Shown piece after piece: positions 1 to 33,739 of a stretch of 33,739 nt of DNA. The notes under the pieces were generated by a model. That model had not been told where the DNA came from. It searched no databases and saw only the letters and a program-made list of their open reading frames with translations. How positions within the stretch are numbered: the first letter of the stretch is position 1; each line of letters begins with the position of its first letter. The position numbers were made by a program, and so were the translations under genes. Source of the DNA: Aphanocapsa sp. GSE-SYN-MK-11-07L (GTDB lineage: Bacteria > Cyanobacteriota > Cyanobacteriia > Thermosynechococcales > Thermosynechococcaceae); the NCBI GenBank assembly GCA_019359715.1, contig JAHHGS010000125.1:1-33739 (forward strand), read 5' to 3'.

Positions 1-111
1 TTGCGATTGAGACCTGTTAATCCCCGAAGTAGTCGCTCATTAGAGAGCGCACGCTCAATGTCTAGCACTGTTGTTTATTAAATTAGGAGGTCTCATTACT
101 TTACCTTATAA
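1..111. other. Unassigned DNA upstream of the truncated hsdM
   Basis: No gene could be supported here. The hsdM-type reading frame of the next feature is closed by a TAA at 109-111, so this stretch is not the missing 5' half of hsdM in that frame. A short GAGCG/CGCTC inverted repeat lies at 45-56. The DNA was probably joined to hsdM by deletion or by insertion of a mobile element whose other end lies outside the window. That is inference; no element end was recognised. Confidence 0.4.
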
Positions 112-1161
112 AGCAACAAGTCTAATGGGTCGCCATTGTTTACGGGTGACGCAGGTAGTGGGGAGAGTAATATTCGCCGCTGGATTATTGAAAATGACTG
201 GTTAGAGAGCATTGTGGCACTGCCGGATCAGTTGTTTTATAACACGGGCATCAGCACCTATCTGTGGGTGTTGACTAACCGCAAGCATGAGAATCGCAAG
301 GGCAAGATTCAACTGGTGAATGCCACCTCAGACCAGTTTTACCAACGGATGCGGAAGAGCTTGAACAACAAGCGCAACGAAATTACTAACGCACAGATTG
401 ACGACATTGCTCAGATTTACCATGCCTTTGAGCCGGGTGAGTATTGCCGAGTGTTTGACAATGAGGATTTTGGCTATCGGCGGATTCGAGTAGAGCGCCC
501 CCTAAGATTGAATTTTGCGGCGTCCTCGGAGCGGATGGAGCGGTTGCATGAGCAAAAAGCGTTTGCTGGGTTAACGGAGAGCAAGAAAAAGAGCGAGGCT
601 GATCAACAAGCAGACCGGGAAGCTGGGGAAGCTTTGCAAAAGAAGATCATAGAGGCTTTGAAGGCTCTCCCGTCGGAAGTCATACGTGACCCCAAACGGT
701 TTTTGCCGTTGTTAGAGAAGACACTGAAGCCATTAAAGCTGAAAAAACCTATACAGGATGCAGTGCTAAAAGCCCTAACAGAACGTGACTCGGAGGCAAA
801 GGAAATGCCTGCCAGCAAGGGTGATGGCTTTGAACCTGATCCAGACCTGCGGGACTATGAAAATGTGCCGTTGCAGATATATGAGAATCTTGAAATAGTG
901 GGGCGCTCAATTTACGACGAAGATGTGCCGCTGAAGCAGGATATTTACGACTATTTTGAGCGGGAAGTGAAGCCCTATGTAGGCGATGCTTGGATTGATC
1001 AAGCCTATAAGGATGAGCAGGATCAGCAAACAGGCATTGTGGGCTACACAATTAATTTCAATCGCTATTTTTACAAGTATGAGCCGCCAGAGCCATTAGA
1101 AGTCATTGAGGAAAAGATTGCCAAGCTGGAAAAGGAAATTGCGGCTTTGTTGAAGGCTTAG
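112..1161 (+). pseudogene. hsdM: Type I RM methyltransferase subunit HsdM, 3' part only
   Basis: This is the C-terminal part of the N6-adenine methyltransferase subunit of a type I restriction-modification enzyme. The open frame reads NGSPLFTGDAGSGESNIRRW from codon 124, a segment found in the middle of HsdM just after the catalytic domain. It is followed by the INTGIST-like region and a coiled-coil tail (EKIAKLEKEIAALLKA). The SAM-binding motif and the NPPF catalytic motif, which precede this segment in full-length HsdM, are absent. Homology begins abruptly at about 121-124, only a dozen bases after an in-frame stop at 109-111. The TTG at 136 is an internal codon rather than a true start. 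The stop is three bases before hsdS, so the original operon spacing survives. Methylation activity is not expected unless an intact copy exists elsewhere. Confidence 0.88.
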
Positions 1162-1164
1162 GAT

Positions 1165-2484
1165 ATGGGGAAGTATAAGACTTATGAGAAATACAGGCCT
1201 TCGAGGGTGGAGTGGCTAGGCGAAGTACCTCAGGATTGGGAGATCAGAAAACTTAAATTTGCTTCTCCAAATTCCTCGGAAAAGCTGGCAGGGAAGCCAG
1301 AAGGAGTAGCTTATATTGGATTGGAAAATATTGAGTCTAAAACGGGTCGCCTACTTCTTGAATCGCCCACAGAAGTTGTAGACAGTATCGTTTCTGTTTT
1401 TCATCCAGGAGATGTTTTATTTGGGAAGCTTCGCCCCTATCTTGCCAAGGTCTTTTACTCGGATTTGTTTGGTGTTTGCACCAGCGAATTAATGGTTTTA
1501 CGACCGATTAGTGAGGTTATCGATGGCAAATATCTTTCATATTTACTTCTATCAGATGGTTTCATAAGCTTGGTTAACTCCACTACTTACGGAGCAAAAA
1601 TGCCCCGCGCTAATTCTAATGAAATTCTCAATATTCAAATATGTAGACCGTCACTAGATGAACAAAAGTTGATCGCTCGATTCCTAGACCGCGAAACCAC
1701 CCGCATCGACACCCTCATCACCAAAAAACGACAATTCATCGACCTCCTCCAGAAAAAACGAGATGTCATTATTCATCAAGCCATTACCCAAGGACTAGAC
1801 TCCACTGTCCCTCTCAAAGAGTCCAGCATCCCCTGGATCGGCAAAATCCCTGAAAATTGGGAAGTTAGAAAACTAAAGTTTATCGCGTCTTCTTTAGGTG
1901 TTGGGGTTGTTATCCAACCATCCTCCTATGTTGAAGAAGATGGTGGTGAGATTCCCTTCATTCTGGGTAGTGACATTTCTGAAGGACATATCAATGTCGA
2001 AAATGCTAGAAGAATTTCGAGAGAAAGTAACTTAAAGCTGAAGCAGACCATACTTAGAGCCAATGATTTAGTCTGTGTAAGAGTTGGTGAGCCTGGAGTT
2101 ACTGCTGTTGTGCCATCGGAATTAGATGGCATTAATTGTGCATCAGTTATGATTGTTAGGCAGGCAAAATCATTTGATTCATATTGGCTTTGCTATGTCA
2201 TGAATTCAATCGCAGGAAAAGCAAATATTACCCTTGTTGCTTATGGGGCTGCTCAAAAACAATTTAATATTAGTCATGCTGTTGATTTCCTATACCCATT
2301 TCCTCCAAGTATTGAGGATCAGAAAAGAATTACTGCTAAACTTGACCAAAAACTTCAGTTGATTTCCAAACCCATTCAAAAGATAAAGGAGCAGCTAGAA
2401 GAATTAACTAAATATCGAAAATCACTTATAACTGCTGCTGTAACAGGCAAAATTGATGTTCGTGAGGAAGAGTTTGCTCAATAA
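1165..2484 (+). CDS. hsdS: Type I RM specificity subunit HsdS
   Basis: Specificity subunit that would direct the type I complex to a bipartite DNA target. The 439-residue protein has the internal duplication typical of HsdS. The first half opens with VEWLGEVPQDWEIRKLKF and the second with the matching IPWIGKIPENWEVRKLKF near residues 220-240. Each starts a target-recognition domain of roughly 150 residues. Between them lies a central conserved helix (RFLDRETTRIDTLITKKRQ), and a second spacer helix with LITAAVTGKIDVRE closes the protein. Its length is normal and no frame disruption is visible. The ATG lies three bases after the hsdM stop. Because hsdM is truncated and hsdR is broken, this subunit probably lacks its native partners, although it could work with a methylase encoded elsewhere. 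Confidence 0.93.
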   Translation: MGKYKTYEKYRPSRVEWLGEVPQDWEIRKLKFASPNSSEKLAGKPEGVAYIGLENIESKTGRLLLESPTEVVDSIVSVFHPGDVLFGKLRPYLAKVFYSDLFGVCTSELMVLRPISEVIDGKYLSYLLLSDGFISLVNSTTYGAKMPRANSNEILNIQICRPSLDEQKLIARFLDRETTRIDTLITKKRQFIDLLQKKRDVIIHQAITQGLDSTVPLKESSIPWIGKIPENWEVRKLKFIASSLGVGVVIQPSSYVEEDGGEIPFILGSDISEGHINVENARRISRESNLKLKQTILRANDLVCVRVGEPGVTAVVPSELDGINCASVMIVRQAKSFDSYWLCYVMNSIAGKANITLVAYGAAQKQFNISHAVDFLYPFPPSIEDQKRITAKLDQKLQLISKPIQKIKEQLEELTKYRKSLITAAVTGKIDVREEEFAQ

Positions 2485-2495
2485 AATAGGAGAAC

Positions 2496-2705
2496 ATGAT
2501 TGTGGAAACCCAGGAACTCAAACAACTACTCAAAGAAACAATTCGAGAAGTTATTCGAGAGGAGAGGCTAGCACTGAGTTTAATCTTAATGCCCTATGTC
2601 AGCGAAAAAGAAAATCAAGAAATCTGCTCAAAGTTTGTTTCTCCAACTCAATATGACAAGAATGATTTTGTGGATATGACAGATTGGGTTAACCATGAAG
2701 CTTAA
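2496..2705 (+). CDS. Putative antitoxin of a RelE/ParE-type pair
   Basis: Small acidic 69-residue protein encoded directly upstream of a RelE/ParE-type toxin and overlapping its start by 11 bp, the usual layout of a type II toxin-antitoxin operon. The first 30 residues (ELKQLLKETIREVIREERL) are predicted to form one charged helix. This resembles cyanobacterial antitoxins of the DUF2281/RelB-like kind, but no DNA-binding domain could be assigned. A good ribosome-binding site (AGGAGA) sits three bases before the ATG, which supports this start over the overlapping frame at 2453. The assignment rests mainly on gene order. Confidence 0.62.
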   Translation: MIVETQELKQLLKETIREVIREERLALSLILMPYVSEKENQEICSKFVSPTQYDKNDFVDMTDWVNHEA

Positions 2706-2973
2706 ATTTAGCAAAAGTGCCATTAAATTTCTGGAGAAACTCGATGCCAAAAATGCAAATAAAATTCGTGAAAGACTTGCCACTCTACTTCATTCCATTG
2801 AAGAAAATGGAATTATCCCATTCACAGAGCTTGATCTTAAAAAGCTTAAGGGAGATTGGGATGGTTTCTTCAGGCTCCGAATTGGTAAGATTAGAGTTAT
2901 TTTTGCTTTAGATGCAAATGAGAATGAGCTTTTGGTTTATGAAATTGACTTCAGAGGGGATGTTTACAAGTAA
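2695..2973 (+). CDS. RelE/ParE-family toxin
   Basis: A 92-residue basic protein with the RelE/ParE fold pattern. It has an N-terminal strand followed by two helices (KSAIKFLEKLDAKNANKIRE), then LKKLKGDWDGFFRLRIGKIR, then a strand-rich C-terminus VIFALDANENELLVYEIDFR. The LKGdwdgffRlRiGkiRviF segment is the hallmark of the family, whose RelE-like members cleave mRNA on the ribosome and whose ParE-like members inhibit gyrase. The sequence does not decide between these activities. It overlaps the upstream antitoxin gene by 11 bp, implying translational coupling. The open reading frame is intact, unlike the surrounding hsd genes. Confidence 0.82.
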   Translation: MKLKFSKSAIKFLEKLDAKNANKIRERLATLLHSIEENGIIPFTELDLKKLKGDWDGFFRLRIGKIRVIFALDANENELLVYEIDFRGDVYK

Positions 2974-3043
2974 TGCTCATCAATGTCGTATTACATAGCA
3001 AAGCTTATATTCACGAGGACGCAGACCACAAGAATTGAAAATC

Positions 3044-4021
3044 ATGTCCCGACTGGATGACATTATTGATTTAATTCAAACGACCAATGAGGTCTACTTT
3101 ATCACCGCACCAGGGCGAGTGCGAACCGCTTTTATTTTGGTCGATGATATCGTTGAACTCACGCTCAAAACTTTTCTGCAAGAAAAAGCCCTAGAGCAAA
3201 GAGCAGCCTGTCAAACCGATTTAGAAACCGCTGGATTAGTGACAACACAAAATCATCGAACTAGCTTAAGACGCTATTGCAAAGAGGATATAGATATTTC
3301 TACCTTAAGCAATGACTTAGGACGTGGAGCCGCAGGTGTTCCAACTTTGCAGGGTCATTTCGCATCGTACACATTTCTACGACATTGGAGTGCTAACAAT
3401 CCCAGTTCCAGAAATACCTTTGATACCGTCATTAACGAAGTCAAGGTCTTTTTTCCATCGTCAACCAGCGGCACATCTCATCCAGTCTCAGACCTCTTAG
3501 ATGAAGCCCTACAACGCCACACTACCCGAAACAAGTTTTACCACAATCATCATCAAACAGGTTTAACCATTGACGATGACAAGTGCTTACGCGCTCTATG
3601 TGGTTTATTCGATTTAATGGAGCATCTTTTTCATGACTTCATTGATAAGGTGAAGCAAAATCATACCGTTCGATGTCAAATCGGGGTGCTTCGCCTCAAA
3701 AAGACAGCCTCAGTTGGGCAAATGGAATTGTCTCAGCCTTACACCAATGCATTAGAACAAATTAAACGAGGACATCGTTATGACATGGAGCATCGCTCAA
3801 TCGAGCATAGCCTGGTTCATACCGTGAGCGATCGCTTTTTCAGAGCTTTATGTGAACAATTTAAGAACAAAGTTGCAGAGCTGCAAACTCGGATCGATCG
3901 GATTAACGCAATGGCCCACCCTCATCAAAAGCACCTTGACGAGAGAACTGATAAACAGCAGCTTATTCAAATTCTGCGAGGGCAGCTAAATCAAATTCAA
4001 GCCTTGCTAAGTATTCCCTAA
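3044..4021 (+). CDS. Unassigned hsd-locus protein with HEPN-type RNxxxH motif
   Basis: A 325-residue soluble protein that I do not recognise as a named family. Around residue 162 (counting from the ATG at 3044) it contains TTRNKFYHNHH. The RN-x3-H core matches the R-x4-6-H catalytic motif of HEPN ribonucleases, in which a polar residue follows the arginine. A second RYDMEH lies near residue 246. The N-terminus (ILVDDIVELTLKTFL) and the stretch LCGLFDLMEHLFHDFIDKVK are helical, as a HEPN fold would require. No membrane segment or ATPase motif is visible. ATG 3044 is preferred over an upstream TTG at 3035. The gene sits between toxin-antitoxin modules inside a type I RM locus. PrrC and RloC, two HEPN anticodon nucleases, are known to be linked to type I RM systems or related contexts. 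An RNA-targeting defence role is an inference from motif and position. Confidence 0.5.
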   Translation: MSRLDDIIDLIQTTNEVYFITAPGRVRTAFILVDDIVELTLKTFLQEKALEQRAACQTDLETAGLVTTQNHRTSLRRYCKEDIDISTLSNDLGRGAAGVPTLQGHFASYTFLRHWSANNPSSRNTFDTVINEVKVFFPSSTSGTSHPVSDLLDEALQRHTTRNKFYHNHHQTGLTIDDDKCLRALCGLFDLMEHLFHDFIDKVKQNHTVRCQIGVLRLKKTASVGQMELSQPYTNALEQIKRGHRYDMEHRSIEHSLVHTVSDRFFRALCEQFKNKVAELQTRIDRINAMAHPHQKHLDERTDKQQLIQILRGQLNQIQALLSIP

Positions 4022-4055
4022 ACTTGATCAGTTGGAAATCGGAGATTTTGCCGCT

Positions 4056-4295
4056 ATGACCCTCGAATCATCCATTCTAAGCAACATCAAAAAATTACCT
4101 GAATCTATGCAAAAAGCGGTTTTTCTGTACACAGAATTTTTGGTTAACCGAATCACTCAGCAAAGCGAAAACCAGCTTGAGACAGTACCAGAAACACCAT
4201 CAAACAAGCGCGGTGGGTTGGGGATCTGGCAAGGTAAAGTTTGGATTGCCGATGACTTCGATGCTCCCTTGGACGATTTTCAGGAGTATATGTAA
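4056..4295 (+). CDS. VapB-like antitoxin (DUF2281 type)
   Basis: A 79-residue protein starting MTLESSILSNIKKLPESMQK, with a C-terminal region carrying GGLGIWQGKVWIADDFDAPL. This two-part layout (short helical N-terminus, then a Gly-rich loop and an acidic DDFDAPLDDF tail) is typical of DUF2281-type antitoxins paired with PIN toxins in cyanobacteria. ATG 4056 is chosen over an in-frame TTG at 4032. The stop codon directly abuts the ATG of the next gene, indicating one transcript and coupled translation. The acidic tail would wrap the PIN active site in the complex, as known for VapBC. Confidence 0.78.
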   Translation: MTLESSILSNIKKLPESMQKAVFLYTEFLVNRITQQSENQLETVPETPSNKRGGLGIWQGKVWIADDFDAPLDDFQEYM

Positions 4296-4754
4296 ATGAA
4301 TGTCCTGATAGATACCCACGCTTTCCTCTGGTACATTCAGGCAAGCGATCAACTTAGCCAAAACGCTGCAACACTTCTAGAAGATACCGACAATAACCTC
4401 TACTTCAGTATTGCCAGTCTTTGGGAAATCGTCATCAAACTGGGTTTGGGCAAGCTAAAACTCAAAAACTCATTTCATGAACTGAAGGAATTACTTGCAA
4501 GGCTTTCAATTGAAATTTTACCGATCGCATTTGACGACACCGAAACTTATTTGAGCCTTCCTCTTCATCATCGTGATCCCTTCGATCGGATATTGATTGC
4601 TCAGGCAGCGACTCATTCTTTGTCTATCATCAGTGCTGATTCTGTTTTGATGCTTACCCAGTCGATCGCGTGTGGTGATCTCCTCTCCCTACTCAATCGC
4701 TCCTTATACTCCGGAACCCGCTATGGTAAAGATCACAATCGACATTCCCGATGA
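4296..4754 (+). CDS. vapC: VapC PIN-domain toxin with frameshifted C-terminus
   Basis: PIN-domain endoribonuclease toxin. The acidic metal-binding residues expected of the family are visible: D6 in LIDTHAF, E44 in SLWEI, D94 and D97 in HHRDPFDR, and D115 in ISADS. Family members normally end about ten residues after the last motif. Here the frame runs on with an unrelated tail (about residues 118-152) that overlaps the next gene. In the neighbouring frame the DNA after 4648 reads FDAYPVDRVW and then stops at 4676-4678, a typical VapC ending. A single T missing from the T-run at 4645-4648 explains this. The catalytic residues are intact, so the protein could still act, but the last strand is replaced. 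A sequencing error in the homopolymer is possible. Confidence 0.82.
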   Translation: MNVLIDTHAFLWYIQASDQLSQNAATLLEDTDNNLYFSIASLWEIVIKLGLGKLKLKNSFHELKELLARLSIEILPIAFDDTETYLSLPLHHRDPFDRILIAQAATHSLSIISADSVLMLTQSIACGDLLSLLNRSLYSGTRYGKDHNRHSR

Positions 4755-5076
4755 CCTCGCCCAGCGGCTTCAGCAGTTTCAAGCCCAACTGCCCCAAGTG
4801 CTAGAGCTTGGCTTACAAGAGTTTCGATCTCAACAGCGCTCTGCTAATTTTCTTGACGAGCAAGATATCATTACCCTTCTTGCCAGCCAGCCTACTCCAG
4901 AACAAATTCTGGCCATACGCCCATCTCCAGAATTTCAAGCGCGAGTCAGCGATCTGCTCGCCCAGAGCAAAGCCGGAACCCTTTCAGCTAAGGGAGAAGC
5001 CGAACTAGATCGCTACTTAACCTTAGAGCATCTGGTGCGTCTGGCTAAAACCCATGCCCTAGAGTCACCGTTCTGA
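4723..5076 (+). CDS. Antitoxin-like protein fused to deletion junction
   Basis: A 117-residue soluble protein beginning MVKITIDIPDDLAQRLQQFQ, with LRPSPEFQARVSDLLAQSK and LEHLVRLAKTHAL near the end. Similar cyanobacterial proteins are, from memory, encoded immediately before small HNH-endonuclease genes and treated as antitoxin-like partners. ATG 4723 is preferred over the GTG at 4672, which lies inside the vapC tail. The final residues ESPF are read from DNA that in another frame encodes the end of an HNH-type partner. The gene's own terminus was probably altered by the deletion that removed that partner. Confidence 0.55.
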   Translation: MVKITIDIPDDLAQRLQQFQAQLPQVLELGLQEFRSQQRSANFLDEQDIITLLASQPTPEQILAIRPSPEFQARVSDLLAQSKAGTLSAKGEAELDRYLTLEHLVRLAKTHALESPF

Positions 5077-5147
5077 TTCTTCAGTTCAATCATCCCGATC
5101 GAGTGCAAGAGCGGGCAGGGCTGATTGCGATCGGGCAGTATTCCTAA
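5058..5147 (+). pseudogene. C-terminal remnant of an HNH-type partner gene
   Basis: In the frame starting at 5058 the DNA reads RVTVLILQFNHPDRVQERAG and then LIAIGQYS before a TAA at 5145-5147. This resembles the C-terminal end of small cyanobacterial HNH endonucleases that follow the antitoxin-like gene found immediately upstream (recalled, not searched). The HNH catalytic body is missing. The remnant overlaps the end of the upstream gene out of frame, so an internal deletion at about 5050-5060 seems to have joined the two. The 100 bases from here to hsdR hold no supported gene. Confidence 0.45.
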
Positions 5148-5249
5148 CTCAGTTATGCTCCCCTCAAGGAACTCTACCCACGTCTGCCTCCCCGATATTC
5201 AAATTAGATAAGTGAGTGAATCCAAACTTTGTTTGGGCATCCTAACGAT

Positions 5250-5521
5250 ATGGAGATCACTGAAAAAGCTTTTGAAACCCACATTGTGAACCATTTAAGT
5301 CAGGTTCACGATTATCGCCTGCGTGTCTCCAAGCAAAAAAACGATGCCAGAGACTCCCACTATCAAAAATTTCTCTGTCTCGATTGGGAAATTCTTCTAG
5401 AGTTCATCACCGCTACCCAACCCGACAGTTGGAAGGCGCTGGAAAAACAACACGGCACCGCCACCGTGCGCGATAAATTTCTCCAACGGCTCACCCGCGA
5501 AATTGAGCGGCGAGGCACCTG
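5250..5521 (+). pseudogene. hsdR: Type I RM restriction subunit HsdR, 5' part (before frameshift)
   Basis: N-terminus of the restriction and translocation subunit. It starts MEITEKAFETHIVNHL, typical of one HsdR group, and runs to FLQRLTREIERRGTW. The family then continues with a DVLRRGIKDYG-like segment, which is found here but one frame over, from 5522. Restoring one T in ACCTGGAT (giving ACC TTG GAT, Thr-Leu-Asp) would join the frames. This is a one-base deletion within about 5516-5521. ATG 5250 is preferred to an in-frame TTG start at 5229, because homology begins at MEIT. Confidence 0.85.
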
Positions 5522-7502
5522 GATGTTCTGCGCCGGGGCATTAAAGACTACGGCTGCTACTTTCAACTTGCCTACTTCAAACCCGTCAGCACTCTCAACC
5601 CAGAACATCACATCCTCTACCGCAAAAATATCCTCAGCGTTGTGCGCCAGTGCCACTACAGCGCCGTCGAGACGAAAGATGCTCTGGATATCGTGCTATT
5701 CCTGAATGGTCTGCCTATTTTTACCCTGGAATTGAAGAACAAGCAGACTGGGCAAACCGTGGCAAACGCTCGTGAGCAGTATGCCAGCGATCGCCATCCT
5801 AAAGGTGAACCACTGCTCCAATTCAAACGTTGCCTCGCCCACTTTGCCATAGACGATGATGAAGTCTACATGAACACCCGTCTAGAGGGAAAACAAACCT
5901 ATTTCTTACCATTTAACCGGGGCAACAACGGCGGCCCAGGGAATCCGCTTAACCCCAACGGCTACGCCAGCGCCTACCTCTGGGAAGATCTATTTTCCTC
6001 GGACAGCATTCTAGAACTGATCGGTAGCTTTATCCATTTAGAAACCGACGAGCGCAACGGTGTCAAAACCGAGAAACTGATCTTCCCTCGTTATCATCAG
6101 CGTCGTGCAGTCCAAAATCTGATTGCTCATGCCCAACAACAGGGTGCGGGTCAGCACTATTTAATTGAGCACAGTGCCGGCAGCGGCAAAAGCAACACGA
6201 TTGCCTGGCTAGCCCATCGCCTCGCCTCCCTGCACAACGATCAGAATCAGCGAGTATTTGACTCCGTGATTGTGATTACCGATCGCCGAGTGCTCGATCG
6301 GCAATTGCAAAATACGATTCGCCAATTCGAGCAAACCCCTGGAGTTGTTGCGGTGATCGATAAACATAGTGACCAACTAGTGGAAGCCCTGATCAGTGGT
6401 GCAAACATCATCGTCAGCACCTTGCAAAAATTTCCCGTCATCGTCAACAAGGTCGATCAGTTAGAAGGACGGAATTTCGCCATCATTGTCGATGAAGCCC
6501 ACTCTTCCCAAACCGGAGAAGCCAGCAAAAGCCTCAAAGAAGTCCTGCAAGTACAAACTCTGGAAGAAGCGGAGCAACTGGAAGCCGTCGCCCCTCCTAC
6601 TGATGAAGACCTAATTAATCAAAACATGGAAGCACGGGGCCGACAACCCAACCTTAGCTTCTTTGCCTTCACCGCTACCCCTAAGCAAAAGACCCTGGAG
6701 CTGTTTGGCACCCCGCAACCCGATAGCAGCTTTCAACCTTTTCATCTCTACACCATGCGGCAGGCGATCGAAGAAGGCTTTATTCTCGATGTGCTGCAAA
6801 ACTACACTACCTTTACTACCTACTTCAGCCTGCAACAAAAAGCAGCCGATGACCCCCATGTAGAAAAAAGCAAAACCATTAGCCTGCTCAAGCGCGAAGT
6901 TGAATTACACCAACACACTATCACCCAAAAAACCGCCTTAATGGTGGAACATTTTTGGGAAACAGTGCGCCACCAAATTCTTGATGCCCAGGGTATCGGG
7001 CAAGCCAAAGCAATGGTGGTCACTCGCAGCCGCCTCCATGCCGTGCGCTATAAGCAAGCCTTTGATGAGTATCTGAAAAAACAAGGCTATCCCGTCAAAG
7101 CGTTGGTCGCTTTTTCAGGCAGGGTAGATCATCAAGGTCTAGACTTTACCGAAGCCCAGATGAATGGCTTTTCTGACAAGCAAACAGCGGAGCAGTTCAA
7201 AAAGTCAGAGTACCGATTCCTGATCGTGGCAGAGAAGTTTCAGACGGGCTTCGATCAGCCCCTCCTCCACACAATGTATGTAGATAAGACGCTTAGCAGC
7301 GTTGCCGCTGTCCAAACACTCAGTCGGCTGAATCGCACCCACCCTCGCAAAGCTGAAACCATGATTTTAGACTTCGCGAACGAGTCTGACGATATTCAAG
7401 CTGCCTTTCAGCCTTATTATGAAGCAACCTTACTGAGCGAGGGTGCTGACCCCAATAAACTGTATGACACTCAAGCCCTACTAGATGAGTTTCGTCTGTA
7501 TA
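5522..7502 (+). pseudogene. hsdR: HsdR central part: nuclease and helicase motor domains
   Basis: Main body of the type I restriction subunit. It carries a PD-(D/E)xK-type nuclease segment (DIVLFLNGLPIFTLELKNK). The SF2 translocase motifs follow: Walker A AGSGKSNT near 6178-6200, the DEAH box IVDEAHSS near 6490, and motif III FAFTATPK near 6662. After these comes the second RecA-like domain with VAEKFQTGFDQP and SRLNRTHPRKAET. The frame opens at 5522, after the one-base frameshift. It ends at DEFRLY, where an IS5-family element interrupts the gene within the TATA at 7499-7502. Reading continues at 8577. Activity is not expected from this allele. Confidence 0.92.
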
Positions 7503-7587
7503 GAACGCATTTAGGATCTAGTGTATATTTCAACGAGACTTGAGAAAGTCTGAATCAGGGATAACACTCAGGCTAAACCTTCACCTC

Positions 7588-7875
7588 ATGAGCTATACCA
7601 GTGACTTAACCGATGCAGAATGGGCCATCATTGAGCCTCTACTACCCAAAAAAAGACGAACTCGTCCTCCCAAATGGTCAAAACGTCAAATCCTCGATGG
7701 GATCTTCTATCAACTTAAAAATGGCTGCCCTTGGGGAAACCTACCGAAAGACCTGCCGCCTTACTCGACCGTGTTTTTTCATTATCAGCATTGGCGGGAC
7801 TGGGGTGTGATGGATGAGATTATGGACACCCTTCATGCCCGTGCCCGTCAAGCCATGAAAAAAAACCGCACCTGA
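7588..7875 (+). pseudogene. IS5-family transposase, N-terminal reading frame
   Basis: N-terminal transposase frame starting MSYTSDLTDAEWAIIEPLLP and continuing with LDGIFYQLKNGCPWGNLPKD, the DUF4096-type helix-turn-helix region common in IS5 elements. It ends at a TGA (7873-7875) shortly after a run of eight A. Codons here are ATG AAA AAA AAC, so the heptamer A AAA AAC at 7860-7866 is positioned as a classic -1 slippery site. The catalytic part continues in the -1 frame. Programmed frameshifting between such frames is known in many IS5-type elements; for this copy it is inferred from the sequence. Confidence 0.85.
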
Positions 7876-8560
7876 CCACTTTACTGATTGGCGACTCTCA
7901 GGCAGTCGATAACACCTGTAACGCCGAGAAAGCTTCTAAGGGATTCTGCCGCTACAAATGTACCAATGGCATCAAGCGGCATCTGCTCGTCGATACGCTG
8001 GGCTTTCCCTTTTTCACCCATTGCACTCCGGCCAATGTCAGTAGACCTCTTGCATAAATAATCTTGATGACTGAGCTTTTGCCCCCCTAGCCCCCCAATT
8101 CTGGGGAACTGGACTTGAAGTCCCCCAGAATTGGGAGATTTAGGGAGCTTTCCAAGATTTATGCAAGAGGTCTAGTGATGACCAAGGGCTGATTGAGATG
8201 CTGACGCAACATATCGATTTTTTTCGTCGCAAGCCAGTCAATGTACCGAAGGTCAACATTTTGCTTGACCAGGGCTATCATCCCCAGCACTTAATTGCAG
8301 CGTTAGAGCAGGTTTATCCGCAAATCATGACCAAGATTCGGTTTCAACTGGCTCCTAAACCCACGAAAGCCGACAAAGCAGCCCAAGGGAAATCGGGCTT
8401 TGTCCCAATTCCACAGCGGTGGATTATCGAGCGTTCCAATGCCTGGGTTGACCGATGCAACAGTCTGGTCAAGAACTTCGAGCGTACCCTGGAACATGCC
8501 AATACGAAGCTCAAGCTCTGTTTTATCAGACTCCTCTTAAGGCGCTTAACGGCTACCTGA
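7866..8560 (+). pseudogene. IS5-family transposase, catalytic reading frame split by a MITE
   Basis: Catalytic DDE part of the transposase. The -1 frame reads TTLLIGDSQAVDNTCNAEKA, giving the first Asp region, up to HCTPANVS at 8041. A 129-bp MITE then intervenes. The frame resumes at about 8176 with DDQGLIEMLTQHIDFF, followed by the second Asp in NILLDQGYHPQH and the Glu in RWIIERSNAWVDRCN. The stop is at 8558-8560, just before the right inverted repeat. The insertion length is not a multiple of three, so the transposase is inactivated. Confidence 0.85.
8042..8174. mobile_element. MITE with 16-bp terminal inverted repeats and TA flanks
   Basis: A non-coding element of 129 bp (8044-8172) with perfect terminal inverted repeats, GACCTCTTGCATAAAT on the left and ATTTATGCAAGAGGTC on the right. 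Both are flanked by TA (8042-8043 and 8173-8174). Inside is a second inverted repeat around CCCAATTCTGGGG and CCCCAGAATTGGG, so the RNA or single strand would fold into a long hairpin. The TA duplication fits mobilisation by an IS630/Tc1-mariner-type transposase. It interrupts the IS5 catalytic frame after PANVS. It carries no gene. Confidence 0.85.
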
Positions 8561-8576
8561 GATCCTAAATGGGTTC

Positions 8577-9317
8577 TATACATCTGACCAAGTTACTGAA
8601 ATTGCAGCGCTGTATCTCAGGAAAGGTAAAAAAGCCAACCAGCTTCAGCCGTTGTTACGAGAGATCGTCGGGCGCTACGAATATATTCCAGAACCTGAAA
8701 GGAGGTTGGAATTCAAGCATCGACTACGCTCTTACATTCGTCTCTACGCTTTTCTCTCTCAGATTGTCACCTTCAAAGATCCCGATTTGGAACAGCTCTA
8801 CCTATTCGCCAGACTCCTATTACGTGCCCTGCCCCAAGAACGGGAAAAAGCAAGCTTGCGGGCAGCAGAGTACGCTGACTTAGAAAGCTATCGCATTCAT
8901 AAAACCTTTACTGGACACATTAGCTTGCAGTCTGGGGTCGGAACCCTTGATCCCCTTGCTGCTCTTGATGGCGCTGTCATTAAAGATCTTGAAAAGGCTG
9001 CCCTATCTGAAATTATTGCTGAAATAAATCAGCGGTTTGGTACCGATTTTACTGAAGCTGATCGGGTATTTTTCGCAGAGTTGAAGACACGACTAGCAGA
9101 AAATGACAGTCTGCAAGCTAGTGCCAAAGCCAATACAAGGGAAAATGTTCAGCTTCTCCACGATGCGCTGTTCAATGCAGCCCTCCAGACTATGATTGAC
9201 AGCAACTTCGAGATGTTCAAACGGATCAATGATAATGAGGAGTTTGGACAAATTGTCAGAGCAAGAATCTTTGATCAGGTCTACCAAGAGATTTTGGGCA
9301 ATCTGAACTCGAATTAG
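8577..9317 (+). pseudogene. hsdR: HsdR 3' part: C-terminal helical domain
   Basis: C-terminal segment of HsdR, downstream of the IS element. In frame it reads SDQVTEIAALYLRKGKKANQ, then LREIVGRYEYIPEPERRLEF and a long helical region ending NDNEEFGQIVRARIFDQVYQ. This is the domain that usually contacts the HsdM/HsdS core. The stop is at 9315-9317. It has no start of its own; the ATG at 8652 is internal. With the upstream pieces it makes up a gene of otherwise normal length, so the frameshift and the insertion appear recent. Confidence 0.88.
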
Positions 9318-9352
9318 CCGATTTTTTAAAGACTTTATTTACCGTGTGTAAA

Positions 9353-10750
9353 TCAGGCAGAATTGCTTTTGCTGGTCAGCCGATGAAACCGCCAGACAAA
9401 GATGACTCCGGCCACTGCAACCCCGATCGACTGCCCTATCCACAGGCCAACGCCGCCAAATCCGCAGGGAAATCCGAGCAGGTAGCCACTGGTCAGCCCG
9501 ACCCCCCAGAACGCAAATCCGCTCAGTAACATGGGTACACGGGCATCTTGCAGCCCGTAGAGCGCTCCCATCGCCACCCGTTGGACACCATCGAGGAGTT
9601 GAGAGACAGCGGCAACAATCAGCATTGGCATTGCTAAAGCAACAACATTTGCATTAACCGGGTTGTGACTATCTAGATAGACACTAATGATTGGCTGGCG
9701 AAAGAGCACCAGCCCGATCGCCGTTAAGCCCATAAATATTGCAGCAAAAGCAATCCCGACGTAGCCAGCTTGTCGTGCGCTTTTCAGGTCGCCCAGCCCC
9801 AACCACTGACCGACACGGGCAGTCACCGCAAAGGACATGCCCAGCGGCACCATGAAAATTACGTACATGGTTTGGTAAACCGTTTGGTGAGCGGCCAGAA
9901 CCTCAGTGCCCAAAATGCCCATCAGAAAAGTAATGGCAGTGAACAGCCCATATTCCAACGCAATCGTGACGGCGATCGCCGCTCCAATTTTTGTCAACTG
10001 CTGAAGGATGTGCGGTTTGATCCGATGTAAATCCTGAAGAAATCGATATTGCTGCAATTGCGGATGCTTGAGGGTATAGATCAAGAACAACAGGAACATT
10101 AACCAAAAACTCAGTCCACTCGCTAACCCCAAGCCTGCCAACTCCATCCGGGGAAAGCCAAACTTACCAAACCCTAAAGCATAATTACCAATCAGGTTAA
10201 ACAGTGTGCCAATTATGACAATCCCGATCACAACCTGCGCTTGCGAAACCGCAGAGACGTAGCCTCGCAGCATTGCGAACCCCAAGGCGGGAAAAATCCC
10301 CCACACAATCGAGTCAAAATAAGGCTCTGCCAGCGCCACAATCTCTCCGGACTGGTGCAGCCAACGGAGGACTGGGGCTAAGTGGGCGATCGCAAACATC
10401 AGCGGAATGCTCAGCAGCAGCGCTAGCCAGAGTCCTTGTCGGGCAATTTGCTCAATTTGCGATTTTCGGCCCGCCCCGTAGGCTTCGGCCACCAATGGAC
10501 TGACTGCCATCACAATTCCACTCGCCACATTCAGCAAAAGCTGAAACGTTGTCGAGGCTAATCCACCAGCGGCTAGGCTTTCTGCCCCCAAATGCCCCAT
10601 CATGATTGTGTCGATCAAGCCAATTCCAGCTTGGGCGACTTGAGCACTCGCCAACGGGACAGCAAGTTTGAGAAATTCCCGACTTTCTATACCAAGATTT
10701 GACTCAGCTAATTCTTGAGTGACCACGACGGTGCCTTTTTGCTTTACCAC
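9353..10750 (-). CDS. MATE-family multidrug efflux transporter
   Basis: A 465-residue polytopic inner-membrane protein of the MATE (NorM-like) family, which exports organic cations or drugs using a Na+ or H+ gradient. It has twelve predicted membrane segments in two six-helix halves. The conserved opening LAVPLASAQVAQAGIGLIDT is followed by MMGHLGAESLAAGGLAST, and the second half begins near residue 255 with ALEYGLFTAITFLMGILGTE. The length is normal. It converges with the broken hsdR, and the gap between stop codons is only 35 bp. It marks the return from the accessory RM locus to intact genes. The substrate cannot be told from the sequence. Confidence 0.92.
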   Translation of the reverse strand: MVKQKGTVVVTQELAESNLGIESREFLKLAVPLASAQVAQAGIGLIDTIMMGHLGAESLAAGGLASTTFQLLLNVASGIVMAVSPLVAEAYGAGRKSQIEQIARQGLWLALLLSIPLMFAIAHLAPVLRWLHQSGEIVALAEPYFDSIVWGIFPALGFAMLRGYVSAVSQAQVVIGIVIIGTLFNLIGNYALGFGKFGFPRMELAGLGLASGLSFWLMFLLFLIYTLKHPQLQQYRFLQDLHRIKPHILQQLTKIGAAIAVTIALEYGLFTAITFLMGILGTEVLAAHQTVYQTMYVIFMVPLGMSFAVTARVGQWLGLGDLKSARQAGYVGIAFAAIFMGLTAIGLVLFRQPIISVYLDSHNPVNANVVALAMPMLIVAAVSQLLDGVQRVAMGALYGLQDARVPMLLSGFAFWGVGLTSGYLLGFPCGFGGVGLWIGQSIGVAVAGVIFVWRFHRLTSKSNSA

Positions 10751-10814
10751 TGATGCACGGCTTACACTCTAAGAAAGTTGCGTTATTGCAGACTACTTAA
10801 ACCTTGCGCGACTA

Positions 10815-11238
10815 TCAACATCTTGCGGCAAGTTTTTCGCGTTCAGCCTGATCGAAATCTCCAGCAACCCTAATTCGCTCCTGCCGGTTGGCACCCAGGT
10901 AGTGAACCGAATTGCCTTGCCAGAGTCTCCTCAAGGGGCGATGGGGGTGATTGTGCGATGCTTTCAACTTTCCTCCCTGTTCGACTTGATTCGCCAAAAG
11001 CTAGAACATACTGAGCGATCGCCCGCTCAAGCTCCTGATTCAGAATTTCATCGCTGGGAATGCGATCGGCGGGTCGGCAAACTAGAAGATGCCGGCCATT
11101 TGCCAGAAGCCCCAACGGCCAAACCTGCTCTGAACGACTGACTGATAAGAGTGCGGTGCAGTTAAGTCGTGTGGCAAGTAGTGCTTGCACCCGATCGCCT
11201 GACGATTCACAGCTTTTGGGCAACAACGCCCCATTCAA
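10815..11238 (-). pseudogene. Probable decayed gene of unknown function, frameshifted
   Basis: On the minus strand the frame from 11238 reads LLATRLNCTALLSVSRSEQV and LGLLANGRHLLVCRPADRIP, then LNQELERAIAQYVLAFGESS, which looks like ordinary protein rather than a shadow. It degrades at about 10900. The neighbouring frame continues with WQGNSVHYLGANRQERIRVA and ends at 10815. A frame change near 10900-10930 would join them. I do not recognise the family. It may be a small cyanobacterial conserved protein that has lost its frame, or two chance frames. Confidence 0.35.
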
Positions 11239-11359
11239 CCAAAAATGGTTATAAATTTGGGATAGAGGTAAGCAGAATTTTTGGTTGATCTGAATGATCT
11301 AAGGAAACCGACATCAAAAATTCTCATCCATTTGGACTCACCCGAATGGCAGCAAAAGA

Positions 11360-11389
11360 TTGAACTCCTGATCGCCAACTCTGTATTGT
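11360..11389 (+). promoter_or_regulatory. Candidate sigma-70-type promoter of the topoisomerase gene
   Basis: TTGAAC (11360-11365) and TATTGT (11384-11389) are separated by 18 bases and lie about 60 bases before the ATG at 11450. A ribosome-binding site AAGGA (11436-11440) follows. The rest of 11239-11359 shows no gene. Match quality is fair; no start-site evidence is available. Confidence 0.4.
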
Positions 11390-11449
11390 GCATAACTGGA
11401 GTCAGACCTCCACAAGTTTCCTCAGGCTCAGTTTCAAGGACATAATTTG

Positions 11450-13912
11450 ATGGCTACCCAGTTAAATCTGCTCTCCCAGGGCAAGATTGTTCCCACTGCT
11501 CTGCACCAAGAGATGGAACAGTCTTACCTGGAATACGCCATGAGCGTGATTGTCGGGCGGGCCCTGCCAGATGTGCGCGATGGGCTGAAGCCCGTCCACC
11601 GTCGAATTATCTACGCCATGCATGAGCTGGGCTTGACCCCGGATCGCCCCTACCGCAAATGTGCCCGCGTGGTTGGGGATGTCTTAGGGAAATATCATCC
11701 CCACGGCGATCAGTCGGTCTACGATGCTTTGGTGCGGATGGTGCAAGACTTTTCTAGCCGCTACCCGCTGCTGGCTGGGCACGGCAACTTTGGCTCTGTG
11801 GACAACGACCCGCCGGCCGCCATGCGCTACACCGAAACTCGCTTGGCCGGCGTTAGTCACCAAACCCTGCTGGCAGAAATTGACGAAGCCACGGTTGACT
11901 TTATCGACAACTTTGACAGCTCCCTGCAAGAGCCAGTTGTCCTGCCCGCCCAGTTGCCAATTTTGCTGCTGAATGGCTGCTCTGGGATTGCGGTTGGGAT
12001 GGCGACGAATATTCCGCCTCACAACCTGGGCGAAATTGTTGATGCCTTAATTGCCCTGATTGATCGGCCGCAGTTGTCGCAAGAGCAATTGCTGCAACTG
12101 GTGCCCGGCCCAGACTTTCCGACTGGCGGCATTATTATTGGTCGGACAGGAATTGAAGAAGCCTATGCCACTGGGCGCGGCAGCGTTACCCTGCGCGGAG
12201 TGGTCAGCATGGAAGAAACTCAACCGGGCAAGGGGCGTCACCGCCGAGCGATGATTGTGGTGACAGAGTTGCCCTACCAGGTGAATAAAGCGGGCTGGAT
12301 TGAAAAAATTGCTGATTTGGTCAACCAAGGGCGAATTGAAGGGATTGCTGACCTGCGTGACGAGAGCGATCGCGAGGGGATGCGGGTGGTGATTGAACTG
12401 AAGCGAGAAGCCCAACCCCAGCTCGTGCTAGAGCAGCTATATCGACAAACCCCGCTGCAAATTAACTTTGGCATTATTATGCTGGCGATCGCGGCCGGGC
12501 AGCCCCGCCAAATGCCGCTGCGCGAGATGTTGCAGCAGTTTTTAGACTTTCGAGAACAGACCGTCACCCGGCGCTACCAGCACCAGCTTGACCAAGCCCA
12601 AGCCCGCTCACATTTGGTGCAAGGCTTGCTGACAGCCCTCGATCAGCTTGATCAACTGATTGAGATTTTGCGGCAGGCGGCAGATGGCACGACGGCTAAA
12701 TTAGCCCTGCAAGAGCAACTCGCCTTAAGCGATCGCCAAGCCGATGCGATTTTGGGAATGCCGCTGCGCCGTTTGACCGGCTTAGAGCAGCAAAATCTCC
12801 GGGCCGAGTTTGCTGAACTGAGCCAGCAGATTCAGCAGCTAGAAACCCTGTTGTCCGACCGTTCAGAGTTGCTGAAAGCCCTCAAAAAAGACCTGCGTAC
12901 CCTCAAGCGCCAGCACAATGACCCGCGGCGAACCCGCCTCCAAACCGCAGCCGATCCGCTGCCGACGGTGGCTGAGCTAGCCGCCGATACTGAAGTGATG
13001 GTGGAAGTGACGCAACGGGGCTACGGGCGACGTTCGATCGAAAAAACTCGCCGCAGCAACGGAAATGGCACTGTCTACGGTGAATGGCAGGAGCTGAAAA
13101 AAGACCTGCCTGTCTTGACTCAAAAAGCCAAACTTGCCGATGAATTGATTGTATTAACCCACAGCGGCAAAGCCTATAGTCTCCCTCTGCAAGACTTGCC
13201 GGCTAGCGATCGCCGCGATCGCGGCACCCCGTTGGTGACGCTGCTGCCGGAGTCAGCCCAAGCCGAAACCATTTTGACTCAGTTTATTTGGCCAGAAACG
13301 ACTGACCAACTGCACTTGATTTTGCTCACCCAGCAGGGGCGGATCAAGCGCTTGCCCCTGACTGAACTGACGGACATTACCGGGCGCGGGCTGACGGTGT
13401 GTAAGCTCAAAGACAGCGATCAATTATTCTGGGCCGGTTTGGCTGAACCCAGCAGCGAACTGGCGATCGCCACTTCGACGGCCAGAGTTCTTCGCTTTCT
13501 GTGGTCTGAGATTCCGATTCTGGGGCGACCAACTCTGGGGCAAGTCGCGCTCCGCCTGCGAACTCAAGAAAAACTGGTGGGAGCCGTCTCGCTGGAGAGT
13601 GACGATAATTTACTGCTGATTTCGGAGCAGGGCTATGGCAAACGGATGCCGATCAACGCAGTGCGCCTAACTCGCTTGGGGGACTTGGGCACCCCAGCCT
13701 TGCAGTTTGCGAATAAAAAAGACCGCCTGGCCGCGATCGCCCCTGCCCGCCCCAGCGAAGATTTTGTGGTTCTGACGGACACTAACCGCTGCGCCTACCT
13801 ACAAGCTGACAAAGTAGCCCTCTGGGGGAAAGATGGCACCGGCAAGCGGCTGATTGTAACTCAACCGAGCGAGAAAATTGCCCATGCTTCTCAAATGTCC
13901 TCAGTGTTCTAG
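11450..13912 (+). CDS. Type IIA DNA topoisomerase subunit A (GyrA/ParC-like)
   Basis: A-subunit of a type II topoisomerase, which cuts and rejoins DNA through a catalytic tyrosine. Seen in the sequence are the breakage-reunion domain opening [55 protein letters not shown], and the active-site Tyr at about residue 127 in [12 protein letters not shown] coiled-coil follows (about residues 370-500), then a beta-pinwheel C-terminal domain. The canonical GyrA box (QRRGGKG) needed for DNA wrapping is not visible; the first blade has [14 protein letters not shown] instead. The protein may therefore be ParC-like or a divergent gyrase. Cyanobacteria commonly have two such paralogues. The quinolone-region position equivalent to E. 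coli Ser83 is Gln here. The start is ATG 11450, preceded by AAGGA, rather than the TTG at 11447. Confidence 0.93.
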
Positions 13913-14021
13913 CCAGTTAAGGCCGGCTCTGATCAGCGATCGCTAGATTTGCCCTCAGTGTGGATGGGTGAGTATCCTCAGTACAGAACAATCCAAAAGA
14001 GACTCAACCATATTTGGCTGA
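13884..14021 (+). pseudogene. Two-knuckle CPxC zinc-ribbon micro-ORF with in-frame TAG
   Basis: Overlapping the end of the topoisomerase gene in another frame, ATG 13884 opens [24 protein letters not shown] follows at 13944-13946. The same frame then continues ICPQCGWVSILSTEQSKRDS to a TGA at 14019-14021. Two CPxC pairs 22 residues apart are what a small zinc-ribbon protein needs. The TAG is one change (CAG to TAG) from an uninterrupted 45-residue protein and falls right after a HIP1 site. The final codons overlap the candidate TTG start of the next gene. Confidence 0.4.
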
Positions 14022-14535
14022 CCAAACTGTGGCTCCAGAACACGAACCATCTCCCAAACAAAAATCATCCAATTTAGGTGGCTGTCTAATAGTTGGACTA
14101 GCTGGAACATTGGTCATATTAGGTTTAGCCATATTCCTACCGAGTCATTTGTCTTCAGTAGACCCCGATCGTCGAAGTCAGTACAGTGCTCAGAGTCAAA
14201 TTGATCAGGTCACTAGAGGGCAGCAAGTTTTTTATTTAGAACACAACACCTTTACCAATTCATGTAATGATCTTTGGTTTGACGATGACAGGTTTGATGC
14301 CGATAGTGTTGAGGGATACAGCATACAAATTACTCATGCCGATGCTAAATTTTCTGTCGTCAAAGCAATACCGAACAGAGAGGGCTTAAGAGCGTATGTA
14401 GGAGCAGTAACCTTAAAAGATGGGTTTCCTATATCGTCTTTGTGCGAATCTAAAAACTTTGGTCAGTCCATCTCTGATCCGGTTGTGATTAAGGGTGTTT
14501 TAACCTGTGGATCAGGTTCAGTGAAGCGTTGGTAG
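14014..14535 (+). CDS. Type IV pilin-like G/H family protein
   Basis: A 173-residue membrane-anchored protein. One hydrophobic segment (about residues 24-43, GCLIVGLAGTLVILGLAIFL) is followed by QYSAQSQIDQVTRGQQVFYL and then a soluble domain with paired cysteines (C59 region and the C-terminal SSLCESKN and LTCGSG). This N-terminal helix with the QxxxRxQQxFYLE pattern is typical of cyanobacterial pilin-like G/H proteins. The prepilin peptidase site (GFTLIE) is not visible, so processing is unclear. No ATG exists in the open frame upstream. TTG 14014 is the best available start, and it overlaps the end of the CPxC frame. It is followed by a clear terminator at 14575. Confidence 0.7.
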   Translation: MADQTVAPEHEPSPKQKSSNLGGCLIVGLAGTLVILGLAIFLPSHLSSVDPDRRSQYSAQSQIDQVTRGQQVFYLEHNTFTNSCNDLWFDDDRFDADSVEGYSIQITHADAKFSVVKAIPNREGLRAYVGAVTLKDGFPISSLCESKNFGQSISDPVVIKGVLTCGSGSVKRW

Positions 14536-14574
14536 TTATGTATTGTCATAGTTTCTGTAAAACTACTATACAAA

Positions 14575-14597
14575 AAAGCCTCTCGGAGAGAGGCTTT
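14575..14597. terminator. Bidirectional intrinsic terminator
   Basis: A perfect 10-bp stem, AAAGCCTCTC (14575-14584) and GAGAGGCTTT (14588-14597), with a GGA loop. A-rich sequence precedes it and serves as the T-tract for minus-strand transcripts. It lies between the convergent pilin-like and phycobilisome-like genes, so it can serve both. Confidence 0.8.
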
Positions 14598-14633
14598 GAG
14601 GAAGAAGAGAGTTCGATTTGGCAGGTTTTCCGC

Positions 14634-15107
14634 CTAGTCGTCGGTGAGAATTGACCGATTCAGGGCTAGGGCAGGCGTAATCAGCTTCATTTCATCTGGG
14701 GTGAGATATTGACCCATTACATCCGGCATTACCTTGTGGCTGACTTTGGCGGCTTTACCGTAGCCAACCGCATTCACAATTGTTCTAACCCAGCAGAGCA
14801 CCCCATTACGGAGATTGTCTAGGTCATCAATCAGCATGGCGGCGGCGGAGCAGCGAACGGCGGTTTTGCGATCGCGTAAACAAAAGTCAAGGTACTCTTT
14901 ACTGGCAGTGCTAAAAAATTCTGGTTCAGCCGCCCGGACGTGAGTATCAAGCTGGTTGGCGATCGCATCAGCACTATCGCGCAGCTTTTCGTAGGTCTGA
15001 ATCCGTTGATCAACAGTCTGCAAGTAGTTTTTCAGAAATTGCAATTCCGAAGCAGTGGCATAGCGTCCATCAGCATCAATGCTGAGACGATTCAATTGCT
15101 TTAACAT
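14634..15107 (-). CDS. Phycobilisome-fold protein, probably non-chromophore
   Basis: A 157-residue all-helical protein with the outline of a phycobiliprotein subunit. It has an N-terminal helix pair (ADGRYATASELQFLKNYLQT), then RKTAVRCSAAAMLIDDLDNL where phycobiliproteins carry the chromophore helix, then LTPDEMKLITPALALNRSIL. The usual bilin-attachment pattern (Cys-x-Arg-Asp followed by LRxxxYA) is not present at the equivalent place, so bilin binding is doubtful. The gene lies 36 bp downstream of a V4R-domain gene on the same strand, probably in one operon. A similar association of V4R proteins with small phycobilisome-like proteins is known in cyanobacterial photosystem II assembly loci (recalled from the Synechocystis slr0144-slr0152 region). 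A role in photosynthetic complex assembly is inferred. Confidence 0.7.
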   Translation of the reverse strand: MLKQLNRLSIDADGRYATASELQFLKNYLQTVDQRIQTYEKLRDSADAIANQLDTHVRAAEPEFFSTASKEYLDFCLRDRKTAVRCSAAAMLIDDLDNLRNGVLCWVRTIVNAVGYGKAAKVSHKVMPDVMGQYLTPDEMKLITPALALNRSILTDD

Positions 15108-15143
15108 CAGTCTATTTCCTTGGTTTGAATTCCTTTGGTTAAA

Positions 15144-15899
15144 TTACCGACCTACAAACTCACCGTGGCGGAGGCGCTTTTCAATATCACGAGCCGTTGC
15201 GCCTTCCGTGTGCCAGAAGCTAGCCGCGTCAATCCGGTCTTGCTTACCGAGCAGAAACTTACAGTAGGTTTCGCCCATGGCATAGCACTGAATTTCAATG
15301 CAGCTCAGGTTCTTTTTGACCAAGCCGGTGAAGAAGCCAGCGAACATGCCAGCGTAAAGATGGCAAACAGGCTTGCCGACATCACCTAAGGTGCGAGCCA
15401 CGGCAGAGTCAAAGATGTTGATGAACATGAAACCATTTTTCTGTTCGCTCAAATCAATATCCCAGTTGCCCCAGCCTTGGGTTGTGAAGGGCCACCACCA
15501 AGCTTCTAGGGCAAAGGTGAGGCTAGAGGTGCGGATTTCGCGGCGGTATTCTTTCTCGAACCAGTTCTGAAAGAACTTGGCATCGCGTTTGCCCCATTCT
15601 TCACCGATGTTGTACATCACAACACCAGAGGCACTGCCAACTTCTTCTTCTAGCCCTTCAATCAGACCGACAATAAAATCTTCTGTCACTAGGACATTGC
15701 GCCCTTCGTTCCAGTCAGTAATGCTGCCGTCATCACTGTTAAAGCTAAAAAAGTTGTCTAAGTTGTAATGATTAAACCGATTTGGAAATCGTCTCTTTAA
15801 GGTGTGCTTTGTCATTGGATTGCCAACAGACGTGTTACCAACAGACTGAGATGATGCGTCGCCAAAGGTAAGAGAACCAAGATGTGCGGAAGCGACCAT
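15144..15899 (-). CDS. V4R (4-vinyl-reductase-like) domain protein
   Basis: A V4R-domain protein of up to 251 residues. Its C-terminus has the hallmark CIEIQCYAMGETYCKFLLGK, a Cys-rich ligand site seen in V4R domains that bind small molecules or metals. Preceding it are VVMYNIGEEWGKRDAKFFQN and KPVCHLYAGMFAGFFTGLVK. The first 28 residues (Ser/Gly-rich) look less conserved. The internal Met at 15815 (MTKHTLKRRFPNR) is a plausible alternative start. V4R proteins of this kind occur in the cyanobacterial operon linked to photosystem II assembly (for example Slr0144, from memory). It is the first gene of a two-gene minus-strand unit. The upstream 127 bases have an AGATATATCT palindrome and no gene. 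Confidence 0.82.
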   Translation of the reverse strand: MVASAHLGSLTFGDASSQSVGNTSVGNPMTKHTLKRRFPNRFNHYNLDNFFSFNSDDGSITDWNEGRNVLVTEDFIVGLIEGLEEEVGSASGVVMYNIGEEWGKRDAKFFQNWFEKEYRREIRTSSLTFALEAWWWPFTTQGWGNWDIDLSEQKNGFMFINIFDSAVARTLGDVGKPVCHLYAGMFAGFFTGLVKKNLSCIEIQCYAMGETYCKFLLGKQDRIDAASFWHTEGATARDIEKRLRHGEFVGR

Positions 15900-16026
15900 A
15901 AATGTCCCCCGATTTGTATAGATCTAAAGAATTTTTAGGCAGGCTGTAAAAATTAGATATATCTTTAACAGACTTGCTCTTATGTACTATCTAACAGCAA
16001 AGCCTAGGGGACTGCACACCGTAATT

Positions 16027-18138
16027 TTACGGAACTTCTAGCTGTTGCAGTAGCGCTAAAAACTCTGGCTCCGACAGGCAGGGAATGCCTAGCGTTTGAG
16101 CGGTTTCTAACTTACTGCCTGCCTCTGCGCCAACAATGACAAAGTCAGTTTTTTTACTAACAGAATTGGTGACTTTTCCCCCCGCCCGTTGGACAAGCTG
16201 TTTAGCCTGGTCTCGCTTTAGGGTGGGCAGTGTGCCCGTCAGGACAAATACCTTACCCGCTAGAGCGGTGCTGGTTGGGGCGGACTTGCCCTCTCCGACT
16301 AATTGCAGCCCGATCGCCCGTAGTTTTTCAACTAAGTCTTGATGGCTAGTCGTTTGCAGCCATTCGTAGACCGATTGGGCAATTTCTGGCCCAATCCCAT
16401 GCACGGCGGCGATCGCGGCTGGACTGGCTTCGATCAGCCGATCAACGCTGGTGAAATATTCACTCAAAAGTTGGGCATTCACACTGCCAACATGACGAAT
16501 GCCGAGACCATACAGCACCCGTGACCAAGGCCGCTGTTTTGAGTGGGCGATCGCCGCTACGATTTTGCTGGCAGATTTTTGCCCCATTCGATCTAGGCTG
16601 GCCAATTGCTCTATCGTCAACTGATAAAGGTCAGCCACCGACTGCACCAACTGCTGATCAACCCACTGCCGGACTAGCTTTTCACCCACGCCATCAATAT
16701 CCAGCGCATCTCGGCTCACCCAATGAATGATCCCGCCCCGGACGATCGCTGGGCAGACTGGGTTGACACAGCGAGTCACCGCTTCATTGGCGGGCTGGAC
16801 AACCGGCTGAGCGCACTCTGGGCAATGGCTGGGCATTTCAAACTGCTGCGCATCGGCGGGGCGCAGCTCAGCAAACACTTGCAGGACTTCCGGAATAATT
16901 TCCCCCGCCTTGTGAATCGCTACCTTGTCGCCAATGTGGATATCCAGTTCCGCCAGTCGATCGCGGTTGTGCAGGGTGGCGCGGGCCACAGTTGTCCCAG
17001 CCAGTTCGACTGGCCGCAGCTCCGCCACCGGGGTCAGTGCCCCTGTTCGTCCGACATTGACGCTAATGTTGAGCACCTCAGTCACGGCTTGCTCTGGTTC
17101 GTACTTCCAGGCGATCGCCCAGCGAGGAAATTTTTGGGTGAATCCCAGTTCGGCTTGCAGCAGCAGAGGATTAAGCTTCACTACCACGCCATCGGTCATG
17201 TAGGGCAGAGTTTTCCGCTCGGTAGACCAGCGATCGTAATAGGCTTGCACCTGCTCCAGGTCTGGGCAGCGTTGTCGGTTGGGATTGACTCGAAACCCAA
17301 TCTGCTGCAATTGCTCCAAACAGTCCGATTGGCTGGTTGGCTGCTGGCTAGCCGTCAGATCAGAGCTAAACAAACCCAACTGCCCGTCCCTTGGCTCAGA
17401 AAGGACGTACAGCGTATAGGCAAAAAAGTCGAGCTGGCGCTGGGCGACAATCCGGGCGTCAAGCTGACGTAAAGTTCCAGCCGCAGCGTTGCGGGGGTTG
17501 GCAAAAAGCTGCTCGCCTGCCTGCTCCCGCTCTTGATTAATTCGATGAAAGGCAGCCAGCGGCAACAGTGCCTCGCCTCGGACTTCCACAATTGGCGGCG
17601 GCTGATCCCAATTCAGCCGCAGCGGGATCGAGCGAATTGTCCGAATGTTTTGCGTGATCTCTTCTCCTCGCATTCCATCGCCACGGGTCACCCCCCGCGC
17701 TAGTAGGCCATTTTCGTAGGTCAAGGCGATCGCTGAGCCGTCAATTTTGAGTTCACAAACATAGTCCCAGGTTTGCTCAGGCAAGGAGTGGTCGTGATTG
17801 CTCGTCCAGTATCTTTGCCAGCGGTCTTGCCACGCCTGCATTTCAGCCAAGTTAAAGGCATTTTCTAAGCTGTAAAGCGGCACTTGATGCTGGACAGAGC
17901 TAAATTGGGTCGCTGGCTGTTCACCCACCCGCTGAGTTGGGCTATCGGTTGTCACTAAGTTGGGATGTTCTGCTTCTAAGTCCTGGAGTTGGCGATAGAA
18001 CTGGTCGTAGACCGCATCTTCCATGATCGGCTGGTCGAGCACGTAGTAGGCATAGCTAGCCCGTTGCAGGAGCTGCCGCAGGTCTTGTATTTGAGTTTTA
18101 ATGGATGCCACTGCGATTATCTCCCTGCCTGCGTTCAT
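16027..18138 (-). CDS. ligA: NAD-dependent DNA ligase LigA
   Basis: NAD+-dependent ligase that seals nicks in replication and repair. The 703-residue protein is of expected length. The Ia domain ([20 protein letters not shown]) is followed by the adenylation site CELKIDGSA, with the nucleophile Lys at about residue 131. Next come the OB-fold, a four-Cys zinc finger (CPECAQPVV then [10 protein letters not shown]) and helix-hairpin-helix repeats ([20 protein letters not shown] and [12 protein letters not shown]). The BRCT domain [20 protein letters not shown] closes the protein. All domains are intact. The start at 18138 is the longest; a GTG ten codons in ([12 protein letters not shown]) is an alternative. 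It appears monocistronic. Confidence 0.97.
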
Positions 18139-18330
18139 AAGGTGTCTCCGAGGGAGAATCGCGCCGGATTCTGGTCGGGGGCTTCCCCAATTTAATCAAC
18201 GATTAGGCAACCCGCAATCACAAGTTGAAGAAATGCTGGATAGCGGATTGTCTATTAGTCGTGCTGTCAGCAAAATTATGTCTGCAAAACATAACAATTC
18301 TGTTTTCTAAGCATTGATCCCCAGTCGCTT

Positions 18331-18356
18331 GCAATGTCACAATTTCATGACATTGC
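18331..18356. repeat. Perfect 9-bp inverted repeat upstream of the DUF4912 gene
   Basis: GCAATGTCA (18331-18339) and TGACATTGC (18348-18356) are exact inverses separated by eight bases. The repeat has no T-tract, so a terminator is unlikely. It lies 58 bases before the candidate -35 box of the DUF4912 gene and could be a dimeric regulator site. The rest of 18139-18410 shows no supported gene. Confidence 0.5.
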
Positions 18357-18413
18357 GATCCCCGCGCTGCCCGAAATTCCGTCGATCGCTGGCAAATCGC
18401 GCCTTAACAAGGC

Positions 18414-18444
18414 TTGACTCTCTGTAAATTTTTGGCAATATACA
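18414..18444 (+). promoter_or_regulatory. Candidate sigma-70-type promoter of the DUF4912 gene
   Basis: TTGACT (18414-18419) is followed by an AT-rich -10 region, AATATA or TATACA, within 18437-18444 (spacing 17 or 19). It lies about 105 bases before the ATG, leaving a moderately long 5' leader. The leader carries a good ribosome-binding site GGAGG (18535-18539). Confidence 0.5.
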
Positions 18445-18547
18445 AACAAGGGGAAACGATCCCCAGCCCGTTGGCTAAGTTGCAGAGTCTCATTTTGCCA
18501 GTGAGAATCTCCTCCTCAGTCAGGCCCAAGTATCGGAGGCAATCGCA

Positions 18548-19771
18548 ATGGTTAACGAACGGATACCTTTAGAGGAGATGACCTTACGGCAGCTGCGTCG
18601 AGTTGCCAGTGAGTACAGCATTTCCCGCTATAGCCGGATGCGGAAAGATCAACTCCTAACCGCTATTCAGTCAAAGCAGAATCTAATCTCTGCCCCAAGC
18701 CCATCCCGTAATCTGGAGTCACAAGAAAAAGTGGAAGCAGCAAAATTTGAAGTTGGTCAAGTTGATTTAACCGGGGGTTCGTTGGCAGTTGTGGATGAAG
18801 GCTTTGGTGATTTACCCGGCGGCTATGGCGACAGCCGAATTGTCATCATGCCGCGTGATCCGCAGTGGGCTTATGTCTACTGGGATATTCCAAATGAGCA
18901 TCGCCAAGAACTGCGCCGCCAAGGTGGGCAACAACTGGCCCTGCGAATTTGTGACTCAACTGACGTTGACCTCAATCATCAGGCTTCCCACAGCGTCCAA
19001 GAGTATCCCTGTGATGAATTAGCCAGAGAGTGGTATCTGCCGATCCCAGTCAGCGATCGCGACTACATTGCTGAAATTGGCTACCGCTGCGCCGATGGTC
19101 GCTGGTTAGTGCTGGCTCGGTCTGCCCCGGTTCGGATTCCGCCCACCTATCCGACTGACTGGATTAGCGATCGGTTTATCACCGTCAACTGGGACACGGA
19201 TTTGCGCGGTCAGACCCTGATTGATTTGGGTTCCCCCAACGTTGGCAAGGAAATGGCACCGACGATGGACGAAGACAACCCGATTTACAGCAACATTTTT
19301 GCCCTGGCCCGCAGCGCCGAGGCGCAGCGAGTTGCTGGTTCAATCTACGGCTCCATGCAGCAAGTGCCCGTCCATGAAGAATCACTTAGCTCCTACGTTT
19401 TCCCCTCTGGGGTTGGCATGTGGGCAGTCCCAACAGCTTCTGGACTCACAATGTCTGGCGTTGGTTTCTCAGCTTCCATGCCCCCCGTTCGCCCTCGCTC
19501 GTTCTGGCTGGTCGCCGATGCTGAACTGATTGTTTATGGAGCGACGGAACCCGATGCCACGGTTACGATTGGCGATCGCCCAATTCAACTCAGCTCTGAC
19601 GGCACCTTCCGGTTCCAGATGTCCTTCCAGGATGGGCTAATTGACTACCCAATTGTGGCGGTGGCCGCCGATGGGGAGCAAAATCGCGCCATTCACATGA
19701 AGTTCACCCGCGAAACCCCAGAGCGTCGCACCAACACCAAAGCAGAAGCAGTTCTGGAATGGTTCAACTAG
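18548..19771 (+). CDS. SAP/Rho_N-like and DUF4912 domain protein
   Basis: A 407-residue soluble protein in three parts. Residues about 8-45 (LEEMTLRQLRRVASEYSISR then RMRKDQLLTAIQ) form a SAP/Rho N-terminal-like helical module that often binds nucleic acid. Residues about 90-210 match DUF4912, with PRDPQWAYVYWDIPNEHRQE and VSDRDYIAEIGYRCADGRWL. Residues about 325-395 (SFWLVADAELIVYGATEPDA, VTIGDRPIQLSSDGTFRF) resemble an Ig-like beta-sandwich. The function is unknown. Similar proteins are widespread in cyanobacteria. It is monocistronic, with its own promoter and a strong terminator. Confidence 0.82.
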   Translation: MVNERIPLEEMTLRQLRRVASEYSISRYSRMRKDQLLTAIQSKQNLISAPSPSRNLESQEKVEAAKFEVGQVDLTGGSLAVVDEGFGDLPGGYGDSRIVIMPRDPQWAYVYWDIPNEHRQELRRQGGQQLALRICDSTDVDLNHQASHSVQEYPCDELAREWYLPIPVSDRDYIAEIGYRCADGRWLVLARSAPVRIPPTYPTDWISDRFITVNWDTDLRGQTLIDLGSPNVGKEMAPTMDEDNPIYSNIFALARSAEAQRVAGSIYGSMQQVPVHEESLSSYVFPSGVGMWAVPTASGLTMSGVGFSASMPPVRPRSFWLVADAELIVYGATEPDATVTIGDRPIQLSSDGTFRFQMSFQDGLIDYPIVAVAADGEQNRAIHMKFTRETPERRTNTKAEAVLEWFN

Positions 19772-19814
19772 CCGGTTTTAGCTAACTCGCTAGCGGTTTC
19801 AAGCAAAAGCTGGA

Positions 19815-19857
19815 TTAAAAAGCACCTCTGACCTGATTTGGCAGAGGTGCTTTTTAA
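19815..19857. terminator. Bidirectional intrinsic terminator
   Basis: A perfect 16-bp inverted repeat, TTAAAAAGCACCTCTG (19815-19830) and CAGAGGTGCTTTTTAA (19842-19857), with an 11-base loop. Each strand ends in a T-run. It separates the convergent DUF4912 and ccmK genes. Confidence 0.9.
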
Positions 19858-19879
19858 TTAAGTTGGCACAGAAATAACC

Positions 19880-20203
19880 TTAGACCAAAAAGTCTGCCAC
19901 GCTTTCGTTGTAGTCGATTGGCAGCACCGCCATCAGGTTTTCGGCTGGACGAGGAATAATATGAGAAGAAAGAAAAAGCTTATCATTCGCAACATAAGGA
20001 TGCATTTTCTTGGCGGCCGCAATCCCTGCCTCTACCGACAGATTCACTTCTGAAACATTGCCCCGCACGATGATGGTAACGTAGGCTCCGCTGACTTTTT
20101 CCATGTAGACCAGCGTGACCCTGGCTGCTTTGACCATTACATCTGCGACGGCGAGCGCTGGAGGCAACCCCCGCACTTCAACCATCCCAACTGCCATTGA
20201 CAT
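19880..20203 (-). CDS. Carboxysome shell protein, CcmK paralogue with altered pore loop
   Basis: A single-BMC-domain protein of 107 residues that would form hexagonal shell facets of the beta-carboxysome. The family core is clear: VGMVEVRGLPPALAVADVMV, KAARVTLVYMEKVSGAYVTI, and IVRGNVSEVNLSVEAGIAAA. Compared with CcmK1/K2 (KIGSGR around the pore), this protein reads KVSGAY, so the pore-lining Ser is replaced by Gly and its neighbours differ. Before the last strand there is KKMHPYVANDKLFLSSHIIP, longer than usual. It is encoded alone rather than in a ccmKLMN operon, as are minor CcmK paralogues (CcmK3-K6 types). ATG 20203 is chosen because AGGAGA lies seven bases upstream; a GTG at 20224 would add seven unlikely residues. 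Confidence 0.88.
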   Translation of the reverse strand: MSMAVGMVEVRGLPPALAVADVMVKAARVTLVYMEKVSGAYVTIIVRGNVSEVNLSVEAGIAAAKKMHPYVANDKLFLSSHIIPRPAENLMAVLPIDYNESVADFLV

Positions 20204-20452
20204 CCGCCTGTCTCCTGAACACAAAATTCACCTCAATTATTGTACGGGTATTGCAAGGGTCTAATCAGATCGTCTGGGCAGTAAACTCAGATCATTTGCC
20301 AACTTTCTTTCCGCAGATTTGGGCAAAGAAGCATGGCAACAGTCTATGTAAATCTGTACCGTTCACCACGGGGACAAACCACAGTAAGCTAAAATAGGCA
20401 AGGTCTGGAACAACCTTGCTTCTGGGCTACGTGAAAAGTTTGTTTTCATGGG

Positions 20453-20475
20453 AGTGGGTCTAACCCACTTTTTTT
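20453..20475 (+). terminator. Intrinsic-terminator-like hairpin just before rimP (possible attenuator)
   Basis: AGTGGGT (20453-20459) and ACCCACT (20463-20469) form a 7-bp stem with a CTA loop, followed by a run of seven T (20469-20475). It sits only 18 bases before the rimP ATG and downstream of the likely promoter region (a TAAAAT at about 20391). Similar AGTGGG/CCCACT hairpins precede rimP in several bacterial groups, as I recall. It could attenuate the rimP-nusA-ylxR-infB operon, whose product NusA itself acts on termination. A second weaker hairpin (GCAAGG/CCTTGC) lies at about 20398-20419. Confidence 0.7.
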
Positions 20476-20493
20476 GTCTTTAATTTCTCTGCC

Positions 20494-20952
20494 ATGAGTC
20501 ATCCTCTGATTCCAGAAATCTTAAATCTAGCGGCTCCAGTAGCGGCTGATTTACAGCTAGAAGTTGTTGGAGCTGTCTTTCACACGCATCAAGTTCCACC
20601 TGTCCTGCGGGTCGATATTCGTAACCCTGGCGGTGACATCAGCCTTGACGACTGTGAGCGGATGAGTCGAGCTTTAGAAGCTGCGCTTGATGCCAGTGAT
20701 CTAATCCCTGATGCTTATGCCTTAGAGATTTCTAGCCCTGGCATTTCTCGCTGCCTGACCAGCGATCGCGAATTTGTCTCTTTTCGGGGCTTTCCGGTCA
20801 TGGTGCAAACCAGCCAGCCTGGGCACCAAGAGTGGTTTGGCAACTTGATTAGCCGCGACGAAACGAACGTCTACCTGAATCAGAAAGGCCGAACCGTCAG
20901 CTTACCCCGGACGCTGATTATCCAAGTGCAACTGCACGAACAACATTCTTAG
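20494..20952 (+). CDS. rimP: Ribosome maturation factor RimP
   Basis: Factor for 30S subunit maturation. The 152-residue protein shows the family pattern: N-terminal domain with LQLEVVGAVF and LRVDIRNPGGDISLDDCERM, then YALEISSPGISRCLTSDREF, where the SSPG motif joins to the SH3-like C-terminal domain. It is the first gene of the conserved rimP-nusA-ylxR-infB order. It ends 17 bases before nusA. Confidence 0.95.
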   Translation: MSHPLIPEILNLAAPVAADLQLEVVGAVFHTHQVPPVLRVDIRNPGGDISLDDCERMSRALEAALDASDLIPDAYALEISSPGISRCLTSDREFVSFRGFPVMVQTSQPGHQEWFGNLISRDETNVYLNQKGRTVSLPRTLIIQVQLHEQHS

Positions 20953-20969
20953 CAATTGGAGAGACTCCT

Positions 20970-22286
20970 ATGTCAATGGTTCGCCTACCCGGCCTGCGAG
21001 AGATGATCAACGTGATTAGCCGCGAGCGCAATCTACCCAAACACGCCGTTCAGGAAGCGCTGCAAGAAGCTTTGCTAAAGGGCTATGAGCGCTATCGGCG
21101 CACCTTGCGCCTAGATGGGGCCCACTTCGACGAAGAATATTTTCAAAATTTTGATGTCGAGCTTGACCCGGATGAAGAGGGCTTTCGGGTTCTAGCCACG
21201 AAGGCAATTGTCGAGCAGGTAGACAACCCCGACCACCAGATTGCCCTCTTAGAAGTCCAGGAAGTGGCGGCTGAAGCCCAGTTGGGCGACACTGTGGTTT
21301 TGGATGTCACCCCCGATCAGCAAGACTTTGGGCGGATGGCCGCGATTCAAACCAAGCAGGTTTTAGCCCAAAAGCTGCGCGATCAGCAGCGGCGCTTGGT
21401 GCAAGAAGAATTCCAAGATTTAGAAGGAACGGTTTTACAGGCGAGAGTGCTGCGGTTTGAGCGCCGATCGGTGATTATGGCTGTGACCAGCAGCTTTGGC
21501 CAGCCCGAAGTCGAAGCCGAATTGCCGAAGCGAGAGCAACTCCCGAACGACAACTATCGGGCCAATGCCACGTTTAAAGTGTTTTTGAAACGGGTGCAAG
21601 AGGGCCCGTATCGCGGCCCGCAGTTGTTGGTTTCAAGGGCTGATGCCGGTCTGGTCGTGTATCTGTTTGCCAACGAAGTGCCAGAAATTGAAGACGAAGT
21701 GGTGCGGATTGTGGCCGTGGCCAGGGAAGCCAACCCGCCATCTCGGCACGTTGGCCCCCGGACAAAAATTGCCGTTGACACCCTAGAGCGGGATGTTGAC
21801 CCGGTGGGAGCCTGCATTGGGGCGCGGGGATCAAGAATTCAAGCCGTTGTGAACGAACTGCGGGGCGAAAAAATTGACGTGATTCGCTGGTCGCCTGATC
21901 CGGCCACCTACATTGCCAATGCCCTTAGCCCGGCCCGCGTGGATGAAGTGCGGCTGATGAATTCCGAAGAGCGTCAGGCTCATATTTTGGTGCATGAAGA
22001 CCAATTGAGTCTGGCGATCGGCAAAGAAGGTCAAAACGTCCGGCTGGCGGCTCGGTTGACCGGCTGGAAAATTGACATTAAAGACATCAATCTCTACGAT
22101 TACGAAGCTGAAAATGCCAAGGCAGCCCTAGAAGCAAGTCAGCGAGAAGAGCAATATGAACAATATGAAGAAGAGGAGATCGATCTATACGAAGAAGAAG
22201 AGATGGCAGATGAACCGGCGATCGCTGACTCAGCAGACCCAGACATCTCCATAACGGCAGCGGAAATCAAAGCAGAGGAAGAGTAA
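20970..22286 (+). CDS. nusA: Transcription termination/antitermination factor NusA
   Basis: RNA polymerase-binding factor that affects pausing, termination and antitermination. The 438 residues carry, in order, the N-terminal RNAP-binding domain (LREMINVISRERNLPKHAVQ), an S1 domain from about 135 (LEGTVLQARVLRFERRSVIM), then KH1 and KH2. The KH region includes GPRTKIAVDTLERDVDPVGA, GARGSRIQAVVNELRGEKID and LSLAIGKEGQNVRLAARLTG. It ends in an acidic tail rich in Glu, Tyr and Asp (EEQYEQYEEEEIDLYEEEE), in place of the extra acidic repeats of enterobacterial NusA. The start MSMVRLPG follows a GGAGA site. Confidence 0.97.
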   Translation: MSMVRLPGLREMINVISRERNLPKHAVQEALQEALLKGYERYRRTLRLDGAHFDEEYFQNFDVELDPDEEGFRVLATKAIVEQVDNPDHQIALLEVQEVAAEAQLGDTVVLDVTPDQQDFGRMAAIQTKQVLAQKLRDQQRRLVQEEFQDLEGTVLQARVLRFERRSVIMAVTSSFGQPEVEAELPKREQLPNDNYRANATFKVFLKRVQEGPYRGPQLLVSRADAGLVVYLFANEVPEIEDEVVRIVAVAREANPPSRHVGPRTKIAVDTLERDVDPVGACIGARGSRIQAVVNELRGEKIDVIRWSPDPATYIANALSPARVDEVRLMNSEERQAHILVHEDQLSLAIGKEGQNVRLAARLTGWKIDIKDINLYDYEAENAKAALEASQREEQYEQYEEEEIDLYEEEEMADEPAIADSADPDISITAAEIKAEEE

Positions 22287-22288
22287 CC

Positions 22289-22597
22289 TTGACAAAGAAC
22301 TACCGCCGCTGCATTAGCTGTCGGCGGCTAAGCCTTAAGACAGACTTCTTGCGGGTTGTACGAGTGTACCCTGCTCAGACAATTACCCTCAACCAGGGGG
22401 CAGGGCGTTCTGCCTACCTTTGTCCTGATGCCAGTTGTCTACAGTCGGCGCAAAAGAAAAATCGGCTGGCCCGCTGCTTAAAAGCGGCGATTCCAGAGTC
22501 TATCTACACCGCCCTCTGGCAGCAGATCAACCAGAGAGAATTTGCCGGGCAGGAAGCCTTGGCGACACACCCAAGCGAGTCCTGGCAAAATGGTTGA
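22289..22597 (+). CDS. ylxR: YlxR-family (DUF448) RNA-binding protein
   Basis: A small basic protein (102 residues) encoded between nusA and infB, as in most bacteria. The family marks are RRCISCRRLSLKTDFLRVVR at the N-terminus and GRSAYLCPDASCLQSAQKKN. The start is a TTG two bases after the nusA stop, which implies translational coupling. The C-terminal 20 residues are not conserved. The 163 bases from here to infB hold no supported gene. Confidence 0.92.
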   Translation: MTKNYRRCISCRRLSLKTDFLRVVRVYPAQTITLNQGAGRSAYLCPDASCLQSAQKKNRLARCLKAAIPESIYTALWQQINQREFAGQEALATHPSESWQNG

Positions 22598-22760
22598 TAA
22601 TAGATCAGAAGTCATGGCTTAATCAAGACTTTCAAGCGTGGTCGCAACTTGTCAACCATCACTCGACTGGCAATTGCCATGGGTAGATCGGTATTAGAGC
22701 AGTTAAGGTTGTAATGAAGGCAGTCACCATGTAAGAGCAGCAAATGTCAGAGGATAGTGG

Positions 22761-25697
22761 ATGAGTAACGGCAAAACTAGAATTTACGAGTTAGCAAAAG
22801 AGCTGCATCGAGACAATAAAGATGTGCTGGCAGTCTGTGAAAGCTTAGGTATCATCGTTAAAAGTCACAGCAGCACGATTAGCGATGATGAAGTCGATCG
22901 CATTCGGACTGCTGCCAAATCCTTGCCAATTTCATCTCCTGCGCCCATGTCTTCCCATCGCCCAGCTGCCGATTCTCGTCGCACTACCTCTACGCCTCCG
23001 CCGATTAAGCAGGCTAAGCCACAGCAAATTCTTGAAATTCGTCGGCATCAGCCGGCGGCAGAAGTGACCAGCCTCAATCGCCCCACTAGCGAAGCTAATC
23101 CCAACTCAACGACTGCTCCTAATCGGCCAGCTCGCCCAGCCGAGCCGAGACCAGCACCATTGCCGACCCAGCCCACGCCGCAGATCAGCCAATCCAGCCC
23201 CCAGCCAGCTCCCGCCGCTAAGGCAACGCTGGTTCAACCGCCGGCTAAGGCAAGAGTTGAGTCTTCCCCTGTCCAAATTGCCGAGGAACACCCCGCCTCT
23301 TTATTGCAAAAACCGCTGCTGAGGCGGGTTAGGACTGAAGAAGCCCAGCCAGAACGCTTCGCACCAACCAGTGCTGATCCAGTTGGTCGGGAATCGGCGG
23401 CGCCCAGAAGTGTGCCCCAACTTCAACCACTTCAGCGCCCCCGCCCGCCCCAGCCCGCCGACCCAAATCGGCCAATTTTAGAGAAACCACCGACTCGAAC
23501 TGCCCCTGGTGATGCCAGCAGCGCTGATGGCTCTGACCCGACAATTGAAGTTTTAGACCTTTCAGGCTCTCGACTCCTCCCTTCTCGCAGCAAGCGGCCG
23601 AAAACGAAACAGGAGGAAGAAGACCTCCTGCAAGAAGAGCTGCTGAATAAACCCGTTAATAAGCTTGGCTCTAAGGTCAAACGTCGCCCGATCGCTCAAA
23701 CTGATGAAGACGAAGACGTGGAGTTTGGCTTAGACGTGAATGCCCAGGCAGTGGTTGATGTCAGCCAGTCTTTGGTGCGTCCACCCAAGCCCAAGTCTGC
23801 CAAGCAGAGCCGGCCACCCTCGGTGGCGACCACCCGGATTGCTGCCCAAAAAACGGGGCGCAGAGGGGGACGTTTTCGCGATCGCCGGCAGCAAGAGGCG
23901 GCACCAGAGCGGCCTGAAATTATCACACTGACTGGCGATTTAACGGTTCAAGAGCTAGCCGCTCGCTTGGTTTTACCTGAATCAGAAGTGATCAAGATTC
24001 TCTTCTTTAAGGGAATTGCCGCCACGATCAACCAAATGCTCGATCTAGACACTGCCACGATGGTGGTGAAGGAACTCGGTCTGGAAATTGAGACGGCGCA
24101 AGCAGAGTCTGCGGCCAAGAAAGTGACTGAAATGCTAGCGGTCGATGATTTAGAAAATCTGCAACGCCGTCCGCCTGTCGTCACAATCATGGGACATGTT
24201 GACCACGGTAAAACAACCCTGCTGGATGCAATTCGTAAAACCAAGGTGGCACAAGGCGAAGCGGGTGGCATTACCCAGCACATTGGCGCTTACCACGTCG
24301 ATGTTGAGCACGATGGCAAGATGCAGCAGGTGGTCTTTCTGGATACGCCTGGGCACGAAGCCTTCACTGCCATGCGGGCCAGAGGAGCGCGGGTGACAGA
24401 TGTGGCAATTTTGGTTGTAGCAGCCGACGACGGTGTGCGTCCGCAGACGATTGAAGCAATTAGTCATGCCAAAGCAGCCGAAGTGCCGATTATTGTCGCC
24501 ATCAATAAGGTTGACAAAGAATCCGCCCAGCCGGATCGGGTCAAGCAAGAGCTAACCGAGTATGCCCTGGTGCCGGAAGAATGGGGTGGCGACACGATTA
24601 TGGTGCCGGTTAGCGCCATCCAGGGTGAAAACCTAGATACGCTCCTAGAGATGATTCTGCTGGTGACAGAAGTGGAGGATCTCTACGCCAACCCCGATCG
24701 CCTGGCTAGGGGAACAGTGATTGAAGCCAACCTAGACAAAGCCAGAGGAGCCGTCGCTACCCTGCTGGTGCAAAATGGCACCCTGCGGGTTGGCGATATC
24801 CTGGTTGCGGGTTCCGCCATGGGTAAAGTCCGCGCCATGATTGACGATCGCGGGCAGCGGGTGGCGGTGGCTAGCCCCTCGTTTGCGGTCGAAGTTTTGG
24901 GGCTGGGCGATGTGCCAGCGGCTGGCGATGAGTTTGAAGTCTTCAGCGATGAAAAAGAAGCCAGAGCGATCGCCACTGCCCGCTTGGATGAGCAGCGGTT
25001 GTCTCGCCTCCAGCAGGCAATGTCCTCTCGGCGCGTCTCGCTGACCGCCCTGTCTGATCAAGCCCGCGAAGGCGAACTGAAGGAACTCAATCTGATCCTG
25101 AAGGCAGATGTGCAAGGCTCCGTCGAAGCGATTCTGGGGGCGCTAGGCCAACTGCCGAAAAACGAGGTTCAGGTGCGCGTCCTTTACTCTGCGCCGGGTG
25201 AAATTTCTGAAACAGATGTCGATTTAGCCGCCGCCAGTGACGCTGTTATCATTGGCTTTAATACCACTTTAGCAACGGGTGCCCGCCAAGCCGCCGATCG
25301 CGAAGGGGTAGACATCCGCGATTACAACATCATCTACAAGCTGCTAGATGACATTCAAGGCGCGATGGAGGGCTTGCTAGAGCCAGAGCTAATCGAAGAG
25401 CCGTTAGGGCAAGCCGAAGTGCGAGCCGTCTTCCCGGTCGGCAAGGGAGCCGTTGCCGGCTGCTATGTTCAGTCGGGCAAGTTGATCCGCAACTGCAAGG
25501 TGCGAGTTCTGCGCGGGGATAAGGTTATCCACTCCGGCACCCTCAACTCCCTGAAGCGGATCAAGGAAGATGCCAGAGAAGTCAACTCCGGCTACGAGTG
25601 CGGCATTCGCCTGGATGACTTCCAAACTTGGGAAGAAAGCGACATCATCGAAGCCTTCCAAATGGTCACAAAACGCCGCAGCCTCTCTCCCGCTTAG
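22761..25697 (+). CDS. infB: Translation initiation factor IF-2
   Basis: GTPase that brings initiator tRNA to the ribosome. The 978-residue form is long, as usual in cyanobacteria. It has an N-terminal helical domain ([20 protein letters not shown]), then about 330 residues rich in Pro, Ala, Arg and Gln without order. The IF2_N domain follows ([20 protein letters not shown]). The G domain has G1 GHVDHGKT at about residue 478, G3 DTPGHEAF and G4 NKVD. Beta-barrel domains II and IV complete the protein ([20 protein letters not shown]). All motifs are intact. It is the last gene of the nus operon, with a hairpin downstream at 25719. Confidence 0.97.
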
Positions 25698-25718
25698 CTT
25701 CTGGAATCCGTAAAACAA

Positions 25719-25747
25719 CTTCCGCCTGTGCTTTATGCAGGCGGAAG
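25719..25747. terminator. Stem-loop after infB, probable terminator
   Basis: CTTCCGCCTG (25719-25728) and CAGGCGGAAG (25738-25747) form a perfect 10-bp stem with a 9-base loop. The T-tract on the plus strand is weak (CTGCTTTAAAG). It lies 22 bases after the infB stop and before the convergent PEP-CTERM gene. Confidence 0.6.
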
Positions 25748-25805
25748 CTGCTTTAAAGTGCTGCTGCAAAGGTGTTTCGGCCTATGCTTTCAGCTTTTCC
25801 TGCAA

Positions 25806-26345
25806 TCATTGCTTTTGTTCTGGAACAGACTGCTGGCGATGTTTGAGTTTGCGGGTGGTCAGAGCAGCGAAGGCGATCGCCCCTGTCCATGCGGCTGGAA
25901 CTGGCACCGCCGTCACCGAGCCGCCAGATAGGACGAGAACAGGGTCAGGTTGGCCGGGATTACCATAGGCGCTGCTGGAGGAGTCGATGCCAACAGAGCC
26001 GCCAGCATTCGTAAGCAAATCATCAAAGACAAAAATCACACCATCGCAGTCTGGATTGCAAAGGCTAAGCAAGAAAGGCACGCCCACCACTAAATCTGCA
26101 TCGGTAAAAGTGAGGGGATAGGGAAAATTAGGCACAGTCCCCCCATTGATGATGATATTGATATTTGTGTAGTCAGAGCTATCAGCATCAAAGTCAAAGT
26201 TGCCGGTAGCGGTAGCTCCATCGGTAAACTTAACGTTGTTCAAAGTCCAAGTGAGAGGAAACGCATTCGCAGCCAGCGGATGCCACGCCAGGCTGAGGGC
26301 GATCGCCCAACAGGCTCGATTCAAGCTGGCAGGGGAGAAACTCAC
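25806..26345 (-). CDS. PEP-CTERM-type exported protein
   Basis: A 179-residue exported protein. Residues about 1-28 form a signal peptide (ACWAIALSLAWHPLAANA). The mature part is Asp-, Gly- and Asn-rich, with FTDGATATGNFDFDADSSDY and a Cys pair CNPDCDG. The C-terminus has VPVPAAWTGAIAFAALTTRK, a VPxP-hydrophobic-basic tail matching PEP-CTERM sorting signals processed by exosortase. It is a cell-surface or matrix protein by analogy; the actual role is unknown. No exosortase is in the window. Confidence 0.8.
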   Translation of the reverse strand: MSFSPASLNRACWAIALSLAWHPLAANAFPLTWTLNNVKFTDGATATGNFDFDADSSDYTNINIIINGGTVPNFPYPLTFTDADLVVGVPFLLSLCNPDCDGVIFVFDDLLTNAGGSVGIDSSSSAYGNPGQPDPVLVLSGGSVTAVPVPAAWTGAIAFAALTTRKLKHRQQSVPEQKQ

Positions 26346-26428
26346 AGGTGATTGTCCTACTTGCTCACAGGTGAAACTTGTTTAGGCTCAAGACTTACAA
26401 AACATTGAGGCTGGCTCAAGCATAGCGC

Positions 26429-27022
26429 TTAGAAACGCTTATGTAACAGGAGCCGCCGAGGTTGCCCAAACAGCATTCCCAGCCAAAGCGTATCCGCCGT
26501 ATGCAGCCGATAGCCGAGTTTGCCGTAAAGCTGGCGAGCCGATTGATTATTCTCTAACACATGCAGGTAGAGTTCATGCAGCCCCCAAGCCTTGACCTGC
26601 TGCTCACAGGCTAATAAAAGCTGTTGGGCTAGTCCTTGCCGTCGATAGTCTGGCCGAACGGCCAAATTTGAAATGTAGGCAAACCGGGAGTCCTGCCAAG
26701 CATCAAGGCAACGGAGGGATACCTCAATCACGCCAACAATTTGTTGTTCATATTGACAGACTGGCGTCATCCCCACTAGACAAATGTAGTGCTGAGAGCG
26801 GTCTTCCACCCGCATTCGCAGGTCTTGCTGAATCGCTAGCCAGAGCAGCGGTGAGAACCAAGACGACCAATCTCCAACTGGGTGAAAGCTCTCCGTAATC
26901 ACCCCCGCAATCTTAGCCAAATCATGGGATTGGGCAGTTTTAATCACAAAATCTCGCCGATCGCCAGATGCTTGAGCAGTCAATTGGAATGGCGACGGGT
27001 TAGAACTGCACACGATGGTCAA
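26429..27022 (-). CDS. GNAT-family N-acetyltransferase
   Basis: A 197-residue acetyltransferase. The acetyl-CoA-binding motif A is RFAYISNLAVRPDYRRQGLA, with the RRQGLA loop, and motif B is LYLHVLENNQSARQLYGKLG. Residues before about 25 are probably disordered. The substrate is unknown. It begins three bases after the stop of the upstream TPR gene, so the two are co-transcribed. Confidence 0.88.
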   Translation of the reverse strand: MTIVCSSNPSPFQLTAQASGDRRDFVIKTAQSHDLAKIAGVITESFHPVGDWSSWFSPLLWLAIQQDLRMRVEDRSQHYICLVGMTPVCQYEQQIVGVIEVSLRCLDAWQDSRFAYISNLAVRPDYRRQGLAQQLLLACEQQVKAWGLHELYLHVLENNQSARQLYGKLGYRLHTADTLWLGMLFGQPRRLLLHKRF

Positions 27023-27025
27023 ACG

Positions 27026-27958
27026 CTATTGAGGAGGATTGGCCCCTTCAGCGGCCAATTTAGCGATGGTTGCTTTGATTCTAGGCGTAGCCAGCACGGA
27101 TTGAGTGTCAGCAATCAACTGATCGCCCCAGAGATTTTCTTTCAGAAATTTAACATCGGCATAGCGGCTGTCAATTTTGAGGGCTTCTTCGGCAAAGCCT
27201 AGGGCTTGGTCCTGCTTGCCTTGAGCATAGAGGGCTGCGGCCAAAGCTAGCTTTGGTTCACCGGCCTTGTTGTCAATGGCGATCGCCGACTGCCAGCTTT
27301 TAATCGCCGCGTCTTTATCACCTGCTTCATAGCGGACTAGCCCAATATTGTTAATTGCCGGCCAAAACTTTTGGTCTTGCTTGATCGCCTTTTCGTACTG
27401 GGCGATCGCCTTCGGAAACTCGTTCAGCTTTAGATAGGCGTTACCGAGGTTGAACAGTTCTTCTGGCAAGTTGGGTTTAATGGCTAAACCCTCTTCAATC
27501 GACTTAACCGCGCCCGCATAGTTTCCTTTTTGAAAGTAGGCGGCCCCCAGACTGAAGAATACGCCAGGGTTACTCCGACTGAGCGAAAGCGCCCGCTCTA
27601 GGGAAACAACTCCCTTGTCGGGCTGGTCGAGGGTCAGGTATAGCCCCCCCAGCAAGGCCCAAGTTTCGTAGGCTTTAGGAGCTAATTGAGTCGCCATTTT
27701 TGCTCGCGATAGAGCCTCTTCTAGCTCCTGAAACTGAATCAGCTGGATGGCATCTTGAGCGACGGCCAATCCTTCCTGCTCTAGCTGCTCTTGGTCGAGG
27801 TGCAAGGTATGGGGCAGTAGGGCTTGACCCCAAGCGGCTGGAGCAGAAGCGACAGCCCCAACAAACAGAGCAATGGCGATCGGAAAGAAGCGTTTAGACA
27901 CAGTCAACCCAGAAATAGATTCAGAATTTACAGCTAGCTTAGACCATTTCTTTCCCAA
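27026..27958 (-). CDS. Exported tetratricopeptide-repeat protein
   Basis: A protein of up to 310 residues with an N-terminal signal or anchor (FFPIAIALFVGAVASAPAAW) and about five to six TPR units between residues 85 and 275. Clear examples are PGVFFSLGAAYFQKGNYAGA, EELFNLGNAYLKLNEFPKAI and WPAINNIGLVRYEAGDKDAA. It probably acts as a scaffold in the periplasm or thylakoid lumen. The ATG gives 20 residues before the signal; a GTG about 19 codons in (VSKRFFPIAI) would place the signal at the very start and is a fair alternative. It is first in a two-gene unit with the acetyltransferase. Confidence 0.88.
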   Translation of the reverse strand: MGKKWSKLAVNSESISGLTVSKRFFPIAIALFVGAVASAPAAWGQALLPHTLHLDQEQLEQEGLAVAQDAIQLIQFQELEEALSRAKMATQLAPKAYETWALLGGLYLTLDQPDKGVVSLERALSLSRSNPGVFFSLGAAYFQKGNYAGAVKSIEEGLAIKPNLPEELFNLGNAYLKLNEFPKAIAQYEKAIKQDQKFWPAINNIGLVRYEAGDKDAAIKSWQSAIAIDNKAGEPKLALAAALYAQGKQDQALGFAEEALKIDSRYADVKFLKENLWGDQLIADTQSVLATPRIKATIAKLAAEGANPPQ

Positions 27959-28037
27959 ACGTGACTTTTTTTAGCTCAGACAAGACCTTGACCCAGCAGA
28001 ATTGACTATTCTAGACAATAGCCCATCATCGCTAGCC

Positions 28038-28220
28038 ATGAATCCTGAAACTATCCAAGCCCAAATTGTCCTGATTGAGAGCAAGCGCTCTGTTTTGGTT
28101 AAACTCCTGGAACAGCCTGATTTAGGCACCCTCAGAATTGATGTCAACCAGGCTTTAGAGGAAATTGATGACCTGGTCGATGAATTCGAGCGCACGTTTC
28201 CAGACCTGAAGCGACTTTGA
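28038..28220 (+). CDS. Small helical conserved-type protein
   Basis: A 60-residue acidic protein (MNPETIQAQIVLIESKRSVL, EEIDDLVDEFERTFPD) with heptad-like Leu/Ile spacing, likely a short helical hairpin. I do not recognise the family. ATG 28038 is preferred to the upstream TTG at 28002. Its end lies 32 bases before the hydrolase start, so the two may be co-transcribed. Confidence 0.6.
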   Translation: MNPETIQAQIVLIESKRSVLVKLLEQPDLGTLRIDVNQALEEIDDLVDEFERTFPDLKRL

Positions 28221-28252
28221 AAATAGCCCCTGATCAATGGGAAGGGATGACA

Positions 28253-28993
28253 ATGCCAAACCTATCCCTCAGCACTGGCTGGGTTAAAGTTGCTAATGGC
28301 GATTTGCAGATTGATGCTTACCTCGCTCAGCCAGAAACCTCTGGCCCCTGGCCAGCCGTCATTGTTTTCCAGGAAATTTTTGGCGTTAATCATCACATTC
28401 GGGATGTAGCAGAGCGAATCGCTCGCGAGGGCTACGTGGCGATCGCCCCAGCAATTTATCAACGGTTTGCGCCTGGGTTTGAAACGGGCTATACCCCTGC
28501 CGATATTGATTTAGGCCGCCGCTATAAAGACCAGACAACGGCTGCTGAATTGGTGAGTGATACCCAGGCGACGATCGCCTATTTGCAAGGGTTGCCTCAG
28601 GTTAAATCAGCGGCGATCGCTACGATTGGGTTTTGCTTTGGCGGTCATGTTTCTTACTTGGTTGCAACTCTGCCTGAAATCAAGGCGACGGCTGCTTTCT
28701 ACGGGGCTGGCATTGCCACAATGACGCCGGGGGGTGGTGCTGCGACAATTAACTGCACGCCCAACATTGCAGGAACGCTCTACGCTTTCTTTGGTGAGCA
28801 AGATGCCAGCATTCCGCTAGGGCAGGTCGATCAAATTGAAGCGGCTTTAACCGCAGCCCAAATTCCGCACCGCGTCTTTCGCTATCCCGCCGACCACGGA
28901 TTTTTCTGCGATCAGCGCGGTAGCTATCAAGCCGAAGCCGCCCAAGCCGCCTGGGCTGAAGTAAAGCGGCTATTTAAAGCCACCCTTGAGTGA
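28253..28993 (+). CDS. Dienelactone hydrolase family protein
   Basis: A 246-residue alpha/beta hydrolase of the dienelactone hydrolase family. Seen are VIVFQEIFGVNHHIRDVAER (conserved Glu), the nucleophile Cys in IGFCFGGHVSY, the Asp in FFGEQDASIP and the His in YPADHGFFCDQ. This Cys-Asp-His triad is typical. The physiological substrate in cyanobacteria is unclear. ATG 28253 is chosen because AAGGG lies six bases upstream; ATG 28247 and TTG 28217 are also in frame. A hairpin follows the stop. Confidence 0.92.
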   Translation: MPNLSLSTGWVKVANGDLQIDAYLAQPETSGPWPAVIVFQEIFGVNHHIRDVAERIAREGYVAIAPAIYQRFAPGFETGYTPADIDLGRRYKDQTTAAELVSDTQATIAYLQGLPQVKSAAIATIGFCFGGHVSYLVATLPEIKATAAFYGAGIATMTPGGGAATINCTPNIAGTLYAFFGEQDASIPLGQVDQIEAALTAAQIPHRVFRYPADHGFFCDQRGSYQAEAAQAAWAEVKRLFKATLE

Positions 28994-28999
28994 AGTGTA

Positions 29000-29026
29000 C
29001 CCCAACTTGCTTCGCTGAAGTTGGGG
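29000..29026. repeat. CCCCAACTT hairpin at the edge of a TnpB remnant
   Basis: CCCCAACTT (29000-29008) and AAGTTGGGG (29018-29026) form a 9-bp stem with a 9-base loop. It is six bases past the hydrolase stop and 28 bases from the stop of the TnpB remnant. It could be a subterminal hairpin of an IS200/IS605-type element that also serves as a terminator. Confidence 0.5.
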
Positions 29027-29054
29027 CTTCCAACTAGGGCTAACAAGGACGGTC

Positions 29055-29148
29055 TTATTCGTCTTCAGAGTTTCCCGTCTCAACAGCCGTTGCCGCCATT
29101 TTGCTAATGCAAAATCTTGGACTTACACCGCCTCCACAGGCAGCAATC
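29055..29148 (-). pseudogene. TnpB (IS200/IS605 OrfB) C-terminal remnant
   Basis: On the minus strand the last 30 codons read ACGGGVSPRFCISKMAATAV and ETGNSEDE before the stop. The ACGG...ETG ending is typical of cyanobacterial TnpB proteins. The RuvC-like and zinc-finger parts are missing. A 14-bp direct repeat, ATCTTGGACTTACA, occurs at 29114-29127 inside the remnant and again at 29188-29201, suggesting a local rearrangement. Confidence 0.5.
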
Positions 29149-29269
29149 CCACTTCCTGAAATTATTTGAGTTCTATTCGTACAACGCATCTTGGACTTAC
29201 AACAATGGTCAGCCAGCGGATTTGTTCTTTCCCCCTTTCTCATGCTCGTTGCAGGGCTAAAAGCCTTTT

Positions 29270-30010
29270 GTGGTCAGCCATGCGGGTCGGTCAACGACCA
29301 ATGCAATTATATCAAACTTTCTCGCTTCGCTTGCACGAGAGGTGTCCCAAGAAGGATTGAGAATCAACAACTGGGAAAAGTTTCGTACTTTTGTCAAAGT
29401 GTATGGCGACAAAACCCAGAGTGAAATGGCAGAGCTTTGGGACAGCACAATTAGCCAACCGACAATTTCCAGGGCATTGCAGAAGATTAACCATACCCGT
29501 AAAAAAAACTTACGGGTATGTCCAAAGGGACGAAGCCAAACGAGCAGACTTCCTAGCCCACCTGGGAGACCCCAAAGCACCGCACCTAGTCTATGTCGAT
29601 GAATCGGGCATGGATGAACGAGACAACTATGGTTACGGGTATGCTCCTGCAGGGGAACGCTTCTAGGACCTCAAATCAGGTCGGCGACAGGGACGCATCA
29701 ATCTGATCGCGGAGTTATCGCAACGGTGAATTAATTGCCCCCTTTACGGTCGAGGGGGCGTGTAATCGGAGTGTGTTTGAGATTTGGCTAGAAACCTGCT
29801 TGATTCCCCGACTCTGCCCAGGAGAGTGGGTGATTGTCTATGATTGAAGCGGCAGGCTGTCAGGTGGTCTATTTACCCCCCTATTCGCCTGACCTCAATC
29901 GAATTGAGAAGTGTTGGGCCTGGTTGAAAAGCCGAATTCGCAAGTTGTTACCCGAATCTCCCAATTTACGAGATGCTATGGAATCTGTTCTCAAGCAAGC
30001 AGAGTCCTAA
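29270..30010 (+). pseudogene. Degenerate IS630-family transposase
   Basis: Pieces of an IS630-type transposase in several frames. From about 29330 come INNWEKFRTFVKVYGDKTQS and STISQPTISRALQKINHTRK (helix-turn-helix). From 29502, one frame over, come KKTYGYVQRDEAKRADFLAH and the first Asp in HLVYVDESGMDERDNYGYG. Further fragments carry VFEIWLETCLIPRLCPGEWV and, after a deletion where the second Asp should be, YLPPYSPDLNRIEKCWAWLK with the Glu. The frame change at 29501-29508 is a run of eight A where seven would keep frame. The run is embedded in an inverted repeat ATACCCGTAA/TTACGGGTAT. At least three lesions make this copy dead. Confidence 0.82.
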
Positions 30011-30130
30011 CAAATATGAATGCAGCTATGATTGCTCCCTTTGCCCTGATGGTTTTCAAAAGCAGCGATGATGCGATCGCGCTCTGCAACCGTAAATGCA
30101 ACGGGATGGGCAGGCTGGGTCGGTTCTAGA
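30007..30130 (-). pseudogene. Tyrosine recombinase (integrase) internal remnant
   Basis: The minus strand next to the tRNA fragment reads AFTVAERDRIIAAFENHQGK, then GSNH, and soon meets a stop at 30007-30009. This resembles the segment that precedes the catalytic domain in cyanobacterial phage-type integrases (usually followed by YxHYAxxVEFLFLTGCRPSE, which is missing). The match is from memory and short, but an integrase next to a tRNA fragment is expected in an integrative element. Confidence 0.45.
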
Positions 30131-30131
30131 A

Positions 30132-30178
30132 AGCCGATGATGAGATTTGAACTCACGGCCGCTCGATTACGAATCGAG
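30132..30178 (-). tRNA. 3' fragment of tRNA-Thr(CGU), probable attachment site
   Basis: Read on the minus strand this is the 3' two-thirds of a tRNA. It has an anticodon stem-loop CTCGA-TTCGTAA-TCGAG (anticodon CGU, Thr), a variable loop, a T-arm GTGAG-TTCAAAT-CTCAT, and acceptor strand CATCGGC with T as discriminator. The D-arm and 5' acceptor strand are absent beyond 30179, so it cannot make a tRNA. Integrative elements often carry or leave such a 3' piece at their ends (attL/attR). It sits between an integrase remnant and element-like cargo genes. Confidence 0.82.
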
Positions 30179-30377
30179 TTGGTGAAAAGTCAGTAGAACT
30201 TTACCAGTAAAGGTTTCAGCTTATCTCAATCCTTGCCTCAATACTTTTTATCTCAGTCTTTATCTCAATTGAGCTGCACTTCCTGCTGAGGCTTTACTGT
30301 ACAGGAAATGTCTGAAGCACGATTAACTTATACAGTGGTACCTTACATGAGGCATTACTGATGCCATTCTGCCATTT

Positions 30378-31325
30378 ATGACGATTTTACCCGAAGCTTC
30401 TGATTATGATTCGCCCTGGAAGGAGGCATTGGAGCGCTATTTCCCGCAGTTTCTAGAGTTCTTTTTCCCTCAGATTCATGCAGAGATTGATTGGTCAAGG
30501 GGTTGGACGTTTCTGGACAAGGAACTCCAACAGGTGGTGCGGGATGCAGAACTGGGCAGACGGCTAGTTGACAAGCTGGTCAAGGTTTGGAAACTGGATG
30601 GCACCGAGACCGCGATATTAATCCACATCGAAGTTCAGGGGCAGAGGGAATCTGACTTCGCTGAACGGATGTTTGTATATCACTATCGGTTGCGCGATCG
30701 CTACAATTTCCCAGTGGTGAACCTGGCAGTTTTGGCAGACGAGAATGCTAGCTGGCGACCCACTCAGTATGGTTACGCCTTGTGGGGATGCCAAACCAGC
30801 TTCGAGTTCCCGATAGTCAAGCTACTGGATTATGGATCCCAGTTTGCGATGCTGGAGCAGAGTTCCAACCCTTTTGCGGTTGTGGTTGCGGCTCACTTAC
30901 AGGCCCAGGCAACCCGTCAGAACCCGGAAGACCGTTTAAAGTGGAAATTAAGGTTAGTAAAGGGGTTGTATGAACGAGGCTATGATCGGGAAGACATTCT
31001 GGAGCTGTTCCGATTCATTGATTGGGTGATGGCCTTGCCTGCGGATTTGGCCAATCGGTTTGATGACGAATTGAGCACTTTTGAGGAGGAGAGGCAGATG
31101 CCCTACGTGACCAGCGTTGAACGTCATGCAATCCAAAGAACAACAAGGGCAAGCATTATTGAAGTCCTAGAGGTGCGCTTCGGGGCAGTACCTGAGACGA
31201 TCCAGGCACAGATTAATCAAATTCAAGATCAAGAGCTATTGCAAACTCTCTTCAGAAGTGCGGTTTTGATTGAATCTGTGGAGGCTTTTCAACGGATGCT
31301 CACGGAAAGCTCACAGCAGGAATAA
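30378..31325 (+). CDS. Rpn/PD-(D/E)xK nuclease-like protein with DUF4351 tail
   Basis: A 315-residue protein of the Rpn (recombination-promoting nuclease, formerly putative transposase) type common in cyanobacteria. The nuclease core includes ADLVDKLVKVWK-like residues and the ExQ motif in AILIHIEVQGQRESDFAERM. The C-terminus (SVERHAIQRTTRASIIEVLE then VRFGAVPETIQAQINQI) matches DUF4351. Such proteins are usually present in many copies and can cut DNA; roles in recombination or phage defence are proposed. The frame is intact. The 200 bases upstream, to the tRNA fragment, contain no gene but an AT-rich stretch with repeated ATCTCA motifs. Confidence 0.85.
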   Translation: MTILPEASDYDSPWKEALERYFPQFLEFFFPQIHAEIDWSRGWTFLDKELQQVVRDAELGRRLVDKLVKVWKLDGTETAILIHIEVQGQRESDFAERMFVYHYRLRDRYNFPVVNLAVLADENASWRPTQYGYALWGCQTSFEFPIVKLLDYGSQFAMLEQSSNPFAVVVAAHLQAQATRQNPEDRLKWKLRLVKGLYERGYDREDILELFRFIDWVMALPADLANRFDDELSTFEEERQMPYVTSVERHAIQRTTRASIIEVLEVRFGAVPETIQAQINQIQDQELLQTLFRSAVLIESVEAFQRMLTESSQQE

Positions 31326-31364
31326 GTTTGTCTCTTCTGACCTGTAGACATGCTCAGACTGCTG

Positions 31365-31808
31365 TTATTTCTCCCACAGATGTAAACCCAGACCAAATTT
31401 AGCGCAACAGCGTCGTAGCGCCATCGCCTCAGCATTACTGGAGGGATCACCCCAGCCATCGATCTCGTTATCCTCGGTTCCGGTGGCTTCCCTGGTGAAA
31501 TTGCCCTCGGCGGCGCGGAGGGTGAGTCGGCCTTCGACAACCGTGCGATCGCCGTTGTAGTGAGTGCGGACTTCCCAAGCAAAACCGGGGGCATAGAATT
31601 CCAGCAGCCGAATGTAGCTGTACCAGGAGACAAAATCAATCCGCTGTCCCTTCAGGGTCTTGCTTTTGATAAACCGCTTGGGGATCGGCTTTTGCAAGTC
31701 GGCTAGAATTTCTAAAACGGGGCGACGATAGCCCTTGCTCTTGAGGATTTCAGGGGCTTTGGCTTCCGAGATCGGGATGATTTTTTCTGCGGTGGTTTGA
31801 GCTGGCAT
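31365..31808 (-). CDS. Rad52-type single-strand annealing protein
   Basis: A 147-residue protein with the Rad52/Rad22-like core RIDFVSWYSYIRLLEFYAPG, FAWEVRTHYNGDRTVVEGRL and the very characteristic GWGDPSSNAEAMALRRCCAK FGLGL ending. Phage- and plasmid-borne Rad52-type proteins anneal complementary single strands and support recombination or replication restart. It fits an extrachromosomal-element origin for this flank. The C-terminal tail is short, as in other phage forms. Confidence 0.85.
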   Translation of the reverse strand: MPAQTTAEKIIPISEAKAPEILKSKGYRRPVLEILADLQKPIPKRFIKSKTLKGQRIDFVSWYSYIRLLEFYAPGFAWEVRTHYNGDRTVVEGRLTLRAAEGNFTREATGTEDNEIDGWGDPSSNAEAMALRRCCAKFGLGLHLWEK

Positions 31809-31877
31809 AGTTCATTCCAAGAATAAGGTTGATGCCGGGGCACCACTCTCGGTCGGGTGCATAGAGGTTCAATGGGT

Positions 31878-32147
31878 CTAAAACTCGTCACAGGTGCAGT
31901 CGTCGGGGCTGTCCATGAAGCCAAAGGCAAAATGCTGGCGGGGAGAGTAGTGCTTGATGCTGCCGTTTGGATTTTTAGGGAGTTGCTTCAGCTTGGCCAT
32001 GTAGCCTTCCAAATAAGCCTCGTCTGACCAGTGGGGCCGTCTGCCGAAAGCAGCATCATTCTGTCCATCCTGATACCACTCCGCTGCAATCTGGCCTTGT
32101 TCTTGATCTCGGCGTTCTCGTTCACACTCAATTTCGTAGGGTGTCAT
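31878..32147 (-). CDS. Hypothetical acidic accessory protein
   Basis: An 89-residue protein, not recognised. It starts MTPYEIECERERRDQEQGQI with a charged helix, then WSDEAYLEGYMAKLKQLPKN, and ends HFAFGFMDSPDDCTCDEF with two Cys near the C-terminus. It lies between the Rad52-type and SWIM genes on the same strand and probably belongs to the same transcript. No function can be assigned. Confidence 0.55.
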   Translation of the reverse strand: MTPYEIECERERRDQEQGQIAAEWYQDGQNDAAFGRRPHWSDEAYLEGYMAKLKQLPKNPNGSIKHYSPRQHFAFGFMDSPDDCTCDEF

Positions 32148-32229
32148 AATCTCAGTGATCCTTTCTCAATGGGTGGGTCATCCCCTGCTGCCTCGCCAAA
32201 GTTCAGCAGGGGCTTTTAACTGGAGTAAA

Positions 32230-32688
32230 TCAGGCTGCGAGAACACTTGTTGGAGTGCTTGCCTTGGTGGCATTGAGATAACTGCTTAAACTTTTAAACC
32301 CCAAGTGGTTGAGGACGGCATAGTTGTGCTTACAACACCCCTGCCCCAAGAACTGAACCTGGTTGCAGTAGTCTTCGCACTCGCACACTAAACCAGTTGG
32401 AATCGTTTGCACGGTATAGGTACTGCCCTTGTCTTCGTTGCGTACCGTAAAAGCTGTGGGATTCATGATGTGCTGAGTGACCCGCAGAGCACGAGCCGCC
32501 GCCTTGCGCCGTTCGACAAAATGGTGTTTGAAGACAGCTTTAGACATGAACCGGGGACGATGACCCGGCACCCAAACCCAAATTACAGAAAACCATTCCC
32601 GAACAACAATCCGGGACTGACCATAAATAATGCCCAGAATGCGGGCAGCCGCAGAAGCAGAGTAAATCAGATTTTCGCGAGTAATCAT
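32230..32688 (-). CDS. SWIM zinc-finger protein
   Basis: A 152-residue protein with a SWIM-type CxCx(n)CxH pattern, CECEDYCNQVQFLGQGCCKH, near residues 110-130. It is preceded by strands (FTVRNEDKGSTYTVQTIPTG) as in other SWIM domains. SWIM fingers bind DNA or proteins and often occur in recombination-linked factors. It lies upstream of the Rad52-type gene on the same strand, so both may act in recombination of the element. Its promoter region overlaps a TACCACGGTA operator-like site at 32719-32730. Confidence 0.8.
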   Translation of the reverse strand: MITRENLIYSASAAARILGIIYGQSRIVVREWFSVIWVWVPGHRPRFMSKAVFKHHFVERRKAAARALRVTQHIMNPTAFTVRNEDKGSTYTVQTIPTGLVCECEDYCNQVQFLGQGCCKHNYAVLNHLGFKSLSSYLNATKASTPTSVLAA

Positions 32689-32715
32689 GTGTGTGTACCA
32701 AATCCAACTAAATAC

Positions 32716-32795
32716 ATATTACCACGGTATACAATGGTATTCAGTGGATATTCACAAAAATTCACAGATACTACCGTGGTAGACTGCGGTAGGAT
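32716..32795. promoter_or_regulatory. Operator-like repeats between divergent SWIM and RHH genes
   Basis: The intergenic region holds several copies of an ACYGYGGTA-type motif: ACCACGGTAT (32720-32729, reading as TACCGTGGTA on the other strand), CTACCGTGGTAG (32771-32782, a near-perfect palindrome) and GACTGCGGTAGG (32783-32794). A half-match, CAATGGTAT, occurs at about 32732. The same motif recurs after the RHH gene. RHH proteins bind such short tandem palindromes, so autoregulation is likely. Confidence 0.65.
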
Positions 32796-32824
32796 ATAGC
32801 CGAAGAAATTCAGAGAGCAAGAAT

Positions 32825-33037
32825 TTGGAGCGAGACCCGGAAACTGGAAAATATATAGAAAGCCCTGATAGCTTGGCTAGAAAGCCGCTGACGGTTCGGC
32901 TGAAAAAGTCGATGCAAGCTGAACTGACCGAGGTGGCCAAGTCCGAGGGGAGAACAGAAAGCGATATTGCTAGAGAGGCGATCGCCCAGTGGCTAGAACG
33001 GAGAAACCAAAAGCTAGGGGATAGCAAAAAGCCCTAG
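32825..33037 (+). CDS. Ribbon-helix-helix (CopG-like) regulator
   Basis: A 70-residue basic protein. After a variable N-terminus, the ribbon strand KPLTVRLKKSMQAELTEVAK is followed by the helix pair EGRTESDIAREAIAQWLERR, the standard ribbon-helix-helix layout of CopG-like DNA-binding dimers. The start is a TTG; no ATG precedes the ribbon. Operator-like repeats lie on both sides of the gene, suggesting that it controls itself, the divergent SWIM gene and the downstream SLOG-like gene. Confidence 0.8.
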   Translation: MERDPETGKYIESPDSLARKPLTVRLKKSMQAELTEVAKSEGRTESDIAREAIAQWLERRNQKLGDSKKP

Positions 33038-33073
33038 TATACTGCGGTTTACCTCGGAAAACCGTGGTATAAT
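33036..33073 (+). promoter_or_regulatory. Promoter overlapped by RHH-type operator repeats
   Basis: TATACTGCGGTTTACC (33038-33053) and AACCGTGGTATAATG (33060-33074) repeat the ACYGYGGTA motif. The second copy runs straight into a perfect -10 box, TATAAT (33068-33073). A bound regulator would block the polymerase here. It lies 27 bases before the ATG of the SLOG-like gene. Confidence 0.6.
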
Positions 33074-33100
33074 GACGAGAGTTGGGTAATACAATCTCTG

Positions 33101-33369
33101 ATGCATATTGGTGTGACTGGCCCCCGCAAATTGACCTCAGCTCAGCAACAGCAGATCATTGCAGATTTGATGTTTTTGTTGACCCCAAAAATAACACTGC
33201 ACGCTGGGGATGCAACTGGGTTGGACGCACTGGCGCGGGAGTTGGTAGTCAATTGCAGGCTGTACCGATACGATGCAGAGGGCTGTAAACCCTGGCAATT
33301 ACAAAAGCGCAGCCGAGGGATGGTGGATGCCCTAGCCTTCGCAGGCGGAACTCTACATGCCTGGCCGAA
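33101..33369 (+). pseudogene. SLOG-like nucleotide-binding protein, interrupted by a group II intron
   Basis: 5' exon of a small Rossmann-like protein: MHIGVTGPRKLTSAQQQQII at the N-terminus (GxTGpR) and LHAGDATGLDALARELV, the glycine-rich pattern of SLOG/DprA-like or DUF2493-like proteins. These bind nucleotides and appear in phage and conflict loci. The protein-like sequence reaches GTLHAWPK and then meets the intron boundary at 33370. The apparent stop at 33412 belongs to intron sequence. If the intron splices, the gene may be functional; the 3' exon lies outside the window. Confidence 0.7.
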
Positions 33370-33739
33370 GTGCGATTCGTTCAGCATGAATCACGGCGTA
33401 TGCCGAGCATAAATGCTGGAACCGACCTCATTACAGGTTAGGTTTAACTGTCCGACTGATGGGGGTGGAAGTCCCCCTCCTCAAACTCAGAGGTAACTCC
33501 TCACCTACCCACACCGAGTAGACTCGGAATTCTAAAGAGTGAAGCTGGGAAAAGGGCGCAATCAGACACTCATTACAAGTGACACTGGCGATAACAGGGA
33601 GTCCCCACGGTGAAACTGCTGAAAGACAGAACTTCGGCACCTTGAGTCAGAACTTCGGCACCCTCTTAAAAGCAACCCCTGGCAGGGGAGAAAATCGACA
33701 GGAAATGGGGGGTTAAATCCAGGCGCTCTCGGATGAACT
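33370..33739 (+). ncRNA. 5' part of a group II intron (domain I), running off the window
   Basis: The sequence switches from coding to a highly structured RNA-like region at GTGCGATT (33370), which matches the group II 5' consensus GUGYG. The six bases just before it, GCCGAA (33364-33369), are complementary to TTCGGC at 33633-33638. That is the expected distance (about 263 nt) for EBS1 pairing with IBS1. A second identical TTCGGC is at 33654-33659 within a 15-bp direct repeat, CAGAACTTCGGCACC. Stem-loops such as CCGAG-TAGA-CTCGG and GGGGG-TGGAAG-TCCCCC are visible. Domain V, any reverse transcriptase frame and the 3' splice site would lie beyond the window. EBS2 was not convincingly found. 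Confidence 0.72.

Follow-up and report, generated by a model that had tools for sequence, protein, structure and literature searches.

In the immunity regions of lambdoid phages (cI/cro, oR, oL), the repressor gene lies between the operators of divergent early promoters, and the region is swapped as one block. Small RHH repressors such as Arc and Mnt of phage P22, CopG and ParD act on tandem or palindromic boxes over promoters. A primase gene is also part of SaPI/PICI elements. SaPI Stl is released by helper-phage proteins, according to the accessible part of the SaPI literature. Cluster A mycobacteriophages, as described in the accessible part of PMC6550527, each possess their own repressor and matching short sites, and distinct subclusters are heteroimmune; as many as 30 sites occur per genome, most of them off promoters. 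In the open-licence literature, no published description of the switch system reported here was found.

The window, i.e. the whole stretch of 33,739 bp analysed, is contig C125 of a 5.1-Mb genome in 159 contigs. In this study, we propose that positions 32689-33100 form a repressor-operator module complete in itself, carried by a cyanobacterial element that is integrated at tRNA-Thr, and that this module is an exchangeable unit of the immunity type. From the sequence, we assign this reading a probability of roughly 80%.

Genes and box arrays at the right end of the contig

On its minus strand, the right end of the contig encodes proteins of the Rad52 annealing type and the SWIM type, separated by one of 89 aa; divergently, on the plus strand, it encodes RHH and SLOG/DprA-like proteins. 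The features are as follows.

31365-31808, minus strand: Rad52-type single-strand annealing protein (SSAP); PHROG 3290, E 0.0016
31878-32147, minus strand: 89-aa protein, an open reading frame conserved in the relative L063; no family match found
32230-32688, minus strand: SWIM-type zinc-finger protein, 152 aa, leading the left transcription unit; C102, C104, C119 and H121 invariant in the alignment with relatives
32689-33100: exchangeable cassette of 412 bp (RHH gene and arrays A, B and C); an unrelated 438 bp in its place in L063
32716-32750: array A, at the proposed SWIM promoter; boxes with GG at 32726, 32736 and 32746, and one minus-strand box
32772-32795: array B, at the proposed RHH promoter; boxes with GG at 32778 and 32788
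32825-33037, plus strand: RHH regulator, 70 aa, TTG start; PF01402 (RHH_1), 25.8 bits against a curated cut-off of 20.5
33041-33073: array C, 3' of the RHH gene and before the SLOG-like gene; boxes with GG at 33046, 33056 and 33066
33101-33370, plus strand: SLOG/DprA-like gene, interrupted some 90 codons in by an insertion of multicopy sequence that extends off the contig; homologous to L063:9799-10236 (residues 1-90 of 146)

For the SWIM protein of the window, no Pfam match of its own above cut-off was found; the Pfam SWIM model matched the SWIM protein of one relative with a score below the model's cut-off. The 89-aa gene probably belongs to the SWIM operon, and some plasmid relatives of the SSAP are annotated as Rad52/Rad22 family. 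The SLOG-like gene received its family name by look (best PHROG 289, E 1e-4); the corresponding L063 protein reaches 13.2 bits with a DprA-type Pfam model, which is under the cut-off. Since the gene is broken, the copy of the element in the window may be decaying. The interrupting multicopy sequence (33371-33739) continues past the contig end. It resembles the 5' part of a group II intron; Rfam at gathering thresholds gave 0 matches in the window.

With its PF01402 score above the curated cut-off, the 70-aa regulator belongs to the RHH_1/CopG type, and it matches the Arc-like repressors of PHROG (E 1.2e-7). An AF2 monomer model of low confidence (mean pLDDT 69.8) has helices at residues 28-41 and 45-66 and no strand at 20-27; a search of solved structures returned no match at E 0.01. 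The top NCBIfam match is a RelB-like antitoxin model (30.4 bits), and the nearest relative found in genome contigs, at the Planctomycetota locus L007 (45-46% identity), is of antitoxin type by look. Both would fit a type II toxin-antitoxin pair in which the antitoxin, here the RHH protein, controls its own expression via its operators. We consider this very improbable: the RelB-like score falls short of the equivalog cut-off of 50, the genes on either side are SWIM and SLOG-like, Pfam and NCBIfam matched no toxin family in the five other proteins scanned, the boxes lie at two additional promoters, and the same slot in L063 holds an HTH regulator. A second element with the same RHH protein was not found, its own genome being the single hit among 29 family genomes, with 0 in plasmids, phages and viral contigs; the protein-box pair of the window is therefore without direct replication. 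Relatives elsewhere amounted to two distant loci, both without motif copies. As a side observation, TGTGGTATATTG lies ahead of the gene for the RHH relative in L007 (match at 5001), in a single copy that is perhaps due to chance; it resembles one window box joined to a -10 (TGGTATAAT).

The original prediction placed copies of ACYGYGGTA before the SWIM and RHH genes and again after the RHH gene. This holds, and more strongly than first put forward: all four exact matches in the 33,739-bp window fall within 32720-33069, and the last one overlaps the predicted perfect TATAAT. The search of the genome that had been suggested gave 68 exact copies (34 + 34), about one per 75 kb, as compared to 109 for the backward pattern. 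Allowing one mismatch, the motif by itself carries little weight in the window (20 matches versus 12.7 expected; 3 of 100 shuffles reach 20). The true repeat unit is a box of the form (C/T)GG(T/A)(A/T), a pattern set after inspection of the sequence, which recurs in 10-bp steps in the three arrays. Array A overlaps an extended -10, TGG-TAATAT (minus strand, 32721-32716), 27 nt ahead of the SWIM ATG. Array B overlaps two -10 candidates, TAGACT (32780-32785, extended TGG-TAGACT) and TAGGAT (32790-32795), and array C an extended TGG-TATAAT (TATAAT at 33068-33073), 27 nt ahead of the SLOG ATG. From A to B the distance is 52 bp (GG 32726 to 32778), approximately five turns.

Five box pairs are spaced by exactly 10 bp, which none of 5000 dinucleotide shuffles matched, either at 10 bp or at any spacing from 5 to 24. 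In 2 of 5000 shuffles, some 9-mer was present two or more times before RHH/SWIM and one or more times after RHH; the simple sharing of a 9-mer is not significant, since at least 9 bases were common in 320 of 5000. The pair pattern ACCRYGGTANNNNNYGG occurs three times in the genome, twice at this locus (backward control, five). With up to one mismatch it gives three matches in the window as compared to 0.02 expected; these are two places, both at this locus, one of them matched on both strands. Random scatter of the motif, which would have spoken against the prediction, is thus not what is seen, and chance was rejected in view of the shuffle tests and the genome counts of motif and pair pattern. 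The third ACCRYGGTANNNNNYGG site (C130:15081), an array B look-alike considered as a chromosomal target, lies inside a recQ-looking coding frame and was taken as chance. A box at C124:32328 is a single copy within primase coding sequence and was likewise rejected.

No longer repeat (12-mer exact, 14-mer with one, 16-mer with two, 18-mer with three mismatches) was found to connect the region between SWIM and RHH with any sequence at up to 9 kb distance, meaning that the boxes of the window are shorter and more degenerate than the repeats of its relatives, which the repeat test does pick up. The three proposed promoters have -10-like sequences and lack good -35 elements; a sigma-70 consensus scan, which requires a -35, picked none of them and found two sites elsewhere versus 1.0 expected.

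Exchange of regulators together with their repeats

The closest relative of the SWIM protein is encoded by G014 (L063), in which the left genes from SWIM to SSAP are 83.7% identical to the window in DNA. In blastn, homology stops exactly at the SWIM ATG (32688) and restarts exactly at the SLOG ATG (33101), with 80.9% identity over 230 bp on the SLOG side; other scoring extends it into the cassette by 3 bp and 11 bp. No blastn match was found for window 32689-33100 against L063 9361-9798. In place of the RHH protein, L063 encodes a 70-aa Cro/C1-type HTH protein (PF13560, 40.8 bits), and in place of the boxes it has TTGGTTAGTRCTA at 9400, 9420 and 9743, i.e. two copies before SWIM/HTH and one behind the HTH gene. 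The latter copy adjoins a TATAAT, 26 nt from the SLOG start. Two unrelated regulators, each flanked by its own repeat at equivalent places, are hard to explain unless boxes and TTGGTTAGTRCTA are the operators of these regulators. The putative operators thus track the regulator, not the neighbouring genes. As in phage-type immunity, a candidate repressor gene lies between operator-like arrays at divergent proposed promoters, and repressor and operator-like repeats have been exchanged together between relatives with homologous flanks.

Phased direct repeats adjoining an RHH gene could also constitute a partition or copy-control site (centromere or iterons), compare the plasmid RHH proteins ParG and CopG. 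The RHH protein matches the NCBIfam plasmid copy-control model ORF56 at E 0.006, below cut-off, and relatives of the SWIM gene are present on plasmids. However, every array sits on a -10-like sequence, in L063 an HTH regulator and repeats of its own take the place of the segment, and no ParA-type match was found for five neighbouring proteins in Pfam and NCBIfam, which makes a partition or copy-control function hardly to be expected.

A second exchange, which supports the repressor-operator reading, was found in G017, which carries two copies (L022, G017a; L023, G017b). Their SWIM genes are 90% identical in DNA, and the proteins 94%. In blastn, L022 and L023 match from about -15 onward into SWIM. 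No match was found across -15 to -413; from there to -576, a stretch that encodes the C-terminal tail of the regulator, they match again. The regulator heads are distant relatives of one family, with 66% identity in one 50-bp bin and a common N-terminal NPNPVQTPEF. From -437 to -70, L022 is 85% identical to a segment of plasmid pSYN6312.01 (L065), even though the SWIM proteins share just 47%; the N-terminal heads of these two regulators agree closely and their tails differ. TTATAACGGG is present in L022 (four copies) and L065 (five copies) with up to two mismatches, and the L023 repeats are of the GGTTAACTGG type. These matches indicate that the DNA-binding head and the putative operators move jointly, separate from SWIM and tail. 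These regulators are RHH-like by sequence; Pfam RHH models gave 0 matches, and the structure model of one is weak. Within the G017 genes (L023:10141-10500, L022:9450-9821), a common tail ending in KRKRGRPRK (AT-hook) is joined to differing heads, an exchange within the gene.

The boxes might also be bound by SWIM, SLOG or a host factor, or belong to an extended -10 style, with the RHH gene a passenger. At A and C, GGTA coincides with the extended -10 TGG-TAxxxT, and the similarity of the boxes could therefore partly reflect promoter sequence. Against this, boxes recur off the -10 in 10-bp steps, the SWIM gene is 84-90% identical in DNA in two pairs whose repeats differ (window/L063 and the G017 copies), and in the relatives the operator travels with the regulator head. 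We regard a passenger role as quite unlikely and retain the RHH protein as the candidate repressor.

SWIM proteins were found in 6 of 386 phylum genomes (8 of 386 with alignment) and, within the order, in 4 of 29; each count includes the own genome. We saw 22 SWIM loci and examined 20 of them for promoter repeats, leaving out L062 (26 bases before the gene) and a Gloeocapsopsis plasmid: nine had clear element-specific repeats, two a weak two-copy repeat (L069, L070) and nine none. When eight repeat patterns were scanned across nine elements (G017a and 6312p with one common pattern), the own element was matched three to five times in 9 of 9, and 56 of 63 foreign cells were empty. Most of the other seven belong to a GTTAAC-type group. 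The GTTAAC-type pattern of G017b also matches G014, 6312p, 6312c and G132, that of 6312c occurs in G132, that of 6312a once in G014, and TTATAACGGG once in G017b. Each pattern had a shuffle count of 0/500 (mononucleotide shuffles), a result that is flattered by the choice of patterns on the same data.

In G132, the repeat precedes RHH, SWIM and SSAP-like operon genes. The repeat of the viral contig L060 occurs at the promoters of SLOG and SWIM, and again some 4.7 kb off, at a gene that looks HTH-like and scores above cut-off with none of the Pfam models. SLOG and SWIM are directly divergent in L059, L060, L061 and L073, and in L059, L061 and L073 no regulator lies between them and no clear shared operator was found. 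The regulator of the window and of L063 therefore looks inserted into a conserved early-gene pair. The regulator class next to SWIM varies widely, considering the HTH gene divergent from SWIM in L069 and L070 (with the weak two-copy repeat) and the divergent regulator-like Peptidase_S24 gene in L025; L025, like L068 with its HTH gene, is without repeat. The genome of the window has a second SWIM gene (L021:16198-16710, own contig C83), near a SLOG-looking gene at the contig end; no RHH was seen beside it and no promoter repeat was found.

G015, presumably Synechococcus sp. PCC 6312, has three different putative operators at its three analysed copies, and in G017 the two copies within one genome differ as well. 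This co-residence is compatible with immunity directed against elements of the same specificity.

The integrated element and its ends

Two further features mark the end of the element in the window.

30127-30179: attachment repeat of 53 bp, identical throughout to the 3' end of tRNA-Thr(CGT), a gene that is intact on contig C124
30221-30268: TTATCTCA repeats just inside the element end, common to L063 and the C124 end

Beside the tRNA-Thr gene, C124 encodes a tyrosine integrase (phrog_1, E 1.4e-34), an excisionase-like protein (E 5e-4) and a primase/helicase (E 1.4e-30). A tyrosine integrase thus adjoins an att site in a tRNA gene, as in satellite/PICI-like elements. We infer that the C124 and C125 ends belong to one element. 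Both contigs terminate in a common multicopy sequence, found at 21 places of the genome (17 at contig ends, one internal, three unchecked), and the middle of the element is therefore not assembled.

Several observations concern the surroundings of this end. The TTATCTCA(AT) repeats near element ends (window 30221-30268, L063:6871-6917, L085:1658-1693) may represent arm sites of the integrase or a further set of operators. Immediately outside the attachment repeat, a 96-bp fragment (30031-30126) is 93% identical to the interior of the C124 integrase gene, possibly a remnant of an element that used this tRNA site before. Broken transposase-like reading frames, with the look of IS630, lie just outside the element (29270-30010). 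Between the SSAP gene and the TTATCTCA repeats, a second stretch without blastn match (window 30270-31360 versus L063:6925-8026) contains a 315-aa plus-strand open reading frame in the window and different minus-strand ones in L063. A resistance predictor gives ACT-82 beta-lactamase for a hypothetical gene of roughly 56 codons on pAQ5, a plasmid of Picosynechococcus PCC 7002 (L031:3762-3932); this looks mis-called.

Proposed switch and comparison with known systems

That one small protein may switch three genes, as originally suggested, gains support from the boxes on three -10-like regions and from the joint replacement of regulator and repeats in L063. We infer promoter activity, DNA binding, repression, induction and immunity for this module as follows. 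Dimers of the RHH protein, seated on boxes spaced by one helical turn, would all lie on the same face of the DNA across the -10 and keep RNA polymerase out; the preference for repression over activation is read solely from the overlap of the arrays with the -10. Bound at A, B and C, the protein would shut three promoters, those of the SWIM-89aa-SSAP operon, of rhh and of the SLOG-like gene, with array B making the module self-limiting. In the integrated state, neither the SWIM-SSAP operon nor the SLOG gene would be expressed. Absence of the repressor, upon entry into a new cell or after an inducing signal, would allow the recombination and early genes to be expressed. A swap of the module among related elements would replace the regulator along with its own operators and change the specificity, so that several elements could share a cell.

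Extended to cyanobacterial integrated elements and plasmids, a standard socket beside the early SWIM gene may take regulator-plus-operator cartridges of unrelated folds (RHH, HTH), the differences in specificity letting related elements coexist. We advance this generalization tentatively, at somewhat less than even odds. The putative minimal switch comprises one 70-aa protein and three arrays in 0.4 kb, and the relatives offer a natural exchange experiment in which the operators travel with the regulator. Heteroimmunity thereby becomes testable as a rule for which integrated elements coexist in cyanobacteria, and candidate orthogonal repressor-operator pairs are on offer.

By analogy, the module would work like a phage immunity region, the SaPI Stl switch or the Cluster A mycobacteriophage pairs of repressor and stoperators; we do not place it in any of these classes. 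As in lambdoid immunity regions, the putative regulator gene lies between putative operators and is exchanged with them between relatives. Unlike there, a single 70-aa RHH (or HTH) gene occupies about 0.4 kb, no second, Cro-type regulator was seen between the operators, and the exchange is between two unrelated DNA-binding folds. In contrast to Cluster A stoperators, as far as the accessible part of their description goes, the window has three arrays, all at proposed promoters. The likeness to the SaPI/PICI Stl switch includes integrase and, probably, excisionase genes (PMC9638917, accessible part). The element of the window differs in having no known helper or inducer. With P22 Arc/Mnt, CopG and ParD, the module shares a small RHH protein and boxes over promoters, to which binding is predicted here, but none of these proteins is close to the RHH protein of the window in sequence (solved-structure search, E 0.01). 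The very small size, the start-codon-precise exchange of unrelated DNA-binding folds and the cyanobacterial, tRNA-integrated setting seem to be the new aspects of this module.
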